The translations under genes and the position numbers were made by a program. A DNA stretch of 64,000 bases from Trichocoleus sp. FACHB-46 (GTDB taxonomy: Bacteria; Cyanobacteriota; Cyanobacteriia; FACHB-46): contig NZ_JACJOD010000024.1 of NCBI RefSeq assembly GCF_014695385.1, positions 124,001-188,000 of the forward strand. The letters run 5' to 3'. The notes beneath the pieces were generated by a model, which saw only the letters and a program-made list of their open reading frames with translations, ran no database searches and had not been told where the DNA came from. Below are positions 1 through 64,000 of this stretch, in pieces. The number at the start of each line of letters is the position of its first letter. The stretch's first letter is position 1.

Positions 1-2
1 AC

Positions 3-467
3 GTGGATTGGCTATTTACAGACCAAGACTACGGCTACACTGAGTTTTTTGAACAAGTCGATACAGTTTTGATGGGGCGTAAAACCTATGAGCAAGTTTT
101 GGGCTTTGGCGAGTATCCCTATCACGGCAAAAAAGGATATGTTTTCTCCAAAACACAACAACAGCAACAAGATGAAAATGTAGAGTTTGTCAGCGCTGAC
201 TGGGTTAACTTCCTGAACCAGTTACGTCACGCTCAAGGGCAAAATATCTGGCTAGTAGGCGGCTCTGAACTCATTCGTTTTTGTCTCCAACATGGTTTTG
301 TGGATGAACTGATTCTCTCAATTCACCCCATTATTCTGGGTGATGGCATTCCTCTGATTGCTCATGACCCCACTCTTGAGACATTGCTGAAGTTGCAACA
401 TACCAAAAACTATGAAACAGGGCTGCTCCAAGTTACTTACGCAATTCAGAAGCAGGTAGAAAAATAG
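3..467 (+). CDS. RibD C-terminal/dihydrofolate reductase-like oxidoreductase, 5' partial
   Basis: This is the C-terminal part of a dihydrofolate reductase-like protein of the RibD_C family, presumed NAD(P)H-dependent reductases. The frame is open to the left edge and its first visible codons (GTG GAT TGG) read as internal sequence, so the true start lies outside the window. Family hallmarks are the segment TVLMGRKTYEQVL, which corresponds to the nucleotide-binding region, and the IWLVGGSEL segment followed by DELILSIHPIILGDGIPL near the C-terminus. About 154 residues remain; such proteins are usually 170-190 long, so roughly 20-30 are missing. The substrate cannot be inferred. Family confidence is high, function is open. 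Confidence 0.85.
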   Translation: MDWLFTDQDYGYTEFFEQVDTVLMGRKTYEQVLGFGEYPYHGKKGYVFSKTQQQQQDENVEFVSADWVNFLNQLRHAQGQNIWLVGGSELIRFCLQHGFVDELILSIHPIILGDGIPLIAHDPTLETLLKLQHTKNYETGLLQVTYAIQKQVEK

Positions 468-572
468 CTGCTCAAGCTTGCGATCGCCACAGGCCAGACC
501 CTACCCATTCTGTTAGAGCTAATTTTGCTGGGGGAATACTAAAGATTAGGTAGAGTTTACTTAACTGTCACG

Positions 573-1385
573 ATGGCCATCTCTAATCAGACCCGTAGGA
601 TTCTGTGGAAACGATCGGGCGATCGCTGTGCTGTTTGTCAGCGTCGATTGGTCGTGCACGCCACTGAATCATACTTAGAGTCGGCAATTGGGAATGAATG
701 TCATATTGTGGCACCCAAACCCAATGGCCCCCGTGGTAATTTCCCGCTGACTGTGGAAGAGCTAGATGACTACTCCAATCTCATTTTGCTCTGTCAAATT
801 CATCATCAACTGGTTGATGCTCAGCCCCACACATATCCTGTAGATAAGTTAAGGGAGATCAAGCGCAGACATGAAGCGTGGATCAGAGATGCATTTAACC
901 TAGAGCTGCCAGCATCAGAACCAATTCAATCTCCTTTGCTACTCTACAGAATGGAGACTGGCCTTCAACTCATATCTCTATTGCGTGGTAGCCATGCTTC
1001 CCGGTTTCATCATGACCATCTAGATAGCGATAGAACCGAACTGGCAAACGAGTTTTTGCAAAACTTTCAGGAGCGTCTTGATAGCTGGGATGCGATCGCC
1101 AGTCAAGATAGAATCACTGCTCAACTGACGCTAAACCGTTCTATCTGCAACCTAGAGGCGAATGGCTTGTTGGTTTATGCGGCCCGGCAGCAGGAGCGAC
1201 ACCAAGTAGAAAATTTAGTCATAGATGACTGGCAAGTTGGTTACTTATTGGTCGTCAACCAAGTCAACCCCATTACTGCCAATCGGAGTGAAGCTCTAGA
1301 ACGGCTGATGGGATTCAAGCTGGCAACAGATCGTGAGTTTGCCAGTTATATCCTGATTCAGCTACAACATGAACAAATTCGATAA
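573..1385 (+). CDS. HNH endonuclease-like protein with uncharacterised C-terminal domain
   Basis: The 270-residue protein has an HNH nuclease fold in its first 105 residues: a zinc pair C19-x2-C22, the ECHIVAP segment with H44, and an SNLILLCQIHH segment with N69, C74 and H77. These match the zinc-finger HNH (beta-beta-alpha metal) layout, suggesting metal-dependent DNA or RNA cleavage. The remaining 160 residues have no domain I recognise. They look mostly helical and soluble, and could form a sensor or dimerisation module. Stand-alone HNH proteins with unknown partner domains are often restriction or antiphage effectors, but no methylase, ATPase or phage gene is next to it, so that role is only inference. 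No convincing Shine-Dalgarno site precedes the ATG. Confidence 0.75.
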   Translation: MAISNQTRRILWKRSGDRCAVCQRRLVVHATESYLESAIGNECHIVAPKPNGPRGNFPLTVEELDDYSNLILLCQIHHQLVDAQPHTYPVDKLREIKRRHEAWIRDAFNLELPASEPIQSPLLLYRMETGLQLISLLRGSHASRFHHDHLDSDRTELANEFLQNFQERLDSWDAIASQDRITAQLTLNRSICNLEANGLLVYAARQQERHQVENLVIDDWQVGYLLVVNQVNPITANRSEALERLMGFKLATDREFASYILIQLQHEQIR

Positions 1386-1442
1386 ACAACGAATCAGTAC
1401 CGCATCATCCGGGCTAAGCCTAAACTGACTCCTGTTTCTCGA

Positions 1443-1500
1443 CTTGGTTCGTCTTGTACCAAGAACCAAACTCCTGTTTCAGGCTACAGAGGCAGGAGTT
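1443..1500. repeat. Two adjacent hairpins at the 3' end of the cyclase gene
   Basis: TTGGTTC (1444-1450) pairs with GAACCAA (1463-1469), and AACTCCTG (1469-1476) pairs with CAGGAGTT (1493-1500). The second overlaps the end of the minus-strand cyclase gene. ACTCCTGTTTC also occurs just before, near 1428, as a direct repeat. The hairpins lie between converging genes and may serve as a terminator, but there is no clean T-tract on either strand. A dispersed intergenic repeat is equally possible. Confidence 0.4.
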
Positions 1501-3005
1501 AGATAAAGATTGGCGTGGCTTTTCCTGCCTGTCAGTAAATAGGCTGTGATGGCTCCTTTCCCCTTGACCTCAATTGAACCTCTAGGCTCGAAGCTGTAGT
1601 CATCTCGGAGGCATTCGTAAGTAGCCGCAGTAACTTGAATTTCTCCTGGTAACCCATGAGATTCCATGCGGCTGGCAACGTTGACCGTATCGCCCCAAAG
1701 GTCGTAGATAAACTTCTTGGTGCCAATCACGCCAGCTACCACTGGACCTGTGTTAATGCCAATTCGGAGGCTGCAATTCTGGTGATAGCGGCTATTGAAT
1801 TTGTGAATCTCTTCACGCATGGCTAGAGCCATTTCGGCGATCGCTTGGGGATGGTCAGGTCGTAGCGTGGGTAAGCCTCCCACCACCATATAGGCATCTC
1901 CGATCGTCTTGATTTTTTCTAAGTCATATTGTTCGCTCAGGCGATCGAAGGCGGAAAAGATCTCATTCAACATCGCCACGAGTGCTTCCGGAGGCACTTG
2001 TTCGGCCAATTGGGTAAAGTTGACCAGATCCGCAAACAAAATTGTGGCCGAGGCAAAACCATCCGCAATATTGCTCTGACCGTCTTTGAGCTTTTGGGCA
2101 ATGGGGGGTGGCAAAATATTCAGCAACAAGCGTTCTGATTTTCCTTGCTCGATCGCTAATTCCTGATTTGCGGACTGAAGTTGAGCCGTACGCTCAATCA
2201 CGCGCAACTCCAGCTCCTTAGAAGTTTGACGTAAGCGACCAATCACCAATGCAATTCCTGATAGCGCTAGGAGCGACAGAGTGGTGAGCATGAGGAAGGT
2301 GCCACGTAATCCAGCATTGGTTTGAGCCATAAACGTATCGAGCGGTCGAGTAATCTCCAGCGCACCTCGCACATCTCCGACTCGCCAATCTCGTTTCGGG
2401 CTATTGGGGTCATTATTATGGCAACTGACGCAACTAGCCTGCATGATGTCTGCTTGGGCATAGCGCAGAGCCGGACGGCCTTGAAAAGTTTCGATTCTAT
2501 AGAAGGGTTGCTCAGGATGCTGGGTCAGATAACGCAGAGCTTCACGCTCAAACTCATCTTTAGGGCCACCTTCAGCTTTTCGGCTAGGAAACGGGTAGTC
2601 ACTATACAGCCGTACCGACATGCCAGGATTTTTGTCGCTCAGGTGATGACTCAGCTCGATCAAATAGGTGGCTGGGACTGGGATTGCACCTGGGGTATTT
2701 GTGTAGTCATACGTCACTGTAATTCCGGGAACACCTGCGACTCGTCTGACCGCCTCGGAACTGTAGAGGGTGCGAGCTTCTTCAATGGCTTGAGCATACA
2801 AAGCAGCGCTCTGAAGTGCCTGAGACTTAATCAAGCTAGATGAGAGCCGCGACATATTCCACAAAGCCCCCGACACCCCAGCAATGAATAGGAGAGTCAG
2901 AATCAAAACGGTTTTTCTATTCAGGAGTTGCAATAGAAATTGAATGCCGTTTGAGAAAAATTGACGGGTGGAACGCTCAAACGAGTTAGCGGCTTCTCGA
3001 TGCAT
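1479..3005 (-). CDS. Adenylate cyclase with Tll0287-like (DUF3365) c-type heme sensor domain
   Basis: Membrane-anchored class III nucleotide cyclase. Order: short N-terminus, membrane segment around residues 30-50, periplasmic DUF3365/Tll0287-like domain carrying a CVSCH c-type heme site, second membrane segment, a coiled linker, then the catalytic domain. Catalytic features are the metal aspartates in FADLVNF and in IGDAY, a lysine in EKIKTIGD and an aspartate in YDLWGD. This Lys/Asp pair is the adenine-selecting signature, so cAMP is the expected product. The frame is open upstream to 3134 (TTG), with an ATG at 3062. I prefer the ATG at 3005 because AAAGGAG precedes it, although the spacing is short, and the membrane segment follows soon after. 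Likely senses redox state or a small ligand through heme. Confidence 0.88.
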   Translation of the reverse strand: MHREAANSFERSTRQFFSNGIQFLLQLLNRKTVLILTLLFIAGVSGALWNMSRLSSSLIKSQALQSAALYAQAIEEARTLYSSEAVRRVAGVPGITVTYDYTNTPGAIPVPATYLIELSHHLSDKNPGMSVRLYSDYPFPSRKAEGGPKDEFEREALRYLTQHPEQPFYRIETFQGRPALRYAQADIMQASCVSCHNNDPNSPKRDWRVGDVRGALEITRPLDTFMAQTNAGLRGTFLMLTTLSLLALSGIALVIGRLRQTSKELELRVIERTAQLQSANQELAIEQGKSERLLLNILPPPIAQKLKDGQSNIADGFASATILFADLVNFTQLAEQVPPEALVAMLNEIFSAFDRLSEQYDLEKIKTIGDAYMVVGGLPTLRPDHPQAIAEMALAMREEIHKFNSRYHQNCSLRIGINTGPVVAGVIGTKKFIYDLWGDTVNVASRMESHGLPGEIQVTAATYECLRDDYSFEPRGSIEVKGKGAITAYLLTGRKSHANLYLTPASVA

Positions 3006-3212
3006 TACTCCTTTCCTGGTTGCTTGCGGTGTTGTCTCTCCATAACCAGTATCTACACCCATTCCGGAGTAATTACTTAGGCTCTGTATACTTTTCGTGC
3101 CAGAACCTAGTTTAACCGGAGAGCCACCCAGCAAAAAATTAGTTCATCATGACTTTATGGATTAGGTGCATATCAACTGCGATCGCTCACATAACCTGTC
3201 GTTCTAGCACCG

Positions 3213-3644
3213 CTAAATATCTAAAATCACCAGTGCTGTCCAACCTTCTGGTGTTTGTTCTAGCTTAAATCGATGTAATGTCACTGCTTTCACATCGACT
3301 CGCTGCTGGTGGCGTTCTGGATCAAGCTCTTCTCCCTTTGCCATTGCCGTTAGGTAGTAAAGCGTATCCTTTTGCTCAATTTGTACCTGTTGAGGGCGCA
3401 GGAGGAGTTGTTCGCTGTCTTTGTAGTAAACAAACTCTTGTAAAAAATTGAATAACAAGAGATCTAACTCGTCGTTATCTAGGGTAAAGGTGCGGGTTTC
3501 TTGAGGTGCGATCGCCTCTAGGTTGTCAATCATGGTATTGGTGACTGCATCTCCTGCTGCCAAAAATACTTCTTCCAAATCCTTGCCCCAAGCTTGGAAG
3601 GCAATATCCGCGATCGCAATATCTTCTAAGAATTCGTAAGACAT
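3213..3644 (-). CDS. Archease
   Basis: A 143-residue archease. Known members stimulate the RNA ligase RtcB, helping its guanylylation and multiple turnover in tRNA splicing or RNA repair. The family signature is visible in the acidic N-terminus (FLEDIAIADIAFQAWG) and the helix with FLAAGDAV, ending in a hydrophobic strand ALVILDI. Length is typical. Its enzyme partner RtcB is encoded on the same strand at 8509-9972, about 5 kb upstream in transcription order, with LtrA, CobW and a histidine kinase between them. The PAS kinase gene ends 50 bases upstream of its start. Assignment is firm; its exact RNA substrates in cyanobacteria are not known. Confidence 0.9.
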   Translation of the reverse strand: MSYEFLEDIAIADIAFQAWGKDLEEVFLAAGDAVTNTMIDNLEAIAPQETRTFTLDNDELDLLLFNFLQEFVYYKDSEQLLLRPQQVQIEQKDTLYYLTAMAKGEELDPERHQQRVDVKAVTLHRFKLEQTPEGWTALVILDI

Positions 3645-3694
3645 ACTATTCGTTAGTTAAAATGCAATTCTCTTTAAGCTCTATGTTTGCAGAT

Positions 3695-6043
3695 CTAAAT
3701 TGGTTCTACGTTGCTCTCAGGTAAGGGAAACCAAGCAGAGAAGGTGCTGCCAACTCCACAGGTAGAGGTAAACGAGACCTTGCCTCCATGTAACTCGACT
3801 AATCGCTTAGTCAGGGCTAACCCCAAACCTGTTCCTCCATGCCGTCGATCGGTGGCTCCATCTACTTGCTGAAAAGTTTGGAACAATAAATGTTGATCTT
3901 CAACAGGAATACCAATTCCTGTATCGCTAACGGATAAACCTACAAACATAGAAGTAGATGCACCCTGCAAAGTCGCTTCTTCCTCCACCTCCAACACATT
4001 GAAGCTCTGTAACTCCACATCAGTTACAACTTGAGTCTTCAGCGTAATGGTGCCGCCTCCTGGCGTAAACTTGATCGCATTGGATAGATAGTTTAGCAAC
4101 ACTTGTAAAATTCGCTGGCGATCGCCCAGAATGAATTCACAAGCCAGAGGAAGTTCTTGAGATAACTGCTGCTGTTTACTCAAGGCTCGCACCTCTACCA
4201 TTTCTAGAGCGGCTTGGCATAACGCTGCGAGATTCAGCTCCTCAAAATCAAGCTCTAGCTTGCCTGCTTCGATTTTAGCTAGATCCAACAAATCATTGAT
4301 CAGTGCGAGTAAATGGTCACCACTAGAGTGAATCAGGGATAAATACTGCTCTTGTTTAGGATTCAAAGCTCCAAAATTCTTTTGCAGCAACACGCTGGAG
4401 AAGCCTAGAATCGAAGTGAGAGGTGTCCGCAACTCATGCGACATATTGGTGAGAAATTCTGACTTTAAGCGCGAAACTTCGGTCAGCTGTTCATTCTGGG
4501 CTTGTAATTGGCGTGTTAACGCTTGCAATTGCTCGTTGGCTTGCTTGCGCTCGGTGATGTCTTCCACAGTGCCCACATGACCCATGAGTTGACCATTATC
4601 GGCAAACAAAGGAGACGAGCGAGAATGTACCCAGCATACTGTCTCTCGTCGCTGGAAGCGAAACTCATCTGAGTATGCTTGGCCCGATGACGCGCAGTAA
4701 AACCAATAAGCGGCCACTCTCTCCCGATCTTCGGGATGAATCGCTTGAGCCCACCCTTCGCCTAAGGCTGCTTCAAAGGTAAGACCTGCGATCGCCTGCC
4801 AGGAAGGATTGGTATAAGTGCAATTTCCTTGGGTATCCGTGAGAAAAATCCCCAAGGGAGAACAGGCACTCAAAGAGCGAAAGCGTTCTTCACTTTGCCG
4901 CAGGGCTTCTTCCCCTTGCTTACGCTCAGTGATATCTAATGAGACTCCACAGAAAGCGTAAACTTCCCCACTTGCGTCCTGAAGCGGAAATTTGATGCGG
5001 AGGAAAGTATGAACGCCATCGGGTAAGGTCATATCATTCTCAAATGTCATGACTTTGGCTGAGGCAAAAATCTCTTCATTTTCTTGAAAGAACACAGCCG
5101 CTGCTTCAGGAGGCAAAAAATCGCGTAGATTTTGCCCTTCAATTGGGTTTCCGAAAAGTGGTCCAAATATCCGATACCATTCGGCGTTGGCAAACCTCAT
5201 ATAACCCTCCACATCAATGATGTAAATGATGGCGGGAGTATAGTCTAGAAGGGACTGCATTTGGGCGCGTGAGGCGGAAAGCTCTGCGGTTCGCTCTTGC
5301 AATTGCTGCGCCAATGACTGCAAACGCTCCTCAGCCTGCTTACGCGCAGTAATATCTACACAAGACCCTTGGAAGAACTGCACTTGATCTGCCTCATCTC
5401 GCACAGGGACAGCCCGATCTAAGATCCAATAGAGCGTACCTTCTTGGTCTAGAATGCGATACTCAGCTTCAAAAGGTTGGCCTGCGGTCAGGCTCTCTGT
5501 GGATGCACGGATCACCCACTCTCGATCTTCTGGATGGATGCTATCTATCCAGCCGTTGCCCAGGATTTGCTCTGAAGTTAGCCCTAACCAAGCGCATAAG
5601 TGCTGGTTCATAAACTCATGGCTAGAACTGCCGACAACATACAGTCCGACTGGAGCGTTGTCTAAAATGGTTCTCAGTTGCAGCTTAGAACGTGGCCCAC
5701 GCTGGTGTTGAGAGGGAGCTGTATGCAGTCTCATCAGCGCGCTGATCAATATTCCCTCTAGTGCAAAGACACTCCACTCAACCAGGTCATTCGGCGCGAT
5801 CGCCCCACTAGAGGTCAGAGATGGTGGAGAAGAGTAGGCGCAAGCAACACCCATCAGAACTGTAGCGAGGAGACCTGGCCCGAGACCTCCATATCTTGCA
5901 CTCAAAATGACCGGGGCGAAACCAATCAGCCAAGGGTTTGCTGCAATCGTCGGGTCGGAGGCTAGCAAAATCAGGAGTGAGGCGATCGCAACTAGCAACA
6001 CAGCGCTACCATAGCGCCAGAGTTGGGAGAGGGCGACTTCCAA
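3695..6043 (-). CDS. Membrane-anchored multi-PAS sensor histidine kinase
   Basis: A 782-residue sensor kinase. The N-terminal ~105 residues hold three to four hydrophobic segments resembling a KdpD-type DUF4118 membrane module. Three PAS/PAC repeats follow (about residues 120-235, 260-375 and 385-505); each ends in the DITARKQ or DITERKQ hinge typical of PAC. A HisKA dimerisation helix contains the phospho-accepting histidine in MSHELRTPL near residue 535. The HATPase domain has N-box NYLSNAIKF, a DTGIG G1 box and GGTGLGLAL. No receiver is fused, so the regulator lies elsewhere. It sits between cobW-like and archease genes on the same strand. The signal sensed is unknown. Confidence 0.92.
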   Translation of the reverse strand: MEVALSQLWRYGSAVLLVAIASLLILLASDPTIAANPWLIGFAPVILSARYGGLGPGLLATVLMGVACAYSSPPSLTSSGAIAPNDLVEWSVFALEGILISALMRLHTAPSQHQRGPRSKLQLRTILDNAPVGLYVVGSSSHEFMNQHLCAWLGLTSEQILGNGWIDSIHPEDREWVIRASTESLTAGQPFEAEYRILDQEGTLYWILDRAVPVRDEADQVQFFQGSCVDITARKQAEERLQSLAQQLQERTAELSASRAQMQSLLDYTPAIIYIIDVEGYMRFANAEWYRIFGPLFGNPIEGQNLRDFLPPEAAAVFFQENEEIFASAKVMTFENDMTLPDGVHTFLRIKFPLQDASGEVYAFCGVSLDITERKQGEEALRQSEERFRSLSACSPLGIFLTDTQGNCTYTNPSWQAIAGLTFEAALGEGWAQAIHPEDRERVAAYWFYCASSGQAYSDEFRFQRRETVCWVHSRSSPLFADNGQLMGHVGTVEDITERKQANEQLQALTRQLQAQNEQLTEVSRLKSEFLTNMSHELRTPLTSILGFSSVLLQKNFGALNPKQEQYLSLIHSSGDHLLALINDLLDLAKIEAGKLELDFEELNLAALCQAALEMVEVRALSKQQQLSQELPLACEFILGDRQRILQVLLNYLSNAIKFTPGGGTITLKTQVVTDVELQSFNVLEVEEEATLQGASTSMFVGLSVSDTGIGIPVEDQHLLFQTFQQVDGATDRRHGGTGLGLALTKRLVELHGGKVSFTSTCGVGSTFSAWFPLPESNVEPI

Positions 6044-6147
6044 AATGCTCTAACCTCCGTATTTCTGAACAAGCGGTCATGGTCAACAGTTCAGTAGAGT
6101 GTAACCAATTGACTCTGATTCATGCTATTGCGGAGAATACGCTTGTC

Positions 6148-7035
6148 TTAATGCTCACATAACTTGAGGCGCTGTAAGATTTCGGCTTGGTGCTCGTTCA
6201 CCTGTTTGCCAATAAAGACTAGCTCTGTCGTTGCTTGCTCAAAGGGTTCGAAGTCCCAACGACCCGCGACAAAGTTAAATAGATAAATATCGTCTACAAA
6301 CCGCACAAAGCCCTTAGCTCGATAGATGCTTGGAGCCAAACTACCGGCAAACTCTTCAAAACAGGCGCGATCGAACGTAGCAGGTGAGGTGTAACTGAAG
6401 GAATCAAACTCTGGCTGGTGAATGTGATGGGGTGGTTGAAGCGATCGCTCCGCTTTGGCAATCCCAAACAATAAGGCTGGGTCAATTTGGCCGCGTTGGG
6501 TGTGGAAGATAGGAGCTGTTTCGTTAAAGCGGTGGAGTTTAGCGGCGATCGCTTCCAGCTCACTCTCTGCCACCAAATCCACCTTGTTGAGCAAAATGGC
6601 ATCGGCTGCCTCAATCTGAATTCGCCCAGTATGGCCTATTTGCGGATATTGAACCAAACCATCGGCATCAATCACGGTCACCACGCCATCGAGCCGCACC
6701 ACTGGAATACTTTCTTGAATGTCAAACACCAGAGCATCGGGTTCCGCTAAGCCAGTGGTTTCTACCACAATTAGATCTGGGTTGACGGTTTCAATAATCT
6801 CATTCACTGCTGCCTCAAACTCTCCCAAGAGTGAGCAGCAAACACACCCCCCACCCAAGTCCGCCATGCTCACATTCTGGCCTTGAATCACTTTGGCATC
6901 GATCGCAATCTCACCAAATTCATTCATCAAGATGGCAATCTTTTGAGAAACAGTAGCGAGAATATGTCGTAGCAATGTGGTTTTGCCACTACCGAGAGGG
7001 CCTGTAATCAGGGTGAGGGGGGTGCGAGTTGTCAT
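6148..7035 (-). CDS. CobW/COG0523-family GTPase, probable metal chaperone
   Basis: A 295-residue G3E GTPase of the CobW/YjiA/ZNG group, which deliver zinc, cobalt or another metal to client proteins. Walker A GPLGSGKTT is at residues 12-20, the metal-binding CxCC motif (GGCVCC) at about 62-67, and the NKVD guanine motif at 150-153. A HHIH stretch lies before the CobW C-terminal domain. Length is typical of the family. It starts 33 bases after the ltrA-like gene ends, so the two probably form one transcript. I see no adjacent cobalamin gene, and no clear Zur operator upstream, so the metal cannot be named. Family certain, client unknown. Confidence 0.9.
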   Translation of the reverse strand: MTTRTPLTLITGPLGSGKTTLLRHILATVSQKIAILMNEFGEIAIDAKVIQGQNVSMADLGGGCVCCSLLGEFEAAVNEIIETVNPDLIVVETTGLAEPDALVFDIQESIPVVRLDGVVTVIDADGLVQYPQIGHTGRIQIEAADAILLNKVDLVAESELEAIAAKLHRFNETAPIFHTQRGQIDPALLFGIAKAERSLQPPHHIHQPEFDSFSYTSPATFDRACFEEFAGSLAPSIYRAKGFVRFVDDIYLFNFVAGRWDFEPFEQATTELVFIGKQVNEHQAEILQRLKLCEH

Positions 7036-7068
7036 AGGTTTGAGCCAATGCAGTAGCTTTTAGGGGTG

Positions 7069-8286
7069 TTAAGTTGGCTTGGAGGGCTGGCTGGTCTCTG
7101 TGGCAGTAGCGGGACGAGTGGCGACTGAACTGCGGAGGAGATCAAGTAGAACTTGGACGACACAAGCTAAGGCTACGAGCGTTACCAGATTCAGAGATGA
7201 GAGGCGATCGCCAACCATAGCTAGGAGCAGCACTAGAACGGCGGATGCAGTGCGATAAGCGCTCAAAATTTTGCGATACCTCGCAGTTCCCAAGGCGCAG
7301 CTCATGTAGTGAATCCCCGCTAACGCCAACAAACAAGTCGCGATCGCCGAGCACAACAGCCACCGTTCCGCACTAGAGGGAATGGCAGTAGCATCATGGG
7401 CAATTAGGTGTTCTACACCAACTCCAGCAGCGACCAATCCCATTGCTAGAGGCAGGTGAGCATAGAGCCAAGTGAGAGCAACCCGCATCTTGCCTACTTT
7501 CATCGACTTAAGGGGCGAGCCATCAGCCGTATCGAAGTATAACCACCACAGGCTAAAGGCGATCGCCAGCCCTAACAACCCTACAAGGATAGAGCCTAAG
7601 CTCCATTCGTGTTCTGCCAACCCTCCCACTACGCCGATCACAGACTCACCCAAGACAATTAAGGTAAATAGTCCTATGCGTTCTAGAACGTGGGGCATAC
7701 TGGGAGGAATTTTGGCAACGAGACGACCCGCAGAGAGCGGGGTAGAGAGGTCTATCGCTAAGCTCACCACCCACAGCCCTAATCGCAAAGGAGGAGGCAG
7801 AAAAGCTGAGACTAGCCAAAGTCCAGCACTTAGGCCAAAGCCAGTGGCATACCAAGTTGTCAGCGATCGCGCGGCTGGTATGTGATGTCCCGCGTTGAGA
7901 TACTGCAAGATCAAGGTGACACGAAACAGAACATAGCAGATGGCAAAGCCACTTCCGGAGCTGCTCAGCCCATGATGTACATTGACTGCCATTGCTGCGA
8001 CGATCGCCATCTGTACTAAGGCAAACAAGCGATCGACAATGCTTCCGATATCAAAGCGAGTGGCGTAGAAGGTTGCTCCCACCCAGCACCACCAGATGGG
8101 CACAAATAAAATTGCAAATTTTAAGCAGCCAGTCCAGGAAATGTTGCCACTTAAGCTATGGGCTAGTTCTGCGGTCGCAGCAACGAATACTAAATCGTAA
8201 AACAGTTCCAACCAGGTAGCGTGACGCTCAGACACTTGCTCTTCATCACGACGCAAACGGGGCGGTTGCCATAAAGCTTTTGTCAT
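7069..8286 (-). CDS. Low temperature requirement protein A (LtrA) family membrane protein
   Basis: A 405-residue multi-spanning protein of the LtrA family, named for a Listeria gene needed for growth in the cold. The N-terminus has the conserved VSERHATWLELFYDLVFVAA segment leading into the first membrane helix. About ten to twelve hydrophobic helices follow. A short polar C-terminal tail rich in Thr/Ala ends the protein. The biochemical activity of the family is not established. It is followed 33 bases later by the CobW-type GTPase on the same strand. A repeat-containing gap of about 220 bases separates it from the upstream rtcB gene. Confidence 0.85.
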   Translation of the reverse strand: MTKALWQPPRLRRDEEQVSERHATWLELFYDLVFVAATAELAHSLSGNISWTGCLKFAILFVPIWWCWVGATFYATRFDIGSIVDRLFALVQMAIVAAMAVNVHHGLSSSGSGFAICYVLFRVTLILQYLNAGHHIPAARSLTTWYATGFGLSAGLWLVSAFLPPPLRLGLWVVSLAIDLSTPLSAGRLVAKIPPSMPHVLERIGLFTLIVLGESVIGVVGGLAEHEWSLGSILVGLLGLAIAFSLWWLYFDTADGSPLKSMKVGKMRVALTWLYAHLPLAMGLVAAGVGVEHLIAHDATAIPSSAERWLLCSAIATCLLALAGIHYMSCALGTARYRKILSAYRTASAVLVLLLAMVGDRLSSLNLVTLVALACVVQVLLDLLRSSVATRPATATETSQPSKPT

Positions 8287-8414
8287 GGAACCTTGACTGT
8301 CTCAGCAACAGTGAGAAACTTTGACTACTAGTTAAACGGCTGGTTAGAAGGAAGTAAAGGGGCAGTGAGAGCTAGCGGGTGAGAGTTTGGCAATTGGGCG
8401 ATCGCAGCCCTTGC

Positions 8415-8505
8415 GAACCTCTCCCCAAACCCCTCTCCTACAAGAGAGGGGCTATGAATCTGGCTCCTCCTTCCCTACCAGGGAAGGGGGCTGGGGGGTT
8501 AGGTG
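8415..8505. repeat. GC-rich tandem-hairpin intergenic repeat
   Basis: Two strong hairpins sit between rtcB and ltrA. CCCCTCTC (8430-8437) pairs with GAGAGGGG (8444-8451), and CCTTCCCT (8469-8476) pairs with AGGGAAGG (8480-8487), followed by a G-rich run. This class of CCCTCTCC/GGGAAGGGGG element is widespread between cyanobacterial genes. A related palindrome occurs at 10953-10974. It could attenuate transcription from rtcB into ltrA. Confidence 0.65.
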
Positions 8506-8508
8506 CCA

Positions 8509-9972
8509 TCAACCTTTGATGTTGCCGATGGGGGTCAGACGCGCCACCCGTTTGCTGATTCCCGCTAGCTCAGCGGCTTCGATCACATCATCTACGTTTT
8601 TGTAGGCACCGCCTGCTTCTTCAGCTAAACCGGATGCAGAAGTGCTACGGACATAAATGCCTTTAGACAGCATCTCCTTCTGCAGTACATCACCACTCCA
8701 GGTTTTGCGGGCTTTAGTTCGGCTCATTTTGCGGCCACTGCCATGAGCGGTACTAAAGAAGGTTTGGTCGCCAGTCGGGACTCCAGCCAACAAATAGGAA
8801 CCGGTTTCCATACTGCCGCCAATAATCACGGGTTGGCCGTACACTTTGTAGGCTTCGGGGACATCGCTCATGTCGGGTCCAAAGGCACGAGTGGCTCCTT
8901 TGCGGTGGACGAGGAGCGATCGCGCTTGACCATCTACAATATGTTGTTCTAGCTTGGCGGTGTTGTGGGCGACATCATAGACCATCTCTAGGCCCAGGTC
9001 TTCGGCGGAGCGACCAAACACCTCAGAGAAAACTTCCCGGATACGATGCAAAATCACTTGGCGATTGGCGAAGGACATGTTGATGCCACACTGCATGGCC
9101 GCGAAGTAAGCTTGGCCTTCAGGGGAATCAAAAGGAGCGCAAGCCAGTTCTCGATCTAGCACCTTGATGCCGTACTTGCTCTCCATCACTTTCAGAAAGA
9201 CCTGTAGATAGTCAGTAGCGACTTGATGGCCAAATCCTCGGCTACCACAGTGAAACATGATCACGACTTGATCGGGGATGGTGATGCCAAAGGCTCGCGC
9301 TAGCTCGCGATCGTAAATGTTTTCTTTTTTAGCAACCTGAATTTCTAAGTAGTGATTGCCTGAACCCAACGTCCCGATTTGGTTAAAGCCGCGATCGATC
9401 GCCTTTTCACTTACTTTGTCCGGATTGGCTCCGGCGAGGCAACCATTTTCTTCCATGAGTTCTAGGTCAGCTTCCCAACCGTAGCCATTGTCTACACACC
9501 AACGGGCTCCTTGTTGCAACACTTGCCGGAAGTCGTTGCGGGACAACTTGACAAACCCTTTGCTGCCTACGCCCGCAGGCACGCTTTTATATAGCTTGTC
9601 TACCAATTGCTTAATGTGCGGCTTGACGTCTTTGTAAGTGAGATTCGTGACGACCAGACGCATCCCGCAATTGATATCGAAGCCAATGCCACCGGGAGAA
9701 ATCACCCCACCCTGCTCGACATCCATTGCGGCCACACCTCCAATCGGGAAGCCGTACCCGAAGTGGCCATCGGGCATACAGAGGGCGTATTTGGTGATGC
9801 CTGGTAATGTGGCGACGTTGGTGATCTGGTCAATTACGCCTTCGTCTATGTCTTTGATTAGTTTTTCGGTTGCATAGATTCGGGCAGGCACCCGCATCCC
9901 TTCTTTATAAGAAACTGGAATCTCCCAAATCGTGTCAGAAACTTTTTTAGCAACTCGATGTAACGCTTCCAT
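8509..9972 (-). CDS. rtcB: RtcB family RNA-splicing ligase
   Basis: A 487-residue RtcB RNA ligase, which joins 2',3'-cyclic phosphate (or 3'-phosphate) and 5'-OH RNA ends using GTP and manganese. Visible hallmarks are the MPDGHFGYGFPIGGVAA segment, GFDINCGMR with the metal-binding cysteine, the HCGSRGFGHQ metal-binding segment, and STAHGSGRKMSR, whose histidine is the expected guanylylation site. Full length for the family. It is the first gene of a co-oriented minus-strand block that also contains archease, its known activator, at 3213-3644. No RNA cyclase (RtcA) or RtcR regulator is visible here. Likely role: tRNA or rRNA repair after stress cleavage. The start ATG opens directly into conserved sequence. 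Confidence 0.95.
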   Translation of the reverse strand: MEALHRVAKKVSDTIWEIPVSYKEGMRVPARIYATEKLIKDIDEGVIDQITNVATLPGITKYALCMPDGHFGYGFPIGGVAAMDVEQGGVISPGGIGFDINCGMRLVVTNLTYKDVKPHIKQLVDKLYKSVPAGVGSKGFVKLSRNDFRQVLQQGARWCVDNGYGWEADLELMEENGCLAGANPDKVSEKAIDRGFNQIGTLGSGNHYLEIQVAKKENIYDRELARAFGITIPDQVVIMFHCGSRGFGHQVATDYLQVFLKVMESKYGIKVLDRELACAPFDSPEGQAYFAAMQCGINMSFANRQVILHRIREVFSEVFGRSAEDLGLEMVYDVAHNTAKLEQHIVDGQARSLLVHRKGATRAFGPDMSDVPEAYKVYGQPVIIGGSMETGSYLLAGVPTGDQTFFSTAHGSGRKMSRTKARKTWSGDVLQKEMLSKGIYVRSTSASGLAEEAGGAYKNVDDVIEAAELAGISKRVARLTPIGNIKG

Positions 9973-10109
9973 ATCAGCGCTCCTGCCCTATCATTCCTAC
10001 TTCTAAGCATCCCTTTGGGCGAGGATTATACATCCCTATAAAGTAGGAGACAGGTGCAGGAGGTGGCAGAGGCAGACACCAGCAATTCTAGTCTTCGATT
10101 AATGGGAGA

Positions 10110-10241
10110 TTAATGGGACGCTACATGCCGAATGGCGATCGCTGCTGTAAACAAACCCAGCCCCATTGCCAGAGCACCACCAGGAGATTCGCTCAATATT
10201 AATATCACCACAAGCATTGCCAAGGATAAGAAAATACTCAT
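10110..10241 (-). CDS. Putative 43-residue hydrophobic small protein
   Basis: A short open frame on the minus strand begins MSIFLSLAML and ends RHVASH. Two hydrophobic stretches (about residues 2-17 and 22-37) are split by a Ser-Pro-Gly-Gly turn, which suggests a hairpin membrane protein. It lies in the otherwise empty 600-base gap upstream of rtcB. No good ribosome binding site precedes the ATG. I do not recognise it and chance remains possible; the coherent hydrophobic pattern is the only support. Confidence 0.35.
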   Translation of the reverse strand: MSIFLSLAMLVVILILSESPGGALAMGLGLFTAAIAIRHVASH

Positions 10242-10386
10242 AGGGATAGCTCTACAAAAAAGAATTACTTTAAATTTCCCGAAAATCGCTGGTTATCCGC
10301 GATCGCTTTGTAACTTTTGTGTAAAAGGCTACAAGTTACAGCCACGACGCTACCAATTCTCATCACCGTATCACAGCAAAACTTGG

Positions 10387-10409
10387 CTTGTGGTCACGTA
10401 GATCACAAG
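10387..10409. promoter_or_regulatory. Imperfect palindrome, candidate operator
   Basis: CTTGTGGTC (10387-10395) and GATCACAAG (10401-10409) form 9-base inverted arms with one mismatch around ACGTA. A second similar half, GATCACAAATTTGTAG, follows near 10424. The pair is in the gap upstream of the minus-strand small ORF and rtcB, about 420 bases from the rtcB start. The spacing does not fit a standard CRP site. No function is assigned. Confidence 0.3.
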
Positions 10410-10577
10410 ACAGCGAACCGCAGATCACAAATTTGTAGATGCCAGGTAGATGCTAGAGAAATTCCTGGTTTCTCTTAGTTCGCACAAATCAATCTGAAGC
10501 ACTCTTCAGAGATACTGAGCGATCTTTAAGTGCTGCAATTATTGATTAAAGTTAGTTTTATTCCTGACCCGCCTGAA

Positions 10578-10829
10578 TCACTCAGATTTTTTGGCTCGAC
10601 GACCTGGCGTCTTTTCCCGCTGCTCTTTGCCACGCCGATTGCGACCGCGGGATTTTTCTTGTTGCTCTTGTTCCCGGCGGACCCGACCTGGCACTTGCTC
10701 TCGCTGCTCCTGCTCCCGCCGACGGCGATCGCGCCAATCTACAGCAGTTAAATAGGCAACGCCACCAGTGACGGTGATCAGCAGCCCGAGCGCAGCAATA
10801 ACGAGGATGTTAGCAACAGTAGCTTCCAC
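10578..10829 (-). CDS. Small single-span membrane protein with repetitive Arg/Glu/Gln tail
   Basis: An 83-residue protein with one transmembrane helix (about residues 5-29, VANILVIAALGLLITVTGGVAYLTAV) followed by a highly charged tail. The tail carries reiterated RREQEQ...PGR-like units: EQEQREQVPGR, EQEQQEKSRGR and KEQREKTPGR. The N-terminal half resembles small thylakoid or envelope proteins in architecture, but I cannot match a family. It lies downstream of petN on the same strand with about 160 bases and a hairpin repeat between them. The basic, repeat-built tail may bind membrane surface or nucleic acid. Real gene likely from the clean helix plus tail design; function unknown. Confidence 0.6.
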   Translation of the reverse strand: MEATVANILVIAALGLLITVTGGVAYLTAVDWRDRRRREQEQREQVPGRVRREQEQQEKSRGRNRRGKEQREKTPGRRAKKSE

Positions 10830-10930
10830 AATAACTTTTGAATGAAAACAATCAAGAACGAAAAAGATTTGCCTTTGGAAGAATACTTAGATGCGTGAAG
10901 CCAATGACTCTAAGTTTGTTGATTGAGGCT

Positions 10931-10985
10931 TAACCCCATCCCGCCTATGGTACCCCTCCCCCTAGGGAGAGGGGACGGGGAAGGA
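10931..10985. repeat. GC-rich palindromic repeat downstream of petN
   Basis: A 22-base palindrome, CCCCTC...GAGGGG around a CCCTAGGG core, spans 10953-10974. It lies directly after the petN stop codon on the minus strand. It resembles the intergenic element at 8415-8505 and could protect or end the petN transcript. Confidence 0.55.
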
Positions 10986-10986
10986 G

Positions 10987-11076
10987 TTAAAACCCGTTAC
11001 GGCCCCAAACCACCATCGAGATCGAAAAGGTAAAGACAGCGAGGAGAGAAACCCAGCCCAGCGTCAGAATATCCAT
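10987..11076 (-). CDS. petN: Cytochrome b6-f complex subunit VIII (PetN)
   Basis: A 29-codon gene read codon by codon from the minus strand: it begins [10 protein letters not shown] and ends [10 protein letters not shown], which is the near-invariant PetN sequence of cyanobacteria and plastids. PetN is a single-helix subunit at the periphery of the cytochrome b6f complex in the thylakoid membrane and is needed for complex stability and photosynthetic electron transfer. Its length of 29 residues is exactly that of the family. No strong ribosome binding site is seen. The next downstream gene on the strand is the 83-residue membrane protein. This gene is easily missed by ORF callers because of its size. 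Confidence 0.97.
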
Positions 11077-11258
11077 ATTGTTAAAGACAAGCCTATGAAA
11101 CTACTCCGACCCTTATGATAATTCAAAACTTGAGCAATCAATGCCTCCATTTTGTCCGTTACTAGCTCGGCTCAACCCTGACAATTAATTGCAAATTTAG
11201 CGATCGGGTGGCCCAACCTGATACAATCGCGCCTTGACAGGATTGAGCAAAATTGCGC

Positions 11259-11723
11259 ATGGTAAACGGGTCTTTCGAGCTGAATTTAGCAGAACGCATT
11301 GAATCGCTCAAAGCAGGAACCTTAGCCGCTTTGTCTGTCTGCGTGGCCTTTGCCGCGATCGCGCTTGTCAACAGTCAAGTTTTGGCTACCCAGTTTGCTA
11401 GCCTCGCCAGCCTACAAATCGCCAGTATCGAAGCCAATTTGCTCATTAGTGGTGCGATCGCCATTTTGGCGGGGTTTCTGTTCGGGGTCACCTACCGCTA
11501 TGTGATCCGCGAAGACCAAAATCCGCACCTCAAGTCGGGTGTAGTATTAGCTTTTGGCTTAGTGCGTGGGTTGGCGCAGGTGGATGTGGGGTTCAACCTC
11601 CAAGGGACACTTTGGCCGTTTGGGGTGCTGGCGATCGAAAGTATCTGCCTGTTTGCGATCGCTCGTTTGGCCTTAGACTTTGCGATTCAGCAGGATTGGG
11701 TCAAACGGTTTAATTCCAACTAG
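11259..11723 (+). CDS. Conserved cyanobacterial membrane protein of unknown function
   Basis: A 154-residue protein with four predicted membrane helices: the first after a short amphipathic N-terminus (about residues 22-44), then around 58-76, 92-110 and 120-140. Between helices two and three is a polar loop RYVIREDQNPHLKSG, and helix three starts with LAFGLVRGLAQVD. The frame is open from a TTG at 11253, but the ATG at 11259 fits better, with AGGA a little upstream. It is divergent from petN. I recognise the general type as a conserved cyanobacterial and plastid-lineage membrane protein but cannot name a function. Confidence 0.75.
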   Translation: MVNGSFELNLAERIESLKAGTLAALSVCVAFAAIALVNSQVLATQFASLASLQIASIEANLLISGAIAILAGFLFGVTYRYVIREDQNPHLKSGVVLAFGLVRGLAQVDVGFNLQGTLWPFGVLAIESICLFAIARLALDFAIQQDWVKRFNSN

Positions 11724-11968
11724 GCTTTTCACCCAACCCCCTGGTTTTAGCTTGGGGTGAAACTGGGTTGAACTCAGCAATATTACGAATAAAGCCGCGC
11801 TAATTAGCTGATGCAGATTCCGTAAACAGTCTTAGAAAAATCATGACTAGATTGGGAAGTCTTAGGTCTAGTGTCAGTACTTTCTGCCCAAATTTTTGGC
11901 AACCTTAAGGCAACCTCAAAAGTTTAGGAAGCTGATGCTGCCCAAAATTAGCTTCTCAAGCAGCCCCT

Positions 11969-14194
11969 ATGCACCATCCACTAGCAGCGACTTCTTGCCA
12001 GCCTCATCAGTTAGGCTTCACCCGCTCTCTAGGGCCTGTGCAAAATGGCGAAACCATGATTCTCGACCCTGACGGGTATGTTTGCAGTTGGAATGCAGGG
12101 GTTCAAAACTTAGAAGGCTATCAGTCAGAGGAAGTGATTGGGCAGCATTTCTCTTGCTTTTTTCCGGCTGAGGATATGGAGCAAGGTCAACCTAGCCAAG
12201 TTCTGGCAACTGCGATCGCTCAAGGTCGTGTTGCTGAGGAGAGGTGGCAGGTTCGTAAAGACGGCTCTCGATATTGGGCCAGTGTGGTTCTAACCGCACT
12301 ATTTGATATCAATGGACAACTCCAAGGGATTTCTCAAGTTACTCAAGACCTCACAGCCCGTAAACTTACTGCTGAAAAGGGTGTTGAAGACAAACGCTCT
12401 GAGGCAGAAGTCGCATTAAGCATGTCTCAAGCAGAGTTAATGACTCTATTTGGGGCGATGCAAGATGTGATTTTAGTGATTAGTGCTGAAGGCCGTTACT
12501 TAAAAATTGCACCGAGTTGCACTCCCCTCCTATACCGTCCTTCAACTGATTTGGTGGGCAAGACCATGCATGAGGTACTGCCTCAAGCAGCAGCAGACTT
12601 TTTCTTACACCACATTCAGCAAGCTCTAACGACACAAACCGCTGTCAAGGTTGAGTACAGTTTACCTGTTGAGGATCAACTGATTTGGTTTGATGCCACG
12701 CTGGTCGCCTTGACCGAACAATCTGTGTTGTGGGTAGCACGAGACATTAGCGCTCGCAAGCAGGCAGAGCAAGCGCTAGTGGATCAAGTGCGACTGGCTG
12801 CCTTCCGATCCGAAGTTGATGCTTCCCTGACTCGCAGTGATGACCTCCAGGAAATGCTCCATCAATGCACCAATGCGGTGGTGGGACATTTAGATGCTGC
12901 CTTTGCCCGGATCTGGCTCCTCAACCCAGAAGAGAACATTTTAGAGCTGCAAGCTAGCTCTGGTCTCTACACCCATCTTGATGGTGCTCATGCCCGTGTC
13001 CCAGTCGGCCAGTTCAAGATTGGCCTGATTGCTGCCGAACGCGAGCCACACTTAACCAATACAGTGCTGGATGATCCTCGGGTTGGCGATAAAGTCTGGG
13101 CGCTGCGAGAGGGCATGGTGGCTTTTGCTGGCTACCCCCTCATGGTGGAAGATCAGTTATTAGGTGTAATAGCTTTGTTTGCTCGCCAGTCCCTCAGCAC
13201 TTCCACTCTAGATGCTTTGGCCTTTGTGGCTCAAGAAGTCGCACTGGGCATTAAGCGCAAGCAAACAGAAACTGCCTTGCGCCAATCTGAAACCCAACTA
13301 CGAGAAAAAGCCCAACAACTAGAATCAACGCTCTGGGAACTGCAACAAACCCAAACCCAAATTATTCAAAGCGAAAAAATGTCTAGCTTGGGGCAGCTTG
13401 TCGCTGGCGTAGCCCACGAAATCAACAATCCCGTCAACTTTATCTATGGCAACCTGAAACACGCGAACGAGTATACACAAGACCTCTTAGGGCTACTCCA
13501 GCTTTATCAACAACATTATCCCCATCCGATCGCAGCTGTGGAGGCGGAAGCAGCGGCCATCGATCTTGATTTCTTAGTGGAAGATCTGCCTAAACTGCTC
13601 TCTTCAATGAAAATAGGAGCCGAGCGCATCCGGCAGATTGTCGTCTCTCTGCGTCACTTCTCTCACATGGATGAGGCGGGGATGAAAGCGGTTAACCTCC
13701 ATGAAGGTATTGACAGTACGCTGATGATTTTGCAGAATCGCTTCAAAGCTGGAGATGGGCACCTTGCCATTGAATTGGTTAAGGATTATGGTGATATCCC
13801 TTTGGTCGAGTGCTATGCAGGGCAGCTCAATCAGGTATTTATGAATATCCTCACCAATGCCATTGATGCTTTGGAGTCACAGAATCAACAGCGCTCCTTG
13901 CGAGAGGCGGTTCAAAATCCAAGTCGAATTTCTATTTACACAGAGAGAGCCAGTGCTGATCGAGTCCGAATCAGGATTGCTGATAATGGACTAGGGCTAT
14001 CGCCAACAGTTCAGCAACGCTTATTTGACCCCTTCTTCACGACAAAGCCTGTCGGCAAAGGCACAGGTCTAGGCATGTCAATCAGCTATCAGATCGTGAA
14101 AGAAAAGCATGGCGGCTCTTTACACTGTGTTTCTGAAATTGGCCACGGTGCAGAATTTGTGATCGAGATTCCCATTAGCCAGGAGCCAAAATAA
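11969..14194 (+). CDS. PAS-PAS-GAF sensor histidine kinase
   Basis: A soluble 741-residue sensor kinase. A PAS domain (about residues 20-130, with the NLEGYQSEEVIGQ core and a DLTARK hinge) is followed by a second PAS (150-265, ending DISARKQ), a GAF domain (about 285-430), a coiled coil rich in Gln/Glu, and the kinase core. The phospho-accepting histidine is in GVAHEINNPVNFI near residue 485, a variant typical of large cyanobacterial kinases of this class. ATP-binding boxes NILTNAIDAL, DNGLGL and GKGTGLGM are intact. No membrane segment and no receiver. Upstream about 245 bases are non-coding. The ligand of the GAF domain is unknown; no bilin-binding cysteine is obvious. Confidence 0.92.
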   Translation: MHHPLAATSCQPHQLGFTRSLGPVQNGETMILDPDGYVCSWNAGVQNLEGYQSEEVIGQHFSCFFPAEDMEQGQPSQVLATAIAQGRVAEERWQVRKDGSRYWASVVLTALFDINGQLQGISQVTQDLTARKLTAEKGVEDKRSEAEVALSMSQAELMTLFGAMQDVILVISAEGRYLKIAPSCTPLLYRPSTDLVGKTMHEVLPQAAADFFLHHIQQALTTQTAVKVEYSLPVEDQLIWFDATLVALTEQSVLWVARDISARKQAEQALVDQVRLAAFRSEVDASLTRSDDLQEMLHQCTNAVVGHLDAAFARIWLLNPEENILELQASSGLYTHLDGAHARVPVGQFKIGLIAAEREPHLTNTVLDDPRVGDKVWALREGMVAFAGYPLMVEDQLLGVIALFARQSLSTSTLDALAFVAQEVALGIKRKQTETALRQSETQLREKAQQLESTLWELQQTQTQIIQSEKMSSLGQLVAGVAHEINNPVNFIYGNLKHANEYTQDLLGLLQLYQQHYPHPIAAVEAEAAAIDLDFLVEDLPKLLSSMKIGAERIRQIVVSLRHFSHMDEAGMKAVNLHEGIDSTLMILQNRFKAGDGHLAIELVKDYGDIPLVECYAGQLNQVFMNILTNAIDALESQNQQRSLREAVQNPSRISIYTERASADRVRIRIADNGLGLSPTVQQRLFDPFFTTKPVGKGTGLGMSISYQIVKEKHGGSLHCVSEIGHGAEFVIEIPISQEPK

Positions 14195-14229
14195 GCGATC
14201 AAGCGATCGCTAGCCTTAGATACCTGAAC

Positions 14230-14901
14230 TTAACGCAGCGCAAATTCGGCAAACTCAACCGGGACAAACAACATCTGGCGATCAATGGCAGAGAGAATTT
14301 TGTGATTAGCGCGATCGGATCGGAGACACTGACAAACCAGGTGTGCTACATCAGCCCGATGAATCATGCCGGATACCTTCGGATCTTCTGTCAGCACTGC
14401 ATTTCCGGTTGCAGGTTCAGACTTTAACCCACCCGGTCGGACAATCGTGTAGTTCAAGCCACTAGCAATCAGATGTTGCTCTGCTTTCTCCTTCTCAATC
14501 AACACAGGCCGTAACGTCTCTAATGCCTGTGGGGAAAGCGCGACAATACTCTCGCCGCTACCAATAGAAGATACCAAAATAAATTTTGCAGCTCCTACTT
14601 TCACGGCTGCATCTACTAGGTTTTTGTTGCCTAGATAGTCGGCTCTTTCTCCATCCTTAGGCAAGCCACCAATGGTGCTGATCACAGCTTGAATTGGAGT
14701 TTCCTGCATTGCCTGTTCTACTTCAACGGCGCTTAAAGCATCGCCCAGCACCACTGTAATGCCCATTGCTTCTAGTTCTGAGCGAGCTGCCTCAGAGCGC
14801 AACAGGGCCTTCACTTGGATGCCTTGTTCGACTAAACAACGAGCGATTTCTCGGCCTACACCCCGACTTGCACCCGCCAGAAAAACATAAGTCGTAGTCA
14901 T
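14230..14901 (-). CDS. Atypical SDR/NmrA-like NAD(P)-binding protein
   Basis: An atypical short-chain dehydrogenase/reductase of about 223 residues. The dinucleotide-binding motif GASRGVGREIAR lies at the N-terminus, followed by the NmrA-like pattern of a second strand with ALLRS (an arginine that favours NADPH), and ISTIGG and KFILVSSIGSGES segments. The YxxxK catalytic pair is not evident, so this may be a regulatory or isomerase-type member, like plant proteins with the same fold. The frame is open to 14952 but the ATG at 14901 starts immediately before the fold, so I prefer it. It converges with the upstream histidine kinase gene. Confidence 0.82.
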   Translation of the reverse strand: MTTTYVFLAGASRGVGREIARCLVEQGIQVKALLRSEAARSELEAMGITVVLGDALSAVEVEQAMQETPIQAVISTIGGLPKDGERADYLGNKNLVDAAVKVGAAKFILVSSIGSGESIVALSPQALETLRPVLIEKEKAEQHLIASGLNYTIVRPGGLKSEPATGNAVLTEDPKVSGMIHRADVAHLVCQCLRSDRANHKILSAIDRQMLFVPVEFAEFALR

Positions 14902-15001
14902 CCTAAATCTATCCTCATCAAGCCTGATTAGTTCCATAGTAGAGGTAGGCATCGCCAGAAACCTACCGCTGCTCCTAGAGGATCATCAACAAAACTCGTT
15001 G

Positions 15002-15652
15002 CTAAAGATGCTGAAAGATCACAGAGAAATTGTTGGCAGGCATTGGTACCGTCTCCAATAAAGTCAGATTTTGAGCGTTGGCTGCTGCGACAACATCTTC
15101 TAAGTGCCGCACACCCCACTCCGGATTTTGCGATCGCAGCGTCTCATCGAAAAACTCATTGCTGGGAGCTGTGTGCTGTCCGCTTTGCTGATAAGGGCCA
15201 TAGAGATACAGAATGCCCCCCGCCGGAAGTATGCGTCCTGCGCCAGCCATTAGTCCTAGACAAGCTGACCAAGGTGCAATGTGAATCATATTAATGCAGA
15301 CGATCGCGCTAATGGGTGGCTCAGGCAGATCGTTACCATCGCTGACTATCTCAACAGGCCAAACAGGTTCACGGGCATCTAATTGTAAGGGCGATCGCAG
15401 ATGCTTGGACGGCCATTCTTGTTGCCACGCGGCAATGCTTGCCACCATTTCAGGATTTGGGTCGCTGGGCTGCCAAATTCTTGGTTGGAGGCGTGGTGCC
15501 AAGAAGATGGCATGTTCTCCAGTGCCACTGGCTAGTTCCAAGACTGTGCCTGTGTCAGGTAACACCCGCTGCAACACTTGCAAAATCGGCTCTCGGTTGC
15601 GAGCAGTTGCAGGCGCATGGCGACAAGCATGATTGTTAGTTTGGTCAGTCAA
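15002..15652 (-). CDS. DUF938-family class I SAM-dependent methyltransferase
   Basis: A 216-residue protein of the DUF938 group. The N-terminus has the family pattern HAPATARNREPILQVLQ, motif I is VLELASGTGEHAIF, and the middle contains a conserved INMIHIAPWSAC segment followed by GGILYLYGPY. These support an S-adenosylmethionine fold; the substrate is not known for the family. It precedes the SDR-like gene on the same strand by about 100 bases. The neighbouring FAD monooxygenase is divergent. Length is typical. Confidence 0.87.
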   Translation of the reverse strand: MTDQTNNHACRHAPATARNREPILQVLQRVLPDTGTVLELASGTGEHAIFLAPRLQPRIWQPSDPNPEMVASIAAWQQEWPSKHLRSPLQLDAREPVWPVEIVSDGNDLPEPPISAIVCINMIHIAPWSACLGLMAGAGRILPAGGILYLYGPYQQSGQHTAPSNEFFDETLRSQNPEWGVRHLEDVVAAANAQNLTLLETVPMPANNFSVIFQHL

Positions 15653-15775
15653 ACTGGCTTACCTCTCATTTCTCACCTTGCCCATCGTAATAGCCTGCTA
15701 GCAATCAGCATCAGTTACAGTGAGTAAATTGCCATTGTCATTTTTGTAGCTTAAGTTTCCTCCGTGCATTTAGCT

Positions 15776-16999
15776 ATGCAACAAAACCATATTCCGACTC
15801 AACCTTCTATCAAAAAAGCAATTGTCATCGGCGGAGGTATCGGTGGCCTCACGCTCGCCCGGGCTTTTCTAGATGTCGGAATTGATGTTGAACTATATGA
15901 AAAGCGATCGCTGGATGCCATGCTCTCTGGGCCAGGCGGTATCTTTATTCAGCGCAATGCCATCCGTATCTACCAACTGTTATGGGAAGGTAAGCTTTAC
16001 AACGCTCTTTACGAAAAGGGTGGCAAAATCGGCAAAGGAGGATTTTTTAGTCAGAAGGGTCGCCCCTTATACATCAATGCCCCAGAGTTTATTCAGGAAG
16101 AGAATTTAGGGATTTGTTTATTACGACCGGAGCTTCAGCAGATTCTCTATCAAGCTCTCCCTCCAGATAAGGTACATACAGAAGTCGCTTTTGAGAAATT
16201 TGAAGACTTGGGCGATCGCGTGCGAGTCTCCTTTCAAGATGGCAGCAGCACCGAAGGAGATATCCTGGTGGGAGCAGATGGACTGTATTCCAGGGTAAGA
16301 GCTAGTCTAGAGAATTGTGAGCGTCTGACACCGCCAGTTTATAGCGGCACCACTTGTTGGCGAGGTTATTTTTCTGGTGCTGGGCTGCCGTTGGACCCAG
16401 AATACAGTTGGTTGGAATTTTGGGGTAAAGGCAATCGCTTTGGCTACTTCGATGTTGGCGGCGGGCGCTTTTCGTTCTACGCCTTCCAAAACACCGCAAT
16501 GGGGGGTGATGACGCCAGTCAAGGCGGTGCTTTGCCCATGTTGCGATCGCTGGCTTCCAACTATGCTGAGCCAGTCCCTGCGATTGTGAATAGTCTGGGT
16601 GAGTATCCAATTTATCGGGATGATATTTTCGATCGCGAACCGTTGGGTCAGCAGTGGGGAAAAAGCCGAGTGACTTTAATCGGCGATGCTGCCCATCCCG
16701 TACAGCCTAGCTTAGGCCAAGGAGGTTGTATGGCCATCGAAGATGCTTTCGAGCTGGCTAAGCAGTTAAAGCAAGCAGGCGATCGCACTCAGATAGTATC
16801 CCTACTGCGAGAATTTGAAGCTAGCCGCAGCCACCGGGTTGCTCAAGTATTCACCTCCTCGCGACAAGTCAGCCAACTGGGGCAGACTGACTCCACAGTG
16901 GGTTGTTTCATGCGTAACTGGATTTATCAGCTGACTCCGACTTGGTTGGGAGATTTACAATTCAAGTGGCTCTTCGATTACCACCCTACTTGGGGTTAG
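15776..16999 (+). CDS. FAD-dependent monooxygenase (aromatic-ring hydroxylase/zeaxanthin epoxidase-like)
   Basis: A group A flavoprotein monooxygenase of 407 residues. The FAD-binding motif GGGIGGL is at about residues 18-24, the DG motif is in DILVGADGLYSRVR, and the GD motif is in LIGDAAHPVQPSLGQGG. A CWRGYF segment typical of the zeaxanthin epoxidase/salicylate hydroxylase branch is present. The enzyme would use NAD(P)H and oxygen to hydroxylate or epoxidise an organic substrate. Neighbours give no pathway. The frame begins at a GTG at 15764, but the ATG at 15776 is the more natural start. Substrate unknown. Confidence 0.87.
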   Translation: MQQNHIPTQPSIKKAIVIGGGIGGLTLARAFLDVGIDVELYEKRSLDAMLSGPGGIFIQRNAIRIYQLLWEGKLYNALYEKGGKIGKGGFFSQKGRPLYINAPEFIQEENLGICLLRPELQQILYQALPPDKVHTEVAFEKFEDLGDRVRVSFQDGSSTEGDILVGADGLYSRVRASLENCERLTPPVYSGTTCWRGYFSGAGLPLDPEYSWLEFWGKGNRFGYFDVGGGRFSFYAFQNTAMGGDDASQGGALPMLRSLASNYAEPVPAIVNSLGEYPIYRDDIFDREPLGQQWGKSRVTLIGDAAHPVQPSLGQGGCMAIEDAFELAKQLKQAGDRTQIVSLLREFEASRSHRVAQVFTSSRQVSQLGQTDSTVGCFMRNWIYQLTPTWLGDLQFKWLFDYHPTWG

Positions 17000-17059
17000 C
17001 AAGATTGAGCGGATTCTGAAGAAGCTGCGGCAGCTCTATTCAGCCTGATCGCGACTTGA

Positions 17060-17755
17060 TTATTGAGGTGTTGGAGTTTCCTGAGCAGGGGTAGAATCAG
17101 GTCTCGTTTGCCGCGCTAAATATTGGCTCAAGGCATAAGCCAAGTCACCTCGCGTGATTGGCTGGAGCGGATTAATGCGGTTCCTTTCCACATTGACAAA
17201 GCCTTCATTCAGCGCCGTTGCCATTGCCTTACGTGCCCACGCAGGAATGTTTTGGGAGTCAGGATAGCGAGCCAAAATCGCTTCTACGGTCGCATCTGGG
17301 AACTGATACACGCCATAGGCTTGAGCAAAAATTGCCAGGGCTTCGGCTCTAGTTATTTTCTGGTTGGGATAGAACAAACGACCGCGATAGCCTGTCATGG
17401 TCTTTGTTTTCAGCACCGTTTGGATGTCTTTATAGCCCCAGTAGTTAGGCGATACATCATCTACGGGCACTGGCTCACCTTGCTTAGCCGCCGCTCGCTG
17501 ATTCAACTGAAACGTTTTGACTAAGATAGAAGCCAACTCGGCGCGACTGAGCAAATCAGTTCCACGAAAATCCCCGTTACTATCTTTTGTCATCAAGCCA
17601 GCCGCAACCACCGCTGCGATCGGATCAGCGACAGGGGCGATCACTTCTACAGGTTCACCCAAGGGTGGTGTCTCAGGTACAGATTGCGCTTGCACTACCA
17701 ATTGCAAGCCTTGTAGCAATACCACTAAAGAAATGGCGCTGAGTAAGCGGTGCAT
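17060..17755 (-). CDS. S-layer homology (SLH) domain protein, secreted
   Basis: A 231-residue exported protein with a signal peptide (about residues 1-23, ending VVQAQS). Three SLH-like units follow, at roughly 38-85, 95-150 and 160-215; each carries the LSRAELA, ITRAEALA or ITRGDLAYAL pattern. Such domains anchor proteins to peptidoglycan-linked polymers or, in cyanobacteria, occur in outer-membrane porins. No porin barrel is present, so this is a free-standing SLH protein. The short C-terminal tail is Pro/Thr-rich. It lies downstream of the XPB/Bax1 pair on the same strand with a 240-base gap. Confidence 0.85.
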   Translation of the reverse strand: MHRLLSAISLVVLLQGLQLVVQAQSVPETPPLGEPVEVIAPVADPIAAVVAAGLMTKDSNGDFRGTDLLSRAELASILVKTFQLNQRAAAKQGEPVPVDDVSPNYWGYKDIQTVLKTKTMTGYRGRLFYPNQKITRAEALAIFAQAYGVYQFPDATVEAILARYPDSQNIPAWARKAMATALNEGFVNVERNRINPLQPITRGDLAYALSQYLARQTRPDSTPAQETPTPQ

Positions 17756-17993
17756 CTCTTACATCCCTCCTGACTATGCCAACTCTACAAATTGCCGATC
17801 GCTTAAACCCGGTAGAGCTTTTGAATTCAAACCTCTCGCCAGAGTTTTCGGATTCGGCTTAACGAACGTGCTAGAGATTGCGTCGTTCAGTCGGGTCAAC
17901 TTAGTTGATGACCCCGATACCCAAGTTGACGAGGCAATTGATTTTATGTTTCAGCAAATTTACTCATCAGCCTCGATTAGCGAGCGCTTTGGT
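17756..17993. other. Intergenic stretch with broken coding-like fragments
   Basis: The gap between the SLH gene and bax1 holds two plus-strand fragments that read like protein. One starts with an ATG at 17776 (28 codons, MPTLQIADRL...), and the other, in a different frame, runs from about 17835 to 18002 and ends ISERFGLV. They could be remnants of a frameshifted small gene, or chance. No hairpin terminator was recognised. Confidence 0.25.
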
Positions 17994-19217
17994 TTAGTTT
18001 GAGTCAGCGATCGCCGCCAACACCGCTTTGGGAGCCAATTTATCCTTAAACCAAATAATTTTTGCAGGTGTATCTTGTACCTTTACGCCTGCTTTTTCCA
18101 GGTTTAAGCGCTCGGAAATCGCCAAAATTAAGTTGTCGCAACCCGATTGGCGCACTTGGGAGAATTTCTTGCGGAGATATTCTGGTCGCCAATAACCCAC
18201 GATTTCGAGCAGAAACGTCCGACCGTCAGGATGTACCAAGCGAAAGTCGGGAATCATCACACTGCCCGGAATCGGGATTAGATCGACTTCTCGTTCCAAT
18301 TTCCACTCAGATTTCAAAGAATCCCAGCGATCGGCAAAGGAAGCTTCCAACATGCTGTCGTAGGGCTTGCCGGGAGGATAATGAGTCACCAATCCGCAGT
18401 CGTCTTTGAGGCTGAAGTGGCGCAATTTGGGTTCATTCGTGTAAAAGTCACGGGTTTGCAAGGTGGCTTTCAGGTTCCACTTCGTTACATGCAGCATGGC
18501 TGGAATGAGTTTAGCGATATCCAAGCCGTAGCGGGTACTGACTTTGAACAAACTTGCAGGCCCATCAATCGTGATCGTAAAGCCATGATCCGCATCACCT
18601 TCAATGTAGGTCATCAGTTGAAACAGCTTCAGGTAGCGAAATAGCAGCTTGTATTCACCCGGATCGTTGCGATGTACATTCAAGATAATATGGCTGGCTT
18701 TGTAGAATACACCTTGCACTTGTGACAAGTTGTAGCGATGCAGCAACGCTTCTGGCGTAGGTTCTTCAAATTGGGTGAGGATGCGGTTCTCTGCCAAGTC
18801 GGCATACAAGCCCGCGCGGATTTGGTCTGGGAAGACTTCTCGCTCTAGTTCTTTGCTCAACGAATCTGCCAACCGATTCAATGTTTGAGGAGTCGCCTGC
18901 GGACTAGGCAGCGTATTCGCAGCAAAGGCAAAAACTCGTTCTCGCAACTGCTGCGGTTCTAGAGGGCTGATGATCTCAAAGGTACACATGGCACTCTTGA
19001 GCAAATGCGCCAAACCCCGCTTCATCCGGTAATCGGGGGTGTCTCCTTCGAGTTCTTGCAGTTGCCGATTCAGTTTTCCCTGCGTCTGCCCAACAACATC
19101 TCGAAAAAGAGAAATTAGCTCAGAGGCGATCGCTACATTTGTCGCCTCAAGTTTCAGGCGTTTCGGGATGATCTCCTCCCCACTGTAACGGTGAATCAGC
19201 AGCTCGGTGGGTAACAT
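17994..19217 (-). CDS. DUF790/Bax1-like endonuclease, partner of XPB helicase
   Basis: A 407-residue DUF790 protein, the family of archaeal Bax1 (binding to archaeal XPB). Bax1 is a structure-dependent nuclease that works with XPB helicase in a nucleotide-excision-repair-like reaction. The N-terminus begins MLPTELLIHRYSGEEIIPK, the middle is a helical domain, and the C-terminal third has the PD-(D/E)xK-like site: IPDFRLVHPDG and the conserved LEIVGYW. Its start lies 71 bases inside the end of the XPB gene in another frame, so the two are translationally coupled. Both family partners are therefore present. Activity in cyanobacteria is inferred, not shown. Confidence 0.9.
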   Translation of the reverse strand: MLPTELLIHRYSGEEIIPKRLKLEATNVAIASELISLFRDVVGQTQGKLNRQLQELEGDTPDYRMKRGLAHLLKSAMCTFEIISPLEPQQLRERVFAFAANTLPSPQATPQTLNRLADSLSKELEREVFPDQIRAGLYADLAENRILTQFEEPTPEALLHRYNLSQVQGVFYKASHIILNVHRNDPGEYKLLFRYLKLFQLMTYIEGDADHGFTITIDGPASLFKVSTRYGLDIAKLIPAMLHVTKWNLKATLQTRDFYTNEPKLRHFSLKDDCGLVTHYPPGKPYDSMLEASFADRWDSLKSEWKLEREVDLIPIPGSVMIPDFRLVHPDGRTFLLEIVGYWRPEYLRKKFSQVRQSGCDNLILAISERLNLEKAGVKVQDTPAKIIWFKDKLAPKAVLAAIADSN

Positions 19218-20688
19218 GGGCGCTTATCTCGTAAGGGCTAGAGGTAGGATTCGAGGGGACAATTTCTAATTGTCGGGGTTGCTGTGCAGGTTTGGGCTTG
19301 AATTTCGCAGTAGTCGGGGCAGTAGTAGAACGACGGCGATCGGAGGTATTTTCTTCGCTGGTTTGCTCTGCCACCACTTCATACAGCATGGCTAATTTCT
19401 CGCCTTCTTTGCTGCGCCGGAGTACACGTCCTAAGCGCTGAATGAATTCTCGCTGTGAGCCAGTACCAGAGAGAATGACCGCGACACTAGCTTCTGGCAC
19501 ATCTACGCCTTCGTTGAGTACGTGAGATGTCACCAGAGTTTTGTAAGTACCGTTGCGAAAGCGGTCTAGAATTTCGTGGCGTTCTTTCACCGGAGTTTGG
19601 TGAGTCAGCGCCGGAATTAAGAAGTTTTGCGAGATCCGATAAACCGTCGCATTGTCGTTGGTAAAAATCAGAATACGTTCCGGGTAGTGCTGCGACAACA
19701 GATCGGCTAAGACTCGGAGCTTTCCTTCTGTGCCTAAGGCGATCTCCTTCGACTCTCGATGGGCTAACATCGCTCTTCGCCCTGCCTGCGATCGCGCACT
19801 CGCCTGCACAAACCGCTGCCATCCCTGCATACTTCCCAAACGGATATTCACATCCTGCAAAAACTGATTGCGAGTTTTGATCAACTCATCGTAGCGATCG
19901 CGCTCTTGGGCCGAGAGTTTCACCTTAATCTGCACCACTTCATGATTCGCCAGTGCCGTTCCCGACAGCTCTTCAGGCGTGCGGCGGTAGACTTCTGGCC
20001 CTACTAGAGTTTCTAAGTCGGTATGTCTACCATCGGCGCGTTCTGGAGTAGCCGTGAGTCCCAAACGGTAAGGGGCGATCGCGAACTCAGCAATCACCCG
20101 GTTGAAGTCACTGGGTAAGTGATGACATTCATCAAAAATCAGCAACGCATACTGGTTGCCCAAGGATTCTGCATTGATCGCGGCGCTGTCGTAAGTCGAG
20201 ACAAGAATGGGGGTGCGATCGCGGGAGCCTCCCCCTAGCAAACCAATCTCTACATCTGGAAAGGCAGCCATCAGGTGCGCGTACCACTGATGCATCAAAT
20301 CTAAAGTGGGCACCACAATCAGCGTGTGGCGAGGTGTCGCTTGCATCGCCATTTGCGCTAAGTACGTCTTCCCCGCTGCCGTGGGCAGAACCACCACGCC
20401 TTGTCGTCCCGCTTCTATCCAGGCCGCTAGCGCCTCGCTTTGGTGAGGATAGGGTTGCATCTCCACACTCGCCACCAAAGGCAATGGCGCAAAAATCCGC
20501 GCTTGGTCTTCAAAAGCGGTGCCGTCCGCTTGCAGCGCTTCGACTAGCTCTCGGTAATGAATTGCAGGAATTCGGAAGCGTTCTACCCGGTCGTCCCAGG
20601 TGGCAAACTCAATCCACGCTTTACCTTTCGGTGGTGGATGCAGAATCAATGTACCCCGATCAAATGAGAGCGTAGGAGTGCGAGCCAT
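19147..20688 (-). CDS. XPB/Rad25-like DNA helicase
   Basis: A 513-residue superfamily 2 helicase of the XPB/Rad25 group. An N-terminal damage-recognition-like domain occupies about residues 1-75. Walker A LPTAAGKT is at 101-108, DECHH at 186-190, LTATP at 211-215, and a QRLGRVLRRS motif VI lies in the second RecA lobe. XPB opens DNA around lesions in archaeal and eukaryotic repair. The final ~75 residues are low-complexity (Thr, Pro and Lys rich), and their codons overlap the start of bax1 by 71 bases. The tail may have been created by read-through into the overlap. First gene of the pair; DUF202 lies just upstream. Confidence 0.92.
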   Translation of the reverse strand: MARTPTLSFDRGTLILHPPPKGKAWIEFATWDDRVERFRIPAIHYRELVEALQADGTAFEDQARIFAPLPLVASVEMQPYPHQSEALAAWIEAGRQGVVVLPTAAGKTYLAQMAMQATPRHTLIVVPTLDLMHQWYAHLMAAFPDVEIGLLGGGSRDRTPILVSTYDSAAINAESLGNQYALLIFDECHHLPSDFNRVIAEFAIAPYRLGLTATPERADGRHTDLETLVGPEVYRRTPEELSGTALANHEVVQIKVKLSAQERDRYDELIKTRNQFLQDVNIRLGSMQGWQRFVQASARSQAGRRAMLAHRESKEIALGTEGKLRVLADLLSQHYPERILIFTNDNATVYRISQNFLIPALTHQTPVKERHEILDRFRNGTYKTLVTSHVLNEGVDVPEASVAVILSGTGSQREFIQRLGRVLRRSKEGEKLAMLYEVVAEQTSEENTSDRRRSTTAPTTAKFKPKPAQQPRQLEIVPSNPTSSPYEISAHVTHRAADSPLQWGGDHPETPET

Positions 20689-20715
20689 CAGTCCCTAGCA
20701 GTTGTTCCCTTCCGC

Positions 20716-21159
20716 TCATTCTATAGGTTTAGTGAGATTCGGGCGATCGCTGTTGTGGGGAGGAACAGGCGTATTGAAATTTCTCCACAGAACCAAAGGA
20801 ATGCTAAGCGACCCTAAAACAGCCACAGCAATCGTCATCACCCAAACAAGCCATCGACTGGGACGATAATCTCCTCGCTCGATTTGCCAAAACACCTGGT
20901 TGTAGTGCCAACCCGCGATCAAGATGGTGGCAATTCCCAGAATCACCAAACTCAATCCTAAGTTTGACGAGTTCAAAAACGGATGCACTCGCGCGCTCTG
21001 TTGCGTCAAAGTGATTTGCAGTTGCTGCAAAAATAGCCCGAAACGAGCGATCGCAAAGCCAAAGCCAATCAGCGCAATCGAGGTTCGTAGCCAAGCCAGA
21101 AAAGTCCGCTCATTGGCTTGGTGTTCGCGTTGGCGATCGACTGTTGGTTTTTGAGTCAT
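20716..21159 (-). CDS. DUF202 (YidH-like) inner membrane protein
   Basis: A 147-residue protein with the DUF202 signature: ANERTFLAWLRTSIALIGFGFAIARF at residues 16-41, containing the first membrane helix. Two more helices follow (about 72-87 and 105-125), joined by a polar loop. The family is widespread in bacteria, with no agreed function; some members accompany phosphate or vacuolar transporter-like proteins. It ends 27 bases before the XPB gene on the same strand, so it may be co-transcribed with it. Confidence 0.85.
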   Translation of the reverse strand: MTQKPTVDRQREHQANERTFLAWLRTSIALIGFGFAIARFGLFLQQLQITLTQQSARVHPFLNSSNLGLSLVILGIATILIAGWHYNQVFWQIERGDYRPSRWLVWVMTIAVAVLGSLSIPLVLWRNFNTPVPPHNSDRPNLTKPIE

Positions 21160-21582
21160 GACTTTACCTAAGCGGGAGCTGTTCTAGGAGAAGAGTTGCT
21201 GAAAATCCTAAAAGCTTAATTCAATATTCCATGCTAGGGTGAAGGTAGTGAAGACTATTTTTTACTATCTAATTAACTCTATCAGCATCTCTAAATCTGA
21301 ATTTCTACACAATCTGATCTAGGGATTTCCTACAACATGGATTCAATGTAAGCCGTCTATCTTGCGGTGTTGTAGAGATTAAAATAGACTTTCTGAAATC
21401 GAGATATTCAGGTGCTGAAGCACTTGGCATTTGAGGAATTACTTAAAAATCAATAAAACTGTAGCTCTAGTTAAATGCTGATTATTCGTATTAGCTTGAG
21501 TAAAAAATTGTCATTGAATTAAGCGCTATGGCTTAGGTTCAATCAGCATTCAATCTAATAATAAAAACTGGGGATAAACAAG
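21160..21582. other. AT-rich intergenic region
   Basis: About 420 bases between divergent genes (DUF202 and pentapeptide protein). It is AT-rich, with no ORF, RNA gene or strong hairpin that I can support. It presumably contains both promoters. Confidence 0.5.
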
Positions 21583-22137
21583 ATGGATACTCAAGAATTT
21601 TTGCAGCAATATGCAGCAGGAGAACGCAACTTTAGCAGGGTTAACCTAGTGCATGTGTGCTTAACAAATGCCAAGTTGGTTGGGGCGCATTTAACTGGAG
21701 CGCACTTGGTTGGCGCAGACTTACGAGGCGTGGATTTGACCAATGCCCACTTGGAGCAAGCAAAACTGAATCAGGCTTGCTTGGCCGATGCGGAAATGAT
21801 CGAGGTCTGTCTGATTAGCGCCGAAATGGTTGGAGCTGACCTCAGCGGAGCCGATTTAACCAAAGCCAATTTAAGCGGTGCTGACCTGCGGGGAGTCAAG
21901 CTGGGAGGAGCTGACTTAAAGGGCGCTAACTTAAGTAAGACAGACCTCCGGGGAGCCGATCTTAGGGGGGCAGACCTGAGTGGTGCAGATTTACAGGAAG
22001 CCCAACTAGAGGGGGCCGACCTAGATGGAGCGTACCTAGAATCAGCAGACTTACGGGGAGCCGCGATCGCAGGTACAACTCTAAAAGGCACAGGATTGGC
22101 TAGCACCCGCATGCCCGATGGCAGCGTTCATGCCTAA
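21583..22137 (+). CDS. Pentapeptide-repeat protein
   Basis: A 184-residue protein built almost entirely from A(D/N)LxX pentapeptides from about residue 20 to 175, expected to fold as a right-handed quadrilateral beta-helix. The N-terminus MDTQEFLQQYAAGERNF is a short capping segment shared with the paralogue at 30588. Pentapeptide proteins bind gyrase, act as scaffolds or have unknown roles; none can be chosen here. No signal peptide, so cytosolic. A short GCCT/AGGC hairpin with TTTT just after the stop (22132-22148) may be a weak terminator. Confidence 0.92.
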   Translation: MDTQEFLQQYAAGERNFSRVNLVHVCLTNAKLVGAHLTGAHLVGADLRGVDLTNAHLEQAKLNQACLADAEMIEVCLISAEMVGADLSGADLTKANLSGADLRGVKLGGADLKGANLSKTDLRGADLRGADLSGADLQEAQLEGADLDGAYLESADLRGAAIAGTTLKGTGLASTRMPDGSVHA

Positions 22138-22159
22138 GGGAAGGCTTTTAGCAAACGCA

Positions 22160-23746
22160 TCATAGCCTGACCAAAGTAGGTTGGGCTTCCGGTACCACAG
22201 GAGTGATCGTGGGGTCGTAGCCCAACTGCTCAGTAATGCGTTGTCTCGCTAAAGCCCGATATTCCCAAAAATGCTCCCCAGCGGCGCATAAGCCCAGATA
22301 CATTGCCAGAGTTTGGGGCTTGTTTCGTGCGATCGCCCATAACTGTCGCCAAAACTGCCCGCGAATTTCGGGTCGTCGTATTCCTTGGTGCCAGATTAAC
22401 TGACTTACCAGCCTTAATCCTCTACCCGGCGTAAACTGCATCATCTGCTTGCGGCCTGAGGGAGGCGTAATGTTGAGGCATTGCTGAAAAGACCGCCTCA
22501 AGTAGTTAGTCGGTTCATACAAGGTCCAAAAACCTTCTACATACTCTTTGGCAATCTCCGCGATTGGTCGAGTGGGAACGAAATTCATTAAAGTATTCTG
22601 GTCGCCGACATCCGTCACGCCCGTACCTGCGACCAAACGTTGCTCTTGTTGCAGCCGATTCCAGAGGGCCGTGTTGGGCAGCGCTTGCAGAATCCCCAGC
22701 ATGGGTTGAGGGATATTGGTTTGTTCTACAAAGGCTTGAATTCGTTCTCCCGCGCCTGTGCGCTCTCCGTCAAAACCCAGAATAAAGCCAGCATAGATCA
22801 GCATCCCTGCGTCATTGATTTTGCGGCAAGCCTCGATCAGCGGGTTACGAGTATTCTGCATCTTGCGCGTTACCTGGAGACTGTCTTGATCCGGCGTTTC
22901 AATGCCGAGGAAGACTGCGTAGAATCCCGCTTCTCCCATCATCTGTAGCAGCTCGTCATCTTCTGCCAGATTGACGGACGCTTCAGTCATAAAGGTGAAG
23001 GGATAGTTGTGTTCCTGCATCCAGGGAATCAACTCTCGTAAAAAGCGTTTGACGTTGCGCTGATTGCCAATAAAGTTGTCATCCACAATAAAAAGCGAGC
23101 CTCGCCAACCTAGGTCGTACAGCGCTTGCAACTCGGCTAAAGCTTGCTGAGGTTCTTTGGTGCGGGGTTTACGACCGTAGAGCGTGATGATGTCACAAAA
23201 CTCGCAATTAAAGGGGCACCCCCGCGAAAACTGGATCGCCATCATGAAATAGGCATCTAGTTGCAGCAAATCAAAGCGGGGCGGCGGGCTTAAGCTAACA
23301 TCTGGTTTTTCGAGAGAACGAAAGATACCTTGAGATTCCCCTTGGGCGATCGCCGTCAAAAACTGCGGCACCGTCATCTCTCCTTCATCCAGGATCAGAT
23401 AATGTGCTCCGGAGTCTAGGGCATCTTGTGGCACTGATGTAGGGTAAGGCCCGCCCACAGCTACTTTCTTGCCCAATTGCACTGCTTTTTGAATCAGGGC
23501 GTGGAAGTCTGGTTTTTGCACCAGCATGGCGGAGAGAATAACTATGTCACACCATTCCCAGTCCGCCTCGGTTTCAACTTTGACGTTGCGATCGTAAAAC
23601 CGAATATCCCAATCTTGAGGTAAAAGCGCTGCAACTGTAATAATTCCTAAGGGGGGAATAGCCGCTTTGAGTCCAGCTATTTCCATAAAGCGATCGTACG
23701 ACCAAAAAGACTGAGGAAACCGAGGATAGAGCAGTAATGCTTTCAT
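22160..23746 (-). CDS. B12-binding radical SAM protein with DUF4070 domain
   Basis: A 528-residue radical SAM enzyme. An N-terminal cobalamin-binding Rossmann-like domain (about residues 1-145) is followed by the iron-sulfur site CPFNCEFC at about 176-183, the TIM-barrel core, and a C-terminal DUF4070-type extension. The family includes the hopanoid C-2 methylase HpnP and several uncharacterised cyanobacterial paralogues. The N-terminal pattern LYPRFPQSFWSYDRF differs from HpnP, so I do not call it that. Typical reaction would be methylation of an unactivated carbon using methylcobalamin. Neighbours offer no pathway clue. Confidence 0.88.
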   Translation of the reverse strand: MKALLLYPRFPQSFWSYDRFMEIAGLKAAIPPLGIITVAALLPQDWDIRFYDRNVKVETEADWEWCDIVILSAMLVQKPDFHALIQKAVQLGKKVAVGGPYPTSVPQDALDSGAHYLILDEGEMTVPQFLTAIAQGESQGIFRSLEKPDVSLSPPPRFDLLQLDAYFMMAIQFSRGCPFNCEFCDIITLYGRKPRTKEPQQALAELQALYDLGWRGSLFIVDDNFIGNQRNVKRFLRELIPWMQEHNYPFTFMTEASVNLAEDDELLQMMGEAGFYAVFLGIETPDQDSLQVTRKMQNTRNPLIEACRKINDAGMLIYAGFILGFDGERTGAGERIQAFVEQTNIPQPMLGILQALPNTALWNRLQQEQRLVAGTGVTDVGDQNTLMNFVPTRPIAEIAKEYVEGFWTLYEPTNYLRRSFQQCLNITPPSGRKQMMQFTPGRGLRLVSQLIWHQGIRRPEIRGQFWRQLWAIARNKPQTLAMYLGLCAAGEHFWEYRALARQRITEQLGYDPTITPVVPEAQPTLVRL

Positions 23747-23866
23747 AGAGTCCTTGGCGTAGCTTTAAACTTAACCTTGGCAGGAGAAAATACCCCTCAC
23801 ATCTCGCAGAAGGCAGATCTTCAAAGGCCAGATCACTGTCGCCGCTGTAACAGAGATTGTGTAGGG

Positions 23867-24937
23867 CTATGAGTTGCTTGAGGTTGCTAAGCTATGACGT
23901 CCTTCCAGCAGGGCACTCACTGCATTAACCACAACCTGAGCAGACCCTGCAAAGAATTTCTGGTCAATCTTGTCTGGGGTATCACTGGGCTGATGGTAGT
24001 GAGGCGTGCGAAAATTTGCTGTATCTGTAATTACTACTGCACCAATCCCTTTTTGCCAAAACGGAGCGTGATCGCTGCGGAGCAAATCTGGAGTCAACAA
24101 ACCTCGCAGTGGAATCGGCAAAGTAATCACCGCGGGTTGTCCAGGTTTTGCAGGCTGATGGAAAGCTTCTAGGAGTGGTAAATGTTCTTGATCGCCGATC
24201 GCTGCTAAAAAATCTCCTTGGCTCGTCTTCGGTTGGAAAGGTAAACCAACTGGATACTTTTGACATCCCGGCTCGTAGCAGGCATATCCCAGCATTTCCG
24301 GGATAATCACGCCTTGCAAATCTTGTGGCAGGTTGGCATCGGAGGTAAAGGCAAAGCTGCCTAGCAAACCCCGCTCTTCTTGGTCAAAAAAAGTAATTCT
24401 TAAGGTGCGGGGAGTCGATCGCGAACCGAGTAGCTGAGCTACCTCCAGCGTGGTTGCGACTCCGGTCGCATTATCATCAGCTCCAGGAGACCCCACCACC
24501 GTATCAAAGTGAGCGGCCACGAGAATGCTGCCTGCTTGTGGGTCAGTCCCCGCTCGCTCAGCCACCACATTCACCCCACTACTAAACACTTGCAGGTAAG
24601 GTTGCCAGCCTGCTTGCTCCAAAGCTTTCAGAATATATTCTCTCGCTTGCAGGCGATCGCTCTCACTGTGCCGCTCAAAGGCCAAAGCCTGCACATGGGC
24701 AAACAGCCGCTTGGAATCGACCGTAGGAGCATTAACTTGGGAAATTGAAGGAGCGGCGCTAGAGTCGGGCGCTGACGGTGAAAATTGGGACAACTGCTCA
24801 GATAGGGCTGTATCCTTGCGGAAGTGATTCACAGCTAGATAAGCAGGCGATCGCCCAAGCCAGTTTTGCCCTGCCACTATCCCCAGCAGCACTGTCAACA
24901 AAAAGAGCGCAACCAAAATCCATTGCCGCTTCCGCAT
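23867..24937 (-). CDS. M28-family zinc aminopeptidase/metallopeptidase, membrane-anchored
   Basis: A secreted or membrane-anchored M28 metallopeptidase of about 356 residues. A signal-anchor helix near the N-terminus (MRKRQWILVALFLLTVLLG) is followed by a variable linker and the catalytic domain. Zinc-site patterns visible are HFDTVVGSPGADDNATG (His and Asp ligands), FDQEERGLLGS (the Glu pair with the catalytic base) and the terminal HYHQPSDTPD histidine. Such enzymes trim peptides in the periplasm. An upstream ATG at 24985 adds 16 residues, but the ATG at 24937 opens directly with the basic-hydrophobic anchor, so I prefer it. Divergent from the secreted protein at 25091. Confidence 0.87.
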   Translation of the reverse strand: MRKRQWILVALFLLTVLLGIVAGQNWLGRSPAYLAVNHFRKDTALSEQLSQFSPSAPDSSAAPSISQVNAPTVDSKRLFAHVQALAFERHSESDRLQAREYILKALEQAGWQPYLQVFSSGVNVVAERAGTDPQAGSILVAAHFDTVVGSPGADDNATGVATTLEVAQLLGSRSTPRTLRITFFDQEERGLLGSFAFTSDANLPQDLQGVIIPEMLGYACYEPGCQKYPVGLPFQPKTSQGDFLAAIGDQEHLPLLEAFHQPAKPGQPAVITLPIPLRGLLTPDLLRSDHAPFWQKGIGAVVITDTANFRTPHYHQPSDTPDKIDQKFFAGSAQVVVNAVSALLEGRHSLATSSNS

Positions 24938-25090
24938 AATTCGCCTGCCGCGATCGCAACTTGGTGATCCTAGCTCGTTTGCCATCCTGGTTGCAGGCAG
25001 TCTTTGCAGTCAAGATAGAACTAGAAGCCGCAATAGAAGTCGAGATCTATCAGCTTCTCAGATTACTGCTCCTGTTTTAGGAGAACGACT

Positions 25091-25642
25091 ATGCTCCCCA
25101 GATTAGCAATTTCATTCACTAGCACATTGGCAATTTTAGCCATCGTTATAGCTAGCATTGCTCCCGCGATCGCTAGAGAAGAAGTCCCCATCAATAGCAT
25201 CATCATTAGCGGTGTAGATGGCAGTGGCACCGCCTTTGCCAGTCTCTCAGTGCCCGATCGTGGCAATGACCGAGCCTTCTCCGATAGCGAACTGAGTCTT
25301 TATGACCTCCACATCGCCAAGATGTATGAAGTCACCGATGCTTTATGTCAACGTCGGTTCACTTTTCCTTTTAACCAGCCGATTCAAGTTTTTCAATGGT
25401 CTTATTCAGCCAATAGCATCCCCATTGGTCAATTGCAGATTAGCTGCCGTGAAGCTGAAGATGTTGCCAACACCTATGGACGAGCCTTTTTGTCAGAATC
25501 CACCGTGATCCGCCGACCTCTAAGCGCGGACTCATCGCCCAGTGCCGAGATTCTCCAAATCCCCACCCTGAATCTCGCAGGATACCAAGTGCCCCTATGG
25601 AAAAGCTATACCCGTCGCCTACGGCTTAGCGGCAACTATTAG
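25091..25642 (+). CDS. Secreted hypothetical protein
   Basis: A 183-residue protein with a clear signal peptide (about residues 1-28, ending APAIA-R). The mature part has two cysteines (in DALCQRRF and QISCREAED), possibly a disulfide, and is otherwise polar. TTTTAGGAGAACGACT gives a strong ribosome binding site before the ATG. No family is recognised. It ends 8 bases before the convergent zinc-ribbon gene stops. Export to periplasm or outside is inferred from the signal peptide. Confidence 0.75.
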   Translation: MLPRLAISFTSTLAILAIVIASIAPAIAREEVPINSIIISGVDGSGTAFASLSVPDRGNDRAFSDSELSLYDLHIAKMYEVTDALCQRRFTFPFNQPIQVFQWSYSANSIPIGQLQISCREAEDVANTYGRAFLSESTVIRRPLSADSSPSAEILQIPTLNLAGYQVPLWKSYTRRLRLSGNY

Positions 25643-25649
25643 CGTTAAG

Positions 25650-27128
25650 TTAAGGCGCAGCCTCAGCCTGTTTTCGCTTGGTGTAGTCGAAGTTGCGCTG
25701 ATACTCCCGCAACTTCGTTTGAGCCGTTTCGTAGTTGGCGCTATCAGGTGAAACTTCTTCTAGGAGCAGAATCGCTTGGTTCCACTGACTCGCCACAGCA
25801 GACCAATCTTCCTGAGTTTCGGCTGACTGCCCCAAAGTTGAGGCTTGTGTGGCTCGATTGATCGCTTGCCGAAATGGATCATTGGCATCTACTGGCTTAG
25901 TAGATTGAGTTAGAGCCGTTTTCGGGGATGCAGTCGGCGTTGTCGCTGGCAGCTCAGGAGATGTTGCTGGATCGGAAAGCGAAGGTGCGGTGACAGGTTC
26001 AGGCTGCGGAAGTTGCCGCTGTTGATAAGCATCAATACCAAACCAGGTACCAGCAACAATTGCAATTCCAGAAAGCACCGCCATTGTGATTTTGAAGATG
26101 CTGTAAGGGCGATCGCCTAACACCTCTCCTGTTTGGGCATTCACCATCACCTGATACTGCTTATTGTTGAAGCGGTAAGCCGAAAGCCACACAGGTAAAA
26201 GAATGTGCTTAAAGGTAATGGCACTATAGGCCGTGGAAACAGAATGCACTCGCTGCTCATCTCCTCCAATATTGCAGCATACATCCGAGTGAATCACTGG
26301 AGCCATCTTGCCTTTGGCGGTTTCAAATCCTTCTTGCAAAGTGACTTGATACCGTTGAGCCTTAAACCCTGCCAAAAACGAAGGATTATAAGGAGCTAAC
26401 CGAGACAAATCCCAAGGCTCCAACTCTTCTAGGCGCTCAATATTTGCAGACTGTGAAGCTGCTACCAACACATCATCAAAGAAGCGATCGACTCGACCAG
26501 ATACAGAATTCCAGCGAGTATGCCGCACTTGGCGCGTCTTAGTAACCGTTTTGCCCTCAGAATCAGTTTCTTGATAGGTTTCTGTCACATAGTAATAAGT
26601 CCCCCGCTCCCCTTGGTAATGGCTCACCGTGAAAGAATCGTAGGTCCAAAAGGGCAAATACATCCCTTGCAACCCTTCGTGTTGCGCCATTTTTTTCAGA
26701 CCATTGGGTGCAAACCAAAGCTTGCCTAACCAGTGGTGAATTTTTTCACGAGCGGCTTTTTGCCCCACACTAAACGGCAACACGGCCTCTGGGGTAATAA
26801 GGGGATCTGCTGACTTGGGCTGAGCCACAATACTGGTGGCGCAGAAGGGACATAGCCCAGCCACATCGGGTGGCTCAAACTCAATTTGCGCCCGACAGCC
26901 CGGACAAACCACTTCCAGCGCCGTCGTTGAGAGCGCCGCCATTTTCGTCCGACCTGTATTGAGATATTCCTCATACGATCGCTCCACCACTTGCTCTGCA
27001 CTCTGAGGAATAAGTTCCTCTCGACCGCAGTAAGGACATTTCAGTTGACCTGCTTGAGGGTTGAACTGCAAACTTGCCCCACAACCAGGGCAAGGAAATT
27101 GTTTAATCAGGGGTTGAGTAGCGGTCAT
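25650..27128 (-). CDS. Double zinc-ribbon, single-span membrane protein (YdjG-like)
   Basis: A 492-residue protein. Two N-terminal zinc ribbons are visible: CPGCG with CPYCG at about residues 18-37, and CPGC with CPFC at about 75-95. A long soluble domain follows with a conserved LPFWTYDSF segment and a tyrosine-rich stretch. A transmembrane helix lies around residues 340-360, and the C-terminal part is Pro/Thr-rich with a final helical segment. The architecture is like Bacillus YdjG, which is encoded beside the SPFH protein YdjI and PspA. Here the SPFH gene starts this two-gene unit and ends 10 bases upstream, so they are almost certainly co-transcribed. Molecular function is unproven. Confidence 0.78.
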   Translation of the reverse strand: MTATQPLIKQFPCPGCGASLQFNPQAGQLKCPYCGREELIPQSAEQVVERSYEEYLNTGRTKMAALSTTALEVVCPGCRAQIEFEPPDVAGLCPFCATSIVAQPKSADPLITPEAVLPFSVGQKAAREKIHHWLGKLWFAPNGLKKMAQHEGLQGMYLPFWTYDSFTVSHYQGERGTYYYVTETYQETDSEGKTVTKTRQVRHTRWNSVSGRVDRFFDDVLVAASQSANIERLEELEPWDLSRLAPYNPSFLAGFKAQRYQVTLQEGFETAKGKMAPVIHSDVCCNIGGDEQRVHSVSTAYSAITFKHILLPVWLSAYRFNNKQYQVMVNAQTGEVLGDRPYSIFKITMAVLSGIAIVAGTWFGIDAYQQRQLPQPEPVTAPSLSDPATSPELPATTPTASPKTALTQSTKPVDANDPFRQAINRATQASTLGQSAETQEDWSAVASQWNQAILLLEEVSPDSANYETAQTKLREYQRNFDYTKRKQAEAAP

Positions 27129-27138
27129 GGGGGTTCGT

Positions 27139-28251
27139 TTAGCTCACCGGAGGCGCAGGTGGGATCGAAGCCAGAACTGTGGCTAGCTCAGGCACTTCTG
27201 CTGCCAACTTCCAACTTTCCATCCCCGATCGCCATACGTGAGTTTGAGTCGTTAAGCCATTTTGAGGTAGTTGCTCTGGCGTAAATGGCCCCAGATTCTG
27301 GCCACCCCGCGAAACAAACCACTGAATTTGGACAGGTGGTGGAGGGGGTGTTGTAAGCGCAGCGGGAGGTGCTACAGGTGCAGGCGGTGCCGCTTGTCCA
27401 CCTTGAAGATTAGAGATGAGCTGCTGCCCCATCGCCAAACCCACGCCAAAATCCAGTGCTTGATTGCCGCCCCCTGGATTGTTAGCCGAGGCCTCAACCG
27501 CGTTAGCTGCTTGGAACTGAGCATATTGCTGCATGTTGCCTAAAATACCCATCGAAGCCCGTTTATCCAGGGCAGTCTCGACTTCAGGGGGTAGCGAGAC
27601 GTTCTCAATTAGTAACTGAGTGAGTTCTAGCCCAAATTGCTGCACCTCTGGCTGCATCCCAGCCCGGATGGTTTCGCCCATCTCCCCGTAGCGAGAAGCA
27701 AAATCAAACAAGGCAATGTTGCCTCGGCCAAACCAGGTGGCAAAGGCCGTGATGATCATGTTGCGGATTTGATCGCTGACTTCATCCACCTGAAACAGGC
27801 CATCTGTACTTACGAGCTGGCGAATCAGTTGAGCCGGGTCTGCCACTCGGATGTTGTAGCTGCCAAAGGCCCGCAGACGAACTGGACCTAATTCTGGATC
27901 GCGAATCGTAATGGCGTTGGGTGTGCCCCACTTCAAATTGGTGAAAATCTTGGTGTTGAAAAAGTAAACTTCTGCCTTGAAGGGAGAGTTAAACCCGTAC
28001 TTCCAGCCGCGTAGGGTGCTGAGAACAGGTAAATTTTGTGTCGTTAATTCGTAAAGGCCAGGGCTGAAGGTATCCGCAATTTGGCCTTCGTTGACAAATA
28101 CAGCCTTCTGCCCAGGTCGTACCGTCAGCTTAGCCCCCATCTTAATTTCGTTGTTGTGGCGCTGAAACCGATAGGCGATCGTATCGTTGCTTTGATCGAG
28201 CCACTCAACGATATCGACAAATTCGCCTTTAATCTTGTCAAAAATGCCCAC
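27139..28251 (-). CDS. SPFH-domain protein with C-terminal GYF_2 domain (YdjI/virion-core-like)
   Basis: A 370-residue protein beginning MGIFDKIKGEFVDIVEWLDQ, the start typical of the YdjI or 'virion core protein-like' SPFH family. The SPFH region covers about residues 35-240, with RLRAFGSYNIRVADP and MGILGNMQQYAQFQAAN segments. A Pro/Ala-rich linker (about 290-318) leads to a GYF_2 domain (about 320-365, WFVSRGGQNLGPFTPEQL). It has no membrane helix and probably attaches through its zinc-ribbon partner. SPFH proteins organise membrane microdomains. It is the promoter-proximal gene of the pair with the zinc-ribbon membrane protein. Bacillus relatives act with PspA in envelope-stress and secretion-stress responses. 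Confidence 0.85.
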   Translation of the reverse strand: MGIFDKIKGEFVDIVEWLDQSNDTIAYRFQRHNNEIKMGAKLTVRPGQKAVFVNEGQIADTFSPGLYELTTQNLPVLSTLRGWKYGFNSPFKAEVYFFNTKIFTNLKWGTPNAITIRDPELGPVRLRAFGSYNIRVADPAQLIRQLVSTDGLFQVDEVSDQIRNMIITAFATWFGRGNIALFDFASRYGEMGETIRAGMQPEVQQFGLELTQLLIENVSLPPEVETALDKRASMGILGNMQQYAQFQAANAVEASANNPGGGNQALDFGVGLAMGQQLISNLQGGQAAPPAPVAPPAALTTPPPPPVQIQWFVSRGGQNLGPFTPEQLPQNGLTTQTHVWRSGMESWKLAAEVPELATVLASIPPAPPVS

Positions 28252-28568
28252 TCGGTTTTCTCCTAGATTTACCTGAGCTAGTCCTTGGACTCGTAATCGT
28301 TTGGTTGTGCTACTAGATACCTATCTACTTAGTGCCCATTTAGTAGGCAGAGTCATCATTTGAATTCAAAAATCTTGGATAAAGTTCCAGAAAAAGCCAT
28401 TTAGCTACACAAACCTTGACGAGCTGAGCTGAAATCAGTAACTTTCAGGAAAACTTTATGAATTTTGACGAAAACGGGCAAACTGAACTAGGGGAAATTC
28501 GGGAGCTATGCTACCTAGAATTCGCCTCTCGTGAGTCGCGTCCCTGCATAGAACCGTGAGGTGGAGCC
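28252..28568. other. Divergent intergenic region
   Basis: Roughly 320 bases between the SPFH and TPR genes. I see no ORF or RNA gene. GAGGTGGAG just before 28569 is the TPR ribosome binding site. Promoters for both directions must lie here. Confidence 0.5.
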
Positions 28569-29849
28569 ATGAAAATCATGCACAGAGCAATCACAATTTT
28601 GGGAGCCCTTGTTCTTTTGGGTGGACTAAGCCCGGTGGGACTGGCCCAATCGGAAAAAACCAAGCAGCCTAAGGCTCAAGATTTCTATCGCAGCGGAGCC
28701 CAGCAAGCCAAACAAGAAAATTACGATGCGGCTCTGAAAGAATTCGATCAGGCGATCGAGCTGAATCCGAATTATGGTTCCGCTTATGTGAATCGTGGCT
28801 ACATTCGGTCTACGCTGGGCGATAAAGAAGGGGCACTCGCTGACTTCAACCAAGCGATCGAGCTGAATCCGAATGATCCGACGGCCTATGTGAACCGGGG
28901 CAACCTTTATTACCAAGGTGGCAACTCTCAAGCGGCCTTAGAAGACTTTAATCAAGCGGTTACACTCAAGTCTGACTATGCTGCTGCCTATCTCAACCGA
29001 GGGTTTGTACATTCTTCTCTAGGAGAGAGCCAAGCCGCTCTGGCAGATTTTGACCAAGCAGTGAAGCACAACTCTAACTACGCAGAAGCTTATTTGAACC
29101 GAGCAGTCATTCGGGCCGCTCTAGGCGATCGCAATGCCGCTCTAGACGATCTCGATCGTGCTGTGCAGCTCCAGCCTAACTATGCGGAAGCTTATTTCAA
29201 TCGGGGATTTGTCCGCGCCGCAAATGGTGACCAAACGGGGGCGGTTGACGATTTCACAGCGGCTATTCGAGTACGCTCTAGCTACGCGGAAGCCTACGGA
29301 AACCGGGGTTTTGCCCTGGTAGCGATGGGACAACCTCAAGTGGCGATCGCTGATTTCAATCAAGCCATTCAACTACAGCCCAACTACGCAGAAGCGTATA
29401 AGGGTCGAGGGGATGCTCGTGCAGCTTTAGGTGATCAGCAGGGGGCAACCAGCGATTACTCCCAAGCCTTGGAGATCAATCCCAACTATGCGGTGGCCTA
29501 TGCGACTCGGGCTAAGGCTCGCTCGAATGCAGGAGATGCTCAAGGAGCGCTGGAAGACTACACCCAAGCGCTGAGCATGAACGCCAGCGACGATACTGCC
29601 TATACCGAGAGGGGCATGAACCGTAAAGCTGCTGGAGACCCAGATGGAGCGATTGAAGACTACAGCCAAGCCATTCAAATTAATCCAGGCAATGCGGATG
29701 CCTATTTCCAGCGAGGCTTACTGCAATTGAGCCAAGGCAATCGCCAACAGGCATTGGCGGATATGGAAACAGCTGCAAATCTCTATCTCAAATTGGGTCA
29801 AGCCGATGGTTACCGTAATGTCTTGGCTCAGCTCAACCAAGTCCGCTAA
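28569..29849 (+). CDS. Secreted TPR-repeat protein
   Basis: A 426-residue protein with a signal peptide (residues 1 to about 26, ending GLAQS) and about ten consecutive 34-residue TPR units from residue 37 to 410. Each unit has the AY.NRG...G...AL.DF..A..L.PN pattern. TPR arrays bind partner proteins; tandem identical spacing suggests a continuous superhelix in the periplasm. Nothing identifies the partner. The ATG is preceded by a good ribosome binding site. The repeated units also give periodic DNA repeats. Confidence 0.92.
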   Translation: MKIMHRAITILGALVLLGGLSPVGLAQSEKTKQPKAQDFYRSGAQQAKQENYDAALKEFDQAIELNPNYGSAYVNRGYIRSTLGDKEGALADFNQAIELNPNDPTAYVNRGNLYYQGGNSQAALEDFNQAVTLKSDYAAAYLNRGFVHSSLGESQAALADFDQAVKHNSNYAEAYLNRAVIRAALGDRNAALDDLDRAVQLQPNYAEAYFNRGFVRAANGDQTGAVDDFTAAIRVRSSYAEAYGNRGFALVAMGQPQVAIADFNQAIQLQPNYAEAYKGRGDARAALGDQQGATSDYSQALEINPNYAVAYATRAKARSNAGDAQGALEDYTQALSMNASDDTAYTERGMNRKAAGDPDGAIEDYSQAIQINPGNADAYFQRGLLQLSQGNRQQALADMETAANLYLKLGQADGYRNVLAQLNQVR

Positions 29850-30001
29850 ACCTGTTTAGTGGCTGTCTCTCTGGTGGTGAACTGTTCAGATTTCAAGACC
29901 TGCGATCGCACTGGCTAACGATGATCTAACTACTGATCTGGCTTGGCCAGTGTGCTTGGTTGGTGCAATTATTATGGATACTGAATTTTTGAGTTCGCCA
30001 C

Positions 30002-30166
30002 TTAAACTTCTTCGGGTTGAGGCTCGTCTAAGTTCGTAAGGCGATCGCTTGTGAGTAGCTCATTGACTTGCTCTAAGCTCCAATAATGATCCAGGCGATC
30101 GCTTACTAACGGCAGAAGCATCTGGACACGGTCTTCTAGCTCTACCAAATATTCTAAAAGCTCCAT
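30002..30166 (-). CDS. Putative 54-residue acidic small protein
   Basis: A minus-strand frame of 54 codons in the gap after the TPR gene, reading MELLEYLVELEDRVQMLL... and ending DEPQPEEV. It is acidic, with a helical, coiled-coil-like first half and no membrane helix. The regular helical heptads, proper ATG and stop, and a GGGGAG a little far upstream (about 13 bases) support a real gene. Similar tiny acidic proteins are common between cyanobacterial genes. No function assigned. Confidence 0.5.
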   Translation of the reverse strand: MELLEYLVELEDRVQMLLPLVSDRLDHYWSLEQVNELLTSDRLTNLDEPQPEEV

Positions 30167-30587
30167 AGAACTTAATTACTCCCCTGAGTGACTTCATTCG
30201 CACTCATTTTTATTGCTGTTAACTTCATCACTAAGGCTTTCCAGCACTCAGCATCTCTTGACTCATTGTGTAATTCTTAGGTACTAGAAAAGCGACTTAA
30301 ATACCAAGAATATGTGATTTTCATCACAGACTAAAACGGCTCAGTCAGACTACCGGGCGCTTTTGATCTGCTTACTATACTCACTCAAAGGCCACTTCAG
30401 CACTAAGAGCTATAGAAGCAAGCCATTTCCAGGAGGTTTTGTATTCCTACACACTGGAAAATTTTAGTAGCTTACCAGATTAATTTTGCTCGACTGTGGA
30501 GAAGTTGTTAGACCAACCATTTCCACAGTCATAACTCTGGTAAGTACTGTGATGTAGTGAATTACAGGGAGTGATCAAGGATTTAGC
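30167..30587. other. AT-rich intergenic region upstream of second pentapeptide gene
   Basis: About 420 bases with no supported gene. It separates the small acidic ORF from the pentapeptide gene, which is divergent, so promoters for both are expected. Confidence 0.45.
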
Positions 30588-31172
30588 ATGGATGTGAATC
30601 AGATTTATCAGCAATATGCCGATGGGGAACGTGACTTCAGAGGCGTAGATTGGAGCGATGTTGACTTATCAAACGCCCATTTAATTGAGGTTGATTTAAC
30701 TGGAGCTAACCTCAGCCGCGCTAACTTAGCTGGCACCAATTTAGCCTTAGCTAAATTAACAGGAAGCAATTTGAGCAGTGCTAACTTGAGCCGTACTAAC
30801 TTAACCGGAGCTGACCTAAACCGAGCAAATCTCCGGCGAGCAAAGCCTGTGGGGGCTATTCTGATCGGGGCAGATCTAAGTCAAGCCGATTTTTCAGAGA
30901 GTGATTTGACAGGAGCCATTCTCAGTGCGGCTAATCTGCAAGGCGTCAATTTGCGAGCCGCAGTTTTGCGAGAAACGGATTTAGTCGGAGCCAATTTAAC
31001 TGGAGCGACTTTACAGAAAGCGAATCTGAGTGATGCCAATCTAAAAGGGGCGATTCTACGCAGCGCTGAACTAGTAGGTGCCAACTTAACCCGGGCCAAC
31101 TTAGCAGGAGCAGATTTGCTAGGTGCCAACTTGAGGGATGTGATTATGCTTGACAACATCATCTACGAATAG
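30588..31172 (+). CDS. Pentapeptide-repeat protein, paralogue of the 21583 gene
   Basis: A 194-residue protein with A(N/D)LxX repeats from residue 24 to about 187. Its N-terminal cap MDVNQIYQQYADGERDF closely follows that of the gene at 21583 (QQYA-GER-F shared), so the two are paralogues. It has no signal peptide and should fold as a cytosolic right-handed beta-helix. The short DUF4177-like gene follows 46 bases later on the same strand and may be co-transcribed. Role unknown. Confidence 0.92.
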   Translation: MDVNQIYQQYADGERDFRGVDWSDVDLSNAHLIEVDLTGANLSRANLAGTNLALAKLTGSNLSSANLSRTNLTGADLNRANLRRAKPVGAILIGADLSQADFSESDLTGAILSAANLQGVNLRAAVLRETDLVGANLTGATLQKANLSDANLKGAILRSAELVGANLTRANLAGADLLGANLRDVIMLDNIIYE

Positions 31173-31218
31173 CCATCATTTTTGGGCTAAGGATAAGTGG
31201 TTGTTAGGTGAGGTGTGC

Positions 31219-31479
31219 ATGCAGAAGTGGGAGTATTGCGAAGTTTTCTATTTTGTCAACCGGGTTGGTTCTACCTCGACCCTAAGGCTACAGCTCAATG
31301 GGGAACAGCAGAATAACGTTTCTAGCGTGATTGAGTTTCTCAATCGACTCGGTCGGCAAGGATGGGAACTGGTGAGCCACGTGGTCAACCAAGAGATCAT
31401 CTCGCGAGATGATTACGGCAAGTATATGTACACCAGTACCTTCAACACGCTGACCTTCAAACGCCCTCTACCAAGTTAG
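31219..31479 (+). CDS. DUF4177-like small protein
   Basis: An 86-residue protein starting MQKWEYCEVF and containing LGRQGWELVSHVV, which together match the DUF4177 pattern (K-W-E-Y at the start, Gly-Trp-Glu-Leu-Val in the middle). The frame is open further up to 31150, but the ATG at 31219 with a GAGGTG site just upstream is right for the family. It follows the pentapeptide gene closely. No enzymatic role is known; likely a small beta-rich accessory protein. Confidence 0.75.
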   Translation: MQKWEYCEVFYFVNRVGSTSTLRLQLNGEQQNNVSSVIEFLNRLGRQGWELVSHVVNQEIISRDDYGKYMYTSTFNTLTFKRPLPS

Positions 31480-31683
31480 AAGAGCTAGACTATTAGCTTT
31501 TCCCCAACGATTACTTGCTCACGGGTTGTGCATCTCAGCCACATGATTCACTCACAGATCTCCGTTGGCCCAATGCTCCTCCCGTGAACTTGAAGTTAAG
31601 CTGACACTACTGTTTTTCAAGCGTTTTGCAAGACTCTCAGCGGTTTTGCAACAGTTTTGCACGATTAGCCACAGTTTAGACTC

Positions 31684-31783
31684 ATACCAATTTCTAAAAA
31701 TCGGGCTACAAATGATTGGCTGTAGGGGCGAACGGCCGTTTGCCCCTACGAATATCTGTAAAGAGAATTTAGAGAATTGGTAT
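31684..31783. mobile_element. MITE-like element with terminal inverted repeats
   Basis: A 100-base non-coding element. Its left end ATACCAATT-TCTAAA (31684-31698) matches the reverse complement of its right end TTTAGAGAATTGGTAT (31768-31783) except for one inserted base. In the middle is a near-perfect palindrome of about 29 bases, GTAGGGGCGAACGGCC...CCCCTAC (31722-31750), a known type of dispersed cyanobacterial palindrome. No target duplication was resolved with certainty. It has the structure of a small non-autonomous transposable repeat. Confidence 0.6.
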
Positions 31784-32190
31784 TACCCAACCAACTCGAG
31801 GCGGCACTTGATCGGAGACTGCTAAGTACGGGAATGGCAGTAGTACCGCTTGGTGAAATTTTTAACGGCATTTACGGTCTTGAATAATTACTAGCTAACT
31901 ACCAGGCAATACTTTTTCATGTCTTCGTCTCAGTAGATCTACTCCCCACCAAGCTGCTCAGTTGCAAGATTGGGGTTAGTACAGATCCGGAATCATCCAG
32001 TCGGGCTTTGTTGTCAACTCTATCGCTAGTTTTTCTTGCAGGTTCTAGTGACGCTGGTACCCGCCTGCCCTTAAATTCAGATTTCCTAAAGCTTAAATTA
32101 CCCTTTTAAGTGGCGATATTCGGTGAATTATCTGAGAACCTAAAAGGAGACTGTGATTATACGGGATCTTAGTTCCTTGCGATTACTCAG

Positions 32191-32196
32191 TATAAT
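32191..32196 (+). promoter_or_regulatory. Candidate -10 box for the peptidoglycan-binding gene
   Basis: A perfect TATAAT lies about 90 bases upstream of the preferred ATG at 32284. A matching -35 hexamer at 17-base spacing was not found, so this is a weak call. Confidence 0.3.
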
Positions 32197-32283
32197 TAGC
32201 ACCTTGCTTAGATAGTGGTGATCGAGGAATCATCAGCCACCGTACGTATTCATTCAACAGCCCTATTGGAGAATGCATCTAGC

Positions 32284-33114
32284 ATGGAAACTTTAGCTTT
32301 TGTTCATACCGCCGTCGCCTACGCTGACCCTGATTCAGAGCCACAATTTTCTTTCCAGCCGCTTAACTTCAAACTCCTCAATTCTGGATGGATGAGCTTG
32401 GTGGCGATCGCGATCGGCTTGGCAATTCTCAGTACCACTTCAGATGCAATGGCGGCAGTTATAAAACGTGGCTCTAGTGGCAGTCTCGTCGGCACTATAC
32501 AGTCAGCCTTGGTTAATCGTGGCTACAACACGGGTGGCGTGGATGGTGTTTTTGGTCCTGCGACTGAGTCGGCTGTCATTCGCTTTCAGCAACAACAAGG
32601 ACTGAGCGCTGATGGCATTGTCGGTGCGGCAACAGCGGCGGCTCTAGGCATCAATAACGGCAGCATCACTGGTGGTGGCGGTGGTGGCGGTGGCGGTGCT
32701 CCTGGCACTTACACTGTTACTGCTGGAAGTGGGCTACTGATCCGCTCCAGCCCTAGTCGAGGAAGTGCGGTAATCGGCAGTTTGGGGTACGGCGGGCAAG
32801 TGAGTGTTACCAGCAATCGGGCCTCTGGGGACGGTTACACATGGGCACAGCTTGCGGGCGGTGGCTGGGTAGCAGCAGACTACCTCAGCACTGGCGGTGG
32901 TGGCGGTGGTGGTGGCGGCGGTGGCGCGCCGAGCGGTGCGGTCACGATTTCGACCAATGGCAGCGCTCTCAACATTCGCTCTGGTCCCGGTGCTGGCTAC
33001 GGTGTAGTTGGCAGTTTGTCCAATGGCTCACGAGCTAGCATCACTGGGCGCACCTCTAACGGCTGGTATGAACTGGCTAATGGAGGCTGGGTTTCTGGCT
33101 CTTGGATCTATTAA
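32284..33114 (+). CDS. Peptidoglycan-binding/SH3-domain cell-wall protein
   Basis: A secreted or envelope protein of about 276 residues. A hydrophobic helix (about residues 36-55) and a processing-like ATSDAMAA segment are followed by a PG_binding_1 domain (about 60-120, with GVDGVFGPATESAVIRFQQQQGL), a glycine-run linker, an SH3b domain, a second glycine-run linker, and a second SH3b domain (LNIRSGPGAGYGVVG). The frame continues upstream to a GTG at 32215, but METLAFVHTAVAYADP starting at 32284 looks like the usual start in related proteins. It probably binds the wall. No hydrolase domain is present. Confidence 0.85.
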   Translation: METLAFVHTAVAYADPDSEPQFSFQPLNFKLLNSGWMSLVAIAIGLAILSTTSDAMAAVIKRGSSGSLVGTIQSALVNRGYNTGGVDGVFGPATESAVIRFQQQQGLSADGIVGAATAAALGINNGSITGGGGGGGGGAPGTYTVTAGSGLLIRSSPSRGSAVIGSLGYGGQVSVTSNRASGDGYTWAQLAGGGWVAADYLSTGGGGGGGGGGGAPSGAVTISTNGSALNIRSGPGAGYGVVGSLSNGSRASITGRTSNGWYELANGGWVSGSWIY

Positions 33115-33138
33115 CTTCGATCTATTAACTTCTGACCT

Positions 33139-34272
33139 TTAGCGCCCAATCTGCGGAACTGTGGGCAGAGAGAAATCTAAGGGAGCGCGATCGCCTAGAT
33201 GTTGGGTGGCAGCCGAGGACTGATTTGCCGTTTGCCATTGGCTGAGCACCTGAGCAACCTGCGATCGCGTCATCCCAGGTTGAATTTCTGGGCGATACAA
33301 CATCCGCAGCAGCGCCTTATCAATTTCGCTGTATTCGGTGGGGTCAGTCCAGCCCTGGAAAAAGATGCTGTCGGGGTAGCGGTTAGAATCTTGCATCAAG
33401 CCAAGCGATTGGGTCAGTTCTTCGCGGATCAGGTGCGATCGCTCCTTCTGGCTCACCCCGACGGTCGAAATCAAAATTTTGGCGTTATAAATTGTGTTCT
33501 GCTGGTCCCAATACGTCCAGAAAAAGCCGTAATTAAGTGCTTGGTAGTTCGGTTCATAGCGTCGGAAATCGGACTCCGGTACAAAGTAGATTTCCATGTT
33601 GGGGTTGTCTTGATCCATTTGCAGTTGCAGCCCCTCTGTGACCCCCTCAATATCTTGGACGACTGCCTGTAACGTGCGTAGATCTTCTGGAGTGGGTGAC
33701 CCGTGAACTTTAATCTTTACCGGACCCTGCCATTTCCGCACCCTAGAGGTTGAGGCACCAAACTCGCCACCCATTGCCACTTCTAAGAAATAGCTGATTT
33801 GTTCTGGGGTGTAGCTAGGTAGCCCTAGGCTCTTGGGGCGCAGCGTTGTTACCTTTGTGGTGTTGGCTGAGCTGGGTTGAGGACGAACGGCGATCGCAGG
33901 CGAGGTCGCAAGAGGTGAAACTGACCGAGCTGACGGAACTGGCAATGGCGATCGCTGCATCTGTACCAAGTCACTCCGCACCCAGCCTGCTAAGCGAGTT
34001 CGCTCAAAGCGAACATAACTCCAATTTGCACCATCTTGCCCCCGCGCTTCTCGCAACACCTCAACGCGATCGCCAACCCATCCTGTAGAAACCAGAGATG
34101 CGACCGTGGATGGGGCCGAACGCACATTAATTTGCGAATCTGCATACCTCGCTTGCAACATCGCAGGTTTTGCCCAACTCGGCAACCCTACACTCAGGGC
34201 GATCGCCGTAGGAGTCAAGGCAAACAGAACCATCTGATGCATCGCCGCTAGCAGACTGAGTTTCACTGTCAT
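33139..34272 (-). CDS. SH3b plus DUF2927 secreted protein
   Basis: An exported protein of about 377 residues: signal peptide (MTVKLSLLAAMHQMVLFALTP, ending PSWA), an SH3b domain (about 40-105, with INVRSAPSTVASLVSTGW), a Pro/Ser/Thr linker, and a C-terminal DUF2927 domain containing LIREELTQSLGLMQDS and FFQGWTDPTEYSEIDKALLRML. DUF2927 is thought to resemble zinc peptidases, but HExxH is not present here. Upstream ATGs at 34347 and 34311 are in frame; I prefer 34272 because the signal peptide starts there. It converges with the PG-binding gene 24 bases away. Confidence 0.8.
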   Translation of the reverse strand: MTVKLSLLAAMHQMVLFALTPTAIALSVGLPSWAKPAMLQARYADSQINVRSAPSTVASLVSTGWVGDRVEVLREARGQDGANWSYVRFERTRLAGWVRSDLVQMQRSPLPVPSARSVSPLATSPAIAVRPQPSSANTTKVTTLRPKSLGLPSYTPEQISYFLEVAMGGEFGASTSRVRKWQGPVKIKVHGSPTPEDLRTLQAVVQDIEGVTEGLQLQMDQDNPNMEIYFVPESDFRRYEPNYQALNYGFFWTYWDQQNTIYNAKILISTVGVSQKERSHLIREELTQSLGLMQDSNRYPDSIFFQGWTDPTEYSEIDKALLRMLYRPEIQPGMTRSQVAQVLSQWQTANQSSAATQHLGDRAPLDFSLPTVPQIGR

Positions 34273-34530
34273 GGTGCTCTTAAGTTTCAAAACGCTGGGG
34301 GTACTAAACATAATTCCCCACTTTATTCGGAGTGTCTGGTCCCACATCCGTCTGATTTACCCAAATTGATTGACCGAAGGCATAGGTGCTAGAAATTGGT
34401 GCGAAAAATTGGCGCGATCGCCTTCTCAGTCGCGGCAAGCCACAATAGTCTTTACGGGTGTCTTGTCCCCAGACCCAGAAGCGAACCCGGAAGGGGAACC
34501 GTTGTGTAAATTACTTGGAGAAATTGCGTC

Positions 34531-35025
34531 ATGACCCTTGCCCAACTGACCCTTGCTCAGCTATTCGATGGTGCCAATCTGTTTGTGCTGCCTTTCTGGG
34601 GGTTGATGATTCTGCTGCCCAACTGGAGTGTGACTCGGCGCGTCATGAGTTCGCTACTTCCATTTGTGGTCTTAGCAGCGCTGTATCTCTATCTGTTTGT
34701 CAGCACGATTACGCCGGAATCAGCTGAAGCTTTGTCTAACCCTCAGCTAGCCGATATTGCTCGGTTTTTTGCGGTCGAATCTGCTGCCGCTACTGGTTGG
34801 GTGCATTTCTTGGTCATGGATTTGTTTGTCGGTCGCTGGATTTATTGGGAAGGCCAGCGTACTGGCATTTGGACCATTCACTCGATCGCTCTTTGTTTAT
34901 TTGCGGGCCCTCTAGGCTTGCTGTCTCACATCCTCACCACCTGGATCGCTCAAACCTGGTTTAGCTCATCTACACCTGCCACCGAGACAGCCGAAGCATC
35001 ATCAAAAGTGTCATCAGAAGCTTAG
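34531..35025 (+). CDS. ABA4-like (DUF4281) integral membrane protein
   Basis: A 164-residue protein of the ABA4/DUF4281 family, with about four membrane helices. In plants ABA4 is required for neoxanthin synthesis; cyanobacterial members are of unclear role, probably carotenoid related. Recognisable parts are [22 protein letters not shown] at the N-terminus, [20 protein letters not shown] in the middle, and a final helix [13 protein letters not shown]. Its stop codon shares four bases (35022-35025) with the convergent hybrid kinase gene. A good start ATG is at 34531. Confidence 0.85.
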
Positions 35026-38000
35026 ACTTGATACTGTTGCCGCTCAGACTTCAATGCTGCCTTGACGCGCTCATACTCCGCTTCAATGTGTTGCATCAGT
35101 TCTCTGGCTAATTCGATTTCGTTAGGATAAGCGATCGCGCCTAGCTCTTCACATAGGGCTGCCAGGGTTTTAGCTCCTAAGGTCACGCTGCTGATTTTCA
35201 GACTATGGGCGGCCTGCTGCAATAAATCCAGATCTTCCTGAACGATCGCCATCCACATGCTCTGGAGCACTTTAGCGCCATCTTCCAAGTAGGTATCGAT
35301 CACTTCGACTAAAAATTCAATGGCATTCTCGCCTACCAACTCTTGTAAGGCTTGTAACGCCTGTCGATTCAGCACATCTTCTGGCGATCGCGTTTCTCCA
35401 CTCCGTAAGGTTTGGCTTTTGGAGGGACAACCATTTAAGGCTTTCACAAGCGTATCTAGTCGAATCGGCTTGCTCACATAGTCATTCATCCCAGAGGCTT
35501 TGCAAAGCTCGCGATCGCCCTGCATAGCGTTGGCAGTCATGGCAATGATGTAGGGGCGGGTGTCTGGAGACCACTCCTGACAAATACGGCGAGTGGCAGT
35601 GAGGCCGTCCATTTCTGGCATTTGCACATCCATCAGGACCAGGTCGTAAACCTGTCGTCGCAAGGCCGAAAGCACCTCTAAGCCATTAGCCGCAATATCT
35701 GCTCGGTAGCCCAACTGTTGCAACAAATGTAAAGCGACTTTTTGGTTCACCACATTGTCTTCGGCCAGCAAAATTTTGAGAGGATGACGTTCGGCAATTT
35801 GGGCATCAAAGCGAGAGAAACTAGAGCGAGTTGAGCGTGCTGGGGTAGGCACTCCGGCAAAAATTTCATTCAAGGCATCATAAAAGTGGGATTGTTTCAC
35901 AGGCTTGCTCAGAACTGCCGCAAAGTTTGCGCTTTGCCTTTCAATCCCAGATTGTCGGAGGGTCGTCAATAAAATCAGTAATAACTGTGAGCAATCTTGT
36001 TGCTGGCGGATGGCAGTAGCGAGCGTTAAACCATCTGTGGTGGGCATTTGCTGATCAATCACAGCAACATCAAACTGTTCTCCTTGACGTAACCAAGTCA
36101 ACGCCTCTGTGGCGGAGCTGGCTGCTCGTGCCCGCATGCCCCAAGACTGAGCTTGTAGCATTAAATTCTGCCGACTGGTGGCATTATCATCCACGATTAG
36201 CAGCCGTTTCTTGGCTAAGCTGGGCAACCGCATATTGAAACTGGTTGATAAGTCCTCCGCAACTTGGGCAATCACGGAGAAGTAGAAAGTAGAGCCAGCG
36301 CCCACCTCACTATCTACCCAGATCCTGCCTCCCATCATTTCGCTCAGACGCTGGCTAATCACCAGACCCAAACCTGTACCGCCATATTGACGGCTGGTGG
36401 AAGAGTCAATCTGGGTAAACGGTTGAAACAGGCGGTCGAGGCGATTGCTGGGAATCCCTACTCCCGTATCGCGAATGGCGAATCTCACGGCATATTCTGT
36501 ATTGTCAGAAGACTCAGCATTGTAGCTACGCAGTAGTTGACGTGCCTTAACTTCTACGGTCACTTCGCCAGTTTCCGTAAACTTGACGGCATTGCCAATC
36601 AAATTCACCAAAATCTGCCGTAGCCGAGTGACATCACCCACGAGCGCCACAGGCGTATTCGGTTCAATTAGATAAGCTAGCTCTAAATTCTTCTCAGCCG
36701 CTCTGGGGGCTAGTAAATCTAGAACACCTTCAATACAGGTGCGTAAGTCAAAGGGTTGCTCTTCTAGATCCAGCCTGCCCGATTCAATTTTGGAGAAGTC
36801 GAGAATATCGTTAATGATGGCAAGTAACGATTCGCCACTGGTACGAATGGTTTCAGCAAAGTCTTGCTGCTGAAGGGTGAGGGGGGTATCTAATAACAAT
36901 CCTGTCATCCCAATCACCGCATTCATTGGTGTCCGAATTTCGTGGCTCATGGTGGCCAGAAATTCACTTTTAGCTCGGTTGGCGGCTTCGGCTGTCTGCT
37001 TAGCTTTTTCTAAGGCTAGATATTGCTCAGTTAAGCGTTCTCTTTGGTCAGTTTCTTGTTCTAGGAGGCGGGCTTGGGCTAGAGCAATGCCTACTTGGTC
37101 AGCTACTGCTTCTAGCAAACTAATTTCTTCTAGAGTCCAATGGCGATAGGCATCACACTGATGCAGAGAGATGACGCCATTGGGTTCGCCTTGATAGGAA
37201 GTCCGCACAGCCAGCAGCGACTTCAAGCCCATTTGCTCCCAGGCCGCGATCGGACTCTGAAAAGATGAATCGATGCTGATGTTATCAGCCGCGATCGCTT
37301 GGTCCTGCGCTAACACAGAAACGATAAACGGATTGCTAGCAACTGGAACATTGATCAGAGACACCGAATCATAACCAGGCTCTAAATACTCAGCCACGAC
37401 TGGAATTTGAGGCGAGGGACTGGTGACATAAGTCCGAATCAAGCAGCGATTGACACTAAATGCTTGACCAATCTGCCACACCGCCGTCCGAAAAATTTGT
37501 TGAGTATTTAAGCTCCGCCGAATCTCCTGCGTAATCTGTTTTAGCAATACAGCTCGATGAAACTGCTGATGGAGTGCTGCCTTCGCTTGTTGCCGCTGAG
37601 TAATGTCTCGATAGCTGATGACAGTTCCCACAATCTTGTCACCAATCTTCTGCGGCTTGGAATAACGCTCAAAACTTCTGTCATCCTTCAACTGGAAAAT
37701 AGCACAGCTCACCGCCTCAGGCCTTGTATAGGACTTCTGAACTTGAGCGAGAAACTCTTCTGGTTCTTGCAGTTGCCCTAGAGCAAAGTCAACAAACTGC
37801 TGATCCTGCCGCGATGCCATAATTTCATCAGAAACTTGCCATAGCTCGACAAATCTGCGGTTCCAAATCACCATCTTTCCAGTGGTATCTACTGCTAAGA
37901 TGCCGTCAGCGGTTGACTCTAGGGTTGCCTGTAGCAGCGAAAAAGATTGATCTAGCTCTTTCTCGGTAGAGCGCCGTTCTGTGACATCAATTCCAGTGGC

Positions 38001-39521
38001 AACGACATACTCCACCACTTCAGCACAGTCTAGGAGCACTGTATTAGACCAAGCAATTAAACGACGATCGCCCTCTTTAGTCAGCCAATAATTTTCATGG
38101 TGGTTAGGAAACTGCCCTGCTCGTAACTCGGCAAATACAGCCTGAACCATTGTGGTCTCTTCGGGGACGGTAAAAAGATCCCAAAAAGGTTGACCTCGCA
38201 CTTCAGCAAATGAATAACCTGTGATTTGCTCACAGGTGCGATTGAAGCGCACAATTCGTCCTTGAGTATCCAGCACAATCACTAAAGCAGCAGAGGTGTC
38301 TAGGATAGTGGACACAAAATTGCGCTCTTGCCATAGAGCTTCTTCTATTTGCTGACGCTCTCGGACTTCTCGATCTACCAAGTAGTAAACGATTGAAAGA
38401 ATCACAAGATACAGCAATAGCCCCACCGAGAACATCACCAGCGTTTGTTGAGTGCTGGTTGCAGTTGCTTGTGATTGTTGTCGCAGCAATTGCTTGGCTT
38501 GTTGCTGCATTGCTACAGTCAGCTCTTGAATATCATCAAGGTTGTCTTTATTTTCATCTGCCAGTACACGCTGTACGGCGGACTCCAGCCCGTACTGGCT
38601 ACGCAAATCAATGGTTTGCTGTAGCTCCATCAGCCTTCGGGAAATTAACGTCTCTAAGGCCTTAAAGTTTCGCTGTTGGCTGAGGTCATGATGAGTCAAG
38701 CTGCGGAGCTGATTTAGGTCTTGCTTAATACCCTGCAAAGCCTCTTTGTAAGGGGCTAAATAATAGGTTTTACCTGTGATCAGGTAGCTCCGCTGGTTGG
38801 CTTCAGCTTCCTTGAGTTGGGCGACAGTATCTCCTAAGCTCTCTAACAAATAATGGGTTTGCTCAACCGAATTGCTGGCTATTTGAAGCTGAGTGGCACT
38901 CCGATGTGCCGCAAACCCAGTCATCAACAAAACGCCTGCTACGAGGGCAAAACCACTGCGAATCTTAAAACGCAGGTGATATCGCTTTTTTTCCGGCTGC
39001 TTGCGCTCGACTGCGGTATGGGCAAGGCTGGCTAAATTACGCCGCAACTCTAGTTGGGTTAAGACTTGGCGAGCTAGAGCGTATAAGGCTTCAATTTGCC
39101 ACTCACTGAGCTGACGGGGTACATAGTCAATCACGCAGAGAGTCCCTAACGGATAACCTTCTGGTGTGACCAAAGGGACGCCCGCATAAAAGCGGATATG
39201 GGGTGCTGAAGTAACGAGAGGGTTGTTGGCAAACCGCTCATCCGCTAGTGCGTCTGGAATAATGAATATTTTTGGTTTGTGGAGAGCATGGGCACAAAAG
39301 GCAACGTCTCTAGGAGTCTCCTGAACACTCAACCCCACCTTTGATTTGAACCATTGTCGCCTTGCATCTACCAAGCTGACTAAGGCAATGGGAGTTTCAC
39401 AAATCTGAGCTGCTAGACGAGTCAAGTCATCAAAGGCTTGTTCTGGAGCGGTATCCAGAATGTTGTACTGAGAGAGAGCTTCAAGCCGTGCTGATTCGTT
39501 GCTAGGCAGAGGTGCCTTCAT
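35022..39521 (-). CDS. Large hybrid histidine kinase: GAF-CHASE3-PAS-PAS-GAF-HK-REC-REC-HPt
   Basis: A 1499-residue phosphorelay protein. Domains in order: N-terminal GAF (about residues 10-165), membrane helix near 190, CHASE3-like extracytoplasmic domain, second membrane helix near 370, PAS (about 405-525), second PAS (540-650), GAF (about 670-820), HisKA with [10 protein letters not shown], HATPase ([22 protein letters not shown]), receiver 1 (phospho-Asp in VIDQQMP), receiver 2 ([12 protein letters not shown]) and an HPt domain (AAHSLKISS). All phosphotransfer residues are present. The frame is open to 39665, but the ATG at 39521 follows GGGAG with 8-base spacing and opens on the GAF domain. 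Could complete a whole relay alone; the output regulator is elsewhere. Confidence 0.92.
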
Positions 39522-39875
39522 TGTCAATCTCCCATTGAGCAGCCCATTCTCTTTCGTGCTGTTAATGCTGTTAATTTTAGCGATCGCCACCAGCGCGACC
39601 CCAACAGCGCTAGATTTGGCCCAGAAGCGGATTGATGATTGATTAAACTTTGTGCAAACATTCAATCATTCCTAGGCTGCTAGCCTTCAACACCCAGTCC
39701 TCACCTCAAACCTACCCAAACCTTGGTTGAACCCGCCCAGGTTCAGAAGTCTCAGGCTACCCAAGTCTAGTGGTAACTAACACTGTCCTGTAGTATTCCC
39801 GAAAAATTACTTTCGGCAATGGTCCCGCTCGCAGAACAGAATCATTGCTGAGATCACTGCTGAGGAGACCCGCTT

Positions 39876-41660
39876 ATGTTTCAACGCTATCAACTCCATC
39901 GACCGACTGATTTAAGCTTGCCATATCCTTACTTGTATCACTGCACACAGTTGGCGATCGCGTTGGTTTCCAGCTGTGCGGTTGCCTTAGCAGTGGGGCA
40001 GTCTAGTCTGGCCGCTTTTATCTCACCTCAACGCAGTCAGCAGGGAATGGTGGTGTCGGCTCATCCCCAGGCAAGCGATGCAGGGCTGACGATGTTACGG
40101 CAGGGCGGCAATGCCGTAGATGCAGCCGTCGCTACAGCCTTTGTCCTCTCAGTCGTAGAACCTTTTTCGGCGGGCATCGGTGGGGGTGGCTTCTTACTAT
40201 TCCATGCGGGTAAAACGGGTAAAACCACAGCCCTAGACTTTCGCGAGCAAGCACCGCAATTAGCCACTCGCAATATGTTTTTGGATGAGCAAGGACGAGT
40301 TCGCCCCCAAGCCAGTGTGGATGGACATCTAGCGGTGGCAGTGCCAGGAACGGTGGCGGGACTTTATGAAGTGCATCGCCGCTACGGCCAGTTGCCTTGG
40401 TCAAAAGTGGTCAATCCAGCGATTCAATTGGCGCAAGGCGGTTTTGAGATTACGCCTCGCTTTGTTGGGTCTGCCGCAGCTCGTAAAGCAGTAATTTTGC
40501 GAAATTCAGCAGCACGGCAAGTTTTCACTCGCGATGGTGTTTTCTATAAAGTTGGCGATCGCTTAGTGCAGCGCGATTTAGCCAAGACATTGCAGGCGAT
40601 CGCTCAAGATCCCCAAGCCTTTTATCGAGGCTGGATTGCGGCGGCGATCGCCCGTGATATGGCTAAAAATGGCGGCTTAATTACAGCTAAAGATCTCCAG
40701 CTTTATCGCCCAACTTGGCGCACTCCGATTTGCGGCCCGTTTCGGCAATACCAAGTTTGCTCTATGCCACCCCCTTCGTCTGGGGGAGTTCACTTATTAG
40801 AAATTTTGAATATTGTGGGCGACGCCGACCTCAAGAGTTGGGGTTGGCACAGCCCTGATGCGTTGCATTTGCTGGCCAGCGCCATGCAGATTGCCTATGC
40901 CGATCGCGCGGTCTTTTTAGGCGATCCTAAGTTTGTCCAAGTTCCTGTTAAAGCTCTGACCAGTCGAGCTTATGCGGCCACAAGGCGTCAAGAAATTCCA
41001 CCTCGACAGGCCCGCTCCTCCAAAGTCGTTAAGGCGGTTGATCCAGCGGTTCTAAAACGGTTTAAGACAACAGCCGAGTCTGATGATACGACTCACCTGA
41101 CTGTAGTTGACCCAGCTCGCAATGCGGTCAGCCTCACCTTTACGGTCAACGGCCCGTTTGGAGCTGGAGTCGTGGCACCCGGTACAGGAATTTTGCTCAA
41201 TAACGAAATGGATGATTTTGCGATCGCCCCTGGCATTCCCAATCTCTATGGTTTAGTGGGTAATGATGCCAATGCAGTTGCCCCTGGCAAAATCCCCCTA
41301 TCCAGCATGACCCCAACCATCGTGACGGAGCGGGGAAAACTGCGCTTAGCCGTAGGCTCTCCCGGCGGTAGCACGATTATTACCACCGTCCTCCAGATCA
41401 TTCTGAACGTTCTGGTCTATGACATGGATGCTGGGGCTGCCATTTCTGCCTCTCGCATCCATCATCAATGGCTCCCCGACGAACTTAGGGTAGAACCTTG
41501 GGGACTGGATGCAGCCACGCTGAAGGACTTGCGACAACGTGGCTATCAGATTCAGGAGCGATCTCCTTGGGGAAATGCCAACTTGATTGTAGTAGCACCC
41601 AATGGACAACTACAAGGAGCAGCCGATCCCCGTGGGGAAGGAGCAGCCCGAGGCTTATAA
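39876..41660 (+). CDS. ggt: Gamma-glutamyltranspeptidase
   Basis: A 594-residue gamma-glutamyltranspeptidase that hydrolyses or transfers the gamma-glutamyl group of glutathione in the periplasm. A hydrophobic N-terminal segment (about residues 25-50) acts as signal or anchor. The precursor region begins with QGMVVSAHPQASDAG, and the self-processing site is DDTTHLTVVD, whose Thr becomes the N-terminal nucleophile of the small subunit at about residue 408. The GSPGGSTIITTVLQ segment is the usual substrate loop. Length agrees with family. Stand-alone gene with a 350-base leader. Confidence 0.94.
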   Translation: MFQRYQLHRPTDLSLPYPYLYHCTQLAIALVSSCAVALAVGQSSLAAFISPQRSQQGMVVSAHPQASDAGLTMLRQGGNAVDAAVATAFVLSVVEPFSAGIGGGGFLLFHAGKTGKTTALDFREQAPQLATRNMFLDEQGRVRPQASVDGHLAVAVPGTVAGLYEVHRRYGQLPWSKVVNPAIQLAQGGFEITPRFVGSAAARKAVILRNSAARQVFTRDGVFYKVGDRLVQRDLAKTLQAIAQDPQAFYRGWIAAAIARDMAKNGGLITAKDLQLYRPTWRTPICGPFRQYQVCSMPPPSSGGVHLLEILNIVGDADLKSWGWHSPDALHLLASAMQIAYADRAVFLGDPKFVQVPVKALTSRAYAATRRQEIPPRQARSSKVVKAVDPAVLKRFKTTAESDDTTHLTVVDPARNAVSLTFTVNGPFGAGVVAPGTGILLNNEMDDFAIAPGIPNLYGLVGNDANAVAPGKIPLSSMTPTIVTERGKLRLAVGSPGGSTIITTVLQIILNVLVYDMDAGAAISASRIHHQWLPDELRVEPWGLDAATLKDLRQRGYQIQERSPWGNANLIVVAPNGQLQGAADPRGEGAARGL

Positions 41661-41736
41661 CTTCAATTATGAAATTGATGGAACCGAGTTTGGTTTTAAC
41701 TTAAGAGAGCTAGGCGTGGCGCAAAACTGCTGGAGC

Positions 41737-41943
41737 TTACGCAGCCCGCCGTACCACTTCTAGCTCTAGCATGGCGTCGATCATGGCCCAAGCCTTGCCT
41801 AAAGCTTCATTCAATTCAGTAACTCGAATGCCATAACGCACTTTGCCGCGTTGCCACTGCAACCATAAACCTCGATTTTGCTCTGATTGCTTCAAATAAA
41901 TCGGGATGGTGTGGTAAGTCGTGTAGGGTTTTAAAGGAGCCAT
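41737..41943 (-). CDS. Small conserved hypothetical protein
   Basis: A 68-residue protein starting MAPLKPYTTYHTIPIYLKQS. It has a beta-rich first half and a helical C-terminal half (VTELNEALGKAWAMIDAMLELEVVRRA), no membrane segment and good codon composition. It is convergent with ggt. Single-copy tiny proteins like this occur in cyanobacteria; no function is known to me. Confidence 0.6.
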   Translation of the reverse strand: MAPLKPYTTYHTIPIYLKQSEQNRGLWLQWQRGKVRYGIRVTELNEALGKAWAMIDAMLELEVVRRAA

Positions 41944-42494
41944 TACTAAAACCTCGATGCCAAAAATGGTGATATTTATTCAAAAAATAATTGTGGACTG
42001 CACCCAGGTAATCGTAAGAATTTAATGCTATCTATCCGTAGATTCTAGTGGAATGCTGAGGCAGCTCAATCTATCTTTTTAGATAAATTATTAATTCCCT
42101 CTAAAGATATATAGAAATGTAGCGATCGCTCTCGGTAGTTATTTTTTGTGGCTCTGGAATACAACTTAAAAGCTAGCTGAAATAGTTTTTAATTAGCTAT
42201 AAATATTTAGTCTTAAAGCTGTGTAAGTTTCTAGTAAACTTATCTTTTTTAATAGAAAAATTAGCTAATCCTGAACTTCGGGGGTGACGGTGTTTGTTTA
42301 CCAATTCACTTGGTGAAGCGCCTCTCACAACCCATTAACCTGAATCAATCTGATCCATCATTTATGGCTGCTATATTCCTACTCAAATCTCAGAGTTGGC
42401 TGAAATTGAGGTGAGAGATTAGGATAGAGGCTTCGATTGCAGTGAGCAGATTGCAGTGAACAGAGCCTGACCAACTCATTTGGGAGTCAATGCT
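41944..42494. other. AT-rich intergenic region ahead of DUF1802 gene
   Basis: About 550 bases, very AT-rich, with no supported ORF. Its last 60 bases include the tandem repeat listed separately. Poly-T runs occur at several places, but no clear stem precedes them. Confidence 0.45.
42435..42462 (+). repeat. 14-base tandem direct repeat upstream of DUF1802 gene
   Basis: GATTGCAGTGAGCA (42435-42448) is immediately followed by GATTGCAGTGAACA (42449-42462), one mismatch. It ends 32 bases before the chosen ATG. It may be a dimeric regulator site, a 5'UTR element or simple slippage. Confidence 0.5.
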
Positions 42495-43103
42495 ATGGAA
42501 GCTATGGAACCAACCATGACTCACGCGCTAAAAGAGTGGGCTGTCGCTGTCAGTGCTTTGGTACAGGGGCAAACCATTTTGCTACTGCGGAAGGGGGGCA
42601 TCAAAGAGCAAGGAGGTACTTTTAGAGTGGCTCATGACTCAGTGGTGCTGTATCCCACCTATGAGCACCAAAAACCTGCTTTGCTCAAACCTGCCTATGC
42701 CGCTCAAGTCCAACCCGTAGCCTCTGGATGGCACCCTGAGACTGTGCCAATCAGCGCTTGGGCTCAAATTACCCACATTCTTCAGGTCGTAGAGGCAGCA
42801 ACTGTCGCTCAACTCCTGCCCTACCACATTTGGAATGAGCGGTTTGTCAGCGATCGCTTAAAGTGGAAACCCCGCACCCCGCTCTATCTCTTATTATTGC
42901 GGGCCTATCGCCTGCCCCAAACTCAAATGATTCCCTATCGTTTAGAGTATGGAGGTTGCCAGTCTTGGATTGATTTAGCTACTCCAATATCACTGGTTGA
43001 CTCAACTCCAGTGCTCAGTGACGCAGAGTACGCTCGCCAAACTGAGGGGATTCAGGCGATGATCAACGAATCGATTGTGAAGACCACAGCAACTTCTCTA
43101 TAA
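42495..43103 (+). CDS. DUF1802 family protein
   Basis: A protein of about 202 residues of the DUF1802 family. The N-terminal segment is LKEWAVAVSALVQGQTILLLRKGGIKE, followed by FRVAHDSVVLYPTYEHQ and later WNERFVSDRLKWKPRTPLYLLLLRAYRLP. These fit the family, whose function is not known. It appears soluble. The frame is open from a TTG at 42480; ATGs are at 42495 and shortly after (42504, 42516). The small membrane-protein gene follows within 50 bases and may be co-transcribed. Confidence 0.82.
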   Translation: MEAMEPTMTHALKEWAVAVSALVQGQTILLLRKGGIKEQGGTFRVAHDSVVLYPTYEHQKPALLKPAYAAQVQPVASGWHPETVPISAWAQITHILQVVEAATVAQLLPYHIWNERFVSDRLKWKPRTPLYLLLLRAYRLPQTQMIPYRLEYGGCQSWIDLATPISLVDSTPVLSDAEYARQTEGIQAMINESIVKTTATSL

Positions 43104-43149
43104 AATAGCGCTATCCCACGGACGCATTCCTCAATTAGCAGTCACAACT

Positions 43150-43563
43150 ATGCCTAAGCAAAGAACTCGGTTAGCTCCTCGCACACCTGCTCGTGAAAGA
43201 CAGCCTTTATCTTTTACCTTAGAGGATATTACGCAAAGGGATTTCTTTGTCGCTTTAGGAATTTGGGTGATTTTAGAAGTTCTGGGTCTGGTGCTGTTTC
43301 CAGCCCTAGGACTCATTCAACCAGGCGATCGCTTGAATGGCTGGATCGCAACTAGTGTGCCAGTCGGAGTCATTGGGGCGTTTTTAGTTGGGGCAAGCTC
43401 CCAGTACATCAACGTCACAGTTGATCGCGCAGACAGAACCAACAAGCCTTTGCAGATTTTATTAGGACAAGCTGTGGGTTGGCTGGGTCTAGCTGGCGTG
43501 CTCTTCCCATTGCTTGTAGTAGCTGTTGAATTTTTCACTAAGACTCTTGGCAAAGCGGGCTGA
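43150..43563 (+). CDS. Small three-helix membrane protein of unknown function
   Basis: A 137-residue protein. A basic N-terminal stretch (MPKQRTRLAPRTPARER) precedes three hydrophobic helices: DFFVALGIWVILEVLGLVLF, then one starting IATSVPVGVIGAFLVG, then LGQAVGWLGLAGVLFPLLVV. I compared it mentally with Pam68/DUF3464, which also has a basic tail, but the core does not match. Follows the DUF1802 gene by about 47 bases. Function unknown. Confidence 0.65.
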   Translation: MPKQRTRLAPRTPARERQPLSFTLEDITQRDFFVALGIWVILEVLGLVLFPALGLIQPGDRLNGWIATSVPVGVIGAFLVGASSQYINVTVDRADRTNKPLQILLGQAVGWLGLAGVLFPLLVVAVEFFTKTLGKAG

Positions 43564-43703
43564 AGCTGAGTTGCCGTTCTACCAGCGGAGCTACGTCTAT
43601 TTCTTTGGGGCTGTGCTTAGCTTGGGCGCTAGCTCGCTGGTCAACTTACGGGTGATATAAATTACCAAGCTCTTTTTTCTCAGCGTTCTTTACTCAGGCT
43701 TCA

Positions 43704-43859
43704 TCATCGTTGCGCTGAGAGTTGGATCGATGAAGTTGGTGCTTGTGCTGAAGGAACTGTTCGCTTGAGTTGAGAATGGCCTGAAAGGAAAGCAACCGCA
43801 GCAGTAATGGCGATCGCGTGAATTACAACAGCGCTGCGAGAGGAGAAGGAGTCAGACAT
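43704..43859 (-). CDS. Putative 51-residue secreted or membrane small protein
   Basis: A minus-strand frame between two plus-strand genes: MSDSFSSRSAVVIHAIAITAAVAFLSG, then a polar tail. The hydrophobic stretch (about residues 10-26) after a short polar head suggests a signal-like helix. No clear ribosome binding site. Low confidence: the gap is only about 500 bases and the frame may be chance. Confidence 0.3.
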   Translation of the reverse strand: MSDSFSSRSAVVIHAIAITAAVAFLSGHSQLKRTVPSAQAPTSSIQLSAQR

Positions 43860-44058
43860 GATGACAACAGGAAATGAATGCCAATTTTGTTATGACATTC
43901 CCTCTGGCTCCTCCAGGTGATCCTACAGGTATTTCTCTGTAATCTCTGTCACAACTAGTCCTGTTCGGTCAAATTGTTCAACCAAATGTCTATGCAGTGG
44001 TGCGATGGCGATCGCTCGGTAGCTCTGTTGTTCCAGGATCTGTTGCCCAGGATCAGTC

Positions 44059-46434
44059 ATGACTTCTCAAATTCCCACCAACTCAGACCCCAACCTTTTC
44101 GATTCGCTCACGCCCGCTCCTTTACTCAACAAACCTTCGCTGGAATCTCTAGGCGAGTTGAGAGCCAGAGCCTTAGAGCAGATCCGAGCGGGTTTGCGGC
44201 CTGGACAGCAGCAAATGGCGGATTGGCGAGGTGGCCCTCTGGCGGTCTCAGCGGTTCCGGGCGCAGGAAAATCAACTGGGATGGCAGGGGCAGCAGCGAT
44301 CGCGATCGCCCGTTACCAATTGCATAGCAGCCGTCAACTGGTGGTCGTTACCTTTACCCGCTCAGCTGCCGCCAATATCAAGGCCAAGATTCGCCAAGCG
44401 CTGCGAACCATGTCTCTGCCGCAGGGTGGCTTTTTGGTACAGACATTGCACGGCCTAGCGTTGAACATTGCGACTCGCCATCCTGAGCTTTCTGGGCTTA
44501 ACTTAGAGCGTCTGACTTTAATCTCTCCCACGCAAAGCCACCGTTTAATTCGGACTTGTATTGAGCAGTGGATTGCTGATCATCCGGCGCTATACCAGCG
44601 CTTGTTAGAAGGGCAACATTTCGACGGAGAAGAGACCGAACGGCTACGGCGGCAGTCAGTCCTACGAACAGAAGTCTTGCCAGAGCTGGCGCAAACGGTC
44701 ATCCATGAAGCAAAAAGTTCTGGCTTGCTGCCCCAAGATTTGCAGCGCCTAAGCACAGAGATCACATCTGATGAATATTCCGTCTTAGAAGTCGCAGCAG
44801 GGCTGTATGAGCGGTATCAAGCTTTGCTGCGATCGCGAGATTTCATCGACTACGACGAAATGATTTTGTCTGCCTTGCGAGTGCTAGACAATGACAGTGC
44901 TCGTCAGCTTTGGCAAACTCAAACATTTGCTGTGTTTGAAGACGAAGCCCAAGACTCCACACCGCTCCAAACCAAGCTACTGGAGATTCTATCTACTAAT
45001 CCCAGCGATGCCGAGCAACTACCCAACTTAGTGCGGGTGGGCGATCCCAACCAAGCCATCAACTCCACCTTCACCCCGGCTGACCCCATTTTCTTTCGTG
45101 ACTTCTGCGAAAATTGCAGCACCCAAGACCGACTCGTAACGATGGATCAAGCGGGTCGCAGCACCCAGGTCATTATTGATGCCGCTAATTTTGTCTTGGC
45201 CTGGGTGAATCGTACCTATGGAACTCCGCGATCGCAGACCTCGCTAGCTGCCAACAGCACTACCTTACCTTTTCGACCCCAGCACATTCGCCCGGTTGAT
45301 CCCGAAGATCCTCAACCGGATGCCAACCCCACTCCTACGGGGCGAGGGCTAGAGCTATACACTCCCCGCGACACCTATCACACCGTGGAACTGATTGGGC
45401 AGCGGGTGATCGAGCTGTTTGCTCAAGATCCCCAAACGCAAGCGGCCATCTTAGTCCGCGAAAACAAACAGGGGCGCTTTATCGCGGAGCGTCTAAGTTA
45501 TCTCAAGTCAGACTACGGCATTGAAGTTTATGATGTCGGCGATCGCGATCGGCATTCGCGGGTTCCGGGTGAGATCCTAGCGCTGCTGCAATTCATCGAT
45601 CGCCCTCATTCTCCCGATAACTTAAAAGCAGCACTCACAGTTTTAGTAGAGCGGCAGTTAATCCCCTCGCAGGATTTGAATGCGATCGCCAGCCTACCAG
45701 AGCAGTTTCTATATCCTGGACCGCTTGATCCCCCGCAAAGCGATCCGGTGCAGAAAGCCCGCCGTTTCTGTACGAGTTTGCTACGAGCCCGCTTGGAATT
45801 ACCGCATTATCAATTCATTTCTTTCCTGGCTTTGTCGCTGAACTATGACCAAGCCGAACTGGCCACCGCAGATAAGCTAGCCGAACGCATCGCGCAGCAA
45901 ACAGTCGGAGATAGCTCCATGACTGCAATGTTGATGCGGCTGAGCGAAATCGTCAGTTCAGAAAAATTTGAACCTGTGGAAACAGAAAACTCAGAAGCTC
46001 GTTACACGCGATCGGGCCAACTAACGATTATCACGATGCACAAGGCCAAAGGGTTGGATTGGGATTATGTATTTCTCCCCTTTCTACATGAGCAAACGAT
46101 CCCTGGCGGTCTGAGGATTCTGCCTCAATCCCAATTTCTTGGCGATTTTACGCTCTCTGAGGTTGCTCGCGCCCAGATTCGCGCTAGCCTACATGGTCAG
46201 TTTCCCCTCCCTGATGTTGCGACTGCATGGGAGCGAGCGGGACATCTGAAACTAGCCGAAGAGTTTCGTCTACTCTACGTCGCCATGACTCGTGCCAAAC
46301 GGTTGCTGTGGATGTCTGCGGCCCAAAAGGCTCCCTTTACTTGGAGCAAGCCTAACAATCTAGAAGATAAAAAACCCTGCCCCGTGCTACCCGCGCTAAA
46401 GCGCCAGTTTCCAGAAGCAGTAGTCCCCTTGTAA
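44059..46434 (+). CDS. UvrD/Rep-like ATP-dependent DNA helicase
   Basis: A 791-residue superfamily 1A helicase. Walker A is in VPGAGKS at residues 66-72, motif Ia follows in the VVTFTRSAAANIK segment, the Walker B is FEDEAQD, motif III is VGDPNQAI, and motif V/VI are TMHKAKGLDWDYVFLPF and LLYVAMTRAKRLLW. It has no C-terminal nuclease domain, so it is a helicase only, about 100 residues longer than typical Rep. The N-terminal 50 residues are polar. Likely in DNA repair or replication restart. Stand-alone; not in an operon with RecB-type nuclease. Confidence 0.9.
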   Translation: MTSQIPTNSDPNLFDSLTPAPLLNKPSLESLGELRARALEQIRAGLRPGQQQMADWRGGPLAVSAVPGAGKSTGMAGAAAIAIARYQLHSSRQLVVVTFTRSAAANIKAKIRQALRTMSLPQGGFLVQTLHGLALNIATRHPELSGLNLERLTLISPTQSHRLIRTCIEQWIADHPALYQRLLEGQHFDGEETERLRRQSVLRTEVLPELAQTVIHEAKSSGLLPQDLQRLSTEITSDEYSVLEVAAGLYERYQALLRSRDFIDYDEMILSALRVLDNDSARQLWQTQTFAVFEDEAQDSTPLQTKLLEILSTNPSDAEQLPNLVRVGDPNQAINSTFTPADPIFFRDFCENCSTQDRLVTMDQAGRSTQVIIDAANFVLAWVNRTYGTPRSQTSLAANSTTLPFRPQHIRPVDPEDPQPDANPTPTGRGLELYTPRDTYHTVELIGQRVIELFAQDPQTQAAILVRENKQGRFIAERLSYLKSDYGIEVYDVGDRDRHSRVPGEILALLQFIDRPHSPDNLKAALTVLVERQLIPSQDLNAIASLPEQFLYPGPLDPPQSDPVQKARRFCTSLLRARLELPHYQFISFLALSLNYDQAELATADKLAERIAQQTVGDSSMTAMLMRLSEIVSSEKFEPVETENSEARYTRSGQLTIITMHKAKGLDWDYVFLPFLHEQTIPGGLRILPQSQFLGDFTLSEVARAQIRASLHGQFPLPDVATAWERAGHLKLAEEFRLLYVAMTRAKRLLWMSAAQKAPFTWSKPNNLEDKKPCPVLPALKRQFPEAVVPL

Positions 46435-46508
46435 TCCCTTATAAAAACCAGGCTATGCATAATTGCCTGTAAGGACGAACAACCCTTCGCCCGTCCGAAA
46501 ATAAAAAA

Positions 46509-46558
46509 TGCGATCGCCCTTAGATTGCTCTAGAGTTGCGATCGCACTAAAAACTAAT
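46509..46558. terminator. HIP1-built bidirectional terminator
   Basis: TGCGATCGC (46509-46517) pairs with GCGATCGCA (46538-46546). On the minus strand the stem is followed by a TTTTTTATTTT-like run, so it ends the VKOR-thioredoxin transcript. It lies between convergent helicase and VKOR genes. The palindrome is made of two HIP1 octamers. Confidence 0.65.
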
Positions 46559-46583
46559 TTTGGCCAAAGTCTAGATCGGAAAC

Positions 46584-47504
46584 TTACTGAAAGTTTTTAG
46601 GGCCTTGATAGCCTGAGAGTTCAGCTAGCTTTTGTAGAGATTGGGTTCCCCCGAAAAACTGTCCATTCACTTCCCAGGTAGGATAGCCTTCAATCTTCTG
46701 AGCTTTGCAGACTTCAGGTTGAGCATTCTGTCCACTAGGATCGCATTCGATGTAATTGATTTGTTTGGCACCCTCACGACCAAACAATTGCTTCTGGTCA
46801 TTGCAATGGGGACACCAGTAAGCGCCATACATTTTGGCTCCAACTTGAGTCAGATGCTTTGCTAGCGCGATTTGAGCAGGGTTAGAAGGGGTTGTTACTA
46901 GGGCACCAGCTTCTCCAGCGCCAGAACCAGAGGCATTGGTATTCCCAGCCCCATCGATATTGGCGTAAACTCCCAGCGTCCCGACTAAGGTTACTAGTCC
47001 AACCGCCACACCTGTGAAAAAGATTTGACCCACATCCTCCCAGGTTCGGCCCAAGACTGTTAGGACGAGGAAACTAACTGAGAATAGCGCCGATGCTAGA
47101 CAGTAGAGGCACAACGCTTTGATCTCAAATGCCAGCAGGTACATTAAGTAGCCGCTAAACACTGTCATGGCTGTGCCAATCGCTAGCATTAGCGGCCAAG
47201 TCCAGTTCTCTAAATTAGAGCGCAGATCTTTATTGGCTGAAGCATTCACCAGTAAAGGCGCGATCGCCAAAATCCCCATGCTGGCGTAGCCCAAAAAGCC
47301 AAACAAGGTCAGTGGCAAACCAAATACTGTGGCGTAAGGGCTAGAAAGTACCTGCTCACAACCGCTTGTTGGACAGGCAGCAGACCCTCCCGCCAGTTTG
47401 GTAATGGTTAGGTAGCCTGTTCCTAAAGCTCCCACAGCCGCGATCGCGGCAATAATTAACCGAGACCAGCGATGAATCCAAGGAGTAGAACGTCGGCGTC
47501 TCAT
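46584..47504 (-). CDS. VKOR-thioredoxin fusion (disulfide-forming oxidoreductase)
   Basis: A fusion of vitamin K epoxide reductase and thioredoxin-like domains, about 306 residues. The VKOR part has helices at about 20-38, 65-85, 100-125 and 130-155, with a loop cysteine pair CPTSGC and the active CLYC. The C-terminal thioredoxin domain carries YWCPHC near residue 235. In cyanobacteria and plastids this enzyme (LTO1-like) forms disulfide bonds in the thylakoid lumen and supports photosystem assembly. The frame opens at 47519, but the ATG at 47504 has AGGGG upstream. btpA, a photosystem I factor, is the next gene upstream. Confidence 0.93.
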   Translation of the reverse strand: MRRRRSTPWIHRWSRLIIAAIAAVGALGTGYLTITKLAGGSAACPTSGCEQVLSSPYATVFGLPLTLFGFLGYASMGILAIAPLLVNASANKDLRSNLENWTWPLMLAIGTAMTVFSGYLMYLLAFEIKALCLYCLASALFSVSFLVLTVLGRTWEDVGQIFFTGVAVGLVTLVGTLGVYANIDGAGNTNASGSGAGEAGALVTTPSNPAQIALAKHLTQVGAKMYGAYWCPHCNDQKQLFGREGAKQINYIECDPSGQNAQPEVCKAQKIEGYPTWEVNGQFFGGTQSLQKLAELSGYQGPKNFQ

Positions 47505-47597
47505 AAAACCCCTATGCAATTAACTGAACTTGATCATTGCCAATTTAGCTTATAGCAACCCATCTAGTGAGTTACCACTCCAATGTTTATCAGAGTC

Positions 47598-48485
47598 CTA
47601 TTCCGAATAAGAATGAGCTGTAACTGAAGGCATGGACTTGGCTTGCCCTTTCATCGCTAAACTGCGACGCATTGATTCCACAAAGCGGCTCACCCGAATT
47701 GGGTCTACTGGCTGTTCAATGCGACCATGCCTTTTTAGCGAGCTGGAGACAATCACCCCATCCGCTGCTTGAATCAAAGTCGGAATATTTTCCCAATCCG
47801 CACCACTACCAATAAATACAGGCGTGCCATTTGCTGCCGCAGTCGCCAGTTCCAAATCTTCTAGGCTAGGAGGACTGCCTGTGGACCAACCAGACAAAAT
47901 CACCCCATCCGCTAAACCGCGCTCAATGGTTTCTTGCACCGCTGTGGTCAAATTAGGTGATCCCAGGGGTCGGGCGTGCTTCACCAATACATCTGCCAGG
48001 ATTTTGACATTGCTGCCCAGTTCTCGACGATAGCGTAAGAGTTGATGCGCTTGCCCTTCGATCAGACCTTGATCTGTTGCCATCACCCCAGTCAAAACGT
48101 TGACGCGAATAAAGTGAGCTTGCACACAAGTCGCGATCGCCATTGCACTCTGAGCATCGTTACGCAAGACATTGATCCCGATGGGCACCGTCACCAGGTG
48201 CATCAGCCGTTGCACAATCAAGCTCATGGCACTCACCACCGCCGGATCAACTCGATCCTTGGCGAAGGGAGCATCAAAAAAGTTCTCAACGATAATGCCG
48301 TCTACGCCGCCTGATGCCAAAGCCGTGGCTTCCTGCTCGGCGCGATCGATCACAGCTTTGAGGCTCCCTCCCCAACGCGGCGAGGCTGGTAAAGGCAGCA
48401 AATGCACAACACCAATGATGGGATTAGCGGTTTTGAATATGTGATTTAAGTCCACTTGCTTCAAATATCTCGGACTCAGCGGCAA
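47598..48485 (-). CDS. btpA: Photosystem I biogenesis protein BtpA
   Basis: A 295-residue member of the BtpA/SgcQ family, a TIM-barrel-like protein needed for stable photosystem I reaction-centre proteins in cyanobacteria. Family parts visible are IIGVVHLLPLPASPRWGG, the GIIVENFFDAPF segment, TVPIGINVLRNDAQSAMAIA, and FIRVNVLTGVMATDQGLIEG. Membrane association is peripheral on the thylakoid in known relatives. It lies directly upstream of the VKOR-thioredoxin gene on the same strand (about 93 bases apart), so both may be in one transcript serving photosystem biogenesis. Confidence 0.93.
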   Translation of the reverse strand: MPLSPRYLKQVDLNHIFKTANPIIGVVHLLPLPASPRWGGSLKAVIDRAEQEATALASGGVDGIIVENFFDAPFAKDRVDPAVVSAMSLIVQRLMHLVTVPIGINVLRNDAQSAMAIATCVQAHFIRVNVLTGVMATDQGLIEGQAHQLLRYRRELGSNVKILADVLVKHARPLGSPNLTTAVQETIERGLADGVILSGWSTGSPPSLEDLELATAAANGTPVFIGSGADWENIPTLIQAADGVIVSSSLKRHGRIEQPVDPIRVSRFVESMRRSLAMKGQAKSMPSVTAHSYSE

Positions 48486-48732
48486 AGGTCAGATAATCAA
48501 AATGATAACTTCTTACCGCGCTTCTATTCGCCGCAAAAATTGATTCGCTAGATTACCTTTGACCCCACGCTTCTGTATTACAGACAAACTGTAAGCCTGT
48601 CTCAGACTTGCGATCGCTGTTGCAAAATTACTTTAATTAGCTTAGATAAGGCGGAAGTGAGCCTCAACCAGTTGCTAAGCACTAATCGTCATTGAAGCAG
48701 CTTAATATGTTGTAACCGTCAAATTGTGCGAT

Positions 48733-48879
48733 ATGATGAACATTCGTGCTTATTTAGCGATTGCAGTCAACGGCCTCCATCGGCAAGCAAACCAGCGGGG
48801 GTGGAAAGGCGATCGCAACACTCTTAACGACCTGACCTATCCCTGTCTCAACGCTTACTCAATACTTACCGAATTCTGA
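48733..48879 (+). CDS. Possible 48-residue upstream ORF of rimO
   Basis: A small frame beginning [18 protein letters not shown] and ending SILTEF stops 5 bases before the rimO start. The position is that of a leader or coupled small gene. Composition is protein-like with one short hydrophobic stretch, but I know no homologue and no good ribosome binding site is seen, so this is a low-confidence call. Confidence 0.3.
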
Positions 48880-48884
48880 ACTTC

Positions 48885-50201
48885 ATGGGCAATAAGCCAA
48901 CTATTTCCGTCGCACATTTAGGCTGCGAGAAAAATCGGATTGATACTGAACACATGCTCGGTCTGCTTGTGGAAGCAGGCTATCAAGTTGACACCAACGA
49001 AGATTTAGCTGATTACGTCATCGTCAACACTTGCAGTTTTATTCAAGCGGCGCGAGAAGAATCTGTCCGCACCATTGTGGAACTGACTGAAGCCAACAAG
49101 AAAGTGGTAATTACAGGCTGTATGGCACAGCATTTCCAGCAAGAACTGTTGGATGAGTTACCCGAAGCAGTCGCTTTAGTGGGTACAGGTGACTACAACA
49201 AAATAGTCAACGTGATTCAGCGGGTAGAAACAGGTGAGCGCGTCAAAGAAGTAACGGCAGAGCCGACTTACATTGCTGATGAAACCACGCCTCGTTACCG
49301 CACTACTACCGAGGGTGTAGCTTATCTGCGGGTGGCAGAGGGTTGCGATTACCGCTGTGCGTTCTGCATTATTCCGCACCTGAGAGGCAATCAGCGATCG
49401 CGCACCATTGAATCGATTGTGGCCGAGGCTGAGCAATTGGCGGCTGAAGGGGTGCAAGAGATTATCTTGATCTCTCAAATCACCACTAACTATGGTTTGG
49501 ATATCTACGGCGAGCCGAAACTGGATGAACTGCTGCGGGCTTTAGGGAAAGTCAATGTGCCTTGGATTCGCATGCACTATGCCTATCCGACCGGGCTTAC
49601 CCCCAAAGTTATTACCGCCATTCAAGAAACTGCTAACGTTCTGCCCTATCTAGATTTGCCGTTGCAACATTCTCACCCAGAAATTTTGCGGGCGATGAAT
49701 CGCCCTTGGCAAGGTCGCGTCAACGATAGCATTATTGAGCGACTGAAAACTGCTCTTCCGGATGCGGTTCTACGCACCACCTTTATTGTCGGCTTCCCAG
49801 GGGAAACCGATGAGCATTTCGAGCACCTGTTGCAGTTCGTCGAGCGGCATGAATTTGATCACGTCGGTGTGTTTACTTTTTCAGCCGAAGAGGGCACTCC
49901 TGCCTATAGCCTGCCAAATCAAGTACCGCAAGCTATAATGGATCAGCGTCGTGATGCGTTGATGGCTCTTCAACAACCCATTTCCTTGAAGAAGAATCAA
50001 GCTGAGATCGGGAAAACCGTTAACGTTCTGATTGAGCAAGAAAATCCTGAAACTGGCGAGTTGGTTGGGCGTTCGGCTCGCTTTGCTCCAGAAGTTGACG
50101 GTGTTGTCTACGTTCAAGGCGAGGCAGCACTAGGAACCTTAGTTCCAGTTACGATTGCCGACGCTGATGTTTACGATCTTTATGGTTGCGTTGCACCCTA
50201 A
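48885..50201 (+). CDS. rimO: Ribosomal protein S12 methylthiotransferase RimO
   Basis: A 438-residue radical SAM methylthiotransferase, which modifies the universal aspartate of ribosomal protein S12. The N-terminal UPF0004 domain contains [20 protein letters not shown] and TGCMAQ with its three cluster cysteines. The radical SAM core has the CDYRCAFC motif. A C-terminal TRAM domain (about 370-438) follows. The [17 protein letters not shown] and [19 protein letters not shown] segments favour RimO over MiaB. Length is typical. The DEAD-box helicase is next on the same strand. Confidence 0.95.
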
Positions 50202-50259
50202 CAAAAATTAAGGTTGGACAATTTTGTCACTTAGGTCGTAAAATTTCTTAATATGACAG

Positions 50260-50577
50260 CTATTGACCAAGCGCTCATAAGCGCTGGTTAGTTACAAGAA
50301 CCTTGGCAAGACCAGGTAGAGGGTTCTAGCCGCGAGTCTTTAATGGCAATGTACCTGTTTAGGAGGGTACAGCTTGCAAATTGCCGAAGTGGATAAAACC
50401 TTCTAGATCAATACGCTCAGTCTTTGGCAGGGTTCAAACGGCGGACGGCATCCCGTCGAAGCTCGTTGAGGGTGAAGTCGACTCGACTCCCTACGATACG
50501 AGAAAACTGCGACCAAGCTTTTCATGCTTGGGGCGGGAGTATGCCATGCGATTCATGACCCTTATTAACTAAACTGC
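50260..50577 (+). promoter_or_regulatory. Long structured 5' leader of the DEAD-box RNA helicase
   Basis: The 375-base gap contains several hairpins in the plus-strand transcript. AGCGCT-cata-AGCGCT lies at about 50270-50286. GAACC (50298-50302) pairs with GGTTC (50322-50326). GTACC (50351-50355) pairs with GGTAC (50366-50370), with AGGAGG in the loop. GACGG (50444-50448) pairs with CCGTC (50453-50457). A long stem has CTCGT (50462-50466), GGG and AGTCG opposite CGACT, CCC and ACGAG (to 50502). CCAAGC (50513-50518) pairs with GCTTGG (50526-50531). Cyanobacterial cold-inducible RNA helicase genes are known to be regulated through their leaders; that parallel is inference. Could also be a small RNA with its own promoter. 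Confidence 0.55.
50374..50406 (+). CDS. Possible 10-residue leader peptide (TTG start)
   Basis: AGGAGG (50361-50366) sits seven bases ahead of a TTG that opens a ten-codon frame, LQIAEVDKTF in plain translation (Met first), and ends with TAG. A perfect Shine-Dalgarno sequence is unusual for a non-coding leader. It could be a regulatory leader ORF or a coincidence inside the structured leader. Confidence 0.3.
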   Translation: MQIAEVDKTF

Positions 50578-52008
50578 ATGACTCTTTCGTTTCAAAGTCT
50601 CGGCCTCTCTGAAGCCCGCGTTCAACATCTAGAAAAGATCGGTTTTACCACTCCCAGTGCAATTCAAGCCCAAGCCATTCCCCATCTGTTGGCAGGCCGT
50701 GACGTAGTAGGCCAAGCCCAGACGGGTACCGGTAAAACTGCTGCTTTCTCGCTGCCCATCCTAGAGCAGATTGATTTGAATGCTGTAGGGGTGCAGGCGT
50801 TGATCCTAACTCCCACTCGTGAGTTGGCTGTTCAAGTCAGCCAGGCCATTCGTACCTTTAATGATGAGCGACGACTGCACATCCTACCGATTTACGGTGG
50901 TCAAGCGATCGATCGCCAAATTATGCGCCTCAGACAAGGCGTACAGGTAGTGGTAGGAACTCCGGGACGAGTGTTAGATTTACTCGACCGTGGCGACCTC
51001 AAACTCAATCACCTGCGTTGGTTGGTGTTGGATGAAGCTGATGAAATGCTCAATATGGGCTTCATCGATGACGTGGAAAAAATCCTGACTCAGGTGCCCA
51101 CAGAGCGTCATACTGCTTTCTTCTCGGCCACCATGCCCCCTTCGATTCGCAAGTTGGTCAACCGGTTCTTGCGATCGCCCATCACGGTCACGATTGAGCA
51201 GCCCAAAGCCGCTCCTTCTCGGATTAACCAAGTTGCTTACATGGTGCCCCGTGGCTGCACCAAAGCTAGAGCTTTGCAACCGATTCTGGAACTCGAAGAT
51301 CCCGAATCCGCGCTGATCTTTGTGCGGACTCGTCGCGCTGCGGCGGAACTCACTAGCCAACTGCAAGGCGCAGGTCATAGCGTGGATGAATATCACGGTG
51401 ACCTGAGCCAAAGCCAGCGGGAGCGCCTTCTACATCGCTTCCGGGAGACTCAAGTTCGTTGGGTTGTGGCTACCGACATTGCCGCTCGGGGTATCCACGT
51501 CGATGACCTGACTCATGTCATTAACTACGATTTGCCCGATAGCGTTGAGAACTATGTTCACCGGATTGGTCGGACAGGTCGTGCAGGCAAAGAAGGAACT
51601 GCAATCTCTCTGATTCAACCCCTGGATCGTCGCAAACTGCGCGATATTGAGCGTCACATCCGCCAATCTCTGGAAATTCGCTCGATCCCCACTCGGGCTA
51701 TGATTGAAGCGCGTCACATTGAGAAGCTGCAAGCGCAATTGCGTGAAGCACTAGCTGGTGAGCGGATGGCTTCCTTCTTGCCTATCGTGGCGCAACTGGG
51801 TGAAGAGTACGACTCCCACGCGATCGCTGCTGCTGCCCTGCAAATGATTTACGATCGCAGTCGTCCTACTTGGATGCAATCTGAGGCTTATGAGGATATC
51901 GTGACTGACGACAAGCCTCGTCTCAACTCTGGTTCTAAGCCCAAGCCAGTTAAGAAAGTAATCAAGACTTCTCCTGCGCCTCAAGCCTCTGGTTCCAAAA
52001 ACGGCTAA
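50578..52008 (+). CDS. DEAD-box ATP-dependent RNA helicase
   Basis: A 476-residue DEAD-box helicase that unwinds RNA duplexes in translation, ribosome assembly or cold adaptation. Q motif is FTTPSAIQAQ, motif I AQTGTGKT near residue 47, motif II DEAD, motif III SAT, motif V and VI ATDIAARGI and HRIGRTGRAG. The C-terminal extension after residue 385 is variable and ends in a basic Lys/Ser/Pro tail. It belongs with cyanobacterial Crh-type helicases, but I do not assign crhR. The structured leader ahead and the terminator after it suggest a single-gene transcript under leader control. Confidence 0.93.
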   Translation: MTLSFQSLGLSEARVQHLEKIGFTTPSAIQAQAIPHLLAGRDVVGQAQTGTGKTAAFSLPILEQIDLNAVGVQALILTPTRELAVQVSQAIRTFNDERRLHILPIYGGQAIDRQIMRLRQGVQVVVGTPGRVLDLLDRGDLKLNHLRWLVLDEADEMLNMGFIDDVEKILTQVPTERHTAFFSATMPPSIRKLVNRFLRSPITVTIEQPKAAPSRINQVAYMVPRGCTKARALQPILELEDPESALIFVRTRRAAAELTSQLQGAGHSVDEYHGDLSQSQRERLLHRFRETQVRWVVATDIAARGIHVDDLTHVINYDLPDSVENYVHRIGRTGRAGKEGTAISLIQPLDRRKLRDIERHIRQSLEIRSIPTRAMIEARHIEKLQAQLREALAGERMASFLPIVAQLGEEYDSHAIAAAALQMIYDRSRPTWMQSEAYEDIVTDDKPRLNSGSKPKPVKKVIKTSPAPQASGSKNG

Positions 52009-52038
52009 TTTTCTCCGCGTTCAAACATAAATAGATTC

Positions 52039-52076
52039 CCCCCTTGTCCCAAGTTAGACAAGGGGGTTTCTTTTTT
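52039..52076 (+). terminator. Rho-independent terminator of the DEAD-box gene
   Basis: CCCCCTTGTC (52039-52048) pairs with GACAAGGGGG (52057-52066) around an eight-base loop, followed by TTTCTTTTTT. It sits 30 bases after the stop codon and is a classic intrinsic terminator. Confidence 0.93.
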
Positions 52077-52101
52077 GAAGATTATCTCCACAAATTAACC
52101 C

Positions 52102-52172
52102 CGTAGCGTGTGTTAGGCGAAGCTGTAACGCACGGGCAAAGATGCGTGTGCTGGAGATCACGGCACCCTACG
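52102..52172. repeat. Palindromic GTAGCGTG...TAACGCAC intergenic repeat
   Basis: Outer arms CGTAG (52102-52106) and CTACG (52168-52172) enclose GTGTGTTA (52108-52115) paired with TAACGCAC (52126-52133). This is the widespread cyanobacterial 'GTGCGTTAGGCG...CGTAACGCAC' type repeat. It lies after the terminator, between converging genes. Confidence 0.55.
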
Positions 52173-52201
52173 AATTATTTGGTATTGCTTGAACTGCTGA
52201 T

Positions 52202-52927
52202 TCAGGGATTAAGGCTATCTCCTAAACGAGCCACCATTTCGGTGCGGGTAGAGACGTTGAGCTTTCGGAACATGCGTTTTAGGGCTTGTTTTACGGTGTT
52301 CTGAGTGATCCAGAGCTTTTCACCGATCTCTGCATTTGTCAGTCCTTGAGCCACTAGTTCCGCAATTTGTTGCTCCCGCTCGGTGAGGCGATCGCTAATA
52401 GATGGCTGCAAGCGAGGGAATGCTTGGGGTCGAAAAACGGCCAAACGAGCGGAGAGGTGCAAACATAGACCACTCAAGCTGGCTAAATCTTGTAAGTTAA
52501 ACGCCGGGGCATCACTGGCACGCGTGAAGTAAGCGCCACCAATTAAGCGGCCATGATTGACGATCGGTCCCATCATCACATGCTCTTGGTCGTAGTAGGC
52601 GTAGCAATTTTGGTATAGCTCCGATTCTTTCCAATCGTTGCCCGCAAACACTACTCCTTCGTGAGTGGGCGCATGGTGCTCAAACACATAGCGCAACACG
52701 GGATCAGTGCTGCGACCAATTTTCTCGTAGCGCTGCACGAAAGCATCTACATTCGGGCCGCCTTGAATATCTACTTCTGCTGCTTGAGATTGCTCATTCA
52801 GCAGACACAAGCCCCAGCATTCGGCACCAAAATATTCACCTGCTTCTTTCATAAATAACAGGCGGAGCGCTTTTTCATCGGAGGCGGCAGCGATCGCTTG
52901 AAAGAAGTTATGGGGAGATTTGCCCAT
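52202..52927 (-). CDS. GAF-like plus LuxR-type HTH transcriptional regulator
   Basis: A 241-residue DNA-binding regulator. An N-terminal sensor domain of GAF type (about residues 10-165) is followed by a LuxR/GerE helix-turn-helix at the C-terminus (about 178-237): LTEREQQIAELVAQGLTNAEIGEKLWITQNTVKQALKRMFRKL broken here as several consecutive blocks. The recognition helix contains TQNTVKQALKRMF. No receiver domain, so activation is by ligand or redox, not phosphorelay. Similar proteins are conserved in cyanobacteria. DUF3386 lies divergently upstream and may be a target. Confidence 0.85.
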   Translation of the reverse strand: MGKSPHNFFQAIAAASDEKALRLLFMKEAGEYFGAECWGLCLLNEQSQAAEVDIQGGPNVDAFVQRYEKIGRSTDPVLRYVFEHHAPTHEGVVFAGNDWKESELYQNCYAYYDQEHVMMGPIVNHGRLIGGAYFTRASDAPAFNLQDLASLSGLCLHLSARLAVFRPQAFPRLQPSISDRLTEREQQIAELVAQGLTNAEIGEKLWITQNTVKQALKRMFRKLNVSTRTEMVARLGDSLNP

Positions 52928-53022
52928 TAATCAAGGTGTACCCACTTGAGGTCTATGCAGTCTGAGTGCCTGCCTTCTATCTTAAGAATAAGAAACAAAA
53001 GCAGAAGACGTAGGAAAAACCC

Positions 53023-53676
53023 ATGACAGTCGCACAAGTATCCGCTCCAGAGCTTTTTAGAGCTGCTTACGAAAATCGCTACACCTGGGATAAGAGCTTC
53101 CCTGGCTACACCGCTGATGTCACCCTAAAGCAAGACGATCAGGTATTTACTGGCAAAGCGCGAGTCAGCGCTGGCTTTAAGCCCGAAGTTGAAGGGATCG
53201 AGAACGAGGACGCCAAGCAGGCGATTCACGGCCAGTTGTTCGAAATTGCCATCCACCGGGTTCGCCGCACCTTTGAAGAAACCCACGGCAAGAACAGTTT
53301 CTCCTTTGGTAATACCGATGAGACGGGTGCTGTGGAAATTCTGATGGGGGGCAAGGCAGAAGGCGATCGCTATAAAGTGCGGGATAACGAGGTGTGCTTG
53401 GTGCACCGTCACATCCACGGCGTTGTAGTTACGATCAACACTTTCAGCAGCCACGACACGGGTGAAGGCTACCTGTCTCACCGCTATGATTCGGTTTACC
53501 ACGATCCCCAAACGGGTGAGCAGAAAGGTGGCAAGAGCCTATTTGAAGATGAATACGAGAAGGTGGGTAACTTCTATATCCTGAGCCGTCGAGCAATTTC
53601 TACTGAAACCGATGGTCAGACTTCTGTTCAGGAGTTCCTTTTCTCAAATATTCAACTATTAGAAGCAACTGCCTAA
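53023..53676 (+). CDS. DUF3386 family protein
   Basis: A 217-residue protein of the cyanobacterial and plant DUF3386 family. Recognisable parts are APELFRAAYENRYTWDKSFPGY at the N-terminus, the acidic EVEGIENEDAKQAIHGQLFE segment and HDTGEGYLSHRYDSVYHDP. The fold is expected to be beta-rich and soluble; function is not known, but phylogenetic restriction to oxygenic phototrophs suggests a photosynthesis-linked role (inference). Divergent from the GAF-LuxR gene across a 95-base gap. Confidence 0.9.
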   Translation: MTVAQVSAPELFRAAYENRYTWDKSFPGYTADVTLKQDDQVFTGKARVSAGFKPEVEGIENEDAKQAIHGQLFEIAIHRVRRTFEETHGKNSFSFGNTDETGAVEILMGGKAEGDRYKVRDNEVCLVHRHIHGVVVTINTFSSHDTGEGYLSHRYDSVYHDPQTGEQKGGKSLFEDEYEKVGNFYILSRRAISTETDGQTSVQEFLFSNIQLLEATA

Positions 53677-53686
53677 GCAGTCACGT

Positions 53687-53798
53687 TAGGTTGAGGTCGG
53701 AAAGCCCAACCTACAAAAGCCACAGGAACAACAGATAGGGGCGGGCTGAGCAGAAAAGTGATTACTAAAATCAGCATTTTAAGCAAAACCCGCCCCTA
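53687..53798. repeat. Two intergenic inverted repeats after DUF3386 gene
   Basis: TAGGTTG (53687-53693) pairs with CAACCTA (53707-53713). Next, TAGGGGCGGG (53736-53745) pairs with CCCGCCCCTA (53789-53798), and GCTGA (53745-53749) with TCAGC (53771-53775) inside. The second is of the dispersed GTAGGGGCGGGTTTT class. The pair separates convergent DUF3386 and aspS genes and could act as a terminator. Confidence 0.55.
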
Positions 53799-53850
53799 CC
53801 ACTAATGCAATCGAACGACTGCAGGTAAACGGCTCCGTGAGCCTGACGCT

Positions 53851-55638
53851 TTAAGTTTTTGGTTTGTGGGTAGAGGCGACATGCAGCTCCTTGAGTTGCT
53901 TGTCATCCACACCCGAAGGCGCACTGGTTAGCAGACAACGAGCTTGTTGAGTTTTGGGGAAGGCGATCGCGTCTCGAATCGATTCTTCACCCGCCAACAA
54001 CATCACCAAGCGATCCAAACCGTAGGCAATGCCACCATGAGGCGGAGTGCCGTACTCAAACGCTTCGATTAAGAAGCCAAACTTACTTTGAGCTTCCTCT
54101 TCAGGTAAACCAATGGTCTCGAAGACTTGGGCTTGCAAATCAGGTTGATAGATCCGCAGGCTACCACCCCCAACTTCAAAGCCGTTGAACACCAAGTCAT
54201 AAGCTTGAGCGCGAGCTGTTTTTAAGTCATCACGGTCGTCTGGGTGGGGTGCGGTGAAGGGATGGTGTAGCGCTTCGAGGCGCTTCTCGTCAGCATTCCA
54301 CTCAAACATGGGGAAATCGACGATCCAGAGCAGATTGATCTTTTCGGGATCAATTAGATTCAGTTCTTGGGCAATTACTTGGCGGAGGCGATCGAGGGTT
54401 TTGTTCACCAAGTCGGTTGGACCAGCGCCAAACAGCAACAAATCACCTGCTTTAGCGCCAGTACGGGCCAGTAACTCTTGCTTTTGCTCAGCAGTTAAGT
54501 TGTCCTTAATCGCGCCAATGGTGTCAATTTCGCCATCTTCGCGCACGCGGATGTAGGCCAAACCTTTAGCGCCCGCGTTGCAAGCTTCTTGGAATAAGTC
54601 ACCACCGGGTTTAATCCGCACGTTGGAAATGGCATCGTTGCCGCCGGGGATTGGTAGAACTTTGACAATGCCGCCACTCGCGACTGCACCAGAGAACACT
54701 TTAAAGCCAGAATCCTTGACCAAATCAGAGACTTCCACTAGCTCCAGGTCGTACCGGGTGTCAGGCTTGTCAGAACCATAGCGATCCATCGCCTCTTTAT
54801 AGGTCAGACGGGGAAAGGGTCTGGGTAGATCGATGCCTTTTATGGTCTTAAACAGATGGCAAACTAAGTCTTCGTTTAGAGTCAGAATTTCCTCTTGCGA
54901 CATGAAACTCATTTCCATGTCCAGTTGAGTAAATTCAGGTTGGCGATCGGCCCGTAAATCTTCGTCCCGGAAGCAACGAGCCACTTGGTAGTAGCGATCG
55001 AACCCTGACACCATCAGCAATTGCTTGAACAACTGCGGTGACTGCGGCAGCGCGAACCAATCTCCGGGGTTGACGCGGCTGGGCACTAAGTAATCTCGTG
55101 CGCCTTCTGGGGTGGAGCGAGTCAGGATCGGCGTTTCAACTTCGATAAAATCTTTGGCATCTTCTAGATAGCGCCGCAATGTTTTGATGATTTCATGACG
55201 TAGCCGCAGATTGCGATTCATGCGATCGCGCCGCAAATCTAAGTAGCGATATTTCAGGCGCAAATCTTCTCGTACAGCCTCGTTGTCTGCCGTAGAAACC
55301 TGGAAGGGAAGTTGCTTGCGAACCGCATTCAACAGCTCGACCTGATCAGCGTAAATTTCAATTTCTCCCGTGGGCAGCCGAGGATTGAGCGAGTCATGAG
55401 GGCGGCGAGTCACCCGACCCGTGACTTGGATGACATACTCGTTGCGGAAATCACCCGCTGGCTCGTAAGAATTGGGGGTGCGTTCCGGATCGCTGACAAT
55501 TTGGACAATGCCAGTGCGATCGCGTAGGTCTAGAAAGATCACCCCCCCGTGATCGCGGCGACGGTCTACCCATCCACACAGCGTGACAGTCTCTCCAATA
55601 TTTTCTGCTCGGAGTTGGCCGCAATAATGGGTTCGCAT
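53851..55638 (-). CDS. aspS: Aspartate-tRNA ligase
   Basis: A 595-residue class II aminoacyl-tRNA synthetase of bacterial type that charges tRNA-Asp (or, in some bacteria, both Asp and Asn tRNAs). The N-terminal OB-fold holds [19 protein letters not shown]. Motif 2 is [18 protein letters not shown], and motif 3 is in [12 protein letters not shown]. An inserted GAD-like domain lies around residues 295-420. The start ATG opens with MRTHYCGQL, usual for the family. Complete gene, single copy here. Confidence 0.97.
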
Positions 55639-55975
55639 AGCTAATGATTCAGAGTTCTTGCTTTTCAGAATTGATGAAATTGAAGTTGAGGCTCAGGAGA
55701 AGCTGCCAAAATCGCAGTACGTCCTAGGGATGTTTAGCGAAACCTTCCCATTATCCAGCATTTTGCTTGCGCTTCTATCACCGAGTCTGAGCTGAATGGG
55801 ATGAAGGGGTTGTCTGGAGTGACCGAGGGTGGATAGCTCAATAAGATCTAGACCCTGTTCAACCCCATTCATAAAAGTAGGGGCACGAAAAAAACCGTAC
55901 CCCCGAAATTTGCGGAATGTTGGACTGCCACGTAGCAATCCTATCGGTCATGCACCCAAGCCTGAACAGTTCGCT
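55639..55975. other. Intergenic region, aspS upstream
   Basis: About 340 bases between the minus-strand hypothetical gene and aspS. The minus-strand frame at 55693-55938 is not supported by composition. No RNA gene recognised. Confidence 0.4.
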
Positions 55976-56419
55976 TTACTTAGGACGGGTAGCCATTAAG
56001 CTATTCCAAGCGAGTCTAGCTGCATCTGCAAGTTGAAAACCAACGGACTCAATTTCGCCTAGAATGACGTGCCAGCTTTTATCAGCTTCTTTCTGTAAGG
56101 TTTGAATCGTCTGCTCCAAGTGCTGGGGATCGATCATCAATTGGCTTTGTTCAACTGCTGTTCGCGCTTGGCGGACGGCGTTAAGGTAAGCATCACGGCT
56201 GAGATCCCCCGCAGATTGCACTTCCGCTTGAGCGCGCTTCCGAATGGCTGCGATCAACGCTTGAGTTTCGCGTTTAATTTCGTCATCTTCCTCAGTTAGT
56301 TCGACGGTCACGATCGCATCGGTTTGGGAATTGACCAGCGCCGTATTTTCGCCAGAAGTGGATGGAGGATGGATTTCGACAACGACGGTTTCTGCGTTCG
56401 TTGGTTCATCAGAACTCAT
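55976..56419 (-). CDS. Conserved hypothetical acidic helical protein
   Basis: A 147-residue protein without membrane helix. An acidic, Thr/Glu-rich N-terminus (about residues 1-45) precedes a long helical part with TQALIAAIRKRAQAEVQSAG and regular heptads up to residue 135. Composition is typical of cyanobacterial helical proteins associated with thylakoid or cell-division functions, but I cannot name it. It follows aspS, which is upstream on the same strand by about 550 bases from the start of aspS translation and separately expressed. Confidence 0.6.
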   Translation of the reverse strand: MSSDEPTNAETVVVEIHPPSTSGENTALVNSQTDAIVTVELTEEDDEIKRETQALIAAIRKRAQAEVQSAGDLSRDAYLNAVRQARTAVEQSQLMIDPQHLEQTIQTLQKEADKSWHVILGEIESVGFQLADAARLAWNSLMATRPK

Positions 56420-56553
56420 AAAGGGCCTCCAAAGCGGGTAAGGCTAAGTAATTAGGATGGCTGACGCAATTAGTAATGATGCGACAAATCCAATCTAACC
56501 AGTTTGGCGAGATTTGGCAGGTAAACAGGACACAGAATCATCATGCAGCCAAT

Positions 56554-58158
56554 TCATGATGCTCGGTCGTTGGGTACCTTGGGGCTGCTGTCTTGTTGTA
56601 AGTGCCAAAGATTTTGGACCCGTGGTACTCGCTGAGAATGGAATGCTTGTTGGGCTAATGTTTCTCGAAAATTTCGTGAAGGCTCTAGCAAAAAGACATC
56701 ACTGAACTCTTGGATTACTTGCTGAGAAACGATCGGTTGCTGAGGTTCTAAGGTTAGTCGCAATTTTACGTCCGGTTCTAGAAGATGGCTCAAAGCAAGT
56801 ACTTCACCAAAACTAGAATCGCTGATCACGAGGGAATGAGGAGACTGATTAATGACTCGTGCGATCGCTGGATTTGCATTGCTGCTGTATTTGTGCCACC
56901 AAGTGGTTGCCGACGTACTAGTAGCGCAAGAGATAATGCCAAGGCCCACCAGAATAGCTAATAGCGATCGCCAAAAGTAAGGGAAGTCGCTTTTAGGGGC
57001 GAAAATCTTGACACTTAACAAGTAAGTAACCCCAAGTTGAATGGCGATATAGCAAGGAATCAAATAGCGGTTGATCAGCGATCGCCGTCCTCCACCTATC
57101 AAATCCGGTGCTGTAAAAGCAAATAAGGTAACACCTAGTAACGTGACAATAAACAACCAAGTTGGCTTAGGAGCGTTACGGATCACGAAGTAAAGTGAGT
57201 AGGCCACTAGTACCAAAATTGGCAGTATCAGGTAAGTAAGCGGATTCTTTAAGCTAAACTGCACATCTAAAAATAAGCGACTGAGGTTTAAGGCCCAAAT
57301 TTTAATAAAAGCTGACAAAGGAATAGGTGTGGCAGTCCAGCCTACTCCATCAATTTGCTTGAGGTATGGCAGCCAGGGTAGGAAACCGACAAAGGCTATG
57401 AGAGAACTAGCTAAGTAAGCTTTCCAAGTTTTGTTCAGCCGCCAACCCTGGGTAAGCAAGACGTAGAGTCCATGACTCACAACGACTAATCCTTGGAGGA
57501 TGCATGTGTAGAATCCAAGGACGATGGTGAGGCTATATACTCCCCAACTTACTTTGGTTTGCTGTCTTAAAGCACTGAGTAGAGCGGCACTGCAGAGCAC
57601 AACTATTGCGGTCCATAAGCTATACTCCCTGGCTTCCTGGGCATAAAGCACATGAAAGGGAGATACGGCAAATAAGGCGATCGCAGTCCAGCCTGGAACT
57701 GCTGAGCCAAACAATTCTCGACAAAACCAATAAAGACTTGGAAAGATTAATAAACTTAGAAACGCAGATAAACTTCTTAAGGTTGCAGTGGAAGTGCCAA
57801 ATATCTTGAGCCAAAACCAACCTAGCAAATAATAAAGTGGTGGATGCTGAGGATCATTTGTTGCAAGTTGTTTGACAGTATCTAAAGCGTTTCTGTCAGG
57901 GCTAGGGAATTGATATTTGGAGATATCACTAGCTCTAAGAGTTTGACCATTAAAAATGTTTGCAATTATTTCAGTTCGAGAGTGACCTGAAAGCCAAAGC
58001 GAAGTGTAAGCCTCATCTTTCCAATAAACTTTTTGTCCTAAATTGACAAATCGGAAGCAAATGCCTAGCACTAGCAAAAAAATACACAAAAATTTTAGCC
58101 AGTGAGAAACTGTGCTTGAGTTTGCCCATGCCTGTTTGGTAAAAGGTTTAGCGTTCAT
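56554..58158 (-). CDS. Membrane glycosyltransferase, GT39/ArnT-like
   Basis: A protein of about 534 residues with roughly eleven membrane helices and a C-terminal soluble part. The first loop contains YWKDEAYTSLWLSGHS (Asp-Glu after a short helix), the catalytic-acid pattern of the dolichol or polyprenyl-phosphate dependent GT-C/GT39 group. HPPLYYLLGWFWLKIFG follows, also typical. It would transfer a sugar from a lipid carrier at the periplasmic face. The frame opens with TTG at 58185; the ATG at 58158 is preferred. Substrate unknown; no adjacent sugar-nucleotide gene. Confidence 0.82.
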   Translation of the reverse strand: MNAKPFTKQAWANSSTVSHWLKFLCIFLLVLGICFRFVNLGQKVYWKDEAYTSLWLSGHSRTEIIANIFNGQTLRASDISKYQFPSPDRNALDTVKQLATNDPQHPPLYYLLGWFWLKIFGTSTATLRSLSAFLSLLIFPSLYWFCRELFGSAVPGWTAIALFAVSPFHVLYAQEAREYSLWTAIVVLCSAALLSALRQQTKVSWGVYSLTIVLGFYTCILQGLVVVSHGLYVLLTQGWRLNKTWKAYLASSLIAFVGFLPWLPYLKQIDGVGWTATPIPLSAFIKIWALNLSRLFLDVQFSLKNPLTYLILPILVLVAYSLYFVIRNAPKPTWLFIVTLLGVTLFAFTAPDLIGGGRRSLINRYLIPCYIAIQLGVTYLLSVKIFAPKSDFPYFWRSLLAILVGLGIISCATSTSATTWWHKYSSNANPAIARVINQSPHSLVISDSSFGEVLALSHLLEPDVKLRLTLEPQQPIVSQQVIQEFSDVFLLEPSRNFRETLAQQAFHSQRVPRVQNLWHLQQDSSPKVPNDRAS

Positions 58159-58362
58159 TGAGGAGTATTGGATGAAAAAGAACAAAATTGAATCTGAATT
58201 TGCTCGTTATTTCTGTAACAAAGATGACGGAGTTGAGCTTTAAAGGTTAGATATGGTGCTGACGCAGGTTTGCTCTGACTGCACACATCCTAATCCTTGT
58301 TAAGTGTTTTGCTTCCTTAATAGGCTGACCCGAGAATAGTGTTGACACGAGCGTTGTACTTT

Positions 58363-58773
58363 ATGGGGTTGTTAGTGTTTCAAGACCCTGCACTTCGAAC
58401 TCCGATCGCAATTAGTTTAGGTGCGATTGCGGGGGCTCTCAGCCGTTACTACTTGACAGTTTGGTTTACCCAACGCTTTGGCACGAGCTTTCCTTATGGA
58501 ACGTTTGTCATTAATCTAACGGGTTGCTTGGGCATGGGATTTTTCTCGACTCTGGTTTTAGAGCGGATTGTTGCCATTTCCTCCGAGCTGCGCTTGTTAG
58601 TGGCCACTGGGTTTCTCGGTGCCTACACCACCTTTTCTACCTATGGTTTGGAGACGGTAAGCTTATTGCGGAACCAGAATCTGTGGTACGCGGGTTTGTA
58701 TGGGGTGGGTAGTGCCGTGCTGGGAGTGGTCAGCATTCAGCTAGGTACAATTTTGGCTCGTGGGCTGAAGTAG
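58363..58773 (+). CDS. crcB: Fluoride channel CrcB/FluC
   Basis: A 136-residue protein with four membrane helices. Key parts are [26 protein letters not shown], and [15 protein letters not shown] with the phenylalanine-box and TTFST motif of FluC channels. It exports fluoride as a dimer. An in-frame start is also at 58339, but the ATG at 58363 is most natural. mgtE starts 83 bases downstream on the same strand. I looked for a fluoride riboswitch ahead and did not find its conserved core. Confidence 0.9.
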
Positions 58774-58855
58774 AAGCAGGCTATACCGATTGCCTACCAC
58801 TGACCCGTAGACTGAAGGTAGCAAGTGACGTACTCCTAAGTTGAGGAAATCCGCC

Positions 58856-60247
58856 TTGACTGAATATCTCTCCTCTCCGTTGCCATCTACTTCGCGAACC
58901 GAACTTCGACAGTTGGTGCGATCGCAACTCCAAGCCCTGCTAGAACAAGGAAATTTGCCAGGGGCCAAAGCGTTGTTGGTGCCTGTGCAAGCCCCTGATG
59001 CTGCCGAGGCGATCGAGGGTTTACCTGAAACCCTGCAAGTGATCGCCTTTCGCTTATTACCCAAAGGTGAGGCAATCGAAGTTTATGAGTATCTAGATTC
59101 TTCGGTGCAGCAAGCTCTAGTTCAGGAGTTTAAGCGTCAGGAAGTCTTAGACATTGTCGATAAAATGTCTCCTGATGATCGAGTGCGCTTGTTCGATGAA
59201 TTACCCGCTAAGATTGTCACTCGCCTGCTGGAGCAGTTAAGTCCTTTAGAGCGCCAATCCACTGCTTTGCTATTGGGTTACGAACCAGGCACAGCAGGGC
59301 GAATTATGACACCTGAGTATATTTCCTTAAAAGAAAGCTTTACGGTCTTCCAAGCCTTAGAGCGAATTCGCAGTCTTGCCAAATATACTGAGACAATTTA
59401 TTACCTTTATGTAACGGATGCAGCCCGCTGTTTGACAGGCACTCTGTCACTGCGAGAATTGGTAGTGGCACAACCCCAACAAACGATTGGGGAGATTATG
59501 ACTCGCGATGCGCTCTCTGTACAGACAGATACAGACCAAGAAGAAGTGGCTCGACTGATTCAACGCTACGACTTCTTGGCGGTTCCCGTGGTAGATACGG
59601 AGCGGCGGCTGGTAGGGATTGTTACGGTCGATGATGTGCTCGACATTTTGGAGCAAGAGACGACCGAAGACATCTACGCGCTAGGTGGCGTGCAGTCGGA
59701 TGGCGACAACTATTTCCAAACTAATTTGTTTACCGTAGCGCGGCGACGAGTTGTCTGGCTCTTTGTCCTGCTGCTCACGAATACGGTGACTGGCACGATT
59801 ATTAAAGCGCAAGAAGAACTGTTGCAGCAGGTAGTAACGTTGGCGGCCTTTATTCCCTTACTCACAGGCACTGGGGGCAACGTCGGGGCTCAGTCTTCTA
59901 CGGTGGTGATTCGAGGCTTGAATACAGAGGATATTCGGCTGAAAGAAGCGCTACGAATTATTCGGCGGGAGGCGATCGCAGGGATTTTACTCGGCCTAAT
60001 TTTGGGGAGCATCACGATCGTCTGGGCCTATTTTCTCCAGGGCAACTTAATGGTCGCCATAGCGGTAGGGATCAGTTTGCTCGCGATCGCGCTATTGGCT
60101 TCCGTGTCTGGCTCGGCTCTACCCTTTCTGTTTCGTTCTCTAGGGCTTGATCCAGCTCTGATGTCAGCTCCTTTCATTACTACTGCCGTAGACGTACTAG
60201 GCGTACTGATCTACTTCAGTTTGGCGCGGCTAATTTTGCGGCTGTAG
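58856..60247 (+). CDS. mgtE: Magnesium transporter MgtE, TTG start
   Basis: A magnesium channel of about 463 residues: N-terminal superhelical MgtE_N domain (about 1-130), paired CBS domains (about 140-260, with IVTVDDVLDILEQE), and five membrane helices from about residue 285. The TGTGGNVGAQSSTVVIRGL segment and DPALMSAPFITTAVDVLG near the end are the pore signature. There is no ATG near the start: I choose TTG at 58856 because GAGG lies nine bases upstream; TTG at 58841 is the other option. Magnesium is sensed by the CBS and N domains. Confidence 0.92.
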   Translation: MTEYLSSPLPSTSRTELRQLVRSQLQALLEQGNLPGAKALLVPVQAPDAAEAIEGLPETLQVIAFRLLPKGEAIEVYEYLDSSVQQALVQEFKRQEVLDIVDKMSPDDRVRLFDELPAKIVTRLLEQLSPLERQSTALLLGYEPGTAGRIMTPEYISLKESFTVFQALERIRSLAKYTETIYYLYVTDAARCLTGTLSLRELVVAQPQQTIGEIMTRDALSVQTDTDQEEVARLIQRYDFLAVPVVDTERRLVGIVTVDDVLDILEQETTEDIYALGGVQSDGDNYFQTNLFTVARRRVVWLFVLLLTNTVTGTIIKAQEELLQQVVTLAAFIPLLTGTGGNVGAQSSTVVIRGLNTEDIRLKEALRIIRREAIAGILLGLILGSITIVWAYFLQGNLMVAIAVGISLLAIALLASVSGSALPFLFRSLGLDPALMSAPFITTAVDVLGVLIYFSLARLILRL

Positions 60248-60270
60248 AGTGTGCCCGTCAGTAAAGACAA

Positions 60271-60303
60271 AATAAAAATGAAGGCTGGGTTAGCAAGCCT
60301 TCA
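60271..60303. terminator. Bidirectional hairpin between mgtE and the PEP-CTERM gene
   Basis: TGAAGGCT (60279-60286) pairs with AGCCTTCA (60296-60303). The minus strand then reads TTTTTATTTTG, a good intrinsic terminator for the PEP-CTERM gene; on the plus strand the T-run is weak but mgtE may still stop here. Confidence 0.7.
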
Positions 60304-60450
60304 CTTAAATCTCAAGTATTCATGACTATCAACCTTGCAACAAACAGCTCCTGGCTATAAGCTTCCGACTATAAACTAAAGACATCTCAGTTCTCAATCA
60401 AATCCACCAGGCAGGCTCTAGTTCGGAGCTGTTGTTTAACAGGTTTGTAT

Positions 60451-61365
60451 CTATGCAGCCTGCTTGGTTTTCCGACGAGATGCTGCTAAAGCCGCAGCAG
60501 CGAAACCTAAACCAGCTAAGGTCGCAGGCTCAGGAACACTAGCAGGGGGCTGTTCAACTGGAGGACGACCCACATGGTTGAACTGGCCAGTGCCAGTTAA
60601 GCCAGCCGCAACCAGTGTGCCATTCATTTGACCATTATTAAACTCAAACTTGGCTTTGGGAGCTAGGATGCTACCTTCAATTCCTACCGCAGAAGCCGTA
60701 ATGTTGGTTGCTTCAAAGAAGTTGAATAGAATATTTTGCTTGTCAACGCCTTTTAGCGAGAAACCAAAATTCTGGAAGGAAACATTTTTACCGCTGACGT
60801 TAACAATGAAGTTACCGGAGCCTTCGAAGCTCAAACCTTTAGCGTTTGCTAAATCGGTGCCTTTCAAATCAAAGACATTGGTAGAGCCTGTGCCCGCTAG
60901 ATTAATTCCGCCCCAGGATGTCACTTCTGCATCAGTTGCAGAGCTAGACAAATAGGATTGCGACAAATTCACTAGAGATTGACCCGCTTTGCCAAAGTCG
61001 ATGGGGTTGCCTGACTTCAGTGCACCACCTTGGAAGTCAACGCTAGTTAGATTTGCGGTGCCACCTACAACGGCATTGCCGTACACTGTGCCATTTTTGA
61101 AGTCAAGATCGTCACCCACTACTAGGGCATCGCCACCTTGGTCCTTAAGGCCAACACTGTAGTTACGTAGGGTAGCATCGCCAGCGATCGCCATTTTGCC
61201 TTCAGTGTCTGAATCTAGATTCACATCACCCAAAACAAAAACGTTATATCCGGTTGCAGCACCTAAGTTGACGGTAGCAGCACTGACCTGGGTAGAAAAG
61301 CCAAGAACTGCAGTGGCTCCTGCAGCCACTACGGGCACCCATGAGAAGAAAGCTTTAGTGTTCAT
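60451..61365 (-). CDS. Choice-of-anchor A family protein with PEP-CTERM sorting signal
   Basis: A 304-residue secreted protein. The signal peptide covers about residues 1-29 (ending QVSAA). The mature domain starts with VNLGAATGYNVFVLGDVNLDSD and has several short repeated strand motifs of the choice-of-anchor A beta-helix-like domain, including an ALVVGDDLDFKNG unit. The C-terminal 25 residues contain VPEPATLAG, a hydrophobic stretch and RRK, a standard PEP-CTERM anchor processed by an exosortase. Such proteins are surface or biofilm associated. The exosortase is not in this window. Confidence 0.9.
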   Translation of the reverse strand: MNTKAFFSWVPVVAAGATAVLGFSTQVSAATVNLGAATGYNVFVLGDVNLDSDTEGKMAIAGDATLRNYSVGLKDQGGDALVVGDDLDFKNGTVYGNAVVGGTANLTSVDFQGGALKSGNPIDFGKAGQSLVNLSQSYLSSSATDAEVTSWGGINLAGTGSTNVFDLKGTDLANAKGLSFEGSGNFIVNVSGKNVSFQNFGFSLKGVDKQNILFNFFEATNITASAVGIEGSILAPKAKFEFNNGQMNGTLVAAGLTGTGQFNHVGRPPVEQPPASVPEPATLAGLGFAAAALAASRRKTKQAA

Positions 61366-62030
61366 AGCGGTGGACTACGAAAGGTTACGTAAGTTACAAA
61401 CTCATCCTATTCAGGGAATCTACGGAAAACAATCTCAAAAAACGGTTGTCTATACACTCTTTATAAACAAACGTTGTTTTATAAAGCTGATATAAAAAAT
61501 GCTGGCCTTTAGAGCTTGTGATATTGCTAGATATACGGTGATATAAGGATTTTCGGGATTCTGGTAGAGAAAAATAGCTTATAAATGCCTCTATTTTATT
61601 AATTAATGTACTTAACCAAACTTGGCTAAAAAGCGAGTTATTTTGCTTTTTGAATTTGAATTCTTTCTAACACTTTGGGCGTACTTCTTAAGAAGGAGTA
61701 AACAAAAACTTAGATAAGCTGGCGATCGCTGAGTGGATAGAGTTTAATGGCTATTCAGAGAGCGAAGGGCGAATTTTGCCCGGCTAGCTAGCGCTCAACT
61801 TGCGATCGCTCAGTCAAAATAGGAAAGAAAACTTTCGATAACCGCTAACACCTAATCCTGATTAAGATAGGTTGTGGTCGGTGGCATAAGTGCTGGGTTG
61901 CCAGTTGAGCCTTTGCCGCAGCCTGAGCGCTAGATTGCCTCTCTAGAGCTATAGCGTAGGAATTAGGCGCAGTCTATCTCAATACCGCTCTCCCGTGGAT
62001 TGTGTCCCGCCTGGACTGATAAAAACCTGA
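61366..62030. other. Long intergenic region with a palindrome and kinase leader
   Basis: About 660 bases between divergent genes. An inverted repeat, TTTATAAACAA with TTGTTTTATAAA, lies at 61460-61485, about 95 bases upstream of the PEP-CTERM ATG. A GGGC-gaatttt-GCCC hairpin is near 61768. No ORF or RNA gene is supported. The DICT kinase leader may be long. Confidence 0.4.
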
Positions 62031-64000
62031 ATGAGTACCCATACTTCCGTGCTGGAAGCTCTGCTACAAGCCCTGCCTGAACTAAGACCGCAACTATACT
62101 TCAAGTCCTCCTTGACAGCGTTGTCTCATGCAATGGAAGACCAAGTTTTGGCGGGAACCGAACGGCCCTTGGTGATTGCTAGCTTCCAGCGAGAGCGTTT
62201 CTATCGGCAGGAAGCACATCGTTATCTACGGATTGCTGAGCGCACCAATCAGGTCTATGTCTTAGCAGCGCCCGAAACCGATTTTGCCAATCGTTCAGGC
62301 AGTTACGAAACCATCGCTTTTGAGCCGCCCGATCAACTGACCCATGAGTGGCATTTGGTGGTAATTGGGCAGCAGTATGCTAGCTGTTTGGTTTGTCGCG
62401 AGCGTGAAAGCCCGACTACCAATCCAATCAGGCTCCGGCGAGATGCGCTACCGCCACCAGAGCAACCCGCGATGGATCAAACCCGGCGCTTTGAAGGGGT
62501 GTGGACCTTTGACCGTCAAGTGACCTGCCAAGCGGCTGAACTCCTGCTAGATCGAGTGTTAGAGTATCGACCTGAATTAGCAGACAAAGTAGCGCAAGCC
62601 AAAGCTGAATTTTTGGGTAAAAAGCCGTCTGGGTTGCAAGGGATTGACCCTGACCCCTTTGTCGAGCGGCTGTTGACCTATCTGCAAGCGGGCCAGTACA
62701 AATTGCTCAAAACCTATCGCTCGATCGCGGCTCAGGAACGCAAAGAGCGGTTGGTTAACTCGATCAGTTCAGCCATTCGGCGATCGCTCAACCCAGACGA
62801 AATCTTCAAAGTAGCAGTGCAGGAACTAGGGCAAACCCTCCGCGTTTGTCGCTGCCTAATGTATCGCTGTCGCGCCACAGATGCGACAGCTACAATTCAG
62901 TATGAGTTTCTCAGTCCCAATGCCATTTGTGCCGACTCAGCGGTAGATGGGGCAACAGCTACAGCAGCGATTACCGCGCCTTCTCTAAATGGCCAACCTT
63001 GGCCGCTGCAAAACAATCCTTTATTTCAGGAAATTGCTCAGAAGGGCGAGTTGATCCACATTGAAGATACGACTAAGGATGCCCGCATCACTGGCAACGC
63101 AGACTTGAAGGCACTAAGCGATCGCTGGCAGATTCGTTCTTGGCTGATGGTGCCCCTGCTGTATCAAGATCGCTTGATGGGCATGGTAGAACTGCATCAC
63201 TGCGGCGCGTTACCTCATCGCTGGGCCGATGATGAGTTGTCTTTAGTAGAGGCGATCGCCACCCAAGTGGGAGTGGCCTTGATTCAAGCGGAAGCCTACG
63301 CCAACTTAGAAGATTTAAACCAACAGCTCGAAGCATTCGATCGCACCCGTAGCAACTTAATTGCCATCACAGGGCACGAACTCCGCACTCCCCTTTCCAC
63401 GATTCAAGTGTGCCTAGAAAGCCTGGCTAGCGAGCCCGATATGCCGTTGGAACTGCGGCAAGTCATGCTCAGCACCGCCTTAAGCGATGCAGAGCGCATG
63501 CGTAAACTGGTACAAGATTTTCTCACCCTCTCGCGCTTAGAGAGTGGACGAGTGCAGTGGAACTTAGAACCGCTGCCTTTGCAGGAATGTGTAGATCTAG
63601 CTCTGAGCAGCATTCATTCTCGGCAATCTCAAGAACAGTTGCCCCAGATTGCGGCCCAAGTGCCTCCAGAATTACCGTTGGTACGAGCCGATGGTGAATG
63701 GTTAGTTGAGGTACTCTCGAAACTGCTGGAAAACGCTTGCAAATTTACTGAGCCTGAAGGCCAAGTCACCATTGAAGCTCGCCGGAATGGTAGACAAATG
63801 CTAGAGGTAACGATTACGGATACAGGCCGAGGCATTGAACCGAATCGGCTGGAAGCGGTGTTCGATCGCTTCTATCAAGAGGAAGGGGCCTTGCGCCGCA
63901 CCACAGGAGGCACAGGTTTAGGCTTAGCCATTTGCCGCCAAATTATTACGGGTTTAGGGGGGCAGATCTGGGCGGAATCAGCCGGAAGAGATCAAGGCAG
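62031..64000 (+). CDS. DICT-GAF sensor histidine kinase, 3' partial
   Basis: Open from the ATG at 62031 to the right edge (about 656 codons), so the end is missing. The N-terminal DICT domain (about residues 1-235), a cyanobacterial sensory domain often linked to light or nucleotide signalling, begins MSTHTSVLEALLQ. A GAF domain follows (about 245-425), then HisKA with ITGHELRTPLS near residue 447 and a HATPase with LLENACKF, DTGRGI and GGTGLGLAI. Only the last HATPase residues are lacking; a C-terminal receiver cannot be excluded. The usual stop-terminated ORF scan misses this gene because it runs off the window. Confidence 0.93.
   Translation, partial: MSTHTSVLEALLQALPELRPQLYFKSSLTALSHAMEDQVLAGTERPLVIASFQRERFYRQEAHRYLRIAERTNQVYVLAAPETDFANRSGSYETIAFEPPDQLTHEWHLVVIGQQYASCLVCRERESPTTNPIRLRRDALPPPEQPAMDQTRRFEGVWTFDRQVTCQAAELLLDRVLEYRPELADKVAQAKAEFLGKKPSGLQGIDPDPFVERLLTYLQAGQYKLLKTYRSIAAQERKERLVNSISSAIRRSLNPDEIFKVAVQELGQTLRVCRCLMYRCRATDATATIQYEFLSPNAICADSAVDGATATAAITAPSLNGQPWPLQNNPLFQEIAQKGELIHIEDTTKDARITGNADLKALSDRWQIRSWLMVPLLYQDRLMGMVELHHCGALPHRWADDELSLVEAIATQVGVALIQAEAYANLEDLNQQLEAFDRTRSNLIAITGHELRTPLSTIQVCLESLASEPDMPLELRQVMLSTALSDAERMRKLVQDFLTLSRLESGRVQWNLEPLPLQECVDLALSSIHSRQSQEQLPQIAAQVPPELPLVRADGEWLVEVLSKLLENACKFTEPEGQVTIEARRNGRQMLEVTITDTGRGIEPNRLEAVFDRFYQEEGALRRTTGGTGLGLAICRQIITGLGGQIWAESAGRDQG

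Follow-up and report, generated by a model that had tools for sequence, protein, structure and literature searches.

The window analysed here, a 64,000-nt stretch of DNA, covers positions 124,001 to 188,000 of the forward strand of contig NZ_JACJOD010000024.1 in the Trichocoleus sp. FACHB-46 assembly GCF_014695385.1. Pfam matches and gene order place a gene for a CrhR-like DEAD-box RNA helicase directly 3′ of rimO, with the VKOR and BtpA genes further upstream. This order matches the synteny given for the rimO-crhR operon, which likewise has VKOR and BtpA upstream (PMC8190605). The two genes are separated by a gap of 376 nt (50202-50577), and the features of the locus are as follows:

48885-50201, + strand: rimO, ribosomal protein S12 methylthiotransferase, the upstream gene of the pair (Pfam UPF0004, Radical_SAM, TRAM_2)
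50215-50250, + strand: predicted promoter TGGACA-18-TAAAAT followed by TTTCTTAATA (promoter scan); predicted start site at ~50251
50251-50577, + strand: crhR 5′ leader, ~327 nt
50262-50292, + strand: 5′ hairpin of 8+5 bp in the fold; changes only in the loop or pair-keeping (C-G to U-G, U-A to U-G)
50298-50435, + strand: large domain closed by GAACCUUG/CAGGGUUC (50298-50305/50428-50435; closing helix probability 1.0), enclosing inner helices plus the hairpin at 50350-50371
50350-50371, + strand: hairpin of 7 bp; stem kept, loop length varying among species
50428-50463, + strand: conserved block GCAGGGTTCAA...GGCATCCCGTCGAAGCT, common to the crhR leader of G019, a genome of another order (local alignment with L006, p = 0.002); local hairpin or 5′ strand of a long-range helix
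50443-50457, + strand: local hairpin GACGG/CCGTC in the fold
50462-50502, + strand: long bulged hairpin of 5+4+5 bp; variable in loop and bulge, largely invariant in the stem
50513-50531, + strand: hairpin CCAAGC/GCUUGG of 6 bp (probability 1.0); changes confined to the loop
50532-50545, + strand: GGCGGGAGUAUGCC, 3′ partner of 50447-50457 in the long-range helix (probability ~0.5; duplex), containing the SD-like GGGAG; invariant in the genus
50578-52008, + strand: crhR-like DEAD-box RNA helicase gene (Pfam DEAD, Helicase_C, DeaD_dimer)

The rimO-crhR leader is present in a single copy in its own genome. No match in the window exceeded the gathering threshold of any Rfam 15 family, and the region 49900-50900 gave chance-level matches only; a tRNA or tmRNA and a mobile repeat were looked for and not found. 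A terminator scan found no intrinsic terminator in the region. Given that none lies between rimO and crhR, read-through from rimO is also possible. The same result speaks against the suggestion that the leader yields a separate small RNA through processing or premature termination. In their title, Rosana et al. (2020; cited in PMC9655292) refer to two sRNAs from the Synechocystis rimO-crhR operon, and premature termination occurs in the Synechocystis rne 5′ UTR (PMC10989929); on balance, we regard a separate small RNA as improbable.

A σ70-type site, TGGACA-18-TAAAAT, starts 14 nt past the rimO stop codon. The pattern GACAATT-N12..18-TAARATTTCTTMA occurs in exactly one copy per genome in five genomes (three congeneric and one from each of two other orders), always before crhR, and the reversed control of this pattern gave no matches. 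From this one-per-genome occurrence ahead of crhR, transcription is predicted to start near 50251, and the leader is probably ~327 nt long. No part of the gap is conserved more widely than the promoter, which is shared among three orders, with the orders of G019 and G008 represented by one genome each. Only 1 of its 36 bases varies within the genus, and it is all that G008 has in common with this leader. The inverted repeats upstream of ~50250 (e.g., GACAATTTTGTC) are inside the predicted promoter and hence outside the RNA. A transcription start downstream of most hairpins had been named as an outcome that would argue against a regulatory leader; the predicted promoter instead lies upstream of the RNA hairpins.

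The original prediction described hairpins packed directly before the helicase gene at a density beyond that of random DNA. The hairpins at 50262-50292, 50350-50371, 50443-50457, 50462-50502, and 50513-50531 are all present in the fold of the gap, and the long stem at 50462-50502 was correctly recognized. The whole gap has a minimum free energy of -122 kcal/mol compared with -102.5 ± 5.0 in dinucleotide shuffles (z -3.87), and folding from the predicted start site gives z values of -2.8 to -3.6 relative to shuffles. Of 80 stretches drawn at random from the window, 2 also reach z -3 (mean -0.27, sd 1.09). The predicted stability of the leader is thus unusual, not unique, and folding by itself is insufficient for the claim.

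The stronger evidence comes from conservation. The genus comparison comprises three species (the window and two congeners), whose leader sequences are 95% alike. At 95% identity to either congener, the gap ranks first among 18 intergenic regions compared over ~38 kb, several of which do not align. Other intergenic regions longer than 100 nt reach at most 86% identity, while one 95-nt gap comes close (93-94%). Second among the long gaps is the 399-nt gap before rimO (48486-48884), with 84-86% identity in the congeners. The aligned neighboring genes are mostly 72-93% identical to their congeners; the gene at 32215-33114, with 94-95% DNA identity, is the sole neighbor to match the leader. Across the three species, 26 of 327 leader columns vary (8.0%), compared with 13.7% in the rimO part and ~11% in crhR, so that 92% of leader columns are invariant vs 86-89% in the flanking genes.

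The substitutions are also unevenly placed. In the local hairpins, which were picked from the fold, 6 of 74 stem columns vary as against 12 of 36 loop columns (p = 0.0017), and most of the stem substitutions preserve a standard pair. A test of paired vs unpaired columns on the consensus fold gave p = 0.0008 and is biased, since the alignment itself was used to make the fold; when substitutions were permuted on the window sequence's own fold, p was 0.10. For these reasons, we rely on the local-hairpin count. A lack of compensatory changes in relatives had been named as a refuting outcome, and here the count is 113 pairs with 4 one-sided changes, one broken cell, and 0 two-sided changes, an outcome that would nominally speak against the prediction. 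Three sequences that are 95% alike have almost no power in this respect, however, and the missing covariation is therefore weak evidence either way. Finally, only 1 of the first 94 nt of crhR (50578-50671) is variable, compared with 150 of 1337 in the remainder (p = 0.0004), and this near-invariance includes synonymous sites; RNA-level selection may accordingly extend from the leader into the crhR coding region.

Collectively, the computation supports a predicted promoter, a leader under purifying selection, and substitutions that avoid stems. Could the conservation be due instead to DNA elements, i.e., the promoter and regulator binding sites, with RNA folding being incidental? That the promoter is the part retained across orders fits this explanation, and a title cited in PMC10989929 reports a LexA-related protein as a crhR regulator in Synechocystis. 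Conservation, however, spans all 327 nt downstream of the promoter and continues into the coding region, and its substitutions avoid stems; we consider this explanation rather unlikely. The proposal of a cis-acting leader RNA is supported, in that this is the best-conserved intergenic region nearby, its substitutions avoid stems, and its predicted promoter is upstream of the RNA hairpins.

How far does the leader extend beyond the genus? Leader DNA was found in 3 of 291 genomes, all of this genus; a scan of genome contigs returned few cyanobacteria. A covariance model of the 3′ part of the leader, the type of search proposed earlier, revealed no convincing further crhR leader among 81 crhR loci. 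Among the crhR leaders compared outside the genus, where the Synechocystis UTR was not aligned by name, sequence likeness is limited to the promoter and one block. This 37-nt block, GCAGGGTTCAAACGGCGGACGGCATCCCGTCGAAGCT (GCAGGG...GGCATCCCGTC...GCT), recurs before crhR in G019 (p = 0.002, E 6e-9), has one copy per genome, and has no other convincing copy in 380 genomes. The predicted stability of the G019 leader is unremarkable (z -0.4). The sequence CATCCCGTC in two crhR leaders of family f20 (L023 and L024) was considered as a third occurrence and rejected, as a congener (L256) is without it. Those three leaders, together with L241, L244, and L246 of the same family, have TTTTAAGTTATTTTAAG-like DNA in common, and rimO was not found upstream of crhR in five of these six.

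Many cyanobacterial crhR genes begin just 9-120 nt after rimO, and a long leader is therefore not general. Because little of the leader sequence occurs outside one genus and many gaps elsewhere are short, the idea of a new cyanobacterial RNA class is unsupported: a widespread conserved class is not what 3 of 291 genomes, no other leader among 81 loci, and no two-sided changes describe. Two crhR leaders from another genus (L010 and L168) are 70-78% alike mutually and unrelated to this leader, are strongly structured (z -5.5, alignment column shuffles), and have one hairpin that pairs with the SD sequence AGGAG. Structure in unrelated leaders suggests that several lineages may have built structured crhR leaders separately.

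The 3′ part of the leader has two competing predicted structures. When 60 nt of coding sequence is included in the fold, GGCAUCCCGUC (50447-50457) pairs with GGCGGGA-GUA-UGCC (50532-50545) with a probability of ~0.5, and this long-range helix competes with the local GACGG/CCGUC hairpin (50443-50457) at similar weight. The long-range duplex in this genus has a free energy of -19.2 kcal/mol (p = 0.008 vs shuffles). A G019 version of this helix looked convincing by eye and was set aside, as it is no better than shuffles (p = 0.20). These structures raise the possibility of a two-state switch, in which GGCAUCCCGUC would either sit in the local hairpin or mask GGCGGGAGUAUGCC ahead of the start codon, with the encoded helicase setting the balance. 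Such a helicase-sensing leader would be of a sort not described before; we consider this specific model attractive but distinctly speculative.

Competing structures of similar weight would also suit a leader in which folding alone alters access to the start codon with temperature and without CrhR feedback. In Synechocystis, crhR is cold-induced (PMC10989914), and here folds extended by the first 60 nt of coding sequence have a paired start codon. Yet the predicted start-codon pairing is nearly flat from 15 to 37 °C, which would argue against a simple thermometer, and it depends on how much coding sequence is folded. We consider temperature-dependent folding as the sole principle unlikely.

Within the same region is an 8-codon uORF, MRFMTLIN (50546-50572), preceded by GGGAG 6 nt before its ATG and ending with a stop 5 nt before the crhR ATG. 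crhR is without an SD of its own in this genus, in G019, and in G008. This arrangement would fit translational coupling of the uORF to crhR, or a small coding gene in the leader more broadly. The uORF is kept in the genus, a conservation that has no statistical power, but no comparable uORF is present in G019. As for the 63-codon frame at 50381-50572, it has no Pfam match and is rejected as a gene because of a stop in G002 (CCCTAA). Taken together, a coding explanation is very improbable.

The nearest known counterpart is the rimO-crhR intercistronic UTR of Synechocystis sp. PCC 6803, which involves the same gene pair; the present locus differs in having a predicted crhR promoter of its own immediately after rimO. 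The Synechocystis rimO-crhR transcript is subject to RNase E processing and autoregulation (PMC10989929, PMC10989914): RNase E, which autoregulation requires, cuts it in an AU-rich stretch downstream of a short hairpin (PMC10989929). Expression of crhR there is also influenced by CrhR itself, in a CrhR-dependent autoregulation (PMC3485376). A long multi-stem leader is likewise found in the 186-nt 5′ UTR of Caulobacter crescentus rhlE, which encodes a cold-induced DEAD-box helicase; this UTR is required for full expression, and there are signs of helicase autoregulation (PMC5472812). The helicase belongs to another subfamily, and the organism to another phylum; the likeness is one of layout, and we claim no sequence relation. 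Long cis-acting leaders through which an enzyme of RNA metabolism controls its own mRNA also precede rne in Escherichia coli and Synechocystis (PMC10989929). The rne 5′ UTR differs in acting through RNase E on its own gene, with a U-rich site and premature termination in Synechocystis, neither of which is seen here. In E. coli, the cold-shock DEAD-box helicase encoded by deaD (csdA) restrains its own expression via a long leader, a mechanism reported to involve Rho. Cyanobacteria are not known to have Rho, which sets the deaD leader apart from the present one.

We favor, at a probability of about 50%, the reading that crhR has a promoter of its own within the gap, followed by a structured 5′ leader of ~327 nt that regulates the crhR mRNA in cis, controlling translation and stability as in the Synechocystis rimO-crhR UTR. 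The part played by translation and mRNA stability is inferred from that system. RNase E cleavage in Synechocystis and the effect of CrhR on its own expression make regulation at the post-transcriptional level, through RNase E and perhaps also CrhR, the most likely form here. In this scenario, the hairpins would direct RNase E towards single-stranded AU-rich stretches, one candidate being GAGAAAACUG (50500-50509) after the 50462-50502 hairpin. The 3′ part could switch between the local hairpin and the long-range helix, the latter masking the sequence ahead of the start codon. The paired state would be favored in the cold, and CrhR could remodel it, resulting in feedback. Temperature sensing or helicase feedback, both raised by the original prediction, remain plausible in light of the Synechocystis CrhR work (PMC3485376, PMC10989914, PMC10989929). 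Rather than a new RNA class, the leader probably represents a genuine cis-acting control element, of a type for which such helicases already offer examples. It is best read as lineage-specific in sequence and as belonging with the post-transcriptionally controlled rimO-crhR leaders.

At stake is the question of how DEAD-box helicases gauge and restrict their own abundance. With its well-conserved leader, defined predicted promoter, and two testable competing structures, the locus would be a compact setting in which to ask whether CrhR reads the mRNA that encodes it. It would also suggest that crhR leaders have been rebuilt independently across cyanobacterial lineages.
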